Below, one piece after another: positions 1-64,000 of a DNA stretch of 64,000 nt. Origin of the DNA: Kaistia defluvii. Lineage in GTDB: Bacteria > Pseudomonadota > Alphaproteobacteria > Rhizobiales > Kaistiaceae. The stretch spans positions 372,001-436,000 of the forward strand of contig NZ_JAPKNI010000005.1 of NCBI RefSeq assembly GCF_026343955.1, read 5' to 3'. Positions within the stretch are counted from its first letter, which is position 1; each line of letters begins with the position of its first letter. A program made the position numbers and the translations under genes. The notes beneath the pieces are model-generated. The model saw only the letters and a program-made list of their open reading frames with translations. It ran no database searches and was not told the origin of the DNA.

Positions 1-839
1 GGTCGAGCACCCATCTCCTCCAGAAAATCGTTGCAGAGAACCAGCGGATTGGGGCGGCGAAGCACGTCGTCGGCGTGCGCCGGATGGTCGCGCAGAATGC
101 AGCGCACATGTCCGCCAGCGGCTTCGTCGATGCCCGCTAGCGCCAGCGCCTGCGCGGCCGCGTCGCCGAACCCCAGAAACACAAGCGGCTTTTCGCGCGC
201 GGCGAGGACCCGCAGGGTTTCGACGATCAAGGGCCGCCAGAGAACCAGGTGACCCTGCGATTGATGCACGTCGATATCGACCTTGAAGCGCGTCAGCGTC
301 AGCGAAGCATTGAGCAGCAAGGCGCCTTCACAAACCCAGCGATCGGCAATATCGGACGGCGCTTCGAGCGGGACCGCCCCGCTCTCTATGGCCGCCAGCG
401 TCTTCGGCCAGTCGCCGAAATCGCGCGCATAGGACGGATCCCCCGTGCGCGCGGCGACGATCAACTGCGTATAGGCGCGAATGCTCTTGGAGAACATCTT
501 GTCGAGTTCACTCCAGCCCGCGAGGTTTCCCGCCTCGAAGGCCCGCCCGGTCGCAAAGCCCGGCTCCGGATAGGGATCCTGGCCGAGCACGACGCACGTC
601 ACGTCGTCCGGAGAAATCCCGTCGAACGCGCGCAGGCAATGTGTGCCGACCGGCATTCCCGGGAAGTGCTTTCCACGGCGGACAGGAAAGATCGGCTCCC
701 AGACTTCGAGCTCCAGCTCGGGCGTCATCCCCTCGAAATCGAGCGCGACATGTCCGAGCAGAGCACGCCATGGCGAATCCAGATCGGCGCGCCAATCCGC
801 CAGAAACTCCTGCATCGCAGCCCGTAGCGGCATTGCCAT
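1..839 (-). CDS. Uracil-DNA glycosylase-like protein (3' end outside window)
   Basis: At least 279 codons are open to the window edge. The start is the ATG at 839, preceded by GGAGGG about 5 nt upstream. Residues near 90 read LGQDPYPEPG, matching the water-activating GQDPY loop of family-1 uracil-DNA glycosylases, and a later LLLNASLT fits the uracil-binding strand. The family's usual His after GQDPY is Pro here, and the HPSPLS leucine-loop region is replaced by DHPAHADDVL. It is therefore a divergent UDG-superfamily member, and uracil excision is inferred rather than certain. It is divergent from the RutR-like regulator and shares an intergenic palindrome with it. Confidence 0.75.
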   Translation of the reverse strand, partial: MAMPLRAAMQEFLADWRADLDSPWRALLGHVALDFEGMTPELELEVWEPIFPVRRGKHFPGMPVGTHCLRAFDGISPDDVTCVVLGQDPYPEPGFATGRAFEAGNLAGWSELDKMFSKSIRAYTQLIVAARTGDPSYARDFGDWPKTLAAIESGAVPLEAPSDIADRWVCEGALLLNASLTLTRFKVDIDVHQSQGHLVLWRPLIVETLRVLAAREKPLVFLGFGDAAAQALALAGIDEAAGGHVRCILRDHPAHADDVLRRPNPLVLCNDFLEEMGAR

Positions 840-910
840 TCGCACCCTCCCCAAGGCGGCGGTCGACAGGTCGCTTTCAGGAACCTGACCGTTTTGTCAG
901 CTTTTTATGA

Positions 911-940
911 AAAGAAGTTGACCATATTGTCAACTTCTTT
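911..940. promoter_or_regulatory. RutR-like operator palindrome
   Basis: A perfect inverted repeat with 12-bp arms and a 6-nt centre. Its core at 918-933, TTGACCATATTGTCAA, matches the known RutR site TTGACCANNTGGTCAA at all but one fixed position. It lies between the divergent UDG-like gene (start 839) and the RutR-like gene (start 1061), so it could control either or both. The T-rich right arm might also act as a weak terminator, but its AT-rich stem makes an operator more likely. Confidence 0.7.
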
Positions 941-1060
941 TTTATTGGTGCTTCGATTCCCAAGGTCCCCTACGGTTGAAGGGTTGGACCGGGGATGGTT
1001 ATGCGCGAAGTTCCGGGCGATCGATCCGGGAAAAGATGTTTAGAGACAACGGGATACCCA

Positions 1061-1732
1061 ATGGCTGAGCCCAGCAGATCGGTTGAAATGGAGCCTGCGA
1101 TCCCGGAGGTTTCCGACGAGCCGATCCGAGCGCGGAACGTGCTGAAGATCCTCACGGCCGCGGTGGAGATTTTCTCCCGCAAGGGCCTCGATGGCGCGCG
1201 GATCGTGGAAATCGCCAAGGCTTCAGGCCTGCCAAAGGGCAATGTCTATTATTATTTCTCGTCCAAGGAAGAGATCTACAATGCCGCGATCGACCAGCTG
1301 ATCCATAGCTGGGACGATGCATTCCGGCACATCTCGGCGGATCGTGATCCTGCCGAGGCGATCGAAGCCTATGTTCGCGCAAAGCTCGATCACGCCTGGG
1401 CCAACGCGGCCGAGACCCGGCTCTTTGCCAATGAGATCCTGCAAGGCGCGGAGCATCTGTCCCTGGACGCACGCGAACACATGCGGCGGGTCACGGCGGA
1501 AAAGGCGGGCGTGATCGATGCCTGGGCCGCCGCGGGCAAGATCGTGCCGGTCGATGCGCGGCATCTGTTCATCCTGCTCTGGTCGGCGACCCAGTTCTAT
1601 GTCGAGTTCGAGGCTCTGGCCTGCGATGCGCTGGATGTCAGTGAGCTCTCGGAAGCCGACCGCGCGAAAGCCGCCAAGACGATCACCGAGACCATCCTGC
1701 GCGGCCTCCTGGCGAACCACCCCACCGCCTAG
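1061..1732 (+). CDS. TetR-family regulator, RutR-like
   Basis: 223 residues. The N-terminal TetR helix-turn-helix (about residues 30-75) includes AAVEIFSRKGLDGARIVEIA and a recognition region ending KGNVYYYFSSKEEIY. The C-terminal half has the RutR/YcdC-type ligand domain layout (RLFANEILQG, then LLWSATQFYVEF). RutR senses uracil/thymine and controls pyrimidine use in Escherichia coli. No rut genes lie nearby. The start at 1061 follows GGGA at good spacing; an upstream ATG at 995 would add 22 residues. A RutR-type palindrome lies 120 bp upstream, which suggests autoregulation. Ligand identity is inferred. Confidence 0.8.
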   Translation: MAEPSRSVEMEPAIPEVSDEPIRARNVLKILTAAVEIFSRKGLDGARIVEIAKASGLPKGNVYYYFSSKEEIYNAAIDQLIHSWDDAFRHISADRDPAEAIEAYVRAKLDHAWANAAETRLFANEILQGAEHLSLDAREHMRRVTAEKAGVIDAWAAAGKIVPVDARHLFILLWSATQFYVEFEALACDALDVSELSEADRAKAAKTITETILRGLLANHPTA

Positions 1733-1939
1733 GGGCCAACGCCGCCCCGATGGCTTCGCGTGGGACTCGATTGCGACGTCGTGGAAATGGTTCTGGCGGA
1801 TCGAGCCGGCTACGAGACCGCCGATTGGTCACCATGCGCCGATGGCTCGAGACGAATCCCGACGATGATCCGGCACCAGACGTTCCTGCCAGGCTGTCCT
1901 CGGAACCGGACGAGATGGCCAGGGACGAGTCTCGACAGC

Positions 1940-2737
1940 TCAAGCCGCCTTCCTACCGATAAACAGACCGCTTTCCTTGCCCACCTCAAGAACCCCATTT
2001 CCGGCCTGAAATGCCTCAGTGATCGCATCCCGGAATGCGTCAAGCTGCGCGTCATCAGCAGCATCGCCGGGAGGATAGGACGTCAGGGCCAGGAATACGT
2101 CTTCCGGATCGGTTACGCGCAGACAGGCCGGATGCTGGTTCATGGTCACGTTGCCGAACTGAGCCTGCATGATCCCTTCGGCCGCGTCATATCCGAACGC
2201 AGCGCCCGCCGGATCGACCGGCGGACTGCCGAACACGGTTGTCAGCGCATACATCTCGCGCATGTTGCCGGCGCCGTTCGTCGTCACCGCCAGGAAACCG
2301 CCGGGCTTCAGAATCCGGTGCATTTCCGCGACCGCCTTCGACGGGACCGGCAGGTGATAAAGCATGTGCAGGGCGATCACGGCATCGAAGCTGCCGTCTT
2401 CGAAGGGCAACGCGGCCGCGTCGGCCTGCTGGCCTGTGACCGATGCAAATGGCAGGGGCCGGCAACGCTCAACGGCTTCGCGAACCATGCCCGACGAAAG
2501 GTCGGAAAGCGTGAGGCGCAGGTTTGGCGGCAGGTCGTTTGCGGCTGCCTCCCAGAACCAGCCGGGACCACACCCGACATCCAGGATGCTGACGCCGGGC
2601 TTGAGAGGAAGCTGCCTCGCTGTCCAAGGAAACCAGCCGGTTTCGGCGATCGTATACTCGCGGTTCAGCCGGGCGCGAGCCGCAAGCTTGCGGCTATCGC
2701 CATACTGCTCGGCATTGCCGGATGTTATAGAGCTCAC
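1940..2737 (-). CDS. Class I SAM-dependent methyltransferase
   Basis: 265 residues from a GTG start at 2737, chosen because GGGAGGAA lies 5 nt upstream; longer versions from 2812 lack such a site. Motif I ILDVGCGPGWF (about residues 51-61) binds S-adenosylmethionine. ALPFEDGSFDAVIALHMLYHL is the methyltransf_11 motif and ILKPGGFLAVTTNG is post-motif III. The substrate cannot be deduced. It is divergent from the flavoprotein gene starting at 2867. Confidence 0.8.
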   Translation of the reverse strand: MSSITSGNAEQYGDSRKLAARARLNREYTIAETGWFPWTARQLPLKPGVSILDVGCGPGWFWEAAANDLPPNLRLTLSDLSSGMVREAVERCRPLPFASVTGQQADAAALPFEDGSFDAVIALHMLYHLPVPSKAVAEMHRILKPGGFLAVTTNGAGNMREMYALTTVFGSPPVDPAGAAFGYDAAEGIMQAQFGNVTMNQHPACLRVTDPEDVFLALTSYPPGDAADDAQLDAFRDAITEAFQAGNGVLEVGKESGLFIGRKAA

Positions 2738-2866
2738 GCGTTTCCTCCCTCTCGGTCTTGAAGGTCGAGAGCGAGTATGATCGAGATTGAAGCAATCGGT
2801 AGGAATACTCAAACGTCGCCCGTGCCATTCGGCATCGAGCCGTCACGCCTTGCCAGGGATCCTCAC

Positions 2867-3457
2867 ATGGACAAAGCGAGGACCATCATTGGAATAGACT
2901 GCAGCCCACGCGCGTCCAGTAACTCAGGGCGGATGCTCGGCGAGGTTCTTCGCTCGCTCGGGAGAGATTGGCGGATGAAGGTCGTGGACCGGGTGCGTCT
3001 GGCCGACGAGCGTATCGACTGTCTCGGGTGCGAGCAGTGCTATCAAACGTTTGGATACCACGGCGACGGGATCGATCGTGTTCTGTCACTCATGAAAGAG
3101 TCGGACGTGATTCTGATGGCTACTCCCACCTGCTTCGGAATGCCGCCGGCCCTGGGCGTCGCCCTGCTCGACAGATCGGATCCGCTGTGGCGGGACGGAC
3201 AACAGCTCAAAGGAAAACTCGGAGCGGTCATCGTCAACGGCGCCACCGATCCCGCGGGCGATCCGAGTGTGCGCCAATGCGCGGACAACATGATCCGGTT
3301 TTTCGCACAGCACGAGATGCCCTGCGTCCAGCCGGCGCATCTGGGGGGCACGCTCGCATATCCCGAGCAACGGTTTCCGGACCCGCTCTCCGCCGGGACG
3401 ACAGGCGTTCTCGAGCAATTGGCTGACGAGATCCGGCAGTGGGCCGGGGACGGGTGA
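2867..3457 (+). CDS. Flavodoxin/NADPH-dependent FMN reductase-family protein
   Basis: 196 residues. The N-terminus IIGIDCSPRASSNSGRM has the SPR-x-SNS phosphate loop of the iron-sulfur-flavoprotein/FMN reductase family, followed by a C-x-x-C pair (CLGCEQCY) and MATPTCFGMPPALG, which usually contacts the flavin. It is expected to bind FMN and act in cytoplasmic electron transfer; the partner is unknown. The start at 2867 is preferred because the family begins just before the first beta strand and AGGGA lies about 9 nt upstream; an upstream ATG at 2777 would add 30 unmatched residues. Confidence 0.7.
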   Translation: MDKARTIIGIDCSPRASSNSGRMLGEVLRSLGRDWRMKVVDRVRLADERIDCLGCEQCYQTFGYHGDGIDRVLSLMKESDVILMATPTCFGMPPALGVALLDRSDPLWRDGQQLKGKLGAVIVNGATDPAGDPSVRQCADNMIRFFAQHEMPCVQPAHLGGTLAYPEQRFPDPLSAGTTGVLEQLADEIRQWAGDG

Positions 3458-3868
3458 TGCCGTCACATCTCTCGCCCAAGGCCGTGGCCTTGGAACAGCG
3501 CCTACTGCGGGCTTGTACAATTTGCCCTTTGATTTCGGGACCTTGATGGCCGCATCGGTTGGCATCGGGCCCTTCGAAAACGTTCAGCAACGCAAGCGAG
3601 CCCCAAAGATACCGTGAGGCCAAGTTTGACCGCGCGGACAGAGAATTCCCTTCAGTCTCAATGGAATAAGGTCAAAAAAAATACCGTCATAAGCTCTCCA
3701 GGCCAAGACGGCATACAATTCCGCTACGTCACAAGACGCCCCATACCGTCAGCTCCGCCGCCGATCGCGAAGTTTGCCCGGCGATTGGCGGCGAAAGAGA
3801 AGTCTCTTTATTTTCAGTATGTTATAAGGGTATGCGGCGGCAATCGCTGGCATTTGGGTAGGCGCGAA
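3458..3868. other. Gene-free, AT-richer spacer downstream of guaA
   Basis: No credible coding frame was seen on either strand. Base composition is clearly more AT-rich than the flanks from about 3620 to 3840. A short inverted repeat, CCAAGGCC-GT-GGCCTTGG at 3476-3493, follows the flavoprotein gene and could be a weak terminator, but no T-run follows it. The spacer abuts the 3' end of guaA. Confidence 0.5.
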
Positions 3869-5431
3869 TCATTCCCACTCGATCGTCCCGGGCGGCTTGC
3901 TCGTCACGTCGTAGACGACGCGGTTGATGCCCTTGACCTCGTTGATGATGCGGGTCGCGGCGCGGCCGAGGAAGTTCATGTCGTAGGGAAAGAAATCCGC
4001 CGTCATGCCGTCGACCGACGTCACGGCGCGCAGCGCCAGAACCGAGTCATAGGTGCGGCCGTCGCCCATCACGCCGACCGTCTGCACCGGCAACAGCACG
4101 GCGAAGGCCTGCCAGATGGTGTCGTAGAGGCCGGCCTTGCGGATCTCGTCGAGATAGATCGCGTCGGCCTTGCGGAGGATGTCGAGCTTCTCGCGCGTCA
4201 CGCCGCCCGGCAGGCGGATGGCGAGGCCGGGGCCCGGGAACGGATGGCGGCCGACGAAGCTGTCGGGAAGGCCGAGTTCGCGGCCGAGCGCCCGCACCTC
4301 GTCCTTGAACAGCTCGCGCAGCGGCTCGACCAGCTTCATGTTCATGCGGGCCGGCAGGCCGCCGACATTGTGGTGCGACTTGATCGTCACCGACGGGCCG
4401 CCCGAGAACGAGACGCTCTCGATCACGTCCGGATAGAGCGTGCCCTGGGCCAGGAATTCCGGGGCGCCCTTGCCGTCGCTGGCGATCTTCTTCGCTTCGG
4501 CGTCGAACACGTCGATGAACAGGCCGCCGATGATCTTGCGCTTGGTCTCGGGATCCGAGACGCCCTCGAGCTTGCCGATGAACAGATCCGCGGCGTCGAC
4601 GCTGACCAGCGGAATGTTGAAGTGCTCGCGGAACAGCGAGACGACCTGGTCGCCCTCATGCTGGCGCATCAGGCCGTGGTCGACGAAGACGCAGGTCAGC
4701 TGGTCGCCAATCGCCTCGTGGATCAGCACCGCCGCGACCGCGGAATCGACGCCGCCCGAAAGCGCGCAAAGCACCCTGCCCTTGCCGACCTGCTTGCGGA
4801 TCTTCTCGATCATCTGCTCGCGATAGGCCGACATGGTCCAGTCGGACTTCAGGCCGACGATGTTATGGGCGAAGTTCGAGAGCAGCTTCGCGCCGTCCGG
4901 CGTGTGGACGACTTCCGGATGGAACTGCACGCCATAGAAGCGGCGGGTCTCGTCGGCGATGGCGGCGAAGGGTGCGCCATGGGAGACGGCGATGACCTGG
5001 AAGCCCTCGGGGAGCGCCATGACCTTGTCGCCGTGGCTCATCCAGACCTGATGGCGGCTGCCCTTCTCCCAGACGCCCTCGAACAGCGGCGACGCTTCCT
5101 GGATCTCGACGAAGGCGCGGCCGAATTCGCGATGATCGCTGGTTTCCACGCGGCCGCCGAGCTGGGCCATCATCGTCTGCTCGCCATAGCAGATGCCCAG
5201 GACCGGGACGCCCGCCGCGAATACGGCGTCCGGCGCGCGCGGCGAGCCGATGTCGCCGGTGCTGGCCGGGCTTCCGGAGAGGATCACGCCCTTCGGCTGC
5301 ATCCTGCCGAAAGCGGCGTCCGCATTCTGGAACGGGTGGATCTCGCAATAGACGCCGGCTTCGCGAAGGCGACGCGCGATGAGCTGCGTTACCTGCGATC
5401 CAAAATCGATGATGAGAATGCTGTCGGTCAT
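3869..5431 (-). CDS. guaA: GMP synthase (glutamine-hydrolysing)
   Basis: 520 residues, full length for the family. It converts XMP to GMP using ATP and glutamine in the cytoplasm. The N-terminal class I glutamine amidotransferase has nucleophile Cys81 in GICYGEQ and the His171/Glu173 pair in FHPEV. The C-terminal PP-loop ATP pyrophosphatase has LSGGVDS at about 224-230, and the dimerisation domain ends in the typical GTIEWE. It lies on the same strand as guaB 2.6 kb away, the preceding enzyme in the pathway. Confidence 0.98.
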
Positions 5432-5554
5432 GGAGCGGCCCGGCGTCTGAGGGGAATGGCCCCTCGGTTAAGCGATCGCGCCGCAAACTGCAATCGCGGA
5501 GCTGCCGATCTCCGCATGCATAGGTCGGAAAACAGGCCGATCGCGCTTCCAGAC

Positions 5555-5585
5555 AAGAAAACGGCCCGCTCTTTCGAGCGGGCCG
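5555..5585 (-). terminator. Rho-independent terminator
   Basis: On the minus strand, an 8-9 bp GC stem (GGCCCGCT, 6-nt loop, AGCGGGCC at 5563-5584) is followed by TTTTCTT. It sits just downstream of the Pro/Ala-rich protein gene and separates it from guaA. Confidence 0.8.
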
Positions 5586-5595
5586 GGTATCGCGA

Positions 5596-6063
5596 TCAGG
5601 GCGCTGCGGTCGCAGGCGTATCGGATGCGGGAGCGGCCGGATCCGGCATTTCGGGAGCCGGCGTCTCGGCGGCCGGGGCCGGCGCCTCGGCGGCAGGCGC
5701 CGGGGCTGCTTCGGGAGCGGCGGGAGCCGGGGTCGCTGCCGGGGCCTCGACGGCAGGCGCCGGGGTTGCTTCGGGAGCGGCCGGGGCCGGGGCCGGCGTC
5801 TCGACGACCGGGGCCGCCGGAACTTCGACGACGGGCTCGGGAGCCGGCGCCCAGAAGGCGAACTCGGCGCAGCCTTCCGGCGCCTTGGCGTCGGCGAAGC
5901 GTTCCTTCAGCTTCTTGCAGGAGAATTCGCGCACTGCTGTCGGCAGCACCTTGTTGATCTGTACGCCGAACTGGTCGTTCGGGTTTGACGCCGCGAACAC
6001 GTAGTAGGCCCAGTATCCCGCGAACAGGACAAGGATGATGGCGATAAGCCTGAGCAGGCGCAT
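5596..6063 (-). CDS. Small membrane-anchored Pro/Ala-rich protein, unknown function
   Basis: 155 residues. The ATG at 6063 has GGAGG upstream at ideal spacing. Residues 1-25 (MRLLRLIAIILVLFAGYWAY) form one transmembrane anchor or uncleaved signal. A short soluble part with two Cys (SCKKL, EGCAEFAFW) follows, and the last ~85 residues are a low-complexity Ala/Pro/Glu tail of imperfect APAAPE-type units, probably extended in the periplasm. No family is recognised. It may be a spacer or wall-spanning linker; that is inference. Confidence 0.65.
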   Translation of the reverse strand: MRLLRLIAIILVLFAGYWAYYVFAASNPNDQFGVQINKVLPTAVREFSCKKLKERFADAKAPEGCAEFAFWAPAPEPVVEVPAAPVVETPAPAPAAPEATPAPAVEAPAATPAPAAPEAAPAPAAEAPAPAAETPAPEMPDPAAPASDTPATAAP

Positions 6064-6174
6064 AAGTCTACCTCCGTAATCGGGAGAACCCCGGGGAGGT
6101 CCTTCTATCGGCGCAACCGCATGCTGTCGAGACGAACACCCGGCAACATCCGGAAGGCGCACAGATGATTGCGA

Positions 6175-7488
6175 TCAGGCGCTGCGTGTCAGTACCGAAA
6201 CAAAGAAACCATCCGTGCCACTGGTGAGCGGAGTCATCAGAAGACCGTTCGACAGCAGGCGCACGGCGGGTCCCAGGATGTTCATCGATTCCTGCTCATA
6301 GGCCTCGACCACGGCCTGCGGCGGCACGACCGCGAAGCCGGGATGGGCGGCGAGGAAGGCGTCGATCTGGTCGGTGTTCTCTTCCTCCAGCACCGAACAG
6401 GTGATGTAGGCGAGACGCCCACCCGGCTTGACGTAGCGGGCGGCGGTCTCCAGCACCAGCGCCTGATCCTTGTTGCGCTCGGCGAGGCTCCCCGGACGGA
6501 TGCGCCACTTGGCGTCGGGATTGCGACGCCAGGTGCCGGTGCCCGTGCAGGGCGCATCGACGAGGACGAGGTCCATGCGGTGCTCGAGATCGTCCAGCAC
6601 GTCGCTGTTCGGCCGCGGCGTGCGGACCTGGACGTTGCGCACGCCCGCCCGCGTCAGCCGATCATGGATCGGCGCAAGTCGACGGCGGTCGGAATCATGC
6701 GCGAAAATCTGGCCGTGGTTCTGCATGGCCGCCGCCAGGGCGAGCGTCTTGCCACCACCGCCGGCGCACAGATCCAGCACCTGCATGCCCGGACGCGCGC
6801 CGGCGAACTCGGCGGCGAGCTGGCTGCCCAGATCCTGGATCTCGACCTGCCCCTTCAGGAACGGCTCGGTCGAGGCGATATGCGGCTCGGCCGACCCGGG
6901 CTCCAGCGGCAGCCGCAGGCAGAGCGCGGAGAGCGCGGGGCGCTCGGGAGTCCGGCCGATCGCGGCGGCGAGCTCGGAAGCGGCGTGATCGGCCTCGGCC
7001 TTCAGCGTGTTGACGCGAAGATCGAGGGGGGCCGGCGTCGCCAGCGCCTGCAGCTCGGCCACGACATTGTCGCCGAAGATGCGCGCGAAATTCGGCGCGA
7101 TCCATTCCGGGTAGTCGCCACGGATATAGTCCGGCGCACCGGCGAGCGCGTCGCGGGAGAGCACCGCGCGCTCGTCATCGGTCAGCGGCGCCGGCGCGAA
7201 ACGGTCGCCCGAGAACAGCGTTTCGATCGCCGCGATGTCGAGCCCGCGATGCCTGCGGAACAGGCCGAGCATCACGGAGCGCCCATCGTCGCCGCCGCCC
7301 ACGGCCGCCGACGAACTCCGGTGGCGGAGCGCGTCGAAGACGAGATCGCCGATGGCGCGGCGATCCTTCGAGCCCGCGAAGCGGTGCGCGAGACCCCAAT
7401 CCTTCAGGGCGTCGGGCGCCGGGCGGCGACGGGTTGCGATATCATCGAGAACCTCGATGGCGGCGGAGATGCGTGCGGCTGGGATCAT
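6175..7488 (-). CDS. RsmB-family RNA (cytosine-5) methyltransferase
   Basis: 437 residues. It has a NusB-like N-terminal RNA-binding region followed by a Rossmann methyltransferase: motif I VLDLCAGGGGKT (about 237-248), motif IV DAPCTGTGTW with Cys314, and motif VI ITCSVLEEEN with Cys364. The two Cys are the paired catalytic residues of m5C RNA methyltransferases. The target is probably 16S rRNA, as for RsmB, but the exact base is inferred. It lies between guaB and guaA on the same strand. Confidence 0.9.
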   Translation of the reverse strand: MIPAARISAAIEVLDDIATRRRPAPDALKDWGLAHRFAGSKDRRAIGDLVFDALRHRSSSAAVGGGDDGRSVMLGLFRRHRGLDIAAIETLFSGDRFAPAPLTDDERAVLSRDALAGAPDYIRGDYPEWIAPNFARIFGDNVVAELQALATPAPLDLRVNTLKAEADHAASELAAAIGRTPERPALSALCLRLPLEPGSAEPHIASTEPFLKGQVEIQDLGSQLAAEFAGARPGMQVLDLCAGGGGKTLALAAAMQNHGQIFAHDSDRRRLAPIHDRLTRAGVRNVQVRTPRPNSDVLDDLEHRMDLVLVDAPCTGTGTWRRNPDAKWRIRPGSLAERNKDQALVLETAARYVKPGGRLAYITCSVLEEENTDQIDAFLAAHPGFAVVPPQAVVEAYEQESMNILGPAVRLLSNGLLMTPLTSGTDGFFVSVLTRSA

Positions 7489-7500
7489 GGTCCCGCGCTT

Positions 7501-7908
7501 CTAGAGTATCCGGACGGCAAGGTCGAGCCAGAGGAAGCAGACCAGAAGGAATCCGACCAGAAAGCTGAGATGCCGCAGCACCAGCGGCCCCTTGAGCGAG
7601 GCGATCGTGTGGATCACGCGGCTGGCGACGAACAGCCAGGCCACCACCACTTCGAGGATCGAGGTGCCGTTGATGCCGAACAGGAATCCGACGACCACGA
7701 CGAACAGGATCGGCAGCTCGAACTGGTTGGCGAGATGGCGGCGGGCGGTCGCCGACGCGTCCGGCTCCTTGGCGCCGGGCGCGAATTCGGTCGAGGTCAC
7801 GGCGCCGCTGGCGACGGCATTGCGGCGCGTGATGCCGAGCCAGAGATAGCAGAAGGCGATCAGCGCAAATTGCGCGATCGCCGGCCAGAGGATGACGGTC
7901 TTCAGCAT
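7501..7908 (-). CDS. MAPEG family membrane protein
   Basis: 135 residues with about four hydrophobic helices. It carries the MAPEG hallmarks RRHLANQFELPILFVV (the N-x-x-E-x-P segment) in the middle and SRVIHTIASLKGPLVLRHLSF toward the end. Eukaryotic MAPEG members use glutathione in eicosanoid and detoxification chemistry; most bacterial members are uncharacterised. It lies just downstream of guaB and 12 nt upstream of the rsmB-like gene. Confidence 0.85.
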   Translation of the reverse strand: MLKTVILWPAIAQFALIAFCYLWLGITRRNAVASGAVTSTEFAPGAKEPDASATARRHLANQFELPILFVVVVGFLFGINGTSILEVVVAWLFVASRVIHTIASLKGPLVLRHLSFLVGFLLVCFLWLDLAVRIL

Positions 7909-7959
7909 GGAGCCCCCGATCGGTGGATCGCCGGCGATTGCCGGCCATCAGGCCGCAAA

Positions 7960-7994
7960 CAAACCAAGGGGGCAGAAGGTTCCCCCCTGCCCCC
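7960..7994 (-). terminator. Probable terminator downstream of guaB
   Basis: GGGGGCAG at 7968-7975 pairs with CTGCCCCC at 7987-7994 across an 11-nt loop. On the minus strand it is followed by TTGGTTTGTTTG, a broken T-tract. It lies 35 bp after the guaB stop. Confidence 0.5.
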
Positions 7995-8028
7995 TCATAT
8001 TCCGGCGAGCCACTCGGCCGGAGCCGGA

Positions 8029-9834
<1,806 letters not shown>

Positions 9835-10824
9835 ATGCTGCTCCAACACCTTCACCAGACGACCCGGAAGGTCCTTCGCGTGGCCGGTGAAGCCATCAGG
9901 CGGCCGCGTCCCTTCGCAATACGACTGCTGCGGCGTTCTCCGTATCTGGGACCCATATTGGTTCGATCCTGGCATCGGCGACGCTTCGAGCAGCGGATGC
10001 AACGTCCGCTTCGCCTGCGTCCTCCCATCGATCTCAACGAGTACCTCGTCCATCGCATTCTCTACGACCGCGATCCGCGCCTGAAGATCGTGTGCGACAA
10101 GATCGCGGTTCGAGACATCATCCGGGAGCGGCTTGGCGATGCGTTCGTCGTGCCGCTTCTCGGAGTGTGGAGCGATCCGCGCCACATCCCTTGGCACACG
10201 CTGCCGGATCGATTCGTACTGAAGCCCAATCACAGCTCCGGCCCCGTTGCCCTGATCCGCGAGGCGAGCCAGCTCGACACGCAGGCCCTCACCGCCAAGG
10301 CGACAGAGTGGCTGCGCCATGACTTTTTCGATTCAAGCCTCGAATGGGGGTATCGCGGCCTGCCGCGCCGCATTACGGCTGAACCGCTTCTGCTCGGTCC
10401 CAACGGGGCCGAGGTGATCGAAGCCGTGGCGCTGACGTTCGGAGGAAAGGTCGCGGCGATTCGTGTCTTCCTCGGCGGCAAGGACAATCCCGATCGTTGC
10501 GACAACTGGTTTGATCGAAACAGCGTCCGCTTGCCGTTCTATTCGCTCAAATACAGGCTGGGCGACTATGTGCTGGATCCGGCGATGACCGAGCGCATCA
10601 TCGCCGCCGCTGAAGCGGTTTCGGCGGGCTTCAGCCATCTTCGGGTGGATTTCTACCTCACGGACGAGGGTCTCAGGATCGGAGAACTGACGCCCTATTG
10701 CGGGGCAGGTCTCATCCCCTGGAACCGTCGCGGCTGCGACAGAGTGTTCGGGCAGCTTTGGGCCGACCCGTCCCGTATCGACGAGATCGACGATCTCGGC
10801 GCCCTCATCGAGGCGTCGGACTGA
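9835..10824 (+). CDS. TupA-like ATP-grasp protein, copy 1
   Basis: 329 residues. The start was chosen by alignment to the next paralogue, so that both have about 49 residues before the shared RSWH-RRF segment; the ribosome site is weak. Shared family motifs are KIVCDKIAVRDIIRERLGDAFVVPLLGVW, the phosphate-binding Lys strand LPDRFVLKPNHSSG, and a late metal-binding segment HLRVDFYLTDEGLRIGELTPYCGAG. TupA-like ATP-grasp proteins are predicted ligases in teichuronopeptide or cell-surface polysaccharide assembly. The substrate is unknown and no polysaccharide cluster surrounds it. Confidence 0.8.
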   Translation: MLLQHLHQTTRKVLRVAGEAIRRPRPFAIRLLRRSPYLGPILVRSWHRRRFEQRMQRPLRLRPPIDLNEYLVHRILYDRDPRLKIVCDKIAVRDIIRERLGDAFVVPLLGVWSDPRHIPWHTLPDRFVLKPNHSSGPVALIREASQLDTQALTAKATEWLRHDFFDSSLEWGYRGLPRRITAEPLLLGPNGAEVIEAVALTFGGKVAAIRVFLGGKDNPDRCDNWFDRNSVRLPFYSLKYRLGDYVLDPAMTERIIAAAEAVSAGFSHLRVDFYLTDEGLRIGELTPYCGAGLIPWNRRGCDRVFGQLWADPSRIDEIDDLGALIEASD

Positions 10825-11073
10825 AGCCGCCGGCCGGCGAGAAGACAACGCCTCCCGGGACCTGCGACGCCCCGGACGCTCTTCAGGCATTTGGCATCCA
10901 TTGACCGGATCGGGGATCCGGCCGCCGCCAGCGACGCCGTCCGTTGCGGGCAGCCCGGACCAAGCCACGCAACAAGCGGGCGGTTTTCGTAGATCCATAG
11001 ATGTGCCTTACCGCTTCCCAGCCCGATCTCGAGATGCTAGGCGACCATCTTTGATCAGGCGGGATGGGGTTTC

Positions 11074-12072
11074 ATGGGACCACGGGCGACGCTAGCGTTC
11101 CCCGCCAGGGTGAGCCTGCGGATCCGGGCCGCCAGTCGGATCTACAAGCAGTTGCGGCGCAGGCTCGTGCAGCAACCGTTGCGGCGATGCCCCGTCCTCG
11201 GCCCCCGGCTGATACGGTCCTGGCACCTTCGGCGTTTCCAGATGGTGATGGGCCAGCCCGCGCGGCTCGCGCCCCCCGCCGGCTTCAACGACCATATCAT
11301 GGTCCGCATCCTCGAAGACCGCGATCCCCTGCTCAAGGTCGTCTGCGACAAGATCGCCGTCCGCGACATCATCCGCGAGCGCGCGGGCGATGCGTTCCTC
11401 GTCCCCCTGCTCGGCATCTGGTCCGATCCCGACGCGATTGCGTGGGAGCAATTGCCGGAACGCTTCGTCCTGAAGCCGAGCCACGCCTCCGGCTACGTGG
11501 CGATCGTGAAGGAGGAGAGCGACCGCGATATCCCGGCGCTGACCGCGCTGGCTCGGGCGTGGCTCAAGCAAGACTATTTTGATCAGTCGCTCGAATGGGG
11601 CTATCGCGACATTCCCCGCCGCATCCTCGCGGAGCCGCTCCTGCTCGGGCCCGACCGTCAGGCGCCCGCCGAGGCGCAGGTCTTCACCTTTGGCGGGCGC
11701 TCCGCGCTGATCCGCGTCCTCACCGACACCAAGGAAACGGAGGATCGCCGGGACAACTGGTTCGATGCGTCCGGCGCGCGGCTGCCGATCCACTCCCTGA
11801 AAATCACACCGGGTGACTTCGAGCTGCCTCCGGAGGTCGCCCGGGAGATCGTCCCCGTGGCCGAGCGGGCCGCGGCCGGCTTCGCCCATCTGCGGGTCGA
11901 TTTTTATCTGAGCGATCAAGGCCCGTTGATCGGGGAACTCACCCCCTATCACGGGGCAGGACTCAATCCATGGAATTCGCCGACCATCGACGGCTACCTC
12001 GGCGAAATCTGGCGCGACCCCGACCGGGTCGCTTGCCGCGAGGCCCTGCATCACGCCGCCAGGGCCGCGTGA
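11074..12072 (+). CDS. TupA-like ATP-grasp protein, copy 2
   Basis: 332 residues; ATG at 11074 after a GGGATGGGG tract. It aligns with copy 1 along its full length with few gaps: KVVCDKIAVRDIIRERAGDAF, LPERFVLKPSHASG, SLEWGYRDIPRRILAEPLLLG, and HLRVDFYLSDQGPLIGELTPYHGAG. This identifies a tandem duplication. The conserved Lys, Asp and Glu expected for ATP/Mg binding are present in both, so both are probably active. They may differ in acceptor, since the segment after LLLGP diverges most. Confidence 0.8.
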   Translation: MGPRATLAFPARVSLRIRAASRIYKQLRRRLVQQPLRRCPVLGPRLIRSWHLRRFQMVMGQPARLAPPAGFNDHIMVRILEDRDPLLKVVCDKIAVRDIIRERAGDAFLVPLLGIWSDPDAIAWEQLPERFVLKPSHASGYVAIVKEESDRDIPALTALARAWLKQDYFDQSLEWGYRDIPRRILAEPLLLGPDRQAPAEAQVFTFGGRSALIRVLTDTKETEDRRDNWFDASGARLPIHSLKITPGDFELPPEVAREIVPVAERAAAGFAHLRVDFYLSDQGPLIGELTPYHGAGLNPWNSPTIDGYLGEIWRDPDRVACREALHHAARAA

Positions 12073-12138
12073 TTCCGGCTCGGAATTGCCGGGGGATCAT
12101 ACTAAGGTAGCCCTCAGCATTCCTCCCCCAGAGGCCTC

Positions 12139-13590
12139 ATGCCCTCGCATCGTCCCCCCGCCCGGATCCTTCTTCCTCTGATCGTCGCCTGCGCGCTGTT
12201 CATGGAGAACCTCGATTCCACCGTCCTCTCGACGTCGCTTCCCGCCATCGCCCGCGATTTCGGCGTCAGCCCGATCGATCTGAAGCTGGCGCTGACCTCC
12301 TACCTGCTTACCATCGCCATCTTCATCCCGGCCTCCGGCTGGGTGGCGGACCGCTTCGGCGCCCGCTCCGTCTTCCGCCTGGCGATCGTCCTGTTCACGC
12401 TGGGCTCGATCTGCTGCGGCCTGTCCAGTTCGATCCTGGAAATCGTGGGCTCGCGCGTGCTGCAGGGCATTGGCGGCGCCATGATGGTGCCGGTCGGACG
12501 GCTGGTCATCCTGAAGTCGGTGCAGAAATCCGAACTGGTCGGGGCGCTGGCCTGGCTGACCGTGCCGGCGCTGATCGGCCCGGTCGTCGGCCCCGTCGTC
12601 GGCGGCTTCATCACCACCTATTTCGACTGGCGCTGGATCTTCTGGATCAACGTGCCGATCGGCGTCCTCGGCGTGACGCTGGCCACCCTGTTCATCCCCG
12701 ACATTCGCGGCGAGGAACAGGTGCGATTCGATTTCATCGGCTTCCTGCTCACTGCCTTCGGCATCGCCGGTTTCATCACCGGCTCGACCTCGCTCGGGCT
12801 CAACCTGATGCCCTGGCCCTATGTCGCGACCTGCCTGATCGGCGGCGCAGCGCTGCTGACGGTCTATTTCTTCTATAGCCGCCGCGTCGCCAATCCGATC
12901 CTCGACCTGTCGCTGTTCGCGATCCCGAGCTTCGCGGCCAGCGTCTTCGGCGGCATGCTGTTCCGCATCGGCATCGGCGCCCTGCCCTTCCTGCTGCCCT
13001 TGATGCTGCAGCTCGGCTATGGGCTGACCCCGTTCCAGTCCGGTACCATCACCTTCGTCTCGGCCATCGGCGCGATCGCGATGAAGTTCGTCGCCCCGCC
13101 ATTGCTGCGCCGGCTCGGTTTCCGCACGGTGCTGATCGCAAATTCGTTCATCGCCGCGTTCTTTGTCGGCGTGCCGGCGGCGTTCTCGATCGGAACGCCG
13201 CTGCACCTGATCACCGGCCTGCTGTTCATCGGCGGCTTCTTCCGCTCGCTGCAATTCACCAGCGCCAATGCGCTGTCCTTCGCCGATGTGCCGGTGTCGC
13301 GGATGAGCCGGGCGACCAGCATGACCAGCGTGTTCCAGCAACTGGCGCTATCGCTCGGCATCTCGACCGGCGCGATCGCGCTGCAGCTGACCATGCAGGC
13401 GCATGGCGGCTCACAGCTGGAACTGGCTTCGTTCCACCCGGCCTTCATCGTCGTCGGCCTGATCGCGGCGAGCTCCGTGATCTTCTTCATCCGCATGCCG
13501 CGCGATGCGGGCTCGGAAATGTCGGGCCGCAGCGTCGCGGTCAAGGAACTGGCGCCGGATCCCGTCACCGCCATGCGCGAACGGGCGTAA
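12139..13590 (+). CDS. DHA2-family MFS drug exporter (EmrB/QacA type)
   Basis: 483 residues with about 14 predicted transmembrane helices, the DHA2 layout. The N-terminus FMENLDSTVLSTSLPAIARDFG is the D-S-T-V motif of helix 1. GWVADRFGARSVF is MFS motif A, and LTVPALIGPVVGPVVGGFITTYFDWRWIFWINVPIG is antiporter motif C plus the W-R-W-I-F loop. It probably exports hydrophobic compounds by proton antiport across the inner membrane. No HlyD-type partner or regulator is adjacent, so the substrate is open. Confidence 0.9.
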   Translation: MPSHRPPARILLPLIVACALFMENLDSTVLSTSLPAIARDFGVSPIDLKLALTSYLLTIAIFIPASGWVADRFGARSVFRLAIVLFTLGSICCGLSSSILEIVGSRVLQGIGGAMMVPVGRLVILKSVQKSELVGALAWLTVPALIGPVVGPVVGGFITTYFDWRWIFWINVPIGVLGVTLATLFIPDIRGEEQVRFDFIGFLLTAFGIAGFITGSTSLGLNLMPWPYVATCLIGGAALLTVYFFYSRRVANPILDLSLFAIPSFAASVFGGMLFRIGIGALPFLLPLMLQLGYGLTPFQSGTITFVSAIGAIAMKFVAPPLLRRLGFRTVLIANSFIAAFFVGVPAAFSIGTPLHLITGLLFIGGFFRSLQFTSANALSFADVPVSRMSRATSMTSVFQQLALSLGISTGAIALQLTMQAHGGSQLELASFHPAFIVVGLIAASSVIFFIRMPRDAGSEMSGRSVAVKELAPDPVTAMRERA

Positions 13591-13658
13591 CGACAGGACC
13601 TCCCAGCTTGCTTCACCTCTCAGGAAGAGGGGAAGGAGCCGGCATGGTCTCCACTACC

Positions 13659-14423
13659 TCACGGACGCCAGCTGCCGTCGTCCTCGGCCGCGTCGCGGGC
13701 GTGGCCCTCTTCGGCGCCGGTCTTGCGCCCCTTGAAGCCCTTGGCGAGCAGGAACAGCTCGACCGAGCCGGCGCGGCTGGCCGGCGGCTTGATGTGGTGG
13801 ACCGAGGTGAAATGCTGCTTCAGCTGGGTCAGCACCGTATTCTCGGCGCCGCCGCGGAAAACCTTGGTCAGGAAATGCCCGCCCGGCTTCAGCACTCTGA
13901 TGGCGAAATCGACCGCGACCTCGCAGAGGAAGATGGTGCGCAGATGGTCCGTCTTCTGATGGCCCGTCGTCGGGGCCGCCATATCCGAGAGCACGACATC
14001 GGCCCGTCCGCCCAGCGCCTGCTCCAGCAGCGCCGGCGCATCCTCGTCCAGGAAGTCCTTCTTGAACAGGATGACGCCCGGAAGCTCGTCCATCTCCAGA
14101 TAGTCGATGGCGACGACCAGCTTCTTGTCGTCGGTCGAGCCGACGCGATCGACGGCCACCTGCGACCAGCCGCCAGGCGCCGCGCCCAGGTCGACCACGC
14201 TCATGCCGGGGGCCAGGATGTGATGCTTGTCGTCGATCTCGATCAGCTTGTAGGCGGCGCGCGAACGATAGCCCTCGCGCTTCGAACGCGCGACATAGGG
14301 ATCGTTGAGCTGCCGCTCCAGCCAACGCTGCGACGAGGCCGTGCGGCCGCGCGAGGTCTTGACGCGCACCGTGAGCTCGCGCCCTCCGGATCCACGTCCC
14401 GAATTGTTCTTGGTGCCGGTCAT
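13659..14423 (-). CDS. rlmE: 23S rRNA (uridine-2'-O)-methyltransferase
   Basis: 254 residues; ATG at 14423. It methylates the 2'-OH of U2552 in 23S rRNA late in 50S assembly. The SAM motif is [11 protein letters not shown] (77-86). The K-D-K-E catalytic tetrad is visible as Lys59 (RAAYKL), Asp147 (LSDMAAP), Lys187 (LTKVFRGG) and Glu222 ([10 protein letters not shown]). There is a short basic, Gly-rich N-terminal tail. Its ATG overlaps the stop of the upstream Ppx/GppA gene by 4 bp (ATGA), so the two are translationally coupled. Confidence 0.96.
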
Positions 14424-15955
14424 GACGGCCTTCCATTCTGCCGATGCGGCGAACGGCGCCACACACCGTCTTCCGCCATCATCTCCACCAGTATTCCTTC
14501 GCGCAAGCCACGGTCCGCCACCCGAAGCCGCTGGCAGGGCCAACGCCGGCGGATCGCCTCGAGGATGGCGCAGCCCGCCAATACCAGATCCGCGCGTTCC
14601 TTGCCGATGCAGGGATTGGCGATCCGGGCGGCATAGTCCATGCCGGTCAACGTATTCATCATCAGATTGACTTCGTCGCCCGTCATCCAGGTTCCGTCAA
14701 CCCGGCGCCGATCATAGCGCTCGAGGCCGAGATGCACGCCGGCAAGCGTCGTCACGGTGCCGGAGGTGCCCAGCATGTGCAGATTGCCCGCCGCGACCGC
14801 CTGGTCCAGCGCCTCCGCCTCCGGGAAATCCCGCAACATGTCGGCCACTTCCGCGACCATCGCCTCGAACACCTCGGTGGTCACCAGTTCGCCGCCATGG
14901 CGTTCGCTCAGCGTCACGACGCCGACCGGCAGGGACGCCCAGGTGCGGATACGGTCCGACATGCGCCGGCGCCGCGCTTCGGCGGGACGGGTCAGGTCGA
15001 TCCAGACCAGCTCCGACGAGCCGCCGCCAATGTCGAACAGCAGGGCGCCATTCGAATTCGGATCGATCAGCGAGGCGCAGCCGGACACAGCGAGCCGCGC
15101 CTCGGTCTCGCGCGACACGATCTCCAGCACCAGGCCGGTCTCGCTGCGCACGCGCTCGAGAAAGATCGCGCCATTCTCGGCCGAGCGGCAGGCTTCGGTA
15201 GCGATCAGCCGCGCGCGCATCACGCCGCGATCCGCCAGCTTCGAACGGCAGATGCGCAATGCGTCCACGGCCCGGTCCATCGCCGCCTCGCCAAGGCGCC
15301 CGCTGCGGCCGACGCCCTCGCCGAGCCTGACGATGCGTGAAAACGCATCGACCACGCGAAATCCGCGCTCGCGCGGCTGCGCGATCAGCAGGCGGCAATT
15401 ATTAGTGCCAAGATCGAGCGCCGCATAAAGCGCATCCGGCGCCATATCGGCGCGCGGCCTCGGTTCGGGACGGGCGGATCCGCGCGTCTCGTGTCCATGC
15501 GGCGATCGTGCCGGATTGCCGGCAGGACGCGCATGCGCGGCATGACCGGGTCGCGCTCCGCCGTTAACCGCGGATCGAGCCCCCGTATCGCGTTCCGGCA
15601 TACCGGAGCGCGCGGCGTCGCCGAGCTTGCCGTTTCCGGCTTTCGCATCCGAGGGCTTTTGCCCCGATGCATAGACAGGCCCGCGCTTCTTGCGCCGCCT
15701 GCCCTTCTTCTTGCCGACCCGTCCCGCGCCATTGCCCATGGGGGCCTGGCCAGAACCATCGGCGGTCCCGACATGGTTCCGTGGCGTCGCCACGGAATCA
15801 CTGACGGGCGCACCGGATTCCGCGATCAGCGGATCCTCGCCCGAGATTGTCACATCAAATCCTTCGGCTGCGCGGACACAGGGCAAAATGAGCCCGGCGC
15901 GCAGCTCATCGCGTGCCTTGTTGAAACGGAGTGTAGCAGCAAGCGGCGACGGCAC
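14420..15955 (-). CDS. Ppx/GppA family phosphatase with long basic N-terminal extension
   Basis: Up to 511 residues. The catalytic region starts near residue 171: [19 protein letters not shown] (phosphate-1 motif of the ASKHA fold), [12 protein letters not shown], and [15 protein letters not shown] (phosphate-2). It is expected to hydrolyse polyphosphate or pppGpp. Residues 1-170 are low-complexity, rich in Gly, Arg, Lys and Pro, with a [11 protein letters not shown] patch. No strong ribosome site marks the start, so a shorter protein is possible. It is coupled to rlmE, which starts inside its stop codon. Confidence 0.88.
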
Positions 15956-16206
15956 AAGCGCGGGCCGGCAATGAGCTTTGCCGGCGATCCCGTCGGGCGC
16001 CGGGAAGCGGCTGCGCTATGCTTAACGGATTCCTCCGGCTTCTTGGAAAAGCCACAAATTGCCGTTCTTTGGACAAGAATGTAGCCGCGCCAGGCGCGCC
16101 CATCGCACGCATTTCGATAGGTGGCTTGCCTCTTCGGCCTCCGCGTGAGAGTTTTATCGAACGATTAACCAGGCTTGGAGCCTCCTTGATCCGACTGTCA
16201 AACCCG

Positions 16207-17340
16207 ATGCACCCGCGATCCCGCCGCGTCCAGCCTGCCCTTTCCGGGTGGATGCGTGGCCTGATCGGCCTGTCGCTGGGGCTGCTGCTCCCGGCCGTGG
16301 CCCTTGCCGATAACGGCGCGACGCGCGAGGTCATCGAGGCCCGCATCGCCTATTACGCCAAGACCTACGGCGTGCCGGTGGAGTTGCTGCGCAAGGTTGT
16401 CCGGACCGAAAGCACGTTCAATCCGGCTGCGCGCAACGGCCCCTATTGGGGACTGATGCAAATCCTGCCCAAGACCGCCGAGGGTCTCGGCTATCGCGGA
16501 TCCCCCAAGGGACTGCTCGATGCGGAGACCAACCTGATCTATGGCGGCGCCTATCTGGCCAATGCCTACATCATCGCCGGCGGCAATCAGGCCAAGGCCC
16601 ACAGCCTCTACAAGAGCGGCTACTATTACGAGGCGAAGCGCAAGCGGCTGCTGACGAAGCTCATCAAGGTTCCGATGGGGACGACGCCGGTTCTGGTCGC
16701 CGGCAAGATCGTCACCCGCCCGTCGAACAAGACCATGCTGGCCCTGGCCACTCCGGTCGCCGCCGACAATCCCGCCGCGCAGAAGGCACCGGCCGAAAAG
16801 CTGGTGCTGGCCGAGGGCGCCAAGCCCGATATCGCCGCCGAGGCGGACGCAGCCTCGGTCGCCGTCGCGACGGCCATGGCGCCCGTCCCGCCCCGCAAGC
16901 CCGTCGTCGCCGCTCCCGTCGTCGAGATGGCCGCCATCGTCCCACCGATCCTGCCGCGTCCCCGGCCCGCCACGTCGGCGCAGGTCGCGACCCACCAGGA
17001 CGCACCGGCCGCGGCTCCTGTTCGCGGGCTGGTCTTCGCCACCGCGATCCTGCCGCCTTCGAAGGTCATCCGGCCGGACTACGCCGAGCAGACCATCGCC
17101 CAGCCGGAACTGGCGCTGGCCAGCGCCTCGTCTCGCTTCGCCAAGGATGCGACCGGCATGGCGTTCGCGACGCCCTCGCCGGCACGGCTTTCCGCCGCGC
17201 ACAAGCTGCCGGCCGCCATTCGGATTGCCTCGACCGATGACGGCGTCCGCTCGGATGCCCCCGGCTGCTGCCGCATGGATGCGTCGGACCCCAGCGCCGC
17301 GCCCCTGCCCCGCGCCCGTCCCGCCCACGGGACCAACTGA
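16207..17340 (+). CDS. Lytic transglycosylase (SLT domain)
   Basis: 377 residues from the ATG at 16207, chosen because it places a signal peptide (GWMRGLIGLSLGLLLPAVALA) at the N-terminus. It is a periplasmic enzyme cutting peptidoglycan glycan strands. The SLT domain begins IEARIAYYAKTYGVP; catalytic Glu68 lies in VVRTESTFNP, followed by GLMQILPKTAEGLGYRG and NLIYGGAYLANAYI. The C-terminal ~200 residues are Ala/Pro-rich low complexity with no recognised domain. The start lacks an obvious Shine-Dalgarno. Confidence 0.88.
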   Translation: MHPRSRRVQPALSGWMRGLIGLSLGLLLPAVALADNGATREVIEARIAYYAKTYGVPVELLRKVVRTESTFNPAARNGPYWGLMQILPKTAEGLGYRGSPKGLLDAETNLIYGGAYLANAYIIAGGNQAKAHSLYKSGYYYEAKRKRLLTKLIKVPMGTTPVLVAGKIVTRPSNKTMLALATPVAADNPAAQKAPAEKLVLAEGAKPDIAAEADAASVAVATAMAPVPPRKPVVAAPVVEMAAIVPPILPRPRPATSAQVATHQDAPAAAPVRGLVFATAILPPSKVIRPDYAEQTIAQPELALASASSRFAKDATGMAFATPSPARLSAAHKLPAAIRIASTDDGVRSDAPGCCRMDASDPSAAPLPRARPAHGTN

Positions 17341-17475
17341 CCGGCCTCTGCCCGTCCCGCCCCAAAGCTTGACCCCGGATCGTCGCGATGCCTAGCTAGG
17401 GTCCATCCGGCACGAGCCGGCAGCGATCGAGACCCCGTCCGAGAGAGGCGGGGCTTGTGGCGGGAGGGACAAAGC

Positions 17476-17955
17476 ATGAGAACCTTCACCGAAGGCGGCA
17501 CGATGCAGGTCGCCTATGTCGTCCGTGATCTCGAAGCGGCGATGAAGCGGCACTGGGACATCTTCCAGATCGGCCCCTGGGACATCTACCAGTTCGAGCC
17601 CGGCAAGGTTCAGAACTACTTCTATCGCGGCAAGCCGGCGACGCATACCTGCCTGATCGCGGTCGCCTGGAGCGGCGATACCCAGCTCGAACTGATGCAG
17701 CCGCTGACCGGCTACAGCATCTATGACGAGCACCTCGAAAAGCACGGCGAAGGCCTGCACCACATCAAGCTGTTCTATGCGGATTGCGAGAAGGCGGTCG
17801 AGGAATTCACCCGCCAGGGCTATCCGGTGATCCAGAGCGGCCGGATCGACGAGGACGAGCACTACTACCTCGATACCGAGAAGGACTTCGGCTACGTCAT
17901 CGAACTCGGCAATGCCGGCCGGATCCGCCCGGCCGAGCGCCGCTATCCGGCCTGA
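17476..17955 (+). CDS. VOC-fold (glyoxalase-like) protein
   Basis: 159 residues; the ATG at 17476 is preceded by GGGAGGG at ideal spacing. Two beta-alpha-beta-beta-beta halves begin MQVAYVVRDLEAAMKRHWDIFQIGPW and GLHHIKLFYADCEKAVEEF. His of GLHH and Glu of GYVIELGN are likely metal ligands. The layout resembles the Glyoxalase_4/methylmalonyl-CoA epimerase branch, but the reaction is not determined. It stands as a single-gene unit followed by a perfect palindrome. Confidence 0.8.
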   Translation: MRTFTEGGTMQVAYVVRDLEAAMKRHWDIFQIGPWDIYQFEPGKVQNYFYRGKPATHTCLIAVAWSGDTQLELMQPLTGYSIYDEHLEKHGEGLHHIKLFYADCEKAVEEFTRQGYPVIQSGRIDEDEHYYLDTEKDFGYVIELGNAGRIRPAERRYPA

Positions 17956-17994
17956 GGCCTCTGGCCCATCCCTTTCGCGTGCGCCAGAGGCAAG

Positions 17995-18022
17995 ACCGGT
18001 GCGGAATCGATTCCGCACCGGT
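17995..18022. repeat. Perfect 28-bp palindrome
   Basis: ACCGGTGCGGAATC is followed immediately by its exact reverse complement, centred on ATCGAT. It lies between two convergent genes. With no loop it is a poor classical hairpin and has no T-run, though it could extrude or act as a bidirectional end signal. It may be one copy of a dispersed chromosomal palindrome. Confidence 0.7.
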
Positions 18023-18099
18023 CCGGGAATAAGCGCCTCGCCGCCCGTCCACGCCCCGTCAGAGCGGGAGCTTCGTCGCGTGGATGCCCGGCGAAGACC

Positions 18100-18390
18100 T
18101 CAAGCGGGGAGGGACACGGCGCGACCGCTCAAGGCAAGGGTGAGTTCATCCTGCGTCAGATCCGCCATGGCCTTGTGCAGCGCCAGCTTGAAGGGCGGGC
18201 CTTGGACCGGCACCACCAGGATCACCGTCTCGCGCGGTGGACAGTTCGGGCGCGAGCAGGCCAGTTCATGCACGAGAACGCGGGTCGCCTCGTCGAAGTC
18301 GAGCGCCGCGCGGGTCCAGCCCTTGATCCGGGCCGCGGCCTCGGCTCGCTGGGCTGCATCGCGCGGGGCGAACGGGTTGAACAGACGCAC
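18100..18390 (-). CDS. Small Cys-motif protein coupled to COG0523 GTPase
   Basis: 96 residues from a GTG at 18390, only 2 nt after the GTPase stop, so translation is probably coupled. The core reads VLVHELACSRPNCPPRETVILV: two Cys about six apart followed by P-P-x-E-T, a pattern I associate with small proteins encoded beside CobW-type GTPases in Hyphomicrobiales. The Cys pair and the nearby His and Glu could bind Zn or another metal. An accessory or client role with the GTPase is inferred. No function is established. Confidence 0.7.
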   Translation of the reverse strand: MRLFNPFAPRDAAQRAEAAARIKGWTRAALDFDEATRVLVHELACSRPNCPPRETVILVVPVQGPPFKLALHKAMADLTQDELTLALSGRAVSLPA

Positions 18391-18392
18391 GC

Positions 18393-19637
18393 CTATGCCG
18401 CCTGGCCGCGCCGCCAGGCAGGAAACGGGTCTGGAAGCGTGCTGAAGGAGGCGAGATCGAAGCGCGAGGGATCGGACGGCCCGACGAGACATTCGTCCAG
18501 CGCCGCGCGGATGGCGGCCTCGTCGAGCCTGGTGCCGATGAAGACCAGTTCCTGACGGCGATCGCCCCAGACCGGCGCCCAGTTGCGGCGGAGCATCGAG
18601 GTCCAGTCGGGATCGTTCGGCCAGCGCTCCTTCGGCACGGCCGCCCACCAGAAGCCCATCGGCCCGGTACGGCACAGCGCGCCGGCCAAGCTCATGTCGC
18701 CGACCCACTCCGGCCGCGTCGCCAGCCAGAACAGCCCCTTCGCACGGATGAGCCCCGGCCAGGTCGCATCGAGAAACGACTGAAATCGCGCCGGATGAAA
18801 CGGCCGCCGCGCCCGGTAGACGAAGCTGGATACACCATATTCCTCTGTTTCCGGCACATGGTCGCGAAAGCCATGCAATTCCTTGAACCAGAGCGGATGC
18901 TCCTGCGCCTTGTCGTAGTCGAACAGGCCGGTGCCGAGCACGTCGTCGATGGCGACGCGCCCGAAGCTGGCAAAGACGATGCGGGCATCGGGATTGAGCG
19001 CCTTGACGATGGTCACCACCAGGTCGCGCTCGCCATCCGCGACATCGCCGCTCTTGTTGACGACGACGACATTGGCGAATTCGATCTGGTCGACGAGCAG
19101 ATCGACCAGCGTCCGCTCGTCGCCCTCGCCCGCTGTCTCGCCGCGATCGCGCAGGAAATCGCGACTGGAATAGTCCCTGAGCAGGTTCACCGCATCGACG
19201 ACGGTCACCATGGTGTCGAGACGGGCGACATCGGCCAGAGACGCGCCTTCCTCGTCACGAAAATCGAAGGTGGCGGCGATCGGCAGCGGCTCGGCGATGC
19301 CGGTGCCCTCGATCAGCAGATAGTCGAACCGTCCCTCGGCCGCGAGCCTCCGGACTTCGGCCAGGAGATCATCGCGCAGCGTGCAGCAGATGCAGCCGTT
19401 CGACATTTCCACCAGCCGCTCATCCGTGCGCGACAGGTTGGCGCCGCCGTCACGGACCAGCGCCGCGTCGATGTTCACCTCGCTCATGTCGTTGACGATG
19501 ACGGCGACGCGGCGACCTTCGCGATTATGGAGAATGTGGTTGAGCAGTGTGGTCTTGCCGGCGCCGAGAAAGCCGGAGAGCACGGTGACGGGCAGGCGGG
19601 AATCATCGGGACGGGACGCGGGCATAGGCAGATCCAT
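18393..19637 (-). CDS. COG0523 (CobW-type) metallochaperone GTPase
   Basis: 414 residues. Walker [17 protein letters not shown] (about 21-36) is followed by the family's metal-binding GCICC (81-85). Switch region [21 protein letters not shown] and N-K-S-G-D (NKxD-type) complete the G domain. The C-terminal CobW_C domain contains [10 protein letters not shown] and [10 protein letters not shown]. Such GTPases deliver or manage Zn, Co or other metals. The start may be 19637 or 19625; neither has a strong ribosome site. It is followed at once by the small Cys-motif gene. Confidence 0.9.
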
Positions 19638-19695
19638 GATGAGGGAATGGCACGACGCATCCGGCCGGGAGCGCAGCGCTCCCGGCCGGAGGGCA

Positions 19696-20135
19696 TCAGT
19701 CTTCGTGATGGCCGTTGACGAAGGAGAGCGTGGCGAAGTGGTTGGCCGTGTCGGCCTTGCTGGCATCGGTGAACGGGACCTGGTGCAAGACCGCGATGAC
19801 GTTCAGCCCTTCATTGCGGATCAGGACCTCGCCGATGCCGTCGGCATCCGTCGTGCCGAGCGTGGACTCGGCCGCGTTGACATAGTCCGGCGTGATGGCA
19901 ACGCCCGCGACCGGCTTGCCGTCATAGAGCACCCGCACCTTGAACACCTCGCCGGCGGCAAGCTCGGTCGGGTTGACCAGCGGCACGATCTGCAACGGCT
20001 GCGCCGGCAGCGCGGGCGCGGCGTCGCCATGCAGATGGCGGATGGTGACATTGTGCTTCCAGTTGTCACCCGCCTCGGTCGCGCCGGGCACTTCGTTCTT
20101 CGGCTTGGCGACCCATTTTCCGTCCGCGCCCCTGG
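19696..20135 (-). pseudogene. DUF4198-like protein, C-terminal fragment
   Basis: About 145 codons remain, reading DGKWVAKPKNEVPGA, then NWKHNVTIRHL, PLQIVPLVNP and FKVRVLYDGKPVAGVAI, and ending [14 protein letters not shown]. This is the C-terminal half of a DUF4198 periplasmic protein, a group often tied to metal transport. The N-terminal half and signal peptide are absent. Upstream the sequence passes near 20131-20146 into a NusG-like gene in another frame, so this is a truncated remnant. Its position beside a metal GTPase suggests the two once formed a metal-homeostasis unit. Confidence 0.75.
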
Positions 20136-20564
20136 AACCATCTCCGCGAACGGGCCCACCAGCACACGCACGGTACTGCCTTCGGTCAGGATCGGCTGTT
20201 CGTTGAGCAGGCCCGACGCATCCGCCAGGCGTTGCATGCCCTCGACCAGCCCGACCGGAAATGCCATCGGACGGTCTCCCTGCATGATCAGCGAGCGGAC
20301 CCCAACGGTCGCATTGATCGGGCGCCAGGCCTCGGTTGCGAGGTCGAGGGAGACAAAGACGTAGCCGGGGAAAAAGGCCACCGACTTCTCGACGGTCTTG
20401 CGCGCATGCCGGACCATCCGGCGCTGCCGGGGGAGCCAGGAGACGAAACCCTGCCGTCCGATATTCAGCTGCGCGACATCTTCCCTGCCGGGCTGGGAGG
20501 CCGCGACGTACCAGCGTCGCGTGGCCTGCGACGGTCGAGGGTCTCCCCTCGTCGCTTCGCTCAA
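20136..20564 (-). pseudogene. NusG/RfaH-like antiterminator, truncated in its KOW domain
   Basis: It begins at TTG 20564 (AAGG upstream) and reads RRWYVAASQPGREDVAQLNI, FVSWLPRQRRMVRHARK, FFPGYVFVSLDL and VGVRSLIMQGDRPMAFP, which is a full NusG N-terminal domain. The KOW motif starts (EGSTVRVLVGPFAEM) and is then cut off. Beyond about 20135 the frame continues into nonsense over the DUF4198 fragment. Specialised NusG paralogues usually control long surface-polysaccharide operons; none is present here. The N-terminal domain might still be made. Confidence 0.75.
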
Positions 20565-21180
20565 GGGGCCTTACCGTGGCATGGGTCGTTCAACAAGAAC
20601 ACTCCAGGCAAAACGCCAAACCTAACGTCGCACGACCGCACGACGCCTACACGTTCATCAACAGGCTAGGGATCGTTGCATAATACGGCGGCAATCGGTG
20701 GCTGCCAAGTCGGCAAGGCCTGTTTTCCTCACCACAACGCCGCTTCCCACGGTCTCGTCCGGCACGGATCTGCGGGAAGGCGGGCCGCGCTTCGCACGAT
20801 CGGATATCACCCCGTGCCGCAAGGCGCCGTCTGCCGCGTCTCCGGCTTGAACGCGGCACGGCGGCGGCGTCTGGCCATCTCCGTGAATGGCATCAGGGAC
20901 CACGGGCCCCGCCCGCGCATCGGAAGGCATGCCCGCCGAGGCAGGCCGTCGCCCGCTTGATCATCGCCGCCTCGCCCGGCATCGCGGAACCGTTGCCGGA
21001 TCGCGCGCAACGGTGTGCCGTTCGCCCGCTGGTACAGCCTGATTTCGGATGTCCGACTGCGTCTTCTTCGACGCCCCCAACGTCCTGGCGTTCCTCGACG
21101 CGGTCGGAACCGATCCCGAAGGGATCATGGCACCGGAGTGGGCCCGCCGGCAGCTTGTGTCGACGGGCCGCAGAGTCCGC
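20565..21180. other. Gene-poor, apparently decayed segment
   Basis: Only short overlapping frames exist, and none has a recognisable family or convincing start. A plus-strand frame at 21049 (beginning MSDCVFFDAPNVLAFLDAVG) has plausible composition for about 45 residues and could be a gene remnant. The segment lies between the truncated NusG-like gene and the RiPP-like mini-gene, both on the minus strand. Confidence 0.45.
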
Positions 21181-21273
21181 TTAGCAGGGCTGGTTGGACG
21201 TGCAGACAACCGCCGCAATGCGCTGCAGCTGTGCACCCTTGGAAAGGACCGGACGCTCGTAGGTCTTCTTCAT
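21181..21273 (-). CDS. RiPP-like precursor peptide, 30 residues
   Basis: Starts MKKTYERPVLSKGAQLQ and ends CTSNQPC. GAGGGG lies about 8 nt upstream of the ATG at 21273, a strong ribosome site. The Y-x-x-P-x-L leader (Tyr5, Pro8, Leu10) matches the leader recognised by RiPP recognition elements in lasso-type systems. The tail has two Cys (24 and 30) but no Asp or Glu, so a classical lasso ring is unlikely; another class, a disulfide or an unprocessed relic is possible. No cyclase, protease or recognition protein is encoded within the window. Confidence 0.6.
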   Translation of the reverse strand: MKKTYERPVLSKGAQLQRIAAVVCTSNQPC

Positions 21274-21604
21274 AATGTTGCCCCTCAGGCGTTGTTGACG
21301 CTGCGTTCTCTGCCACCATGGCAGGCTCCTGTCGATTGCAAGCCGGCAACACCGCACACGAAATTCCGGTGCACTGGCGACAGGCTCGCGCCTCCCGGCC
21401 ACAACCGGCGTCCACGCCGCCCCGTCAAGGCGTGCAGGCTCGATCGCCCGGGCCGTCGAGATCGCCACCGTCGCGCGCCTCAAGGCGTTCCTGGCGGGAC
21501 GCCTGCTCCCGCCCGACAAGGTGCGGCCTGATCGTGGAACCGATCCGCTCCAATGCCCCCGCCCCCCTGTCGCGCCGGCTCGGTGCCTATTCTCATGCAA
21601 CATG
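21274..21604. other. Gene-poor spacer upstream of RiPP-like gene
   Basis: No supported gene was seen. A plus-strand frame near 21422-21540 reads plausible protein (ARAVEIATVARLKAFLAG) but has no start, family or ribosome site, so it may be a remnant. The promoter of the mini-gene should lie within the first 150 bp on the minus strand; none was clear. Confidence 0.4.
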
Positions 21605-21633
21605 CTGACGTAGGGACATTCTGTCCATACTAT
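21605..21633 (+). promoter_or_regulatory. Sigma70-like promoter of araC-type gene
   Basis: CTGACG (-35) and TACTAT (-10) are separated by 17 bp, 52 bp before the ATG at 21685. The spacer contains a small inverted repeat, GGACA-TTC-TGTCC. Confidence 0.5.
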
Positions 21634-21684
21634 GCTCAAGGCGAGGCGGAGAGCGCCTGCGGCATTCCTGGAGCCGGTTGATCG

Positions 21685-22713
21685 ATGTGGGATCGAAACT
21701 CTGTCAGCCTGTCACTGATCCACATGCTCCCCATGGTGGCTGGGCACAGGGGAGTGTCGCTCGATAGCATTCTGGCAAGGGCCGGTTTGGCCCGAGATGC
21801 GCTTTCACAAACAGGCCTTGTCGCGGCAAGGAGCCAGGTCTGCTCGCTCTTGAACGAACTGTCGCGCCGGTCCGGCGAGGCGACGATCGGGTTCGACTTG
21901 GCGGCAGCCGCCGACCCGACCAAGCTGGGGCTGACCGGACGAGCGCTTTTCGGAGGGCGGACATTGCGGGAATGCCTGGTTCTGCACGCCCGCCACATGC
22001 CGACCCTGCAGGGTGGCGTAAGCATGGGGCTCGACGTTAGGGATGGCCGGGCTCACTGGCGCCACGCGATGGCCAATAGCGATGCCGCGCATGCCGGCGT
22101 GCTGAACGAGGGCATCGCCGCCTTCGTGCTGGCTGCGCTGCGCGCGATTGCAGGCGCGGATGGCGTCGACGCACAAATCACGCTTCCGCATCGGCCGAGG
22201 GCGTCGAGCCGATTGTATGAGGAAAAACTCGGGGCCGGCGTCTCCTTCGGCAACGGCGTCGGCATTTCGGTGAGCTTCGATGCGGCCTGGCTCGACCGCC
22301 CCAATCCTCATCTAGGAGGGTCGCGGCTGGCCGAGGAGCCCGGCGAGGCCATCGTCGACAGCCAGGATTGGAACCAGGACGACACGCTGACGATGGCCCT
22401 GGAACGGATCTTTTCCAGCGCCGCCCTGGCGGGAACGCTCTCGCTGCTCGATGCGTCCCGCAGCCTCGGCATTGCCCCGCGCAGCCTTCAGCGACGGCTG
22501 CTCGCCTCCGGCACATCGTTTGAAGCCTTGGTCGATACATGGCGGCGCAGCCTTGCCCGCACTCAGCTAGCCGACCCGGCACTGCCTGTCGGCTCGATTT
22601 CCAGGTCCCTCGGCTATAGCGATCCCGCGCATTTCGTCCGCGCATTCCGACGTTGGGAGGGCATCACCCCGCTCGCCTATCGGCGAATCGTCGTGGCGCG
22701 AAATGGCAATTGA
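21685..22713 (+). CDS. AraC-family regulator (OruR/ArgR-like N-terminal domain)
   Basis: 342 residues. The N-terminal ~200 residues fit the Arabinose_bd-type domain of AraC regulators (GVSLDSILARAGL, FGGRTLRECLVLHARHMPTLQGG). The C-terminal tandem HTH includes SLLDASRSLGIAPRSLQRRLLASGTSFEALVDTWRR and ISRSLGYSDPAHFVRAFRRWEGITPLAYRR, the family signature. The effector is unknown. It lies 72 bp upstream of the sulfatase gene on the same strand, which is a plausible target. Confidence 0.9.
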   Translation: MWDRNSVSLSLIHMLPMVAGHRGVSLDSILARAGLARDALSQTGLVAARSQVCSLLNELSRRSGEATIGFDLAAAADPTKLGLTGRALFGGRTLRECLVLHARHMPTLQGGVSMGLDVRDGRAHWRHAMANSDAAHAGVLNEGIAAFVLAALRAIAGADGVDAQITLPHRPRASSRLYEEKLGAGVSFGNGVGISVSFDAAWLDRPNPHLGGSRLAEEPGEAIVDSQDWNQDDTLTMALERIFSSAALAGTLSLLDASRSLGIAPRSLQRRLLASGTSFEALVDTWRRSLARTQLADPALPVGSISRSLGYSDPAHFVRAFRRWEGITPLAYRRIVVARNGN

Positions 22714-22785
22714 GCGCGGCCAGACTTGTCTCTACGGCAATGGGTAACACTCTTTCGCAGCCTCTCGTTCCGAAGGGGAACGCCC

Positions 22786-24261
22786 ATGCCGAAGTCAGAA
22801 CGCGTGCAGCCCGCAAACGCCTCGTCACCCAGCCGCCGGGATGTGATGGCCGGCGGCGGCGCCTTCCTTGCCGCCATGGCGGGACTGTCGCTGCTCGCCG
22901 GGCAGGCCCGCGCGGCGGGGACCACGCGCCCTCACATCCTCTACATCATGGCCGACGACCTCGGTTTCGCGGATGTCGGCTTCCACGGCTCGGACATCCG
23001 AACGCCCCATCTCGACAATCTCGCTACCGGCGGGGCGAAACTGCATCAATTCTACACGCAGTGCATGTGCACCCCGACCCGCGCCGCTCTGATGACGGGG
23101 CGCTATCCGCTGCGCTATGGCCTGCAGACCGGCGTGATCCCCTCGGGGGGCAGCTACGGCCTCGCGACGGACGAGTTCCTGCTGCCGCAGGCGCTGCAAC
23201 AGGCGGGCTACGCCACCGCCCTTGTCGGTAAATGGCATCTTGGCCATGCGGATCAGAAATACTGGCCGCGACAGAGGGGCTTCGACACCTTCTACGGGCC
23301 GCTCGTGGGCGAGATCGATCACTTCAAGCACGAAGCGCATGGGGTGACCGATTGGTACCGCGACAACAAGCTGGTCGAGGAAGAGGGCTACGATACCGAG
23401 TTATTCGGCGCCGAGGCCGTTCGGATGATCGGAGGGCACGATCCCGACAAGCCGCTCTTCCTCTATCTGGCTTTCACCGCGCCGCACACGCCCTTCCAGG
23501 CGCCCAAGCGCTTTCTCGATATCTATGCCGACATCGAGGATCCGTCCCGCCGCACCTACGCCGCGATGATCACCGCGATGGACGAACAGATCGGCAAGGT
23601 CGTGGAGGCGCTCGAAACGCGTGGCATGCGGGAGAACACGCTGATCGTCTTCCATTCCGACAATGGCGGAACCCGCTCGAAAATGTTTGCCGGCGAGAGC
23701 GCCGTGTCGGGCGATCTTCCCGCCAGCAACGCACCGTATCGCGAAGGCAAGGGCACGCTGTACGAGGGCGGCACGCGCGTCGTGGGGCTGGCGAACTGGC
23801 CAGGCCAGATCCCGCCGGCCGAAGTCGACGCGGCCCTGCATGTCGTCGACATGCTGCCGACGCTCGCGAAACTGGCGGGAGCCGACCTGTCCGCTTCCAA
23901 GACGCTGGACGGGCAGGACATCTGGCCGACGCTTGCGTCCGGAAGCACGATCCGCACCGAGCTGGTCTACAATATCGAGCCGACGCAGGGCGCCGTTCGG
24001 CACGGGCAATGGAAGCTGCTCTGGCAGGCAGTGCTTCCGCCCAAGATCGAGCTGTTCGACCTCGATGCCGATCCCGGCGAAACCAGGGACGTGTCGCGGA
24101 ACCATCCCGAGAAAGTGGCGGAACTGCAGGCCCGGGTCGTTGAACTGGCTCAGGCCATGGCCCCGCCGCTGTTCTACGGCAGCGCGCTGAAGCTCACCCT
24201 CTCCTCGCCGCTCTCGACGCCCAACGCGGCGCTCTACGAGATGGGCCTGGAATCCGACTAG
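22786..24261 (+). CDS. Exported arylsulfatase-family sulfatase
   Basis: 491 residues; ATG at 22786 after AAGGGGA. A Tat-type signal (SRRDVM at 16-21, a hydrophobic stretch, cleavage near AQARA-AG) indicates folded export. The sulfatase signature CTPTRAALMTG has Cys95 for formylglycine conversion and Arg99. Metal ligands are in MADDLGFADVG (Asp57/58) and HSDNGG, and GKWHLGH carries the Lys-x-His. The overall form resembles arylsulfatase B/I/J types acting on sulfated sugars. The formylglycine-generating enzyme is not in this window. Confidence 0.92.
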   Translation: MPKSERVQPANASSPSRRDVMAGGGAFLAAMAGLSLLAGQARAAGTTRPHILYIMADDLGFADVGFHGSDIRTPHLDNLATGGAKLHQFYTQCMCTPTRAALMTGRYPLRYGLQTGVIPSGGSYGLATDEFLLPQALQQAGYATALVGKWHLGHADQKYWPRQRGFDTFYGPLVGEIDHFKHEAHGVTDWYRDNKLVEEEGYDTELFGAEAVRMIGGHDPDKPLFLYLAFTAPHTPFQAPKRFLDIYADIEDPSRRTYAAMITAMDEQIGKVVEALETRGMRENTLIVFHSDNGGTRSKMFAGESAVSGDLPASNAPYREGKGTLYEGGTRVVGLANWPGQIPPAEVDAALHVVDMLPTLAKLAGADLSASKTLDGQDIWPTLASGSTIRTELVYNIEPTQGAVRHGQWKLLWQAVLPPKIELFDLDADPGETRDVSRNHPEKVAELQARVVELAQAMAPPLFYGSALKLTLSSPLSTPNAALYEMGLESD

Positions 24262-24588
24262 GCCGTTCCGGAGAACCGCCTGCAGGATGCAACCGAGCGT
24301 GTGTCCCGCCTTGGCGGGATGCACCCGGATCCGGCCGCAGAGCGACGGCAACGGCGGCGGATGGCGTCCTCATCGCGACAATCGCATTCGCCCTGATCGC
24401 AGCCGCCCCGGAACGAAATCGATGCAGGTCGGCAATCCCGTGCCGCATCCCGATCGCGCGGATGGGCGGGCACGCGACTGAAATCGTCGCAAATCCCAGG
24501 AAGCGCGCCGCAACACGCACACGACATGCAGCCATCGAAAAAGACGGACCACGACAGAATAGGCTGTTGGCTTGATTACGGAGGTGAG
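24262..24588. other. Spacer between sulfatase gene and tRNA-Gln
   Basis: No credible gene or strong hairpin with T-run was seen. The 3' flank of the tRNA, where a terminator would be expected on the minus strand, shows nothing clear. Confidence 0.4.
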
Positions 24589-24662
24589 TGGCTGGGGAAC
24601 CTGGATTCGAACCAAGACTAACGGAGTCAGAGTCCGTCGTTCTACCGTTAAACTATTCCCCA
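24589..24662 (-). tRNA. tRNA-Gln (anticodon CTG)
   Basis: 74 nt including an encoded CCA. The acceptor stem TGGGGAA pairs with TTCCCCA; the anticodon stem ACGGA/TCCGT holds the loop CTCTGAC with anticodon CTG; the T loop is GGTTCGAATCC. The first pair is U-A with discriminator G, the usual form for bacterial glutamine tRNA. In organisms with GatCAB it is first charged with Glu by GltX and then amidated; gltX and gatB are both in this window. Confidence 0.95.
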
Positions 24663-25049
24663 ACAAGGCCGCTTTGCTGTCTCGCAGATGGTCCGGATCG
24701 TTCGATCCGCCGGAGACGTTTGCCGCTGGCCGCGCCGTGGGTGTGGAGATAGGGGGTTTCGGCGGCCCGGTCAAGCGACTGTTTCGGCAATCCCTTCGCA
24801 ATCCACAGCCCCCCTATCGCCGGTCGAAATTTTCGGGGCATCCATCCGCACCCGGGCGGGACGACGCGCCCGCCTTTCCGCGCCGCGCCACGGCGCGCCG
24901 GTTTTTTTCGCCCGAAAGTCCGCTCCTCCACGCCGACGCCTCCCCCCGGCTTGCACGCGCCCCCCTCCCGATGCACAGACCGGCCGGACGACAGGGGCAG
25001 CGTCGATGCCGCAGCGATTCACATCCCTAGACCGTTCGGAATCGCTACA
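24663..25049. other. Spacer upstream of ICMT-like gene
   Basis: No supported gene was seen. It must contain the tRNA-Gln promoter on the minus strand and the promoter of the gene at 25050. The sequence from about 24830 to 24990 is C-rich and shows no clear motif. Confidence 0.4.
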
Positions 25050-25700
25050 ATGCAACGAGGTCAGGTTCTTCTTCTCTCCTGCGGCGGGCACAATGTGCGA
25101 CCAGTAGCGCTCAACCAGAGACTGCGTATCCATCTCGTTCAGCTCGCGGCGGTGATCTTCGCCCTGCTTCTGCTGCTGGTGCGACCCTATTGGAGCGGGG
25201 AAATCCATGAGTTCCTCGAATCGGCGGGGTTCTGCCTGGTGCTCGTCTGCGTCGCCGGCCGGATGTGGAGCATTCTCTATATCGGCTCGCGCAAGAACCG
25301 CGCCCTGACCACGCTCGGCCCCTATTCGATGACGCGAAATCCGCTCTATCTGTTCTCCACGATTGGCGCGGTGGGGGTCGGCCTGATCTTCGGATCCATC
25401 CTGATCGCGCTGATGCTCGGGCTGTTCAGCTATCTCGCCTTCACCATGACCGCCACCAAGGAGGCGGATCACCTGAAGACCCTGTTCGGGCCGGAATTCG
25501 ACGCCTATGCCGCGCGCACGCCGCTGTTCTGGCCGAAATTCTCCCTCTACCGCGATAGCGCCGATGTCGCCTTCTCCCCCCATGCGCTGAAGCGGACCTT
25601 CCTGGACGGCCTGCTTTTCCTGGCGATCTTCCCGCTGATGGAAGGGCTGGAATATGTGCAGAGCCAGGGCTTTCTGCCGGTGCTGGCGCGTCTCTACTGA
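25050..25700 (+). CDS. Isoprenylcysteine methyltransferase-like membrane protein
   Basis: 216 residues with about five hydrophobic helices. The central segment GPYSMTRNPLYLFSTIGAVGVGL is the R-N-P-x-Y signature of the ICMT/PEMT membrane methyltransferase superfamily, and KEADHLKTLFGPEFDAYAARTPLFWPK is the conserved E-x-x-L-x-x-x-F-G-x-x-Y-x-x-Y-like region. It probably methylates a lipid or small molecule at the inner membrane; the substrate is unknown. The start at 25050 has GGAATC upstream; a GTG at 25093 is an alternative. Confidence 0.75.
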   Translation: MQRGQVLLLSCGGHNVRPVALNQRLRIHLVQLAAVIFALLLLLVRPYWSGEIHEFLESAGFCLVLVCVAGRMWSILYIGSRKNRALTTLGPYSMTRNPLYLFSTIGAVGVGLIFGSILIALMLGLFSYLAFTMTATKEADHLKTLFGPEFDAYAARTPLFWPKFSLYRDSADVAFSPHALKRTFLDGLLFLAIFPLMEGLEYVQSQGFLPVLARLY

Positions 25701-26131
25701 CGGCGCCTTCCCCCCATGGAGGAACCGTCGCCGCGTGTCGCTCCCGTCGCGGCCGCCTTTCCCGGGCCGCCCCTGGCTTGCCGGAGGCACAGGGCCGGCG
25801 CCGCACATCCCCGGAGGCAGCGCCCGTCGCGCCGCCTTCCGTCGCCTGAAGGACCTTACGAGGCGGCTTACGAGTCTTCGGCCGCTGCGCTAAGCTTCTC
25901 CGTCCGGGCGCAGCGTTCGCGCTCGGCAACAGGGGAACGGATGCATTCGGAAGCGCCGGAGTTGTGCCAAACTTTGACAAAACAGGCGGAAAGCCGCGAA
26001 GCGCCTCGACTCCAAGCGACATCCAAGTTTCAAGAATGCATGCTAGCGTTGAAAGTAGACGGCTTAACATCAGGCCGGCCAGGGGGCCGCGCCGGGGCAA
26101 CTGGGCGAAACCTCGCCGAGGGAGAAGAAGC
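25701..26131. other. Upstream region of ABC importer operon
   Basis: No supported gene was seen. A good -35 hexamer TTGACA occurs at 25974-25979 but no matching -10 lies at standard spacing. The 50 bp before the start at 26132 end in GAGGGAGAAGAAG, a strong ribosome site. No riboswitch consensus was recognised. Confidence 0.4.
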
Positions 26132-27235
26132 ATGAAGACGAACTGGATGCGGATTTCGGTTTCCGCGCTCGCCATCTGCGCAACGTCGGGCGTGGCTTTC
26201 GGCCAGAGCATGGACGAGCTGATCGCCGCGGCGAAGAAGGAAGGCCAGCTCACCACCATCGCCCTTCCGCATGACTGGTGCGGCTATGGCGCCGTCATCG
26301 AAGGCTTCAAGGCCAAGTATGGCATCGCCGTCAACGAGCTGAACCCCGACGCGGGCTCCGGCGACGAGATCGAGGCAATCAAGGCCAACAAGGGCAATAC
26401 CGGCCCGCAGGCGCCCGACGTCATCGATGTCGGTCTCTCCTTCGGCCCCTCGGCCAAGGCCGAGGGCCTGCTGCAGCCCTACAAGGTCTCGACCTGGGAC
26501 ACGATCCCGGACGCCGCCAAGGACGCCGAAGGCTACTGGTACGGCGACTACTACGGCGTGCTCTCCTTCCTGGTGAACACCGACATCGTCAAGACCGTGC
26601 CGCAGGACTGGCCGGACCTGCTTGCCGACGATCTCGCCAATTCCGTGGCTCTGGCCGGTGACCCGCGCGTCGCCAACCAGGCGATTCAGGGCGTCTTTGC
26701 CGCCGGCCTTTCCGGTTCGAAGGGCGATGTCGCCAAGGCCGGCGAGGAAGGCCTCAAGTTCTTCGCCGAGCTGAACAAGAAGGGCAACTTCGTGCCCGTC
26801 ATCGGCAAGTCGGCATCGCTGGCCCAGGGTTCGACCCCTGTGATCATCGCCTGGGATTACAACGCACTGAGCTGGCGCGACATTCTCAAGGGCAATCCGG
26901 CCGCCGAGGTCGTCGTGCCGAAGACCGGCGTCGTCGCCGGCGTCTATGTCCAGGCGATCAGCGCCTATGCGCCCCATCCGAACGCTGCCAAGCTGTGGAT
27001 GGAATATCTCTATTCCGACGAAGGCCAGCTCGGCTGGCTGAAGGGCTATTGCCACCCGATCCGCTTCGACGATCTCGCCAAGAACGGCAAGATCCCGGCC
27101 GATCTGCTGGCCAAGCTTCCGCCGGCCGATTCCTATGCCAAGGCGGTGTTCCCGACGGTCGAGCAGCAGAACGCTTCCAAGGAAGTAATCAGCAAGCAGT
27201 GGGATTCGGTCGTCGGCGCCGAAGTCGCCAAGTAG
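26132..27235 (+). CDS. ABC importer substrate-binding protein (AfuA/PotD class)
   Basis: 367 residues with a Sec signal (SVSALAICATSGVAFG). It is a periplasmic binding protein of the iron/spermidine/2-aminoethylphosphonate group. ELIAAAKKEGQLTTIALPHDWCGYGAVIEGFKAKYGI opens lobe 1; VDVGLSFGPSAKAEGLL, YGVLSFLVNTDIV and APHPNAAKLWMEYLYSDEGQ are typical of COG1840 proteins. The Fe-binding double-Tyr pattern was not evident, so an organic ligand is likelier. It is the first gene of a four-gene operon and is followed by a hairpin that should keep its expression highest. Confidence 0.88.
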   Translation: MKTNWMRISVSALAICATSGVAFGQSMDELIAAAKKEGQLTTIALPHDWCGYGAVIEGFKAKYGIAVNELNPDAGSGDEIEAIKANKGNTGPQAPDVIDVGLSFGPSAKAEGLLQPYKVSTWDTIPDAAKDAEGYWYGDYYGVLSFLVNTDIVKTVPQDWPDLLADDLANSVALAGDPRVANQAIQGVFAAGLSGSKGDVAKAGEEGLKFFAELNKKGNFVPVIGKSASLAQGSTPVIIAWDYNALSWRDILKGNPAAEVVVPKTGVVAGVYVQAISAYAPHPNAAKLWMEYLYSDEGQLGWLKGYCHPIRFDDLAKNGKIPADLLAKLPPADSYAKAVFPTVEQQNASKEVISKQWDSVVGAEVAK

Positions 27236-27265
27236 TCGACGTCCGCGGGCCACAGCCCCTCGCGA

Positions 27266-27304
27266 AACGGAAGAGCCTGGTCTTGACCAGGCTCTTTTCC
27301 GTTG
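27266..27304 (+). terminator. Intra-operon attenuating hairpin
   Basis: AAGAGCCTGGTC-TT-GACCAGGCTCTT at 27271-27296, extended by AACGG/CCGTT with a small bulge, is followed by only a short T-tract. It sits between the binding-protein gene and the permease genes. This is a common way to make more binding protein than membrane components. Confidence 0.7.
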
Positions 27305-27417
27305 CTTCGCCGGCTATGTCCGGCTGCGCGGCGCGGTTATTTCGGCCCTGCCCCTTGCCTCTTGTTGGGTGCGCCAGCATCCTGCAATCCTGAACCGACG
27401 GCCAGCACAGGGTGCCC

Positions 27418-28302
27418 ATGGCTCAATCGACAGTCGAGATCGCCACCACGAAGCCGCGCCCCATGTCGCTGAGCTGGCTTGGCGTCATGCCGTTCCTGAT
27501 CTTCGCGCTGATGTTCCTGATCCTGCCGGCGGGCTATCTCGTCATCGGCGCGTTCCAGACCCCGGATGGCAGCTTCACGCTGCAGAACATCGCCAATCTC
27601 AACCAGCCGACCATTATCCGGGCCTACCGGATGAGTATCGCGATCAGCGCGGCCTCCGCCCTGCTCGGCTCGCTGCTCGGCTTCGCGCTGGCGCTTGCCA
27701 TCGTCCTGGGCAAGCTGCCGCGGTGGGTACGACCGATGCTGATGACCTTTTCCGGCGTCGCCTCGCAATTCGCCGGAGTGCCGCTCGCCTTCGCCTTCCT
27801 GGCGACGCTGGGCCGAACCGGCCTGGTCACGGCGCTGCTGTTCAACATCTTTGGCATCAACATCTATCGCTACGGCTTCAACCTGCTCAGCTTCTCCGGG
27901 CTGACCATCACTTATCTCTATTTCCAGATCCCGCTGATGGTGCTGATCCTCACGCCGGCGCTGGACGGGCTGAAGCGCGAATGGCGCGAGGCGTCGTCGA
28001 TCCTGGGCGCATCGACCTGGCAATACTGGCGCATGATCGCGCTGCCGATCCTGTGGCCGAGCCTGCTCGGCGCCTTCATGCTGCTGTTCGCCAATTCCTT
28101 CGGCGCGATCGCGACGGCCTATGCGCTGACCGGCTCGTCGCTCAACATCATCACCATCCTGCTCTACGCGCAGATCCGCGGCGACGTGCTGCATGATCCC
28201 AATCTCGGTTATGCGCTGGCGCTGGGCATGATCCTGATCACCGGCATCTCGAACGGCATCTATATCTGGCTGAGCTCGCGCACGGGACGGTGGATCCGAT
28301 GA
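27418..28302 (+). CDS. ABC importer permease, subunit 1
   Basis: 294 residues with six or so transmembrane helices. The ABC permease EAA loop is EASSILGASTWQYWRMIALPILWPSLLGA. The N-terminal helix LGVMPFLIFALMFLILPAGYLVIG fits PotB-like permeases. The ATG at 27418 is chosen over the GTG at 27412. Its stop overlaps the next permease start (ATGA), so the two are coupled and probably form the membrane heterodimer. Confidence 0.9.
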   Translation: MAQSTVEIATTKPRPMSLSWLGVMPFLIFALMFLILPAGYLVIGAFQTPDGSFTLQNIANLNQPTIIRAYRMSIAISAASALLGSLLGFALALAIVLGKLPRWVRPMLMTFSGVASQFAGVPLAFAFLATLGRTGLVTALLFNIFGINIYRYGFNLLSFSGLTITYLYFQIPLMVLILTPALDGLKREWREASSILGASTWQYWRMIALPILWPSLLGAFMLLFANSFGAIATAYALTGSSLNIITILLYAQIRGDVLHDPNLGYALALGMILITGISNGIYIWLSSRTGRWIR

Positions 28303-29084
28303 AAGAGTCCCGTCTCTTCCCCTGGCTCGGCGTCATCTTCGGCGCGACCTATTTTCTGGTGCCGCTGATCGCGACGTTCGAGTTCTCGCTGCGGATGGAG
28401 CGCGGTCGCTATTCGTTCGAGGCCTATCGCATCGTCCTGGCCGATCCCTATTTCCAGGCGAGCTTCGGCTATTCGGCCGTGATCGCGGTCTGCACCATTC
28501 TCGTCGGCATCGCGCTTTCGGTGCCGACGGCCTATGTCGTGCAGCTGAAGCTGCCGCGCCTGCGCCCCGTCGTCGAGTTCATCACGCTGCTGCCGCTGGT
28601 CATTCCGGCGATCGTCATCGTGTTCGGCTATCTCCGCATGTACAATTCCTCGTCCTGGCTGCCGCTCACCTCCAGCGCGCGCGGAACCGATCTTCTGCTG
28701 ACCTTCAGCTATGTGACTCTCGCCCTGCCCTACATGTATCGCTCGGTCGATACCGGGCTTCGCGCGATCGATGTGCGGACCCTGACGGAAGCCGCGCAAA
28801 GCCTCGGCAGTTCGTGGCCGCGCATCCTGCTGACCGTGATCCTGCCCAATGTCCGCGTCGCCGTTCTCTCGGGCGCGTTCCTGACCTTCGCGATCGTCAT
28901 CGGCGAATTCACCATGGCAAGCCTGCTCAACCGCCCGGCCTTCGGTCCGTACCTGCAGCGGATCGGCGCCAACCGCGCCTATGAGCCGGCGGCGCTCGCC
29001 ATCATTGCCTTCGCCATCACCTGGGCCTGCATGGGCCTGATCAATCTATTCGCGGCCATGGGTCGACAGACCCAGCGCCGTTGA
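28299..29084 (+). CDS. ABC importer permease, subunit 2
   Basis: 261 residues with about six transmembrane helices, PotC-like. The EAA loop is TEAAQSLGSSWPRILLTVILPNVRVAVLSGA. Helix segments include LPLVIPAIVIVFGYLRMY. It starts inside the stop of subunit 1 by 4-bp overlap. Confidence 0.9.
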   Translation: MKESRLFPWLGVIFGATYFLVPLIATFEFSLRMERGRYSFEAYRIVLADPYFQASFGYSAVIAVCTILVGIALSVPTAYVVQLKLPRLRPVVEFITLLPLVIPAIVIVFGYLRMYNSSSWLPLTSSARGTDLLLTFSYVTLALPYMYRSVDTGLRAIDVRTLTEAAQSLGSSWPRILLTVILPNVRVAVLSGAFLTFAIVIGEFTMASLLNRPAFGPYLQRIGANRAYEPAALAIIAFAITWACMGLINLFAAMGRQTQRR

Positions 29085-29106
29085 ACGAGTTTCCAAGGAA
29101 GCGAAC

Positions 29107-30177
<1,071 letters not shown>

Positions 30178-30247
30178 GGGGCGGACCGGCGGTTTGTCGC
30201 GGCGAGTGTCTCGAGAGCTCCCATGTGGTGACAAACGCAGGTGAGCC

Positions 30248-30271
30248 CCCTCTCCCGCGCGCGGGAGAGGG
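30248..30271. repeat. 24-bp palindrome, possible dispersed repeat
   Basis: CCCTCTCCCGCG is followed immediately by its exact reverse complement, then GCCGGGGTGAGGG. This wording is widespread as an intergenic repeat in GC-rich proteobacteria. It lies between the convergent ATPase and GFA genes and may end transcription from both sides. Confidence 0.6.
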
Positions 30272-30319
30272 CCGGGGTGAGGGTCTTGCTTCCCGACGGC
30301 TTGGCAGCGACGACCGCCC

Positions 30320-30736
30320 TTACCCGCTCGGCATGCCGTCGAAACGCGGCAAGGCGGGGTCGATCGCGTCCCAGGCGAGGGCACGACCGGAATAGGTCAC
30401 GATCTGCGGCTTGAAGCAGGCCGGCTCGTCGAGACCGGCGGCGTGGACCGCGATCAGGTCCGGCATGGCGACGAAGGTGACGTAGACCGGCGTTCCACAG
30501 GTCGGGCAGAAGGCATGGACCTTGAGGTTGCCGCTGTCGCCGGCGACCTGCCATTCCCTCGCCTGGCCGGTGATCGTCATGTCGGAGCGCTGGGCAAAGG
30601 TGAGGTAGGAGCTATGCCCGGTGCCGCTGCGCTGCTGGCACTGGCGACACTGGCAGTGCAGTTCGACCATCGGTTCGCTGCCGGTTTCATAGCGGATCGC
30701 GCCGCACGCGCATCCACCGGTATAGGGCTTCGTCAT
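30320..30736 (-). CDS. GFA/CENP-V-like zinc protein
   Basis: 138 residues from the ATG at 30736 (GGAG upstream). Zinc-binding cysteines are in GGCACGAIRYE, HCQCRQCQQRSG and FCPTCGTPVYV, the pattern of glutathione-dependent formaldehyde-activating (Gfa) relatives. Most members have unknown chemistry; thiol-adduct handling is a guess. It is the third gene of an ArsR-controlled operon, 23 nt after the SRPBCC gene. Confidence 0.88.
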   Translation of the reverse strand: MTKPYTGGCACGAIRYETGSEPMVELHCQCRQCQQRSGTGHSSYLTFAQRSDMTITGQAREWQVAGDSGNLKVHAFCPTCGTPVYVTFVAMPDLIAVHAAGLDEPACFKPQIVTYSGRALAWDAIDPALPRFDGMPSG

Positions 30737-30759
30737 CGTCTCGCTCCATCGCAACGGAA

Positions 30760-31224
30760 TCACGCGGCCTTGGGCTTGGCGAAGATGTCGAGCGCGCGGC
30801 CGGTTTCCAGATAGGATTTGAGGCTGGAAAGAACGATCGGCCAGCCCTTCGTGATCCCCTGCTCCATGCCGCTGCCGGCTTCGAGCTCGTCATGCGTGAC
30901 GGTCAGCCGGACCATGTCGTCATATTCGGCGATGTCGAATGTCACCCGGCTATGGCTTTCCGGATCGGCGGCCTGCGAGGCGTTCGCCCAGCTGATGACC
31001 AGCCGGTTCGGCGGCGTGACTTCCACGACCTTGCCGATCAGCTGGACCGTCCGCTCCGCATCGGCGCGGACATGCTGCCACTCCGAACCGGGCCGCCAGT
31101 CGGACACGTTCTCGTGGCCCCAGTAGCGCCGGGCGATCTCCGGCCTGGTGATCGCCTCGAACACCTTTTCGGGCGTCGAGAGGACATAGGTCACGTACAC
31201 GAAGCGCGTCGTCTCTTTGGGCAT
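30760..31224 (-). CDS. SRPBCC/AHSA1 family protein
   Basis: 154 residues. The fold signature is VYVTYVLSTPEKVFEAITRPEIARRYWGH at the start, with RLVISWANAS and RVTFDIAEYDDMVRLTVTHDELEAGSGMEQGITKGWPIVLSSLKSYLETG, the AHSA1-type C-terminus. Its role is unknown; such proteins bind hydrophobic ligands. Its ribosome site GGAGGG lies in the end of arsR, 2 nt before the ATG, indicating coupling. Confidence 0.88.
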   Translation of the reverse strand: MPKETTRFVYVTYVLSTPEKVFEAITRPEIARRYWGHENVSDWRPGSEWQHVRADAERTVQLIGKVVEVTPPNRLVISWANASQAADPESHSRVTFDIAEYDDMVRLTVTHDELEAGSGMEQGITKGWPIVLSSLKSYLETGRALDIFAKPKAA

Positions 31225-31226
31225 GG

Positions 31227-31541
31227 CTACCCTCCTTCGAGTTCTTGCTTCAGATCATGCAGCAGGCTGAGCCGCTGCCGTTCGAATTTGCGCACCCACC
31301 GCTCATAGACTTCGTGCAGCGGCACGGGATTGATGAAGTGCAGCTTCTCCCGTCCCCGCCGGACCGTGCTGACGAGATTGGCCGCCTCGAGGATCCCGAG
31401 ATGCTGGGTCGCCGATTGCCGGGTCATGTCGAGGTGCTCGCAAAGCTTCCCGAGCGTCTGTCCGTTCTGTTCGCAGAGCAGGTCGAGCAGCCGCCTGCGG
31501 GTCGGGTCGGCCAGGGCCTTGAAAACATCGTCGGCGTGCAT
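31227..31541 (-). CDS. ArsR-family regulator
   Basis: 104 residues, winged helix: DVFKALADPTRRRLLDLLCEQNGQTLGKLCEHLDMTRQSATQHLGILEAANLV. The metal-binding ELCVCDL motif is absent, so this is a non-metal ArsR of the type paired with SRPBCC proteins. It leads an operon of arsR, SRPBCC and GFA genes. A palindrome 30 bp upstream is the likely operator for autorepression. Confidence 0.92.
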   Translation of the reverse strand: MHADDVFKALADPTRRRLLDLLCEQNGQTLGKLCEHLDMTRQSATQHLGILEAANLVSTVRRGREKLHFINPVPLHEVYERWVRKFERQRLSLLHDLKQELEGG

Positions 31542-31570
31542 CGCTCCTCACTCGCGTCGGAGGACAGAAT

Positions 31571-31590
31571 ATGCAGGTAGATACCTGCAT
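31571..31590. promoter_or_regulatory. Operator palindrome upstream of arsR-type gene
   Basis: ATGCAGGTA-GA-TACCTGCAT: perfect 9-bp arms, 29 bp before the arsR start. Size, symmetry and position fit an ArsR-family dimer site. Confidence 0.75.
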
Positions 31591-31671
31591 GTCAAATCAC
31601 GGCCAGGCCGACGCCCGTCCGGGCTAACGGCGGGGTAACGGGCCGTTACCGTGTTAACCCCTCGCCGAAAC

Positions 31672-31698
31672 GAAAACGGGCGCCCGAAGGCGCCCGTT
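31672..31698 (-). terminator. Rho-independent terminator of aldehyde dehydrogenase gene
   Basis: On the minus strand AACGGGCGCC, a 4-nt TTCG loop and GGCGCCCGTT are followed by TTCGTTTCG. It lies 23 bp after the dehydrogenase stop. Confidence 0.85.
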
Positions 31699-31721
31699 CG
31701 AAACTCGCTTGCGACAGCCGA

Positions 31722-33158
31722 TCAGGGCTGCGTGTAGGACGTCTTGACCGTCGTGAAGAACTCGGCCGCGTACTTGCCCTGCTCGCGCGGGCCGTAGCTC
31801 GAACCCTTCCGGCCGCCGAACGGCACATGGTAGTCGACGCCTGCCGTCGGCAGGTTGACCATCACCATGCCGGCCTCGGCATTGCGCTTGAAGTGCGTGG
31901 CATGCTTGAGGCTGGTCGTGACGATGCCGGCGGCGAGGCCGAACGGCGTGTCGTTGGCGACAGCCAGCGCTTCCTCATAGTCCTTGACCTTGATCACGCT
32001 GGCGACCGGGCCGAAGACTTCTTCCTTGTTGATGCGCATGTCCGGCGTGGTGCCGGTGAACAGCGCCGGCTGCAGGAAGAAGCCGGGATTCTCGCGCTCG
32101 ATGCGCTCGCCGCCGACGACGAGCGTGCCGCCTTCATCCTTCGCGATCTGGATGTAGTTCTGATCCTGATCGAGCTGGCTCTGGTCGACGACCGGGCCGA
32201 TATGCGTGCCCTGCTTGATCGCGTCGTCGACGACGAGATCCTTGATGCGTGCCGACAGCGCCTCGACATACTGGTCGTGGATCTTCTCGGTGACGATCAG
32301 GCGCGACGACGCCGTGCAACGCTGGCCGGTCGAGAAGAAGGCGCTGTTCGCCGTGGTTTCGACGGCAACCTTCAGGTCGGCGTCATCGAGCACGATGGTC
32401 GGATTCTTGCCGCCCATTTCGAGCTGGAACTTGCGCATGACCGCGATCGAGGCCTCGGCGACCTTCTTGCCGGTGCCGACCGAGCCGGTGAAGCTCAGCG
32501 CATTGACCTTCTTCGATTCGAGGATCGCCTGGCCGACGACCGAACCGCGGCCCATGACCAGGTTGACGACGCCCTTGGGCAGGCCGTTGCGAACCAGGAT
32601 GTCGACGATCGTCCAGGCGCAGCCCGGAACGAGATCGGCCGGCTTCATCACGACGGTATTGCCATAGGCAATCGCCGGAGCCAGCTTCCAGGCGGGAATC
32701 GCGATCGGGAAGTTCCACGGCGTGATCAGGCCGACGACGCCGACCGGCTCGCGGGTGATCGTGACGTCGATGCCCGGACGCACGCTCGGCAGGATCTCGC
32801 CGGCCAGGCGCAGGGTCTCACCGGCGAAGAAGTGGAAGATCTGCGCGGCGCGCATCGTCTCGCCAATGCCCTCGGGAAGGGTCTTGCCTTCCTCGCGCGA
32901 CAGCAGGCGGCCGATTTCTTCCTTGCGGGCAAGGATTTCGTCGCCGGTCGCCTTCAGGATGTCGTGGCGCTGCTGGATGCCCGAGAGCGACCAGGTCTTG
33001 AAAGCGTCGGCGGCCGCGTCGATCGCGGCCTTGGCGTCTGCCGCCGTGCCCTGCGCGTATTCGCCGATCACTTCGTTCGTGTTGGACGGGTTGATGTTGG
33101 GGCGCGCATCGCCGCCAACCCACTCGCCGCCAATGTAATTCTTGTGAAGTTCGCTCAT
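31722..33158 (-). CDS. NAD(P)+ aldehyde dehydrogenase, probable alpha-ketoglutarate semialdehyde dehydrogenase
   Basis: 478 residues. The ALDH core has the cofactor loop ITPWNFPIAIPAWKLAPA, FTGSVGTGKKV, catalytic Glu in LEMGGKNPTIV and catalytic Cys in FFSTGQRCTASSR. PAADLVPG-like wording and the C-terminal GVDYHVPFGGRKGSSYGPREQG resemble 2,5-dioxovalerate dehydrogenases. The GguC-like dehydratase upstream and the GntR regulator support a role turning alpha-ketoglutarate semialdehyde into alpha-ketoglutarate in sugar-acid breakdown. Confidence 0.85.
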   Translation of the reverse strand: MSELHKNYIGGEWVGGDARPNINPSNTNEVIGEYAQGTAADAKAAIDAAADAFKTWSLSGIQQRHDILKATGDEILARKEEIGRLLSREEGKTLPEGIGETMRAAQIFHFFAGETLRLAGEILPSVRPGIDVTITREPVGVVGLITPWNFPIAIPAWKLAPAIAYGNTVVMKPADLVPGCAWTIVDILVRNGLPKGVVNLVMGRGSVVGQAILESKKVNALSFTGSVGTGKKVAEASIAVMRKFQLEMGGKNPTIVLDDADLKVAVETTANSAFFSTGQRCTASSRLIVTEKIHDQYVEALSARIKDLVVDDAIKQGTHIGPVVDQSQLDQDQNYIQIAKDEGGTLVVGGERIERENPGFFLQPALFTGTTPDMRINKEEVFGPVASVIKVKDYEEALAVANDTPFGLAAGIVTTSLKHATHFKRNAEAGMVMVNLPTAGVDYHVPFGGRKGSSYGPREQGKYAAEFFTTVKTSYTQP

Positions 33159-33187
33159 CAGATGATCCTTGAACGTCGTGAACGGGA

Positions 33188-33211
33188 TTCGCCCGGACGG
33201 AGCCGGGCGAA
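33188..33211. repeat. Intercistronic hairpin
   Basis: TTCGCCCGG and CCGGGCGAA pair across a 6-nt loop between the GguC-like and dehydrogenase genes. No T-run follows, so it may stabilise mRNA or slow transcription rather than terminate. Confidence 0.4.
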
Positions 33212-33276
33212 GGGGGTGTTGGGAGCAAGGCTCGGAGTTACGCTCTTGTATCCCTCCAGCCCCCCATGGCCAACCC

Positions 33277-34281
33277 TCAAAGCTGGGTGACCGACACCTT
33301 CTCTTCCTTGGCGAAGGCGAGCGGGTTCTTCAGCGCGAGGCCGAAGGTCTCGGATTCGATGTCGAAAACGTCGCCGGCCTCCGTCTTGACGCCGAAAGCC
33401 ACGCTCAACGTCGCCGTGCCATAGGTGTGGACATGCACCTGGCCCGGACGGCGGAAGAAGTCGTACTTGAAGTGGTGATATTCGAGGTTCGCCAGCGTGT
33501 GCGACATGTTGGCCTCGCCCGACAGGAAGGGCTCGTCAAAGATCACCTTGTCGCCGCGATGGATGCGCGAACGGCCGCGAACGTCGTCCGGCAGCGCGCC
33601 GACCAGCAGTTCCGGGCCGAGCGAGCAGGGACGCAGCTTCGAATGGGCGAGGTAGAGATAGTTCACCCGCTCCATGATGTGGTCCGAGAACTCGTTGGCG
33701 AGCGCGAAACCGATGCGGTAGGGCTGGCCATCGTCGCCAACGATGTAGACGCCGGCGACTTCCGGCTCCTCGCCGCCATCCTGGGCGAAGGAAGGCGCGG
33801 TCAGCGGCTGGCCGGGGCCAACGAGCAGCGCACCGTCACCCTTGTAGAACCACTCCGGCTGGACGCCCTGCTGACCGGCGGCCGGCTTGCCGTTCTCCAG
33901 GCCCATGCGGAACATCTTCATCGAATCGGTCAGCACTTCCGCCTCGTCCGGCGTCTTGTGCATGGCGTCGCGCGCCGAAGCCGAACCGAGATGGGTCAGG
34001 CCCGTGCCGGTGATCAGCAGATGCGCCGGATCCTCGTGGTCGATCGGGGTCAGGACGCGGCCGGATGCCAGCAGTGCCGCGCGGTCGACTTCCTCGGTCG
34101 CGCCGGCCGAAGCCTTCTCGACGATCGCCTCGATGCCGGTCTTGGCAGCAATTGCCGCCTGGGCCAGCGCATAAACGGTGGCGTAGCCCGGCACGATGTA
34201 GGACCGCTCGCCGGCGCCGTTCGGCACCGTAGCGACGACGGCACGTGCGCCGGCCTCGGTCTTGATCTGCATCAGTCTCAT
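33277..34281 (-). CDS. GguC/AraD1-family protein, probable 2-keto-3-deoxy-L-arabinonate dehydratase
   Basis: 334 residues of the fumarylacetoacetase-like superfamily. Metal-binding elements appear in HLGSASARDAMH, EPEVAGVYIVGDDGQPYRIGFALANEFSDHIMER and CSLGPELLVG. Proteins of this family lie downstream of the ChvE-GguAB sugar system in Agrobacterium, and others serve as dehydratases in non-phosphorylative L-arabinose breakdown. Its product would feed the adjacent semialdehyde dehydrogenase. The sugar dehydrogenase, lactonase and sugar-acid dehydratase of a full pathway are not in the window. Confidence 0.8.
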   Translation of the reverse strand: MRLMQIKTEAGARAVVATVPNGAGERSYIVPGYATVYALAQAAIAAKTGIEAIVEKASAGATEEVDRAALLASGRVLTPIDHEDPAHLLITGTGLTHLGSASARDAMHKTPDEAEVLTDSMKMFRMGLENGKPAAGQQGVQPEWFYKGDGALLVGPGQPLTAPSFAQDGGEEPEVAGVYIVGDDGQPYRIGFALANEFSDHIMERVNYLYLAHSKLRPCSLGPELLVGALPDDVRGRSRIHRGDKVIFDEPFLSGEANMSHTLANLEYHHFKYDFFRRPGQVHVHTYGTATLSVAFGVKTEAGDVFDIESETFGLALKNPLAFAKEEKVSVTQL

Positions 34282-34356
34282 CGTTTCTCTCCTGTTGTGC
34301 CAAGCGGCCGTCTTCGCATGAGCCCGCGGCCTGTCCTGTATTGCGATCTGTATGAA

Positions 34357-35136
34357 CTAGCCGGCGCTGATCTCGCCGTCGGCGTCCGCGTTGCGGCCGA
34401 CCCAGATGGAATCGAACACATTGCCCTTCGCGTTGCGCAGCAGGCGGCGCATGGCGAGAAAGGCCTCTTCCGGATTGCGGTCGCGAATGGCCTCGAAGAC
34501 GTCCCGGTGCTGGAGCACGGCATCGTCTCCCATGACCGTCCGCCAGCCGAGCGAAAAGCTGATGACCAGACCGGATTCGATCAGGCCGCCGACCGAACGA
34601 AGCATCGGATTGTGCGAGGCTTCCAGGACCGTCATGTGAAAGGCGAGATCGGCGCGGATCTGCTCGACGCTGCCGCGATCCCGGTTCTTGATGCCGTCCA
34701 GCGCCTTGCCGAGCAGTTCGATCTCCTCGGCCGTGGCACGCTCGGCCGCGCGCGACGCGGCGGCCGGCTCGATGATCTCGCGCATCTCGAACAGCGAATG
34801 GATGAAATCATCGCTCGGGCGCTGGTCGATCTGCCAATGCAGAACGTCCGAATCGAGCATGTTCCAGTCGACGCGCGGACGAACCTTGGTGCCGATCTTG
34901 GGTCGTGAGACCGTCAGCCCCTTGGCCGAGAGCAGGCGGATCGCCTCGCGCACCGCGGTCCGCGACACGCGGAACTCTTCCTGCACCTTCGGCTCCGTCG
35001 GCAGCGTGTCGCCCGGATTGTACACGCCGGACACGATGCGGCGGCCAAGCTCGGCTGCGACCTTGTCGGACAGACTCCCGGAACGTTCCCTGCCAGTCGC
35101 GCGAAGCTGTCGCGTCTTATCCTGGGCACCACGCAT
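34357..35136 (-). CDS. GntR-family (FadR/FCD) regulator
   Basis: 259 residues from the ATG at 35136, which follows GAGGAAGGGG; the frame extends to a TTG at 35172. The winged HTH is VSGVYNPGDTLPTEPKVQEEFRVSRTAVREAIRLLSAKGL. The FCD effector domain holds LFEMREIIEPAAASRAAERA and FHMTVLEASHNPMLRSV with metal-type His residues. It is the first gene of a likely operon with the GguC-like and dehydrogenase genes and probably responds to a sugar acid. Confidence 0.92.
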   Translation of the reverse strand: MRGAQDKTRQLRATGRERSGSLSDKVAAELGRRIVSGVYNPGDTLPTEPKVQEEFRVSRTAVREAIRLLSAKGLTVSRPKIGTKVRPRVDWNMLDSDVLHWQIDQRPSDDFIHSLFEMREIIEPAAASRAAERATAEEIELLGKALDGIKNRDRGSVEQIRADLAFHMTVLEASHNPMLRSVGGLIESGLVISFSLGWRTVMGDDAVLQHRDVFEAIRDRNPEEAFLAMRRLLRNAKGNVFDSIWVGRNADADGEISAG

Positions 35137-35213
35137 TGCCGGGCCCCTTCCTCGATCCCTGCCTTCAACCAAGACGCGGCACCCCGAGGGAAAGCCGGCC
35201 GAATTCCATTATC

Positions 35214-35242
35214 ATAGTATGTTTGATCGGGTGAACTTTCAA
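35214..35242 (-). promoter_or_regulatory. Sigma70-like promoter of gntR-type operon
   Basis: On the minus strand TTGAAA and TACTAT are separated by exactly 17 bp, 78 bp upstream of the gntR ATG, in a local AT-rich dip. The sequence just downstream (ATAATGGAATT) may hold the regulator's own site, but no clear palindrome was found. Confidence 0.7.
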
Positions 35243-35423
35243 CTTGAATACCGGAAAGCGGGCGGCTCGATACGGATCGTATCCGCATATAGCCGCTTTC
35301 GTCATATGCTTGAAAGCAAAGGTCCTTTGCCGCCCCCCTGCCCCCGCAGGCGCCGGACGGAAAGCAGCCCGGGCCCGCCCTCCCGCTTCCGGGACGGCGA
35401 GCCCGCAATGGGCCGCGAAAGGA

Positions 35424-36134
35424 TCAGCGGGCGCGCTGATTGAAGAGGATCTTCTGCGCTTCCGCATCATCCTTCAGGCTGACGGGAGCGACGGGGGCCT
35501 GCACCGCCATGCCGCGCGCCACGCCGGGACGCGCGTTCATGCGGTCGATCCAGGCCTTCACATGCGGAAACTCGGTGGTGTCGAACTGCTGGGTTTCCCA
35601 TCCGGCCGCCCAGCCGAAAATCGCCATGTCGGCGATAGAGTAATCGCCGCCGACGAAATCGCGATCCGCGAGACGACGGTTGAGCACGCCGTACAGGCGA
35701 TGCGTTTCGTCCTGATAGCGCTTGGTGGCGTAGGGAATGCGCTCCGGCGCATAGACCGAGAAATGGTTGCGCTGGCCGAGCATCGGGCCAAAGCCGCCCA
35801 TCTGCCACATCAGCCATTCCTCGACCTCGACGCGGGCGCGCTCATCGGTCGTCGGATAGAATTTGCCGAACTTGCGGGCGAGATAGAGCAGGATCGCGCC
35901 CGACTCGAACACCGAGATCGGCTTGCCGTCCGGTCCCTCGGGATCGACGATCGCCGGCATCTTGTTGTTCGGCGAGATCGCCAGGAACTCGGGCTTGAAC
36001 TGGTCGCCCTTGCCGATATTGACGTAGTGCAGGCTGTAGGGAACGCCGAGTTCCTCCAGCATGATCGTGATCTTCTTGCCGTTCGGGGTCGGCCAGTAAT
36101 GCAACTCGATCGGTTGGGTCTGTGTATGGGTCAT
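35424..36134 (-). CDS. Glutathione S-transferase family, YghU/nu-class like
   Basis: 236 residues. The thioredoxin-fold N-terminus reads IELHYWPTPNGKKITIMLEELGVPYSLHYVNIGKGDQF, with T-P-N-G as in nu-class disulfide-bond oxidoreductases. NKMPAIVDPEGPDGKPISVFESGAILLYLARK is the glutathione gamma-Glu site. The alpha-helical domain includes DYSIADMAIFGWAAG. It probably reduces peroxides or mixed disulfides in the cytoplasm. It stands alone. Confidence 0.9.
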   Translation of the reverse strand: MTHTQTQPIELHYWPTPNGKKITIMLEELGVPYSLHYVNIGKGDQFKPEFLAISPNNKMPAIVDPEGPDGKPISVFESGAILLYLARKFGKFYPTTDERARVEVEEWLMWQMGGFGPMLGQRNHFSVYAPERIPYATKRYQDETHRLYGVLNRRLADRDFVGGDYSIADMAIFGWAAGWETQQFDTTEFPHVKAWIDRMNARPGVARGMAVQAPVAPVSLKDDAEAQKILFNQRAR

Positions 36135-36359
36135 ACGGAACCTTTGGCTGTTGCAACGGCTGGCGCATCGACAATCGGCCAGCGATAGGTCGGTCCCCAT
36201 ACATGCGTCGCCACATACGGCAAGGCAAGACATGCAACCCGGATTGAAGGGCGCCCGACGGCAGTTGATGCCTTTGGGGAAAGCACGTGACGGCCCCGCG
36301 CGCGCCAGGAGCACGGCCGTGATCCTGGAACCCGACCTCGGGCTCGCCCGGGACGGGCG

Positions 36360-36566
36360 CTACCGATCAGGCTCGCGCACGTCGAGTTTCTCCACGGTGA
36401 GCGTGCCCACGGACAATCGCTCGATCCGGGCCTCGAGGATGCGAAGGCGCCCGATGGCCAGTGCGCCGACGGCGATCGCACCGATCGCCGCCGCCCCAAC
36501 CGCCAATGCGCCCAGCGCCATGGCGCCGCTTGCCCGAGCCCCGGTTACCTGCAACCCCCTGGTCAT
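36360..36566 (-). CDS. Periodic Gly/Ala hydrophobic mini-protein
   Basis: 68 residues; the ATG at 36566 has GAGGGA 7 nt upstream. Residues ~10-40 repeat a five-residue unit of the form (A/V)-x-A-(I/L)-G (GALAVGAAAIGAIAVGALAIG). The following part keeps a similar spacing with Leu/Val (RLRILEARIERLSVGTLTVEKLDV). It is probably a membrane or self-assembling peptide. No family function is known to me. Confidence 0.65.
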   Translation of the reverse strand: MTRGLQVTGARASGAMALGALAVGAAAIGAIAVGALAIGRLRILEARIERLSVGTLTVEKLDVREPDR

Positions 36567-36644
36567 GGCTGTCCCTCGACAATTCGTTGAATGCAGGGAC
36601 AACCATAGCGCGGAATCCGGTCCGCGGGAGCGGGCCGGCTGGGG

Positions 36645-38126
<1,482 letters not shown>

Positions 38127-38198
38127 GCGAAAAAGCTCCGAATAGAATACTGATCACCCGGTTAGAGCCTCGCGCGGCTTCCGGCAAGGCTTGTCGGT

Positions 38199-38225
38199 CA
38201 AAACGGCGCGCGAGCCGCGCGCCGT
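38199..38225 (-). terminator. Rho-independent terminator of CreA-family gene
   Basis: A 10-bp perfect stem, ACGGCGCGCG/CGCGCGCCGT, with a 3-nt loop is followed on the minus strand by TTTTGACC. It starts 11 bp after the stop at 38236 and separates it from gatB. Confidence 0.8.
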
Positions 38226-38235
38226 CCTGCCCGCG

Positions 38236-38751
38236 CTACCGGATGAAATCGCCACATTTGGCGGCGGGCGTGTCGCCCCAGGGCATGATCGGCACGCTGG
38301 AAATCGAATTCTTCGGGCTGCCGTCGACCAGCTTGTCGGAGTAGACGAGATAGACCAGCACGTTGCGCTTCGCGTCGCAGCCGCGGGAAATCCGCATCTT
38401 CTTGAACCAGATCGAGCGGCGCTGATTGAACATCTCGCTGCCCTGACCGATCTTGTTCTTGAACTGGATCGGTCCGACCTGGCGGCAGGCGAGCGAGACA
38501 TCCGACGTCTCCTCGGCGACACCGAACATGCCGGCCACGCCGCCGCGCTCGGCGGCTGCGAAATAGCAGGCGACGCCCTCCACTTCCGGGTCATCGATGG
38601 CATAGGTCGCGATCTTGTCGTTCGGCGTCACCCATTTGAAGGTGGTCGATTCCTTGAAGATCAGGTCGGGATCGGCCGCCAGCGCCGGCCCGGCACAGGC
38701 CAGCAGGGAGACAGTGGTCAAGGCGGCGGTCAGGACGGATCCGAGGCGCAT
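38236..38751 (-). CDS. CreA-family exported protein
   Basis: 171 residues; ATG at 38751 with GGAG upstream. A Sec signal (LTTVSLLACAGPALA) precedes DLIFKESTTFKWVTPNDKIATYAIDDPEVEGVACYFAAAERGGVAGMFGVAEETSDVSLACRQVGPI, the CreA domain. The function of CreA is unknown despite broad occurrence. It is the last gene before a strong terminator. Confidence 0.9.
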   Translation of the reverse strand: MRLGSVLTAALTTVSLLACAGPALAADPDLIFKESTTFKWVTPNDKIATYAIDDPEVEGVACYFAAAERGGVAGMFGVAEETSDVSLACRQVGPIQFKNKIGQGSEMFNQRRSIWFKKMRISRGCDAKRNVLVYLVYSDKLVDGSPKNSISSVPIMPWGDTPAAKCGDFIR

Positions 38752-38833
38752 GGTGTTCTCCAGGACAAAGCGGTGCGCCCAATATAGGAAGGCGCAGCGC
38801 CACAACGAGAGTGGTACGCAAAAGCTCCCGTGA

Positions 38834-40270
38834 TCAGTGCACCGAGATCGGCGCCACGATCGGCTCGGTACCGCCGCGCATCAGGCCGAGCTGCTCGCGC
38901 CGGAGCCAGCGCGCGATCAGGAGCGCCGAGACCACGGCGAGGCCGGTGGCCAGCCCCATCCAGATGCCGATGCCCTCCAGCCTGGCCCAGAAGCCCAGGA
39001 GAACGCTGAGGCTGAGGCCGACGCCCCAGAAGCCGAGGCCGGCATAGATCATCGGGACGCGCGCATCATGCAGTCCGCGCAGCATGCCGCCGGCGATCGC
39101 CTGCGCGCCGTCGAAGACCTGGAACAGGGCCGCGATGCCGAGGAACGATACGGCGAGCGCGATGACCCCGGCATTGGAGGGATCGGTGCGGTCGAGGAAA
39201 ATGCCGATCAGCGTTTCGGGAACCAGGAACATCATCACGGCGGTGCAGGCCATGAAGCCGACGCCCAGCACGAAGGGCGTCCAGCCCGCGCGGCGAATGG
39301 CGGCCGTATCGCCCGAGCCATAGGCGATGCCGACGCGCACGGTGGCGGCCTGCGAGAAGCCGAGCGGCACCATGAAGCAGAGCGACGCGATTTGGATGGC
39401 GATGGCGTGGGCTGCCACCGACGACGCGCCGATCAGGCCCATCAGGAAGACCGCAGCATTGAAGATGGTGACTTCCAGCCCCACCGCGATCGCCATCGGC
39501 AGGCCGAGCCGCCAGAGCGCGAGGAAGCGCGGCCAGTCGGCGCGCCAGAAGCGGCCAAAGACGCGATACCGCCGGAACTGGCGATCCCGGACACAGACCA
39601 GCGCCATGCCGAGAAACATCAGCGTCGCCGACAGCGTGCTGCCGATGCCAGCGCCGAACATGCCGAGCGCCGGCAGGCCGAAATGACCGAACACCAGCGC
39701 CCAGACGATGAGCGCGTTGAAGACGACGCCGGCCATACCGACCACGAGCGACCAGAACGGCCGCTCCAGCGCGGCGATGAAGGAGCGCAGGACCAGATAC
39801 CAGAGGAAGGGCAGGATCGCCCATTGCATGCCGCGCATGTAGAGCGCGGCGAGATGCGCGAGGCCGGGATCCTGGCCGAGCCACAGCAGCAGCCGCTCGG
39901 TGTTCCAGAGCACGATCCAGAATGGCACCGCGATGGCAACCGAGGCCCAGAGTCCCTGCCGGACGGTACGGCGCACTTCGCGCACGGCGTGTCGATTTCG
40001 GCCGCGTTCGCGCGCCACCATCGGCGAGACGGCCGAGACCAGACCGATGCCGAAGATCAGCAAGGCAAAATAGAGATTCGTCGCCAGTGCGCTGGCCGCG
40101 AGGTGGTTCGCGCCGACCCAGCCCAGAATCACCACATCCGTCGCGGTGATGACCGTCTGCGCCAGATTGGTGAGGATCAGCGGCAGCGACAGCAGGATGG
40201 TCGCCCGGATCTCCGTCAGCCAGGGGTAGCCTCTGTCGGTCCCCGCGGGGACCCATTCGCGCACAGTCAT
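38834..40270 (-). CDS. MATE-family efflux transporter (NorM-like)
   Basis: 478 residues with 12 hydrophobic helices in two MatE halves. The first half is LLSLPLILTNLAQTVITATDVVILGWVGANHLAASALATNLYF; the second is WRLGLPMAIAVGLEVTIFNAAVFLMGLIGASSVAAHAIAIQIASL. It is expected to export cationic drugs or metabolites using Na+ or H+. The start is taken as 40270 (GGAA upstream); 40288 is an alternative. Confidence 0.9.
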   Translation of the reverse strand: MTVREWVPAGTDRGYPWLTEIRATILLSLPLILTNLAQTVITATDVVILGWVGANHLAASALATNLYFALLIFGIGLVSAVSPMVARERGRNRHAVREVRRTVRQGLWASVAIAVPFWIVLWNTERLLLWLGQDPGLAHLAALYMRGMQWAILPFLWYLVLRSFIAALERPFWSLVVGMAGVVFNALIVWALVFGHFGLPALGMFGAGIGSTLSATLMFLGMALVCVRDRQFRRYRVFGRFWRADWPRFLALWRLGLPMAIAVGLEVTIFNAAVFLMGLIGASSVAAHAIAIQIASLCFMVPLGFSQAATVRVGIAYGSGDTAAIRRAGWTPFVLGVGFMACTAVMMFLVPETLIGIFLDRTDPSNAGVIALAVSFLGIAALFQVFDGAQAIAGGMLRGLHDARVPMIYAGLGFWGVGLSLSVLLGFWARLEGIGIWMGLATGLAVVSALLIARWLRREQLGLMRGGTEPIVAPISVH

Positions 40271-40529
40271 GATTCCAACGGCTCTCATGGTGGAGGGTGC
40301 GGGGAAACCCGCGACGCCAGCGCGCCACCTAGTCACACCGGAGGCGAAATGACCAACCAAAGATCGTGATATCTGCCATCAGAGCGATGCGAGGCGTCGT
40401 TCGCGTCGCCGCTTTGTGGCAAAAGCACGGCCCGCATGATGACCATCCGGCCCATCCATGCTATTGGCGTCTTGCCCTCAGGGCAGCTTTGGCAGGCAGG
40501 CGCAGCGCACGCGATTAAGGGCCACATCA

Positions 40530-41648
40530 ATGAGTGTCGAGAGAGTGTTTTCCCGAATTCTGATGGCCGCCATGATCTTCGCCGCCGGCGTGGAAATGGC
40601 CGAGGCAGCATCCAGCGTCTGTGTCCGCCTGGAAGGCCGACTTGCCTCCCTGCAGCGCAGCCAGAACTCCAGCGCCGGCAAGGCTGCGAATCAGGACGCC
40701 GCGATCAACCAGCAGCGCGCCGCGCTCAATGCGGCCAATGCCGAGGCACGCCGCGCCGGCTGCAAGGGCGGCTTCCTGATGTTCAAGTCGAATTCCGCCG
40801 CGCCGCAATGCGCGGGTATCCTGAAGCGCATCAACGGCCTGCAGGCGAATCTGAACCGATTGGAGCAACGCCGCAGCGCCTCCAGCTTCAATCCGGCCAC
40901 CAGCGCCCGACAGCGCTCGGACATCCTGCAGCAACTGGCCCTGAATGACTGCGGTCCGCAATACGCGGCCTATGCCCAGCAGCGCCCGCGCAACTTCCTG
41001 GAGCGCCTCTTCAACCCGGAAAACCGCGTCTACGAGCAGCAGCAGATCGCCCGCGTCCCGGCGACCGCCGAGCGGGACCGCAATTATTCGACGGCCGACA
41101 CGACCGAGCGTGGCTTCGGTCGCGGCAGCTACCGCACGCTGTGCGTCCGCACCTGCGACGGCTACTATTTCCCGATCAGCTTCGCGACACGCCGGGCCAA
41201 TTTCGCGACCGACGAGCAGGTCTGCCAGCAGATGTGCCCCGGCACCCAGGTTGCCCTCTACGCGCATCGCAATCCGGGCCAGGACAGCTCCGACGCGCGC
41301 GCCGTCTCGGACGAAACGCCCTATAGCGCGCTGTCGACCGCCTTCGCCTACCGGACAAGCTTCAACCCCGGCTGCACCTGCGGCAGTCCGTCGTCGCTGC
41401 AGGCCTTCACCGGCGGCTACACGCCGGCGGCCCTTGCCGAGACGCCGATGGCCGAAGCGATGCCACCCATTCCCGGTCCGGCGCCGTTCCTCGGAGAAGA
41501 CCCCGAAACACTCGCCAATCGCGCCGGTTCGCTCGATCCCGATTCGCTGGGCACCGCCAGCGTCGAAACGCCGGTTGCCTCGCTTTCGCCGTCGCGCCAG
41601 GCCGGCGTCACGCGCCGGGTCGGCCCGTCCTATTTTTACGCCCAGTAG
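40530..41648 (+). CDS. DUF2865 exported protein
   Basis: 372 residues; ATG at 40530 with AAGGG upstream. A signal peptide (LMAAMIFAAGVEMAEA) is followed by a coiled region rich in Gln/Asn (QRSQNSSAGKAANQDAAINQQRAALNAANAEARR). The conserved DUF2865 block is SYRTLCVRTCDGYYFPISFATRRANFATDEQVCQQMCPGTQVALYAHRNPGQD, with several Cys likely in disulfides, and CTCGSPSSLQAF. It is probably periplasmic; function unknown. Such proteins are typical of Hyphomicrobiales. Confidence 0.88.
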   Translation: MSVERVFSRILMAAMIFAAGVEMAEAASSVCVRLEGRLASLQRSQNSSAGKAANQDAAINQQRAALNAANAEARRAGCKGGFLMFKSNSAAPQCAGILKRINGLQANLNRLEQRRSASSFNPATSARQRSDILQQLALNDCGPQYAAYAQQRPRNFLERLFNPENRVYEQQQIARVPATAERDRNYSTADTTERGFGRGSYRTLCVRTCDGYYFPISFATRRANFATDEQVCQQMCPGTQVALYAHRNPGQDSSDARAVSDETPYSALSTAFAYRTSFNPGCTCGSPSSLQAFTGGYTPAALAETPMAEAMPPIPGPAPFLGEDPETLANRAGSLDPDSLGTASVETPVASLSPSRQAGVTRRVGPSYFYAQ

Positions 41649-41861
41649 ATCGGAGCCCTCCGCTCCGCCCGCCTGTGAGGCAACGTCCGTCGCGTCATGG
41701 ACGGCGGCACCGACTAGATGCTCAACTATCCAAAGCCGGAACGCGACCAACGCAGCGAGGCGTCGGGGTCGCGGTGCCTGGCAGGACCGCGAAGAAGCGA
41801 CCAGGACGATCGCACTGCCGAAGGCGGGCCGTCCGACAAGACAAGACGGGAGCAGACGCCA

Positions 41862-43100
41862 ATGACCCTTATCACCACGCCGCCCTGGCTCGGGCTGCCG
41901 ACGCATCGAAACTGGCTGAACGACCAGACCAACCGCCTGATCGGCTTCCTGCAGGGAGCCCGCCTGGAGGTCGGCGGCTTCGGCTATCTGCTCGAGGATG
42001 GCACCTGCGATCCGACGCGCCCGCGCGAGCTCTACCTCAACGGCCGCATGACCCATGTCGCGGCCCTTGCCTATCTGCGCGGCATTCCGGGCGCCGGCCC
42101 GCTGATCGATCACGGCGTTGCCGCCCTGACGAACGACTTCCACGACAGGGTGAATGGCGGCTGGTACTCGGCGCTCGAGCCTGCCGGCGGACCGATCCCC
42201 GGCCGCAAGGCGGCCTATGACCATTCCTTCGTCCTGCTGGCCGGCGCCTCTGCCACGGAAGCCGGGCGACCGGGCGGACGTGAACTGTTCGATGCCGCGA
42301 TCGAGGTCTTCCTGAAGCACTTCTGGGACGAGGAAGCGGGCATGTCGCGCGAGTCGTTCGCGGCCGACTTCACCGATATGGACAGCTATCGCGGTGCCAA
42401 CTCGAACATGCATTGGGTCGAGGCCTGCCTCGCCGCCGGCGACGCGTCGGGCGACGCCGTCTGGTACGACCGGGCGCTTTCCATGGCGGATCGCCTGATC
42501 AACCGGGCCGCGCGCGAGCACAACTGGTTCCTGCCGGAGCACTTCGATTCCGACTGGAAGCCGCAGCTCGACTACAACACCGACGATCGCGCCCACCCGT
42601 TCCGGCCCTTTGGCTCGACGGTTGGGCACTGGCTGGAATGGTCGCGCCTGCTGGTACACATCGAGGCCTCGCTCACCGCGCCGCCGGCCTGGCTACGCGA
42701 AGCGGCCACGGCTCTCTTCAACCATGCCATCACCTTTGGCTGGGCCGTCGATGGCCATGACGGCTTCGTCTACACGACGGATTTCGAGGGAGTCGTCGTG
42801 ACGGAGGTGCGCATGCACTGGTCGCTTTGCGAGGGCATTGCCGCCGCCGCCCTGCTCGGCGCGGCGACGGGTGACGCCCTCTACGAGCACTGGTATCGCA
42901 AACTCTGGGACCATGCCGCCCGATACTTCGTCGAGCCCGAGCGCGGCACCTGGAAGCACCAGCTCGCCGGCGACCTCACGGAAGCCGGTTCCGTCTGGCC
43001 CGGGCGGCCGGACACCTATCACGTGCTGAATGCGCTGCTTCTGCCGCAGCTTCCGGCAGCGCCGGGCGCCGCCACTGCGCTGGCGCGCGGCCTCGCCTGA
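41862..43100 (+). CDS. AGE-family sugar isomerase (YihS/mannose isomerase-like)
   Basis: 412 residues; ATG at 41862 with GGGAG upstream. The (alpha/alpha)6-barrel AGE family is shown by LYLNGRMTHVAALAYL, ANSNMHWVEACLAAGD, STVGHWLEWSRLLVHIE and EVRMHWSLCEGIAAAALL, which place the Arg and three His expected at the active site. YihS-type enzymes interconvert aldoses and ketoses such as mannose/fructose or sulfoquinovose/sulfofructose. No sulfoquinovose genes are adjacent, so the substrate is open. Confidence 0.88.
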   Translation: MTLITTPPWLGLPTHRNWLNDQTNRLIGFLQGARLEVGGFGYLLEDGTCDPTRPRELYLNGRMTHVAALAYLRGIPGAGPLIDHGVAALTNDFHDRVNGGWYSALEPAGGPIPGRKAAYDHSFVLLAGASATEAGRPGGRELFDAAIEVFLKHFWDEEAGMSRESFAADFTDMDSYRGANSNMHWVEACLAAGDASGDAVWYDRALSMADRLINRAAREHNWFLPEHFDSDWKPQLDYNTDDRAHPFRPFGSTVGHWLEWSRLLVHIEASLTAPPAWLREAATALFNHAITFGWAVDGHDGFVYTTDFEGVVVTEVRMHWSLCEGIAAAALLGAATGDALYEHWYRKLWDHAARYFVEPERGTWKHQLAGDLTEAGSVWPGRPDTYHVLNALLLPQLPAAPGAATALARGLA

Positions 43101-43128
43101 ACCCACGCGACCACCTGCGATCCAGTCC

Positions 43129-43149
43129 GAGGCCGGCTTTGCCGGCCTC
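43129..43149 (+). terminator. Probable terminator after AGE-family gene
   Basis: GAGGCCGGC-TTT-GCCGGCCTC is a perfect 9-bp stem, followed by GTTCATTT, a weak T-tract. It sits between convergent genes. Confidence 0.55.
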
Positions 43150-43156
43150 GTTCATT

Positions 43157-44524
43157 TCAGGAAGAGAGCGCCGCCTCGAGCCGCGCCAGGGCCTGCTCGC
43201 GGCCGATCAGCGGCAGCAGCGCCGCCAGTTCCGGTCCGTGGTCGAGGCCGGTCAGAACCTGGCGGAGCGGCATGAACAGCGCCCTGCCCTTGCGGCCGGT
43301 CGATGCCTTGACCGCGTCGGTCCAGGCCTTCCAGCTCTGTCCGTCGAATGGCCCATCGGGCAGGAGGTCGCGTGCCGATGCCAGGAAGGCCCGCTCGTCA
43401 TCGTCCGCCGGGACATGCGCCGTGACCGGCCCCGTCACCACCGCCCACCAGGCGATCGCGTCCTGGAGCAGGACGAGATTGCCGCGCACGGCGCTCCAGA
43501 AAGCCTCGCCGCCTTCGACGCCCAATGCTTTGAGACGGTCTGCGACCTCCGCATAGGGCTTGGCGTGCAGGAGCTTGGCGTTGAGTCCGTCAAGATCGGC
43601 CGGCTCGAACTTGGCCGGCGCCTTCGAGACCATGGAGAGATCGACCAGGCTTGCCAGCGTCGGCAGGTCGACAACCGGCTCGACGGAGACAGACGTCCCG
43701 ATCAGAACGGCGAGCGAGTTGACCGCCATCGGCTCGTAGCCCGCCTCGCGCAGCGAACCCAGCGACAGCGCGCCGGTGCGCTTCGAAAGCCCCTCGCCCG
43801 TCGCCGTCGTCAGCGTGTTGTGATGGCCGAAGATCGGCAGGGGGGCGCCGAGCGCCTCGAACAGCTGCAATTGCACGCCAGTATTGGTGACGTGATCGTC
43901 GCCGCGAATGATGTGCGTCACGCCCATGTCGGCGTCATCGACCACGGAGGGCAAGGTGTAGAGATAGGTGCCATCCTCGCGGATCAGCACCGGATCCGAC
44001 AACGAGCCTATATCGACCGTCTGCGGCCCGCGCACCAGGTCGTCCCAGGTCACATGCCCGGCCGACTCGTCGAGCTTGAAGCGCCAGTGCGGCCTGCGGC
44101 CTTCCGCTTCCAGCCGGGCGTGGTCGTCCTCGGTCAGCTTGAGCGCGGCGCGGTCATAGACCGGCGGCAAGCCGCGCGCCGCCTGACGCTTGCGCTTGCG
44201 GTCCAGTTCCTCGGCGGTCTCATAACAGGCATAGAGGCGCCCCGCCTCCTTCAGCCGCACAACGACCGCATCATAGGAATCGGTGCGCAGCGACTGGCGC
44301 TCGAACTGGTGCGGCAGGATGCCGAGCCAGTTCAGATCGCGCCGGATGGCCTCGGCATATTCCTCCTTCGAGCGCTCGCGATCGGTATCGTCGAGCCGCA
44401 GGATGAAGCGCCCGCCCGCCTTCAGGGCGAAAAGCCAGTTGAGCAAGGCAGGTCGCGCATTGCCGATGTGGAGAAAGCCGGTCGGAGACGGCGCGAAGCG
44501 GACGATAACGGAGGGGCTGGTCAT
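43157..44524 (-). CDS. gltX: Glutamyl-tRNA synthetase
   Basis: 455 residues from the ATG at 44524. It charges tRNA(Glu), and probably tRNA(Gln) as a non-discriminating enzyme given GatB. The class I HIGH motif is HIGN in [21 protein letters not shown] and the KMSKS loop is LSKRTGA. The zinc-type Cys cluster of some GluRS is not visible. It follows the glycosyltransferase stop by 10 nt on the same strand. Alphaproteobacteria often carry two gltX copies; this may be one of them. Confidence 0.95.
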
Positions 44525-44534
44525 GGCGAAGGCT

Positions 44535-45986
44535 TTAGCGCGCGCCGCAAGCCCGCGCAACGATCTGCCTGGTCCGCTTCACGAAACGCTCGATCTCCCG
44601 CGCGACGCGCCGGATCGGGCCGCGTTTCCGGCGCGGGATCGCCGCCGCCAGCGCGCCATATGCCGCGACGTCGTAGCGGGTGACGTAGCGGTCGATCGCA
44701 TCCACAAGCGGACGCTCGGCCTCTGGAGGAAATCGCAATGGCCCCGCCTGGGGCAGGCTCGTGCCCAGCCGCTCGACAGCCTTCGCGATTTCCGGATCCG
44801 GAACGCCCGGCGAGGGCGCCATCGCATGGCGACCCAGGACGCCCGCCTTCAGTTGGCGGGCAACGATCGCTGTCGTGTAAAAGGAGGTCAGATTATCGTT
44901 CTGCCAACGGACAACGGCATCGCGAAGCGATGGGTCCGTCGCTGCCAGGACAAGCTCGGCCGCTTCGTCATAGTCCATGCGGCCTAGCGCCAAGGGGTGA
45001 TGGGCAAGAAACTCGCCGATCGCGGTCGAGCGCAATCCCACAACGGGAAGCCCACTCCGCATGGCCTCGAAGATAGGGAGGCCAAATCCCTCATGCTCCG
45101 AGAGGCAAAGGAAGACGTCGCTGTCGCGATAGAATTCCCGCAATTCGGCAAACGAGACCTCGGCGGGAAAGCGCGCATCCACGCCGCACGCCTCAGCGAG
45201 CGCTTTCGCCTCCTGCACATAGGCCGGCATCGTCGGATCGGGCCGGCCGACCAGCGTCAATTGAACCCGCCGGCTGGACCGCTGCTGCAATGCCGCGGCC
45301 GTCATGACGAGATGCAGGTATCCCTTGTGCGGCACGATCCTGCCGACGAAGAGGATCCGGATGCATTCATCCGACGCTGCGGGCCGATCCGGCGGAGCGC
45401 TCTCTCCCTCGAAGAGGAAAGGCGAGATCGGATAGACGACATGCACGCGCTGCGGCTCGATGCCCAGAACGGCCAGTTGCTTGGCGGAATAGTTGGAATT
45501 GGTCCAGAACGAGGCGTTCGACCGGGCGCCGATCGCCATCACGCCCTTGAGCCCGTTCAGGGTATTCAGAGTCGCCTTCGCGGAATACCTGGCGAAGAAC
45601 CACGGTGGCGTGTTGTTGTGCCAACGAACGATGACGGCCGCCGGCAAGTCCGGGATCTCGGTATCGAACGCGGGCCATCCATCACAAAAATGGTAGATCA
45701 CCAGGGCTCCCGGCCGTTCCCCCAGCCAGGCGCGCAACGCCCCGATGGGCTCCGTGGGAATGCCGTCATAGTGCCGCCCGTTTCGGTGCTCGCAGAAGAT
45801 CCGCACCTCGACTTCATCGCCGGCCCATTCGCGAAGCACGCGAAACTGGCCCAGGCAGTCATATCCGATGGAGTCGGAGAGTTCCCACAGATGGCGGATG
45901 ACCAGCGCTATTCTTGAAACGGTTGCCAGTCCCGCTGTCGCGGGCCCCGATTCAGAGGCTTCACCAAAAGGACTGCGCGGATCCAT
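44535..45986 (-). CDS. GT4-like glycosyltransferase
   Basis: 483 residues from the ATG at 45986, chosen for its strong GGGGAGGG ribosome site; 46031 lacks one. The GT-B C-terminal domain reads [28 protein letters not shown] and [40 protein letters not shown], with the E-x7-E motif. The N-terminal half binds the acceptor ([16 protein letters not shown]). The C-terminal ~60 residues are basic ([23 protein letters not shown]). It probably acts in surface glycan synthesis; no cluster surrounds it. Confidence 0.88.
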
Positions 45987-46107
45987 GGCAGTTCCCTCCC
46001 CGACCGGCGCAAGAGAAGGTCGAACCGACATCCTGAGCCCACGCTAAAGTTGCAACCAAAATGAGCGGAATTAAGGAGAGCGCCCCATAGATTGCAAAGG
46101 AATCGAC

Positions 46108-47205
46108 TTAGCGGACGATGGTGATCCGCTTCGCGGCCCGGGTCAGTCCGGTGTAGAGCCAGCGGTCGCGGTGCTCGCGAAAGGCGTAGCTTTCGTCGAA
46201 CAGGACCAGATCATCCCATTGCGAACCCTGCGACTTGTGCACGGTCAGCGCGTAACCATAGTCGAACTCGTCGGAATTGCGTCGCTGCGCATAGGGCAGA
46301 TCCTCGCCGCCATTCTCGAAGAAGTTCGGATGGACCGAGACCTTCACGGCCTTCCCCGTCGCGTCTTCCTCCGGCTTCAGGCTGAGGCGCAGGAAGCTCT
46401 TCCGCGGCGCGCCGAGTTCCGAGACCACCCAGGTGCCGCCATTGAGCAGGCCCTTCTGCTTGTCGTTGCGCAGGCAGACGAGCTTGTCGCCCACCGCCGG
46501 CATGGGGCTCAGCAGGCCCTTCAGCTCGCGGATGCGCTGGTTGTAGAGCCGGCGCGTCTTGTTGGTGCCGACGAGAACCTGGTCGGCGGCAAGGATCTGC
46601 GCGGCATCGATCTCGCGCCGCGAGATGACGCGGCTCTCGCCATGCTCGCCATATTCAATCGGCTCGCCGGCCCGGACCGACATGGAAAGGCGAATGATCG
46701 GATTGTCCTGCGCCTGACGGTGCACCTCCGTCAGCATCGAATCGGGTTCCTGCTCGGTGAAGAAGCCCCCTCCCTTGACCGGGGGAAGCTGCGCTGGATC
46801 GCCCAGCACCAGGACCGGCGTGCCGAAGGACAGCAGGTCGCGACCGAGATCCTCGTCCACCATCGAGCACTCGTCGATGATGATCAGGTCGGCCTTCGAG
46901 GCGGCGCTGTCATGGTTCAGCGCGAAGGTCGGCTGTTCGTCGTCATCGTCATTGGCGCGCGGCCGATAGATCAGGCTGTGGATCGTGCCCGCACCTTCGC
47001 AGCCCTTGGAGCGCAGTACGTGCGCCGCCTTGCCGGTGAAGGCGGCGAAGGCAACGTCGCCGTCAATATCCTCGGCGATGTGGCGGGCAAGCGTCGTCTT
47101 GCCCGTGCCGGCATAGCCAAACAGGCGGAAGACGGGACTATCCCCTCGCCGCAGCCATTCGGATACGGCGGAGAGCGCATTTTCCTGTTGGGGCGACCAG
47201 CGCAT
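46108..47205 (-). CDS. RecD-like ATP-dependent DNA helicase
   Basis: 365 residues, short compared with RecD2 (about 700). Walker A GYAGTGKTTLARHI, Walker B LIIIDECSMVDEDL, motif III VLVLGDPAQLPPVKGGGFF and a C-terminal UvrD-like motif YALTVHKSQGSQWDDLVLFDES are all present, so the motor is intact. The long N-terminal region of RecD2 is missing. It is likely a stand-alone 5'-3' helicase in repair; the partner is unknown. Confidence 0.88.
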   Translation of the reverse strand: MRWSPQQENALSAVSEWLRRGDSPVFRLFGYAGTGKTTLARHIAEDIDGDVAFAAFTGKAAHVLRSKGCEGAGTIHSLIYRPRANDDDDEQPTFALNHDSAASKADLIIIDECSMVDEDLGRDLLSFGTPVLVLGDPAQLPPVKGGGFFTEQEPDSMLTEVHRQAQDNPIIRLSMSVRAGEPIEYGEHGESRVISRREIDAAQILAADQVLVGTNKTRRLYNQRIRELKGLLSPMPAVGDKLVCLRNDKQKGLLNGGTWVVSELGAPRKSFLRLSLKPEEDATGKAVKVSVHPNFFENGGEDLPYAQRRNSDEFDYGYALTVHKSQGSQWDDLVLFDESYAFREHRDRWLYTGLTRAAKRITIVR

Positions 47206-47616
47206 GAAGGCTCCGACACAATGATCGCCCCTGATAGCCGATTCATGCGCTTTGTGCAGGAACGCAGAGGGCGAAAGCCCGCGTCATTTAAGCAACAGTG
47301 CCCGGCTTCTCAAGGTGCCGGGGCAAAACATGCTTAACGTGCCTTGGTTTGGGCCAATCTGCGCCCCAGACAGGGGCGAATGGAAAACGGATACAGCCGT
47401 GGGTGCACTTGGATTGGCCCGCTGTGTGGCGAATTTGTCATTGCGACAAAATGCGAAAGCAACCAGTAAGGATCGATATCATTCTTATTGGATCGCGCCG
47501 CCAGGGCGTCGGCGGAATTCGAGCCAGTCGAGACGATCGGGTTCGGAAATGCTTCCCCCGAGGCGTTCCGGTTTTAATTGGGTTCTTCCCAGTATGATGA
47601 TGAAAAGGAACAGGCT
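47206..47616. other. Intergenic region between divergent helicase and L,D-transpeptidase genes
   Basis: No supported gene was seen. It contains an inverted repeat TTTGTC-ATTGC-GACAAA at 47434-47450, about 170 bp before the transpeptidase start, a possible regulator site. The segment 47440-47600 is more AT-rich and should hold the promoter. Confidence 0.45.
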
Positions 47617-48432
47617 TTGAACGAGACGAAGCCTCTGAAGGCGGCCGGAAAGCTGAGCCGCCGAACATTCATGATCGGCCTGCCGGTCGTGCTTGCAGCA
47701 TGCCAGACTTCGCAGCCGGGTGGCCCCGTCGCCAGCGGTGGCGGCATGGGCGGCGCCCCGGTCATCGACCAGGGCTTTGCGACGATGTACGGCCCGATCA
47801 CGGATGAGCCGTTCCCGATCGCCGCCATCGACCTGACCAAGATCAACCCGCGCTTCTATCGCCAGGTGGTCAACCTGCCGAGCGAGATCAATGCCGAGCC
47901 GGGCACGATCGTCGTCGATCCGTACAACCACTTCCTGTATCTCGTTTTCGAGAACGGCACCGCGCTGCGCTACGGCGTCGGCGTCGGCCGACAGGGCTTC
48001 GCCTGGTCCGGTGACGCGACCATCCAGGCCAAGCAGCAGTGGCCGAAGTGGCATCCGCCCAAGGAGATGATGGCGCGCGATCCGGAAGCCGCGAAGTGGC
48101 CCGACGGCATGCCCGGCGGCCCCGGCAACCCGCTCGGCGCCCGCGCGCTGTACCTCTATCAGGGCAAGGTCGACACGCTGTACCGCATCCACGGCACGAC
48201 GCAGCCCTGGTCGATCGGCAAGTCGCTCTCGTCCGGCTGCATCCGCATGATGAACCAGGACATCATCGACCTCTACAGCCGCACGCCGATCGGCACGCGG
48301 GTCAAGGTTCTCGGCAATTCGACGCCGGATCCGGTCGCGGTCTATGACTCCAAGGGTGGCGCACGCCCCGATCCGGAACCCGCTTCGACCGCCGGCTACG
48401 TTCCGATCCCGCCGGATAGCGTCCACGGCTGA
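47617..48432 (+). CDS. L,D-transpeptidase (YkuD), lipoprotein-like
   Basis: About 271 residues from a TTG at 47617 with AAGGA upstream; a TTG at 47578 is an alternative and no ATG fits. The N-terminus SRRTFMIGLPVVLAAC has both a twin-Arg motif and a lipobox (Cys29), suggesting a Tat-exported lipoprotein. The YkuD active site is HGTTQPWSIGKSLSSGCIRMMN with catalytic Cys. It forms 3-3 peptidoglycan crosslinks or attaches outer-membrane proteins to the wall. Confidence 0.9.
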   Translation: MNETKPLKAAGKLSRRTFMIGLPVVLAACQTSQPGGPVASGGGMGGAPVIDQGFATMYGPITDEPFPIAAIDLTKINPRFYRQVVNLPSEINAEPGTIVVDPYNHFLYLVFENGTALRYGVGVGRQGFAWSGDATIQAKQQWPKWHPPKEMMARDPEAAKWPDGMPGGPGNPLGARALYLYQGKVDTLYRIHGTTQPWSIGKSLSSGCIRMMNQDIIDLYSRTPIGTRVKVLGNSTPDPVAVYDSKGGARPDPEPASTAGYVPIPPDSVHG

Positions 48433-48455
48433 TCCGGCACGCGGCAGCGAATATG

Positions 48456-48488
48456 AAAAGGCCCTCCATCGGAGGGCCTTTTTCTTTT
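48456..48488 (+). terminator. Rho-independent terminator of L,D-transpeptidase gene
   Basis: AAAGGCCCTCC-ATC-GGAGGGCCTTT, followed by TTCTTTT; 24 bp after the stop. Strong stem and T-tract. Confidence 0.9.
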
Positions 48489-48547
48489 GCGCAGACGTTC
48501 GAACGCAGGGACTGGAGCCCGCCATTGCGGTCTCCACCAGAACGGAT

Positions 48548-50215
48548 TCAGGCCCTGTCGCGGAACTTGTTGGTGATCGGGTAGCGGCGGTCGCGGCCGA
48601 AGTTGCGGCGGCTGAGCTTGACGCCCGGCGCGGCCTGGCGGCGCTTGTACTCGGCGATCGCCAGGAGGTGCTCGATCCGCTGCACCGTCGCGGCCTCATG
48701 CCCCCGCGCGATCACGTCGCCAACGCGCATCTCGCCTTCGACGAGGCTCTCGAGAATATCGTCGAGAATGTCGTAGGGCGGCAGCGAGTCCTGGTCCTTC
48801 TGGTTCTCGCGCAACTCGGCAGTCGGCGGCTTGGTGATGATCCGCTCGGGGATCACCTCGCCCGACGGGCCGAGGCAGCCTTCCGGGACCACCGTGTTTC
48901 GGAAATGCGAGATCCGGAAGACCTGCGTCTTGTACAGGTCCTTGATCGGATTGAAGCCGCCATTCATGTCGCCATAGAGCGTGGCGTAGCCGACCGACAT
49001 CTCGGACTTGTTGCCTGTTGTCACGACCATTGCGCCGAACTTGTTGGAGATCGCCATGAGGATGGTGCCGCGCGCGCGCGATTGCAGGTTTTCCTCGGTG
49101 ATGTCGGCCGCCTTGCCGGCGAACATCGGCGCCAGAGCATGCATGAAGCCCTCGACGGGTTCGGCAATCGGCACGATGTCGTAGCGCACGCCGAGCTTCT
49201 CGGCGCAGGCCTTGGCATCGACGAGGCTGTCCTGCGAGGTGTATCGATAGGGCAGCATCACGCAGTGGACGTGATCGGCGCCCAGTGCATCGACGGCGAT
49301 CGCCGCAACCAGCGCCGAGTCGATACCGCCCGACAGCCCCAGCACGACGCCGGGGAAATTGTTCTTGCCGACATAATCGCGCAGGCCTAGCACGCAGGCG
49401 AGATAATCCGCCTCGTCACCCTCCTCGAGGCGCGCCTTCGGACCCTCTACGCAGCGCCAGGCGCCATCGACCAGGGCGAACTCGACGATTTCGATCGCAT
49501 CGCGGAAAGCGGGCAACTGGACGGCGAGCGAGCCGTCGGCGTTGAGAACGAAGGATGCGCCGTCAAAGACGAGCTCATCCTGGCCGCCTACCTGGTTGAG
49601 ATAGACCAGCGGCAGGCCCGATTCCGTGACGCGCGCGACCGCAACGTTGAAGCGCTGGTCCATGACGCGGCGGCGGAACGGCGAGCCGTTCGGCACGAGC
49701 AGGATCTCGCCGCCCGTCTCCGAGATGCACTCGACCGGATCGGGACCCCAGATGTCCTCGCAGATGGGAACGCCGATGCGCACGCCGCGCAGCACGATCG
49801 GTCCGGGATGCGGACCGGGCGTGAAGACGCGCTTCTCGTCGAACACGCCGTAATTCGGCAGATCGACCTTGAAGCGCACCGTCTCGATCCGGCCGTTGTC
49901 GCAGAGCGCATAGGCGTTGTAGAGCGCCTCGTCCTCGCGCCATGGCAGGCCGATCAGCACGGCCGGCCCCCCATCGGCGGTATCGGCGGCGATCGCCTCG
50001 CAGGCGGCGCGGCAGGCGTCCTGGAACGCCGGCTTCAGCACGAGATCTTCCGGCGGGTAGGCCGAAAGGAACAATTCGCTGAACATGACGACGTCGGCGC
50101 GGCCCGCCGCGGCGGTCGCGCGCGCGGCGCGCGCCTTTTCGAGATTGCCGGCGATGTCGCCGACAACCGGATTGATCTGGGCAAGGGCGATGCGGAGCGT
50201 GTCGGGGCGGGTCAT
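48548..50215 (-). CDS. nadE: Glutamine-dependent NAD+ synthetase
   Basis: 555 residues. It makes NAD+ from deamido-NAD+, ATP and glutamine. The N-terminal nitrilase-type glutaminase shows FSELFLSAYPPEDLV (Glu), a Lys in RFKVDLPNYGVFDEKR and Cys in VPICEDIW. The C-terminal synthetase has the PP-loop VLGLSGGIDSALVAAIAVDALG and GNKSEMSVGYATLYGDMNGGFNPIKDLYKTQV. Both halves are complete, so no separate amidotransferase is needed. Confidence 0.97.
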   Translation of the reverse strand: MTRPDTLRIALAQINPVVGDIAGNLEKARAARATAAAGRADVVMFSELFLSAYPPEDLVLKPAFQDACRAACEAIAADTADGGPAVLIGLPWREDEALYNAYALCDNGRIETVRFKVDLPNYGVFDEKRVFTPGPHPGPIVLRGVRIGVPICEDIWGPDPVECISETGGEILLVPNGSPFRRRVMDQRFNVAVARVTESGLPLVYLNQVGGQDELVFDGASFVLNADGSLAVQLPAFRDAIEIVEFALVDGAWRCVEGPKARLEEGDEADYLACVLGLRDYVGKNNFPGVVLGLSGGIDSALVAAIAVDALGADHVHCVMLPYRYTSQDSLVDAKACAEKLGVRYDIVPIAEPVEGFMHALAPMFAGKAADITEENLQSRARGTILMAISNKFGAMVVTTGNKSEMSVGYATLYGDMNGGFNPIKDLYKTQVFRISHFRNTVVPEGCLGPSGEVIPERIITKPPTAELRENQKDQDSLPPYDILDDILESLVEGEMRVGDVIARGHEAATVQRIEHLLAIAEYKRRQAAPGVKLSRRNFGRDRRYPITNKFRDRA

Positions 50216-50314
50216 AGTCTGCCTTTACCGCGCCGCCACAGCGGCGGCAACGGCTAGTCGTCGGCAGGCTTAAAAACGTCGCTCCGCCGCCCTCGCCGCT
50301 GCCCGCTGCGGTGC

Positions 50315-51109
50315 CTAGCCGAAGCGGTACATATCCATCGACAGGGCCTGATACTCGTAGGAATTGTGGATGCGCTCGCCCCTGGCGCCCTCGCCCGCGG
50401 CGCCCAGAGCGACGAAGAACGGCAGGAAGTGGTCATCCTCCGGATGCGCCATCACCGCATGCGGCGCCTTCGCGCGATAGTCGATCAGGCTGGCGGCATC
50501 GCCGGCCGCCGCCCGGTCGGCGACCCAGTCGGCGAATTCGCGCGCCCAGTCCACCGGGGGCGCGTCGACCGCCGGCATGCCGCCGGGATTGCGGAACAGC
50601 ACGCGCAGATTATGCGTCGCCGCGCCCGTGCCGATCACCAGCACATCCTTGTCGCGAAGCGCCGCGATCGCCCGGCCGAGCGCATAGTGATAGGCGGCAT
50701 CGCGATGCGGCTGGATCGACAGTTGTACCAGCGGCACGTCGGCCTCCGGCCAGACCAGCGACAGCGGAATCCAGGTGCCATGATCGAAGCCCCGCTTGGG
50801 CGCCACGTCGACGGGCAGGCCAGCTGCGCGCAGTTCGTCCGCGACTTCGGCCGCCACGGCGGCGTCGCCGGGTGCGGGGTAGTTGATCTCGTAAAGCGGC
50901 TTCGGGAAGCCCCGGAAATCATAAATCATTTCCGGATGGGGGTCGGAGACGACCATCGGCCGATCGGTCTCGAAATGGGCCGAGACGACCAGCACCGCGC
51001 GGGGGCGCGGGATGGTGGAAGCGAAGTGCTGGAGAAAGCGATGCGCCGGCGTGTCCGTCAGCGCCAACATCGGCGAACCGTGCGACAGGAAAAAGGTGGG
51101 AAGCGACAT
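50315..51109 (-). CDS. DODA/LigB-family extradiol dioxygenase (YgiD-like)
   Basis: 264 residues. Metal-binding His lie in FFLSHGSPMLAL, VVSAHFET and GFDHGTWIPLSLVWPEADVPLVQLS, matching 4,5-DOPA extradiol dioxygenases. It opens catechol rings using Fe(II) or Zn; the physiological substrate is unknown. It sits alone downstream of a divergent TetR/MFS pair. Confidence 0.9.
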   Translation of the reverse strand: MSLPTFFLSHGSPMLALTDTPAHRFLQHFASTIPRPRAVLVVSAHFETDRPMVVSDPHPEMIYDFRGFPKPLYEINYPAPGDAAVAAEVADELRAAGLPVDVAPKRGFDHGTWIPLSLVWPEADVPLVQLSIQPHRDAAYHYALGRAIAALRDKDVLVIGTGAATHNLRVLFRNPGGMPAVDAPPVDWAREFADWVADRAAAGDAASLIDYRAKAPHAVMAHPEDDHFLPFFVALGAAGEGARGERIHNSYEYQALSMDMYRFG

Positions 51110-51220
51110 CGGACTATCCTTTGCGTGTTAGCCGAAAGGTAGTCTCGCAGGCCCTCACCCAGTAGATGCACAACCAAGCACGCAGTGTTCAATCCACGTG
51201 ACCAATGCCCGGCTACGCGC

Positions 51221-51838
51221 TCAAGTCTTCAGGCTGTCCGTGATCAATCGATCGGCGGCGGCCGCCAACGACCGCGAAGGGCCGCCTTCTCCGAACAACT
51301 GGCCACTGGCATAAGCGCCCTCGGCGAGCAGATACAATCCGTCGCCCAGCATCTCCGGCTCCGCCGCGCCCATTGCCTTGGCCATCCCGGTAAGCCGGCG
51401 GCGCAGTTCGCGCTTGTTCTCGACAGCAACGAGCCGGGCCGGATTGTCCCTGGCCGGAAACTCGACCGCCGCATTGGTCATGCCGCAACCGCGATAATCG
51501 GCGCTCTGGGCACGCTCGCCGACGCTGGAGAGATAGGCGAGGATCTGCGCGCGCGGATCAACGGGATGCCTGGCCAAGATGGCGTCGAACCGCTTCCAGA
51601 ACTCGGCGTCATAGTCGCGCATATAGTCGGCGGCCAGTTCGTCCTTGGAGGCAAAATTGCGGTACAGGCTGGGCTTTGTGACCCCGGCCCGCTCCACGAT
51701 CTCCTCGATGCCAACGGCGCGGATGCCCTGACGATAGAAGAGGTCTCGCACCGTCGCGCGGATCCGGTCGGCGGCGCGCGGCGGCGCATCCGCCCGCTGG
51801 CCTGCTTTCGTCACCTGTCGATCGCTGCTGCCTGCCAA
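51221..51838 (-). CDS. TetR/AcrR-family regulator
   Basis: 205 residues. The N-terminal HTH is ATVRDLFYRQGIRAVGIEEIVERAGVTKPSLYRNFASKDELAADYM. The C-terminal ligand domain has RGCGMTNAAVEFPARDNPA, as in TetR proteins of the TetR_C_33-like type. It is divergent from an MFS gene 80 bp away and likely represses it and itself. Confidence 0.9.
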   Translation of the reverse strand: MAGSSDRQVTKAGQRADAPPRAADRIRATVRDLFYRQGIRAVGIEEIVERAGVTKPSLYRNFASKDELAADYMRDYDAEFWKRFDAILARHPVDPRAQILAYLSSVGERAQSADYRGCGMTNAAVEFPARDNPARLVAVENKRELRRRLTGMAKAMGAAEPEMLGDGLYLLAEGAYASGQLFGEGGPSRSLAAAADRLITDSLKT

Positions 51839-51917
51839 ACTTATTCTCCTGCCCCGCTTGACGATGTAACTGAACGGTACGTATCATACTTTCAACTGAA
51901 ACGGAACGGTCAGTAAC
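51839..51917. promoter_or_regulatory. Shared control region of TetR and MFS genes
   Basis: A 79-bp AT-richer spacer between divergent genes. It carries two related direct words, AACTGAACGG (about 51868) and AACTGAAACGGAACGG (about 51895), and ACTGA/TCAGT arms 10 nt apart. These are candidate repressor contacts. Confidence 0.45.
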
Positions 51918-53192
51918 ATGAATATGGTCCGCCGTCGGCCCTATGGCCAGAACTATGCGTTCGTGGTCGCGGGCGTGATCTTCTTCTGCCTGCTGGCCGG
52001 CGCGGGACTGCGCGCCGCGCCGGGCGTAATGATGCTGCCGATCGAATCGGCTTTTGGCTGGAGCCGCGAGACGATCTCGCTCGCCGCCGCCATCGGCATC
52101 TTCCTTTATGGCCTCACCGGGCCCTTCGCCGCCGCACTCATGCAGAGCTTCGGCATCCGCCGCGTACTCATCGGCGCCCTGCTGCTGATGTCGGCCTCGA
52201 CGGGCCTCAGCGTCTTCATGAGCGCGCCGTGGCAGTACGTCGCCACATGGGGCGTGTTTTCCGGCGTCGCTTCCGGTTCGGTGGCGATGGTCCTCGGCGC
52301 GACAGTCGTGAACCGCTGGTTTGTCACCAATCGCGGCCTGATGATGGGCCTGCTGACCGCCAGCACGGCGACGGGAACACTGATCTTTCTGCCGGGCATG
52401 GCGGCGCTGGCGCAATGGGGCGGCTGGCAGGCCGTCGTCATCTCGGTGGCGGTCATCTCCGCGGCGCTGGTGCCGCTGGCCTATTTCTTCGTGCCCGAGC
52501 GGCCGCAGGACATCGGCATTCGCCCTTATGGCGCGCCCGAGGGCGAACTGGCGCCGGCCGGCCCGCAAGGCAACGCACTCGCCAACGCCTTCAACGCCCT
52601 GTTCGAAGCGGCCCGCACGAAGACCTTCTGGTATCTGTTCGCCACCTTCTTCATCTGCGGCTTCACCACCAACGGCCTCGTCGGCACGCATATGATCGCC
52701 TTTTGCGGCGACATGGGCATGCCGGAAATCCAGGCCGCCAGCCTGCTGGCGATGATGGGGCTGTTCGATCTGGTCGGCACCACCGCGTCCGGCTGGCTGA
52801 CCGACCGTTTCGACCCTCGCAAGCTGCTGTTCGCCTATTACGCGCTGCGCGGCATCTCGCTGATGTTCCTGCCCTTCACCGATTTCAATTTCTACAGCCT
52901 GTCGATCTTCGCCGCGTTCTACGGCCTCGACTGGATCGCCACCGTGCCCCCGACCGTCAAGCTCGCCAATGAGGCATTCGGCGATCGCAAAGCCCCGATC
53001 GTGTTTGGCTGGATCGCGGCAGGCCACCAGTTGGGGGCTGCCTCGGCCGCCTATTTCGCGGGATACATGCGAACGACGCAGGGCAACTATCTCGACGCCT
53101 TCATCATCGCCGGCGCTACCGGCATCCTCGCCGCGCTGCTCTCGCTGATGATCGGCCGCCGGAAGCGGGAACTGGCTCCGGTTGCAGCCTGA
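51918..53192 (+). CDS. MFS transporter
   Basis: 424 residues with 12 hydrophobic helices. It starts GQNYAFVVAGVIFFCLLAGAGLRAAPGVMMLPIESAFGWSRETIS, which resembles the oxalate/formate and monocarboxylate MFS group. The mid-protein loop is NRWFVTNRGLMMGLLTAS, and second-half motif A is GWLTDRFDPRKLL. The substrate is unknown. Control by the divergent TetR is likely. Confidence 0.88.
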   Translation: MNMVRRRPYGQNYAFVVAGVIFFCLLAGAGLRAAPGVMMLPIESAFGWSRETISLAAAIGIFLYGLTGPFAAALMQSFGIRRVLIGALLLMSASTGLSVFMSAPWQYVATWGVFSGVASGSVAMVLGATVVNRWFVTNRGLMMGLLTASTATGTLIFLPGMAALAQWGGWQAVVISVAVISAALVPLAYFFVPERPQDIGIRPYGAPEGELAPAGPQGNALANAFNALFEAARTKTFWYLFATFFICGFTTNGLVGTHMIAFCGDMGMPEIQAASLLAMMGLFDLVGTTASGWLTDRFDPRKLLFAYYALRGISLMFLPFTDFNFYSLSIFAAFYGLDWIATVPPTVKLANEAFGDRKAPIVFGWIAAGHQLGAASAAYFAGYMRTTQGNYLDAFIIAGATGILAALLSLMIGRRKRELAPVAA

Positions 53193-53317
53193 CGAAACGG
53201 CCTCAAGGAAAATTGCTTTCCCCGCATGGCCCATCCGCACGTTTCGCGTGTAGAAGCATGCTTGGTTCACAGCCGTTTCGGTGAGCCCAAACGAAGCAAA
53301 TTTCCACGAGGTCGACT

Positions 53318-53803
53318 ATGTCGAATCTGCACAAGACTCTCCTCGCAGCCGTCGTCGCCGTGACGGCTGCCCTGCCGATGGCCACCGCGGCTCAGGCCGC
53401 CGTCAAGACCGGTGCGCTGACCTGCCGGGTCGCATCGGGCGTTGGCCTCGTCTTCGGCTCCCGCCGCGCCGTCAACTGCGAGTTCAGGTCCAATCGCGGC
53501 ACGGAGTTCTATACGGGCCGTATCGACCGCGTCGGTCTCGACGTCGGCTTCACCCGCAACAGCGTCATCGTCTGGAACGTGTTCGAGCCGACCCGCCGCC
53601 ATGGCGATCTCTCCGGCCGCTACACCGGCGCCACGGCGCAGGCGACGGTCGGTCTCGGCCTGGGCGCCAACGTGCTCGTCGGCGGCGGCAAGAACAGCGT
53701 CGCGCTGCAGCCGCTTTCGGTGACGGCGCAGACCGGCCTGAACCTCGCCGCCGGCGTCAGTTCGCTGCACCTGACGCGCGTCAAGGCGCCGGCGCGCCGC
53801 TAA
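53318..53803 (+). CDS. DUF992 exported protein
   Basis: 161 residues with a Sec signal ending in TAAQAAVKTG. The DUF992 body reads GALTCRVASGVGLVFGSRRAVNCEF, then FYTGRIDRVGLDVGFTRNSVIVWNVFEP, and ends in a Gly-rich region (GLGLGANVLVGGGKNSVALQPLS). Two Cys probably form a disulfide. It is periplasmic or outer-membrane; function unknown. Confidence 0.9.
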   Translation: MSNLHKTLLAAVVAVTAALPMATAAQAAVKTGALTCRVASGVGLVFGSRRAVNCEFRSNRGTEFYTGRIDRVGLDVGFTRNSVIVWNVFEPTRRHGDLSGRYTGATAQATVGLGLGANVLVGGGKNSVALQPLSVTAQTGLNLAAGVSSLHLTRVKAPARR

Positions 53804-53836
53804 ACGAAAACGGCGCGTGCCCAGGGGCACGCGCCG
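53804..53836 (-). terminator. Terminator downstream of DAHP synthase gene
   Basis: CGGCGCGTGCC, a 4-nt loop and GGCACGCGCCG at 53811-53836. On the minus strand it is followed by TTTTCGTTT. It may also end transcription from the convergent DUF992 gene. Confidence 0.75.
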
Positions 53837-53863
53837 GATCTGTCAACGGCGGGATGTCGTCCT

Positions 53864-55249
53864 CTAAAGGCCCACGACGTCACGCTGCTGCACGATGCCC
53901 TGCCGGCTAGTCTTCAGCAGTTCCGCGACCAGGAACGCCAGTTCGAGCGCCTGGTCGGCGTTGAGGCGGGGGTCGCAATGGGTGTGGTAGCGATCCGAAA
54001 GATCCTCGTCGCTGATGGCCCGGGCGCCGCCCGTGCATTCCGTCACGTTCTTGCCGGTCATCTCGATATGGATGCCGCCCGGGAAGGTTCCCTCGGCCCG
54101 GTGCACGTCGAAGAAGTTCTTCACTTCCCGAAGGATCAGGTCGAAAGGCCGCGTCTTGTAGCCACTGGACGCCTTGATCGTGTTGCCATGCATGGGATCG
54201 CAGGACCAGACGACGGAACGGCCTTCCTTCTCCACGGCGCGGATCAACTGCGGCAGGTGGTCGAACACCTTGTCGGCGCCGAAGCGGCAGATCAGCGTGA
54301 GCCGGCCCGGCTCGTTGTCGGGATTGAGCACGTCGATCAACTGCAACAGGCCATCCCCGGTCAGCGACGGCCCGCACTTCAGGCCGATCGGGTTCTTCAC
54401 GCCGCGCATGTATTCGACATGGGCATGGTCGGGCTGGCGGGTGCGATCGCCGATCCACAGCATGTGGCCGGACGTGGCGTACCAGTCGCCGGTCGTCGAA
54501 TCGACGCGGGTCATCGCCTGCTCGTAGCCGAGCAGCAGCGCCTCGTGCGAGGTGAAGAAATCGGTCGAGCGCAGCGACGGCGTGCTCTCGGGATCGACGC
54601 CGCAGGCGCGCATGAACGCCATCGACTCGGAAATGCGATCCGCGATCTCCTGGTAGTGATGGCCCTGCGGGCTATCCTTGACGAAGCCGAGCATCCACTG
54701 GTGGACATGCTCGAGATTGGCGTAGCCGCCCTGGGCGAAAGCGCGCAGCAGGTTCAGCGTCGCCGCCGACTGGCGATAGGAATCCTCGATCCGGCGGGGA
54801 TCGGGGATGCGCGCCTCGGGCGTGAATTCGATGCCGTTGATGATGTCGCCGCGATAGCTCGGGAGTTCGACGCCATTGATCGTCTCGGTCGAGGCCGAGC
54901 GCGGCTTGGCGAACTGGCCGGCGATGCGGCCGACCTTCACCACCGGCATGGAGCCGGCGAAGGTCAGAACGACCGCCATCTGCAGGAAGGCGCGGAAGAA
55001 GTCCCGGATGTTGTCGGGGTGATGCTCCATGAAGCTCTCGGCGCAATCGCCACCCTGCAACAGGAAGCTCTCGCCGCGCGATACGGCGGCCAGGCTCTTC
55101 TTGAGCTTGCGCGCTTCACCGGCGAAGACGAGCGGCGGGTAGCTCGAAAGCCGTCCCTCGACCGCGGCGAGCGCCGCTGCATCCTGATAGTCCGGCACCT
55201 GCTGGATGGGCATCGACCGCCAGCTATCCGGCTTCCAACTCGTCTTCAT
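53864..55249 (-). CDS. Class II DAHP synthase (3-deoxy-7-phosphoheptulonate synthase)
   Basis: 461 residues from the ATG at 55249 (GGAG upstream). First step of the shikimate pathway: phosphoenolpyruvate plus erythrose-4-phosphate. Class II signatures: [58 protein letters not shown] and [11 protein letters not shown], with the metal Cys, His and Glu. It is of the plant/Mycobacterium type. Confidence 0.96.
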
Positions 55250-55374
55250 CGTGATCACTCCACACCCCTGCCCGTCTTCGCGCAGCTCCAGCGCGAGACG
55301 AGGCTCATCGGGTCTCGAAAGGTGCGGCTTTATACACGCATGCTCGGGAGGAGGCTACCGGCGCGTCATCCCCT

Positions 55375-56190
55375 TCAGAGCCATGACGCAACCCAGTGCC
55401 AGAGCCGGTCCTTGAAGCCGACAAAGGCCGGCGGCGGCAGAATCTCTGGCGGCCTGGACGTCTTGACGCCTTCCGGCACGAGGCGCGACATCCAGATCTC
55501 GCCGTCCGTATAATAGGGATCGCCCTCGCCGTTGCGTCCGTTCAGAGTCGGGCCGATGCCGGTGACTTGATAGGTCGCCTCGACCATTCCCGCCTTCTGC
55601 AGGTCCTCGGTCAGTTCGTCACGCACCGCGTCGATGTCGGGACCGATGTGATGCGTCACCTGGCCGGTGTCATGGCTGAGGCCGACGCCGCGATCGAAGG
55701 TCGCCGAACCGAGCCAGACCGGGCGATTCTCCGCCCCCTTGTCCAGCACCTGCCAGAATCGCACATGGTTGCGCCTGTCCGCACTGGTACCGACAGGTTT
55801 CTCAAAGGCGAAATCCTCGCGCCGGCCGTCATAGTAGAGCGGACTGACCGGCGCATCGTGATAGGGCCGGTCGAGCACGACGCTGCCGACGATCTCGATG
55901 CTGGATCGCCAGGTGATCGGATCGGCCGGATACCAGCCCGCCGCATGCATGGCCCGGAGCACATCCTCCTTGACGCCGACGAGCCCCACATTGAGCGGAT
56001 CGCCGGGAATGCCCTGCGCCGTATGCGTCACCATCGGCCGATCCGCCAGGCCGGGCTGCCGCTCGTAATGCGTCCAGGCAATCGGGAGCACGACATAGGC
56101 GGCGAGCCCCCAGACGGCCAGCACCGCAACCGCCCCGGTCGCCAGATTGCGCAGCCTCAACCGCCTGCGAAGCCCCTTGTCCGCCGCCAT
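55375..56190 (-). CDS. LssY C-terminal domain protein, membrane anchored
   Basis: 271 residues. One N-terminal transmembrane helix (AVAVLAVWGLAAYVVLPIAW) is followed by a domain with DPLNVGLVGVKEDVLRAMHAAGWYPADPITWRSSIEIV, PVSPLYYDGRREDFAFEK, RRNHVRFWQV and GSATFDRGVGLSHDTGQVTHHIGPDIDAVRDEL, matching LssY_C. This domain is often fused to PAP2 or DedA parts; here it stands alone. Function unknown. Confidence 0.85.
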   Translation of the reverse strand: MAADKGLRRRLRLRNLATGAVAVLAVWGLAAYVVLPIAWTHYERQPGLADRPMVTHTAQGIPGDPLNVGLVGVKEDVLRAMHAAGWYPADPITWRSSIEIVGSVVLDRPYHDAPVSPLYYDGRREDFAFEKPVGTSADRRNHVRFWQVLDKGAENRPVWLGSATFDRGVGLSHDTGQVTHHIGPDIDAVRDELTEDLQKAGMVEATYQVTGIGPTLNGRNGEGDPYYTDGEIWMSRLVPEGVKTSRPPEILPPPAFVGFKDRLWHWVASWL

Positions 56191-56214
56191 CGCACGTCTC
56201 CCTTGTGGCGGATA

Positions 56215-57012
56215 TCATGACGCCACCGCAAGGCGGCGCAAGGCCTCCGCGGTATCATCATCGGCTGGAAAGAAGGATTCGATCGCCAGCTCCGACAAGG
56301 TGACGTCGACCGGGGTCCCGAACAGGGTCGTCGCGGAAATGAAGGAGAGCGTCTCGTCGCCGAGGCGGACCCGATACGGCACGGCGATACCGCCCAGATC
56401 GTCCCGGACAACCGGCCGCCCGGCACCGCCGGAAGGATAGGCGCGCAGCTCTTCCAGCAGGTCCGCGAGGCCCGCATCGCCCGTCAGGTCTATCTCATGC
56501 GCCAGGCGCGCGAGCAGATGCGCCCGCCATTCCGGAAGATTGAGCGTGCGCGGAGCGAGTCCCTTCGGGTGCAGCGCCAGACGCAGGACGTTGACCGGCG
56601 GCTCCAGCAGGCTGGCATCCACACTGGCGACAAGCCGCATGATGGCGGCGTTGGCGACAACGAGGTTCCACTGCCGATCGATCGCCAGCGCCGGATATGG
56701 CTCGTGCCCCACGATGATGCGCTCGACGGCCTTGCGGACGACCGTTAGGCCAGCATCGTCCAGCCTTCTCTCCTGGTAAACGGGGGCAAAGCCCGCAGCC
56801 ACCAGCATCCGGTTTTGCTCCCGCAAGGGAACCTCCAGCTCGGCGGCGAGCCTCAGCACCATGTCGCGGCTCGGTCGCGATCGGCCGGTCTCGATGAAGC
56901 TCAGATGGCGTGTCGACATCTCTGCGTCGCCGGCAAGGTCCATCTGGCTCCGGCGACGCCGCTGGCGCCAGTCGCGGATCTGTTCGCCGATCGGGCGTGG
57001 ATTCGTGGCCAT
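56215..57012 (-). CDS. XRE-family regulator with MmyB-like ligand domain
   Basis: 265 residues from the ATG at 57012. The HTH is GEQIRDWRQRRRRSQMDLAGDAEMSTRHLSFIETGRSRPSRDMVLRLAAELEVPLREQN. The C-terminal part (ALAIDRQWNLVVANAAIMRLV, PVNVLRLALHPKGLAPRTLNLPEW) is the MmyB-like PAS-type domain thought to bind lipids or fatty acids. It is divergent from a two-gene operon, with a perfect palindrome between them. Such regulators usually control the neighbouring gene. Confidence 0.92.
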   Translation of the reverse strand: MATNPRPIGEQIRDWRQRRRRSQMDLAGDAEMSTRHLSFIETGRSRPSRDMVLRLAAELEVPLREQNRMLVAAGFAPVYQERRLDDAGLTVVRKAVERIIVGHEPYPALAIDRQWNLVVANAAIMRLVASVDASLLEPPVNVLRLALHPKGLAPRTLNLPEWRAHLLARLAHEIDLTGDAGLADLLEELRAYPSGGAGRPVVRDDLGGIAVPYRVRLGDETLSFISATTLFGTPVDVTLSELAIESFFPADDDTAEALRRLAVAS

Positions 57013-57047
57013 GCGCCGACGATAGCGAGAAGTCCGGCAGCGATCCA

Positions 57048-57064
57048 ATTACCTCCGAGGTAAT
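57048..57064. promoter_or_regulatory. Operator palindrome between XRE regulator and target operon
   Basis: ATTACCTC-C-GAGGTAAT: perfect 8-bp arms around one base. It lies 36 bp upstream of the regulator ATG and 66 bp before the gene at 57130, well placed to control both. Confidence 0.75.
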
Positions 57065-57129
57065 CGACTTCATGCCCCCGGCCCACAAATCTCCGGCCCG
57101 TCAGCAACGACGAGCCGAGGAACCGGATC

Positions 57130-57531
57130 ATGAACATCACCCGCCATCCCAACTTCCTACGCCATCTGCTTGTGGTGGACGCCGCCAGTTGCCTCGCCAT
57201 GGGCGGCGCACTGGCGCTCGGCGCCGGGTTCGTCACCGACTGGCTCGGACTGCCGGCCGGCCTGCTGCGGGCAGCCGGCCTGGTGCTTCTACCCTTCGCC
57301 GCCCTCGTGCTGTTCGTCGCCACACGGCCGATCCTCTCGCGGTCCGCCGTGTGGGGGATCATAGGCTGCAACGCCGTCTGGGTCGTCGGCAGCGTCCTCT
57401 TGCTGATCGGCGGCCTCGCGGCGCCGACGGCACTCGGCATCGCCGTCGTGATAGCGCAGGCCGTCGTCGTCGCCTTCATGGCGGAACTGGAGGCCATCGG
57501 CCTGCGCGCCGCTTCGCCGATCCCTGCCTGA
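57130..57531 (+). CDS. Small four-helix membrane protein
   Basis: 133 residues with four hydrophobic segments: CLAMGGALALGAGFVTDWLGL, AAGLVLLPFAALVLFVATRP, WGIIGCNAVWVVGSVLLLIGGL and ALGIAVVIAQAVVVAFMAELE. No specific function is recognised. It is the first gene of the operon facing the XRE/MmyB regulator and probably its target. Confidence 0.75.
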   Translation: MNITRHPNFLRHLLVVDAASCLAMGGALALGAGFVTDWLGLPAGLLRAAGLVLLPFAALVLFVATRPILSRSAVWGIIGCNAVWVVGSVLLLIGGLAAPTALGIAVVIAQAVVVAFMAELEAIGLRAASPIPA

Positions 57532-57603
57532 CCTTTCCACCTTCTGCGCGAGCGGCGGCCCCGACTCGCGCCCCCAACCTCAAATCAACCTTGGAGACAG
57601 ACC

Positions 57604-57966
57604 ATGACCAACCCCGCAGCCCTCGTCGAACGCTACATCGCCAGCTGGAATGAAACCGACCCCGCCAAACGGCGCGAACTGATCGCAGCGACCTTCACGG
57701 AATCGGCCAGCTATGGCGACCCGATGATGAAGAGCGACGGCCATGGCGGCATCGACTGCATGATGGCGGCCGCTCAGGAGCGCTTCGCCGGCTTGCGCTT
57801 CAAGCAGGTTGGCAGGATCGACGCGTATGAAGATCGCGTCCGCTTCTCCTGGGAGCTCGGTCCCGATGGCGGCCCCTCGGTCGCCGGCGGCACAGACTTC
57901 GCGACCGTCAATACCGGCCGGCTGGCCCATGTCGTCGGCTTCCTGGACTTTGCGCCAGCCGCCTAG
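57604..57966 (+). CDS. NTF2-like (SnoaL-type) protein
   Basis: 120 residues: LVERYIASWNETDPAKRRELIAATFTESASYGDP, then GPDGGPSVAGGTDFATVNTGRLAHVVGFLDFAP, the cone-shaped SnoaL/NTF2-like fold. The catalytic role, if any, is unknown. Good GGAGACAG ribosome site. Second gene after the XRE operator. Its stop overlaps the convergent AlkA-like gene by 3 bp. Confidence 0.85.
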   Translation: MTNPAALVERYIASWNETDPAKRRELIAATFTESASYGDPMMKSDGHGGIDCMMAAAQERFAGLRFKQVGRIDAYEDRVRFSWELGPDGGPSVAGGTDFATVNTGRLAHVVGFLDFAPAA

Positions 57967-58850
57967 TCGGCGAGACTTGCCCAGAGATGGGTCGTGGCGA
58001 GGCTTCGATGCGGGGCAAAGGCCTGCATCGAAGCCTCCTGCGCCTTGAGGTCGGGCCGCTCGGCGAGGCCATGCAGCCGCTGCAGCGCGGTGGCGAGGCC
58101 GGAATCGCCGATCGGCGCCATGTCGGGAAAGCCGAAGCCGCGCAGCAGGATGTAGCGCGCCGTCCAGGTGCCGATGCCGCGCACGGCCACCAGCGCGGCC
58201 TCGGCCTCGCCGGCCGATCCCTGCGCCAGCGCTTCGAGCGAGAACGCGCCTTCCTCGATTTGCCGCGCGACCCCGATCAGGTAACTGGCCTTCGACCGCG
58301 AAAAGCGCAGCGAGGTCAGATCCTCCATGTCCAGCGCGGCGACGCGGGCCGGGTCGGGGTTGGCATAGAGCCCGCTGATGCGATGAAGAACACCCGCCCG
58401 CTCGATCATGGCGCGACGGAGGGCGGCAGCGAAGGTCAGGTTGATCTGCTGGCCGATCACCGCCCAACAGACGGCGTCCCAGATATCGGCGGTAAGGGGG
58501 ATGCGCAGGCCGCGGCGCGGGCCCAGGATGCGCGCCGCATCCTCGCGCGCGGCCACCAGCGCCTCGAAGCCGACGGGATCGCTGCCGAGGCCGAGCATGC
58601 GCGACACGATCCGCTCCACCGTCTCCGGCGGCAGGACGTCTCCGTCGAGACGAACCTCGGCATGCGGGTCCGTGGCGCGGTCGGAATGAGCGAGGTCGAT
58701 CTGGAGACAATACGCTGTTCCGTCGACCAGTACGGTCTTGGCGAGGATCCGCCCTTCGACCCGCTCGCTGACACTGAGCCGGTCACGACCGTGATAGGCG
58801 AGCGCATACTCGGGCCGGAAGCCGGCCGGCAGCGCAAGGGTCAGCTTCAT
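57963..58850 (-). CDS. AlkA-like DNA-3-methyladenine glycosylase
   Basis: 295 residues from the ATG at 58850 (AAGGAA 9 nt upstream). It removes alkylated bases from DNA. The HhH-GPD domain reads WDAVCWAVIGQQINLTFAAALRRAM, then VRGIGTWTARYILLRGFGFPDMAPIGDSGLATAL, with the helix-hairpin-helix G-I-G and catalytic Asp in GDSGL. The N-terminal ~100 residues form the AlkA-type beta domain. Confidence 0.9.
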   Translation of the reverse strand: MKLTLALPAGFRPEYALAYHGRDRLSVSERVEGRILAKTVLVDGTAYCLQIDLAHSDRATDPHAEVRLDGDVLPPETVERIVSRMLGLGSDPVGFEALVAAREDAARILGPRRGLRIPLTADIWDAVCWAVIGQQINLTFAAALRRAMIERAGVLHRISGLYANPDPARVAALDMEDLTSLRFSRSKASYLIGVARQIEEGAFSLEALAQGSAGEAEAALVAVRGIGTWTARYILLRGFGFPDMAPIGDSGLATALQRLHGLAERPDLKAQEASMQAFAPHRSLATTHLWASLAD

Positions 58851-58970
58851 TCCGCGCATTTCCTTCGTACCGCCGCGATCGCGGAATGGCACCGGTCGCC
58901 CAGCGCTAACGCGACCCCAGCGGCACGGCCATCCGTTTCTTGCTCCGCAATCGATGCGGTCTCGAAGCGA

Positions 58971-60350
58971 TCAGCCTTGGCGGCGGTGGCGAACGCTCGG
59001 CTCGCGCATGGTGACGAGTTCTTCGGCCGCGGTCGGATGCAGAGCCATGGTGGAGTCGAAGTCGGCCTTGGTCGCGCCCATCTTCAGCGTGATGGCGACG
59101 ATCTGCACGATCTCGCCGGCATCGGGGCCGAGTATATGGCAGCCGACGACGCGGTCGCTGTCCGCATCGACGAGAAGCTTCATCAGCGTCTTCTCGTTGC
59201 GTCCCGAAAGCGTGTGCTTCATCGGCCGGAAGCTGGTCTGGTAGACATCGACCGCCGCGAATTCGACGAGAGCCTCTTCCTCGGTCAGGCCAACGGAACC
59301 GATTTCCGGCTGCGAGAACACGGCTTTGGGAATACCGAGGTGATCGACCGAGATGCGCTTGCCGCCGAACACGGTGTCGGCGAAGGCATGGCCCTCGCGA
59401 ATGGCCACCGGCGTCAGGTTGACCCGGTTGGTGACATCGCCGACCGCATAGATTGACGGCACGTTGGACTGCGAGAATTCGTCGACGATGACGGCGCCCG
59501 CGCCATCGAGCTGGACGCCGGCACTCTCCAGGCCGAGGCCGCGCGTGTTGGGAGCGCGCCCGGTCGCGATCATAACCTCGCCGGCGGAAAGGGCTTCGCC
59601 GCTACGGGTATGCGCCAGCAGGCCGTCCGCCGACTTCTCGATCGACGTGATGACATCGCCGGTCAGGACGCGGATACCCTTCTTCTCGATCTCTTCGCGC
59701 AGGGTGCGGCGGAGATCGGCGTCAAAGCCGCGCAAGAGCGCATCGCCGCGATGGACCAGCGTCGTCTCGACGCCGAGACCATTGAAGATGCCGGCAAATT
59801 CCACCGCGATAAACCCGCCGCCGACGACCACGATCCGCTCCGGCAGACGCTCAAGATGGAACGCTTCATTCGACGAAATCGCCAGTTCGCGGCCCGGCAG
59901 ATCCGGCACGATATAGGGCGTCGCCCCGGTCGCGACGAGAATGTACTTCGCCGTGACGAGGCGATCCTCCGCCACGAGCCGCACCGTGTGAGGATCGATG
60001 ATCTCCGCGCGGCTCTGGACCAGCTTGGCGCCGGAGCGCTCCAGATTGCGGATATAGATGCCATTCAGGCGATCGATCTCGGCGTCCTTGGCAGCCACGA
60101 GGCGCGGCCAGTCAAAGGTTGCCTCCCCGGGATTCCAGCCGAATCCGACCGCATCCTCGAACTCCTCGGCAAAGCGCGAGGCGTAGACGAACAGCTTCTT
60201 CGGCACGCAGCCCCGGATCACGCAGGTGCCGCCGACGCGGTATTCCTCCGCCACCATCACGCTGGCGCCGTAACTGGCGGCAATCCGCCCCGCACGAACA
60301 CCGCCGGAACCGGCGCCGATGATGAAAAGGTCGACGTCGAACTGGTTCAT
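58971..60350 (-). CDS. gor: Glutathione-disulfide reductase
   Basis: 459 residues from the ATG at 60350. It reduces GSSG with NADPH using FAD. FAD site DLFIIGAGSGGVRAGRIAA; redox disulfide GGTCVIRGCVPKK; NADPH site VVGGGFIAVEFAGIFNGLG followed by His-Arg (LVHRGDALLRGFD), fitting NADPH preference; C-terminal HPTAAEE supplies the catalytic His-Glu. It is downstream of DUF2059 and rpiA genes on the same strand. Confidence 0.95.
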   Translation of the reverse strand: MNQFDVDLFIIGAGSGGVRAGRIAASYGASVMVAEEYRVGGTCVIRGCVPKKLFVYASRFAEEFEDAVGFGWNPGEATFDWPRLVAAKDAEIDRLNGIYIRNLERSGAKLVQSRAEIIDPHTVRLVAEDRLVTAKYILVATGATPYIVPDLPGRELAISSNEAFHLERLPERIVVVGGGFIAVEFAGIFNGLGVETTLVHRGDALLRGFDADLRRTLREEIEKKGIRVLTGDVITSIEKSADGLLAHTRSGEALSAGEVMIATGRAPNTRGLGLESAGVQLDGAGAVIVDEFSQSNVPSIYAVGDVTNRVNLTPVAIREGHAFADTVFGGKRISVDHLGIPKAVFSQPEIGSVGLTEEEALVEFAAVDVYQTSFRPMKHTLSGRNEKTLMKLLVDADSDRVVGCHILGPDAGEIVQIVAITLKMGATKADFDSTMALHPTAAEELVTMREPSVRHRRQG

Positions 60351-60468
60351 GATCAGGCTCGGTCCCAGGGCATTTTCAGGCGAAGTGGACGGCGGTTCGC
60401 GCAAGCAGATCGCGATCCGCCCAACAAAGGGCGCATCGTCGCCGGTGAAGGCGAGACGGCGAAGTGGC

Positions 60469-60975
60469 CTAGAACTCGATGCCCTTCTTCTTCAGGTCCT
60501 CGCGGGACTTTTCGAACAGTTCCTCGCCGACGCGATCCGACCAGCCCTTGACCGACTGCAGGGTCTCGCCGACGACCTTCGGGCCGATTTCCGCCAGCTT
60601 GGAGCCGGCCGGGCTCTTGTAGAAGGTCGAGATCGCGTTCAGCTCGTCTTCGGAGAAGTGCTTGGCCCAGATGCGGGCGACGTCGTTGTCGAGGTCCTTG
60701 CGACGCGAAACGAGTTCGAGCGCCTGGGCGTCGACCACTTCGGCGATTGCCTGATGCTGGTCGGGACGCATGCGGATCAACTTGTTCTGGGTCTGCTGCG
60801 ACAGGAGCGGCAGCAGGTTGTCGAAACCGCGCGAGGTCTTGGCCGCATGTACGGCCTCGAGCGCCGCGGCGACATGCGCGTCGGTCACTTCCTGCGCCTG
60901 AGCGAAACCGGCCGTGCCCATGGCGAGGCCGGCAGCCAGCACGACGGCGCCAATGGATTTGCGGATGAAGGTCAT
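60469..60975 (-). CDS. DUF2059 exported protein
   Basis: 168 residues. Signal peptide GAVVLAAGLAMGTAGFAQA. The DUF2059 body includes RKDLDNDVARIWAKHFSEDELNAISTFYKSPAGSKLAEIGPKV, the conserved F-T/S-E-x-E-L-x-x-x-x-x-F-Y-x-S-P-x-G pattern. Periplasmic; function unknown. Lies between rpiA and gor, an order I know from other Hyphomicrobiales. Confidence 0.9.
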   Translation of the reverse strand: MTFIRKSIGAVVLAAGLAMGTAGFAQAQEVTDAHVAAALEAVHAAKTSRGFDNLLPLLSQQTQNKLIRMRPDQHQAIAEVVDAQALELVSRRKDLDNDVARIWAKHFSEDELNAISTFYKSPAGSKLAEIGPKVVGETLQSVKGWSDRVGEELFEKSREDLKKKGIEF

Positions 60976-61003
60976 GGAGAAACTCCCGATGGGCGAAATA
61001 ATG

Positions 61004-61702
61004 TTAAGCCACCAACCAGCTTATGCCTTCCGGCCGAGCGATGACGGCAGCAGATGCAAGTCCAATGAAGAGACCGTGCTCCACGACCCCCGGAATCGCG
61101 GCGAGGGCGAGACTCAAGGCTTCTGGATCGCGAATGAGGCCAAAAGATGCATCGATGATGGCGTGGCCACCATCCGTTACGAAGGGTGAGCCGTCCGCCG
61201 CGAGACGCCGCGTCAACGTGACGGGCATGGCCAGACGCGCGGCCGCGTCGGCGATCGCCGCCGTGGTAGCGCCGATGCCAAAATGATTGACCTCGACCGG
61301 CAACGGAAAGGCGCCGAGGGTGTCGACCAGCTTGGAGCCGTCGGCGATCACGATCATCCGGCTCGATGCCGCCGCGACGATCTTTTCGCGCAGCAGCGCA
61401 CCGCCGCCGCCCTTGGTCAGCCGCAGCCGGCTGTCCAGTTCGTCGGCGCCATCGATGGTCAGATCCAGGCGAGGCAGTTCTTCCAGCGTCGCCAGCGGAA
61501 TGCCCTCCGCGCGCGCCAGCGCCGCCGTGCGTTCCGAGGAGGGAACGCCGACAACCGAGAGCCCGTTTCGCACGAGAGCTCCGAGCCCGCGAATGAAGTG
61601 GTTTGCCGTCGAGCCGGAGCCAAGGCCAAGCTTCATGCCGTCCTCGACCTGTTCGAGGGCCGCAAGCGCCGCCTGCTTCTTGAGTTCGTCGCTGGAGATC
61701 AT
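61004..61702 (-). CDS. rpiA: Ribose-5-phosphate isomerase A
   Basis: 232 residues from the ATG at 61702. It interconverts ribose-5-P and ribulose-5-P. Motifs [43 protein letters not shown] (with Asp, Glu and Lys of the active site) and VEVNHFGIG. It is divergent from gph and precedes the DUF2059 gene. Confidence 0.96.
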
Positions 61703-61857
61703 CAGGCACTTCGAATTTGTGGAGTTGACGCCGATGCGGCGCCGCTTGTTAGCATGGGGCGCGGCCGTCGCCAACGTCCACGCGACATCGTCCCGCCTTT
61801 CAGAGGTCGGAGGGAGTTGGTAGGTTCGCACACCTCCACCGACGGATTCCCCTGCTG

Positions 61858-62529
61858 ATGCGCCCCATCCTCGTCTTCGATCTCGACGGCACGCTCGTCG
61901 ATACGGCCACCGATCTCGTCGCGACCCTCAATGTCGTGCTCGAACAGGAGGGCCTCGCCGCCCTTCGCTACGAGGATGCACGCGCGATGGTGGGGCATGG
62001 CGCCCGCGTCCTCATCGAGCGCGGCCTCGCCGCCAATGACGTCACCCGCGACGCGGCCACCATCGATCGGCTGTTCGACACCTACATTGCGTATTATGCG
62101 GCCCACATTGCCGACACCAGCCGGCCCTTCGAAGGCGTCGTCGCGGCGCTCGACCATTTTGCCGCCGAAGGCTGGCTGCTCGCGGTCTGCACCAACAAGC
62201 TCGAGGGTCTTTCGATGCTGCTGCTCGATGAGCTTGGCCTGTCGGACCGGTTCGCGGCGATCTGCGGCGCCGACACCTTCGCCGCGCGCAAGCCCGATCC
62301 GCTGGCGCTCAACGAGACCATCCGCCGCGCCGGCGGCGATCCCCGTCGGGCCGTGATGATCGGCGATTCGAAGACCGACATCGACACGGCCAAGGCGGCT
62401 GGCATTCCCGTCGTGGCGGTGGATTTCGGATATACGTCGGTTCCGGTCACCGAACTCGGCCCGGATATCGTCATCGGCCACTTCGACCAGTTGGCCGCGG
62501 CGGTGGCCGAGCTGACCGTCCGCGTTTAG
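61858..62529 (+). CDS. gph: Phosphoglycolate phosphatase (HAD family)
   Basis: 223 residues. HAD motif [18 protein letters not shown], motif II in VCTNKLEG, Lys in [11 protein letters not shown] and motif [24 protein letters not shown]. It removes phosphate from 2-phosphoglycolate formed by DNA repair or oxygenation. Divergent from rpiA with about 150 bp between. Confidence 0.92.
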
Positions 62530-62553
62530 AGGTCAGTCGCTCGAAGAGCGCTT

Positions 62554-63432
62554 CTACCGGCAGCGCTTGGCGGCGATCTTGACCGGCTTCATGTCGAGCC
62601 GAACCAGCTTTCCCGTCAGCGCGAAGTCGCCATAGTCGAGCCGCATCCGTCGCGTGACGCCATTCTCGTAGACGATGAAGGACAGCTCATAGGCCGGCGA
62701 CTCCTCCCCGGACCCCTTCTGGTCAAAATAGCTGAGTGTCACGGGCCAATGGCGCACATTGGCGATTCCGGCCGATTTGGCGGCTGCCTCGTCACCGAGA
62801 TCATCAGCGCCCGAATTGGCAGCGCCGATGACGGCAGCCGTCGCGTAGGGCTTCTCGCCCTTTTCCGACCCATCGAACAGCCCGACCTGCACGAAGCGAT
62901 CGCCGCGCATCGCGGCTTCGATAATGGTGGAGAGATGCTGGTTGGGGAACTGGAACGAGGGCGCAATGTCGAAGCGCTCAGTCTTGGGCTTGGCCAGCGT
63001 GACATGGAGCTTGCCGTCCTCGCGTTCGGCCGATCCCGTCGAATCCTCGGCCAGCGTACCGTCCACATAGCTCTTGGTGGCGAAGCTGAAGCTCTTGCCG
63101 TCGGCATCCTCGAAGGTGGAGGTCGCCACGTCGGTCAGCCGCGAATTGCCATCGCCATCGCTGATGCGCGTCACGAAACGCAGCTTGGTCGTATAGCCGT
63201 CGCAGCGAGAGCCGGCGAAATCATAGACCATGCGGCCTTCGGCATCGCTGACGGACTCCGCCTTGCCGCCGGAATCGAGGCGCAGATCATAGACGGCCTG
63301 GTGCGTCGCGAAGGGAAGTTTGGCCGGCGCGGGCGAGATGGCTGCGGCCGAATCCGCCATGACCATCCATGATGCGGCGGCGGCAACCAGCGCCAGCCCC
63401 GTGCGACCTGCACCCAGTGATACGGACTTCAT
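62554..63432 (-). CDS. EipB-family envelope integrity protein (DUF1849)
   Basis: 292 residues from the ATG at 63432 (GGGAG upstream). The Sec signal ends near ADSAAA. After it comes LPFATHQAVYDLRLD, the two conserved Cys (SRCDGY near the start and the last-residue region AKRCR) that form a disulfide in Brucella EipB, and NQHLSTIIEAAMRGDRFVQVGLFDGSEKG. EipB is a beta-spiral periplasmic protein needed for envelope integrity in Brucella. Confidence 0.88.
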   Translation of the reverse strand: MKSVSLGAGRTGLALVAAAASWMVMADSAAAISPAPAKLPFATHQAVYDLRLDSGGKAESVSDAEGRMVYDFAGSRCDGYTTKLRFVTRISDGDGNSRLTDVATSTFEDADGKSFSFATKSYVDGTLAEDSTGSAEREDGKLHVTLAKPKTERFDIAPSFQFPNQHLSTIIEAAMRGDRFVQVGLFDGSEKGEKPYATAAVIGAANSGADDLGDEAAAKSAGIANVRHWPVTLSYFDQKGSGEESPAYELSFIVYENGVTRRMRLDYGDFALTGKLVRLDMKPVKIAAKRCR

Positions 63433-63618
63433 GCGAGCTCCCATCGTCGTCAAGCCGACATAGGGCTGACATAGAGCGCCATTTCAATCAGCAAAACGCC
63501 AAAACGTCTACGGACCAGCATATACCTTGTCGCCGCATCGGAACATGAGCGTCGCTTGCGGTCGCCCCGGAATCGGGCGAAACCCAAACGAATGAATGCC
63601 ATGCCTTGGGAGAACCCT

Positions 63619-64000
63619 ATGACGAGCCTGATCGATAGCCGACTGGAAGCTCTCGGAATCGTGTTGCCCGCGGCGGTCGCACCGGCCGCTAACTATGTAC
63701 CGGCTGTGGAAAGCCGAGGCTTTCTCTATATCTCGGGCCAGATTCCGGTTGGAGCCAATGGCATCGAATATGTCGGCAAGCTCGGGCGCGAGCTGACGCT
63801 GGAAGACGGCCGCGCCGCCGCGCGTCTGTGCGCCATCAACATTCTAGCCCAGGCGAAAGCCGCGCTGGGCGACCTCGATCGCATCGGTCGCGTGGTCAAG
63901 CTCGTCGGCTTCGTCAATTCGGATCCGGAGTTCGGCGACCAGCCGAAGGTGGTCAACGGCGCTTCCGACCTGATGGTTGAGGTGCTGGGCGACAAGGGAC
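63619..64000 (+). CDS. RidA/YjgF-family protein (3' end outside window)
   Basis: At least 127 codons; ATG at 63619 with GGGAG upstream. RLEALGIVLPAAVAPAANYVPAVESRGFLYISGQIPVGANG opens the fold, and LIVKLVGFVNSDPEF-like wording (VVKLVGFVNSDPEFGDQPKVVNGASDLMVEVLGDKG) matches the YjgF/YER057c subgroup. RidA deaminates reactive enamines/imines. The catalytic Arg region lies beyond the window, so activity cannot be judged. Confidence 0.88.
   Translation, partial: MTSLIDSRLEALGIVLPAAVAPAANYVPAVESRGFLYISGQIPVGANGIEYVGKLGRELTLEDGRAAARLCAINILAQAKAALGDLDRIGRVVKLVGFVNSDPEFGDQPKVVNGASDLMVEVLGDKG

Follow-up and report, generated by a model that had tools for sequence, protein, structure and literature searches.

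The window, a 64,000-nt stretch of contig NZ_JAPKNI010000005.1 of Kaistia defluvii, contains a very short gene whose product divides into a predicted leader and a predicted core (Table 1). The 30-codon reading frame described in the initial annotation was found at the position given there, together with its very good ribosome-binding site, its Y-x-x-P-x-L motif, and its two-Cys tail; the strand, absent from that annotation, is minus. Comparison of the peptide with Pfam and NCBIfam returned sub-threshold, lasso-related hints (DUF5972, E 0.0024; lasso_cyano, E 0.016). In single-sequence searches of the congeners, the closest relative was 90% identical (genome G004; E 5e-14), and a relative in G008 was 66% identical (E 1e-6). 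The gene's own genome (G000; 4.9 Mb, 21 contigs) yielded nine places, namely the gene itself and eight weaker ones at E 0.001-0.8. Changes between the window gene and its G004 copy are synonymous in 8 cases and non-synonymous in 3 (dN/dS 0.09). Homologs and coding constraint, both of which the initial annotation had proposed to check, are therefore present, and these sequence comparisons confirm that the tiny gene is real, above chance.

Table 1. Coordinates of the features of the window and of the distant enzyme cassette (locus L155).
Feature	Position	Strand	Remarks
Precursor gene	21273..21181	minus	30 codons + stop; MKKTYERPVLSKGAQLQRIAAVVCTSNQPC; from translation
Ribosome-binding site GAGGGG	21281..21286	minus	7 nt upstream of ATG; from sequence
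Predicted leader	21211..21273	minus	21 aa; YxxPxL; ends I-A-A; from alignment and counts
Predicted core VVCTSNQPC	21184..21210	minus	Cys3, Ser5, Cys9; no Asp/Glu
Upstream element TGTTGC-N10-TCGAC	21331..21351	minus	common to some dispersed precursor genes; promoter-like
GC-rich hairpin	21141..21169	minus	past stop codon, within conserved block; -26.2 kcal/mol, z -1.6; 11/200 shuffles as good
Block conserved with G004:C7	21141..21364	minus	86%, blastn; flanks unrelated
Probably mosaic segment around gene	20138..21684		similarity breaks at both ends
NTP_transf_5 gene (N)	L155 6901-7959	minus
Cassette-adjacent precursor	L155 8195..8097	minus	family member
PqqD/RRE gene (B1)	L155 8334-8627		overlaps B2 head to tail
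B2 leader peptidase gene	L155 8624-9055		PF13471; overlaps B1 and kinase head to tail
HPr-kinase-like gene (K)	L155 about 9052-10062		overlaps B2 head to tail

Similarity to the G004 copy is limited to the gene, with 91 nt on its upstream side and 40 nt on its downstream side, and flanking similarity is broken, which gives the gene the look of a dispersed unit set in mosaic DNA. The left neighborhood was found in G001, G006, G008, and G013, with similarity ending at 20137. To the right, G004 similarity begins at 21685, and the AraC-sulfatase neighborhood (21685-22798) occurs elsewhere in G004 without the window gene. One piece of the segment (20139-20519) matches G013 (73%) about 27 kb from the place of the left block in that genome. 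The scarred context asserted in the initial annotation is thus supported, rather than proved, by the breaks at 20137 and 21685 and by the displaced G013 piece; plain divergence may also account for the segment. A strict precursor pattern was found near relatives of the AraC gene at 0 of 80 named loci, compared with 15 of 15 control loci, and these relatives therefore lack the peptide nearby. Two window genes have their best named relatives mostly in Hyphomicrobiales (e.g., Ancylobacter, Microvirga, Phyllobacterium). An RfaH/NusG-like ORF (19821-20564, minus strand) has a family match that stops at residue 142 of 247, and may therefore be broken or fused. We do not favor the view that the window gene is a leader ORF regulating a gene downstream of it; the next gene recognized on that strand, the NusG-like ORF (20564..19821), starts about 600 nt past the stop codon.

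The upstream element TGTTGC-N10-TCGAC lies 54-80 nt before the start codon in 7 of 44 congener genes (L001, L009, L010, L011, L015, L016, L021; mononucleotide shuffles, mean 0.005, maximum 1), and 8 of 44 have the sequence GTCAACA no more than 40 nt from the start. Together these may possibly represent a common promoter and 5' UTR. An RBS-like sequence precedes 36 of the 46 precursor genes examined. Scans of the window gene for a sigma-70 promoter and an intrinsic terminator returned nothing, nor was a terminator consensus found; the GC-rich hairpin past the stop codon could, on weak grounds, be a terminator without a U-run.

The initial annotation termed the gene an orphan. This holds for its distance from biosynthetic enzymes, but the gene is not a lone one, being one member of a dispersed multigene family. 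A profile built from 40 aligned members (up to 150 candidates scored per genome; strong matches at E≤1e-7) located at least 52 strong places in 6 of 14 congeners, the own genome counted; because the profile was made from the same peptides, these genus-level scores are inflated, and independent support comes from the single-peptide search, which by itself has matches in 6 of the 14. Among the candidates scored, strong places number 9 in G000 (the window gene included), 11 in G001, 15 in G004, 6 in G008, 6 in G010, and 5 in G013, and the other eight congeners have none at this threshold. Across the order, at least 15 of 397 genomes carry precursors at E≤0.001 (up to 20 candidates scored per genome). 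Precursors are 28-37 aa long and are encoded by 5-15 genes per genome, mostly distant from the enzymes described below. None of the 52 strong members has an internal stop codon.

Five of the G000 paralogs form an array on the contig of the window gene, 150 kb from it. This tandem array (L114 9345-10407; G000:C17:240844-241906) lies between FGGY pentulose kinase and adenine deaminase genes, and, as judged by inspection of the sequences, the neighbors are similar around arrays in several congeners (L115, L116, L118) and around a single copy (L124). At L267 (G004:C3:467400-468100), two more precursors are adjacent, one with the core IQPCVSGTDCL, in which a Ser stands between two Cys, and with Tyr for Leu in YxxPxL.

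The family consensus is M(x)KKTYExPxLxKxxxLxxIAA, followed by a tail of 7-13 residues. Positions were counted in 51 distinct peptides from the 52 strong genes; two G019 peptides (another genus) and three weaker places (G008 C352, G008 C555, and G000 C1:823092) were left out, these last three also having a Ser in the core. In one of the 51, Tyr replaces the Leu of YxxPxL. We place the cut by spacing, taking the core to start 17 residues past the Tyr, which would put cleavage after Ala21 in the window peptide, a point predicted by analogy with lasso leaders. The predicted -1 residue is Ala in all 51, and the predicted -2 residue is Ala in 42, Val in 6, and Thr in 3. Lasso leaders have Thr at -2 and rarely Ile or Val, as described in the sections of PMC10368454 drawn on here; that -2 is not always the lasso-type Thr counts against the pathway proposed below.

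All 51 cores have a Ser at predicted position 3-6, compared with a mean of 20.4 and a maximum of 32 in within-core shuffles of 43 of the peptides (10,000 rounds), counts that are not independent since the family peptides are related. The Ser is not at the same position in every core, and more than one Ser occurs in several of them. Cys residues are absent from 31 cores and number two in the remaining 20, with no single-Cys core (chance about 2e-9 in the 43-peptide set, assuming independent residues). In all 20 two-Cys cores, a Ser lies between both Cys. An Asp or Glu at core position 7-9, which a lasso ring requires, occurs in 10 of the 51, and the window peptide has neither there; the earlier view that its tail lacks these residues and does not fit a classical lasso core is borne out.

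The initial annotation noted that no cyclase, protease, or recognition element lies in the window, and suggested PqqD-like and transglutaminase-like proteins as the ones to seek in the genome. Both types were found, all outside the window: the sole B2 of the genome, four PqqD matches, and the kinase are on other contigs. The only in-window match to the Asn_synthase model is weak (49181-49336; E 4e-4) and falls in an NAD+ synthase gene. The candidate enzymes form a cassette on contig C16 (L155), in which B1, B2, and the kinase gene overlap in series, with a family precursor and an NTP_transf_5 gene alongside (Table 1). The G000 B2 scores above the curated lasso_biosyn_B2 cut-off (NF033537), and the 16 B2 sequences listed have a Cys motif (RRC[LF]R or RPCLR) and a His motif (AHCWV). 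For the RRE profile, the best PDB matches were TfuB1 and TbiB1. The kinase matches no Pfam family and HprK_rel_A below cut-off only, and when its family profile was compared with the PDB, the top four hits were all HPr kinases (E 0.0012-0.011). All 11 kinase sequences compared have H135, K158, D175, and D176; these residues match the His-Lys-Asp-Asp motif of lasso kinases, as given in the parts of PMC9266682 consulted here. A motif test called no ORF with both ABC motifs beside the cassette in six congener loci of 11-20 kb, and no kinase relatives were found on plasmids. The cassette is near glycogen phosphorylase and GlgB genes in four congeners (named in L155; by likeness in L156, L158, and L160), and is not near such genes in G001 and G010.

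The distribution of B2 and of the kinase follows that of the precursors. B2 (PF13471) and the kinase at 64-100% identity each occur in exactly the 6 of 14 congeners that bear precursors; in those six a PqqD gene is beside B2, and PqqD alone is found in 10 of 14. Weaker kinase matches occur in two precursor-negative genomes, G005 and G011, and G001, G008, and G013 have such matches as second copies. At the level of the bacterial family, precursors at E≤0.001 are present, among candidates scored, in 8 of 28 genomes, all 8 with B2; one of the other 20 (G018; fragmented, 8% contamination) has B2 over the cut-off, and PF13471 is below cut-off in G021, G024, and G025. Fisher tests give 3e-4 (genus) and 3e-6 (family), both ignoring phylogeny, and the within-genus co-occurrence may be a single inherited event. 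In eight genomes of four other families, all of them precursor-positive and the weak match G384 left out, B2 was found in 8 of 8, and B1, B2, K, and N by tblastn likewise in 8 of 8. Together, the two sets of eight genomes provide 16 loci in 16 genomes with all four genes; N is 2.7 kb away in G069, and its match is partial in G019. In G011 and G005, another lasso-type PqqD gene lies near a distant HprK-like kinase (L203 8762, plus strand; L204 8727-9197, plus strand), and in L203 an ORF, YEAPSVERFDDMQELLLADPIHDV, follows; this is possibly a second, different kinase-RRE system.

Taken as a whole, these sequence data make it probable that the family members are RiPP precursors of a linear, Ser-phosphorylated product, served in trans by one distant cassette without a cyclase. 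The YxxPxL leader would be bound by the discrete RRE (B1) from the other contig, and the core Ser (Ser5 of VVCTSNQPC) would be phosphorylated by the HPr-kinase-like enzyme while the leader is held. Further decoration of this Ser with a sugar or nucleotide might follow, possibly via the NTP_transf_5 protein, and B2, a putative cysteine peptidase, would remove the leader after the conserved Ala. With no cyclase acting, the product would be short and linear; in some two fifths of its members, the family would have the modified Ser inside a small loop, which could be closed by a disulfide between the two Cys. A single enzyme locus would in this manner serve the 5-15 precursor genes of each genome. 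This course of events is drawn by analogy with BsfA/K, paeninodin, pseudomycoidin, and LPP (see below); any export and biological role of the peptides are likewise presumed. According to the portions of the sources used here, BsfK phosphorylates Ser3 with the assistance of an RRE (PMC10368454), LppK adds several phosphates at Ser3 and yields a linear product (PMC13381572), PadeK phosphorylates the C-terminal core Ser, and in pseudomycoidin the action of a kinase is followed by the addition of a hexose through PsmN (PMC9266682).

An unlikely alternative is that the cassette serves its adjacent precursor only, and that the dispersed genes give small peptides that stay unmodified, either linear or closed by a disulfide, and have kept an ancestral leader; such peptides could be signals, bacteriocin-like, or metal-binding. 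The leader interior does differ between the two kinds of gene (VAMIVA in the cassette-adjacent precursor, LQRIAA in the window peptide), and the cassette might for this reason not act on the dispersed precursors; Cys that are either paired or absent would suit a disulfide-closed peptide. Against this, the leader motif and the core Ser are equally conserved in dispersed and adjacent members, dispersed members within the genus occur only where the cassette does, and three members have the canonical lasso Thr at -2.

That these are true lasso peptides, with a cyclase missed by the Pfam model, is very improbable. The leader and the B1 and B2 proteins are of lasso type, as is the acidic residue at position 7-9 of 10 cores, but 41 of 51 cores, that of the window included, have no such residue, and cores of only 7-13 residues are short for a threaded ring. 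A full-length Asn synthetase (PF00733, the lasso cyclase family) was not found in five of the six precursor-bearing congeners, G000 included, where the model matched short pieces only (E≥2.7e-6); among these, the fragmented assembly of G008 (720 contigs; completeness 92%) makes absences there weak. G001 has one full-length Asn synthetase. The same search is able to reveal lasso cyclases: in another genus (g69), the positive control, all five genomes have a full-length PF00733 match within about 1 kb of a first B2, and this canonical lasso B2 and cyclase are 11-29 kb from the second B2, which belongs to the cyclase-less cassette (G248:C1, G129:C67, G229:C33, G159:C1, G094:C45). The system thus has the lasso-type YxxPxL leader with discrete RRE and the B2 transglutaminase-like leader peptidase, whereas no full-length Asn-synthetase-like cyclase C was found in G000 and four of the five other precursor-bearing congeners and the acidic residue is missing in the window peptide; with neither found, membership of the lasso peptides proper was rejected. 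Hardly any credence can be given to the idea that the genes are degenerate relics, duplicated lasso-cluster leftovers in mosaic DNA that have lost expression: the window copy is in a probably rearranged, gene-poor segment and no sigma-70-like promoter was found for it, but its dN/dS is low, its upstream block with the RBS is conserved, the strong members have intact reading frames, and 7 of 44 copies have the upstream element in common.

In g69, genes for phosphoenolpyruvate phosphotransferase and DhaM lie near the cassette (L248 12089-14521; similar in L249-L252). Between these two genes is a small ORF that we take to be HPr-like, an intriguing neighbor for an HPr-kinase-like enzyme.

The initial annotation supposed processing by enzymes elsewhere or an undescribed class. 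Candidate enzymes do lie elsewhere in the genome, but the type is not wholly undescribed, for a 2026 paper on the lpp cluster of Paenibacillus alginolyticus describes a similar type in Bacillota, the linear polyphosphorylated peptides (LPPs; PMC13381572). As far as the parts of that paper considered here describe them, LPPs share with the present system a discrete RRE, a YxxP leader, an HprK-like kinase with a core Ser as its target, an NTP transferase, the lack of a macrolactam cyclase, and a linear product, the product and the Ser modification being predicted in our case. LPP clusters often have a separate lasso cluster close by, which is also the arrangement in g69 (11-29 kb). By the same account, the leader peptidase of LPPs is SpI-like (LppS), in the place of which the present cassette carries B2, an MsbA-like transporter is among their core genes, and their clusters encode 1-3 precursors of 35-200 aa with the motif YxxPxVLxHQxIxFETxxS, as opposed to 28-37 aa and 5-15 per genome. 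The precursors here, unlike those of LPPs, are mostly far from the enzymes and may have paired Cys around the Ser. The authors describe LPPs as Bacillota-restricted; given this, the B2 of the cassette in place of an SpI-like peptidase, and the other leader motif and core lengths, we do not file the present system as LPP.

Kinase-bearing lasso peptides (paeninodin, pseudomycoidin, Sphingobium SyanA/K, and Bradymonas Bsf; PMC9266682, PMC10368454) likewise share, in the accounts used here, B1, B2, an HprK-like kinase with His-Lys-Asp-Asp, and Ser phosphorylation (predicted for our family), and some of their clusters also have an NTP_transf protein; unlike the present system, they have cyclase C and a precursor inside the cluster. 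Our literature search, in part narrow, found no description, outside Bacillota, of a comparable enzyme set lacking a cyclase, and queries on trans-acting orphan precursors and on Rhizobiales/Hyphomicrobiales variants returned no further relevant paper. In the main text of PMC13381572, the words Alphaproteobacteria, Pseudomonadota, Proteobacteria, orphan, standalone, and scattered do not occur. We tentatively suggest, at somewhat less than even odds, a separate RiPP class, in which one distant B1-B2-kinase-nucleotidyltransferase locus would act on genome-wide mini-genes, partly with a shared upstream element, to give short peptides each with a phospho- or phosphoglyco-Ser, often in a Cys-closed loop.

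These observations place a cyclase-less, kinase-centered relative of lasso biosynthesis in the alphaproteobacteria, with a design of one enzyme set and many precursors. Prochlorosin-type systems are similar in that one enzyme set serves many diverse, genome-scattered precursors, and different in their lanthionine chemistry and their unrelated leader and enzymes. Cluster-based mining would miss such a design, because most of the precursor genes are far from any biosynthetic gene. The set of congeners, six with and eight without the system, together with the invariant core Ser, makes its function directly testable.
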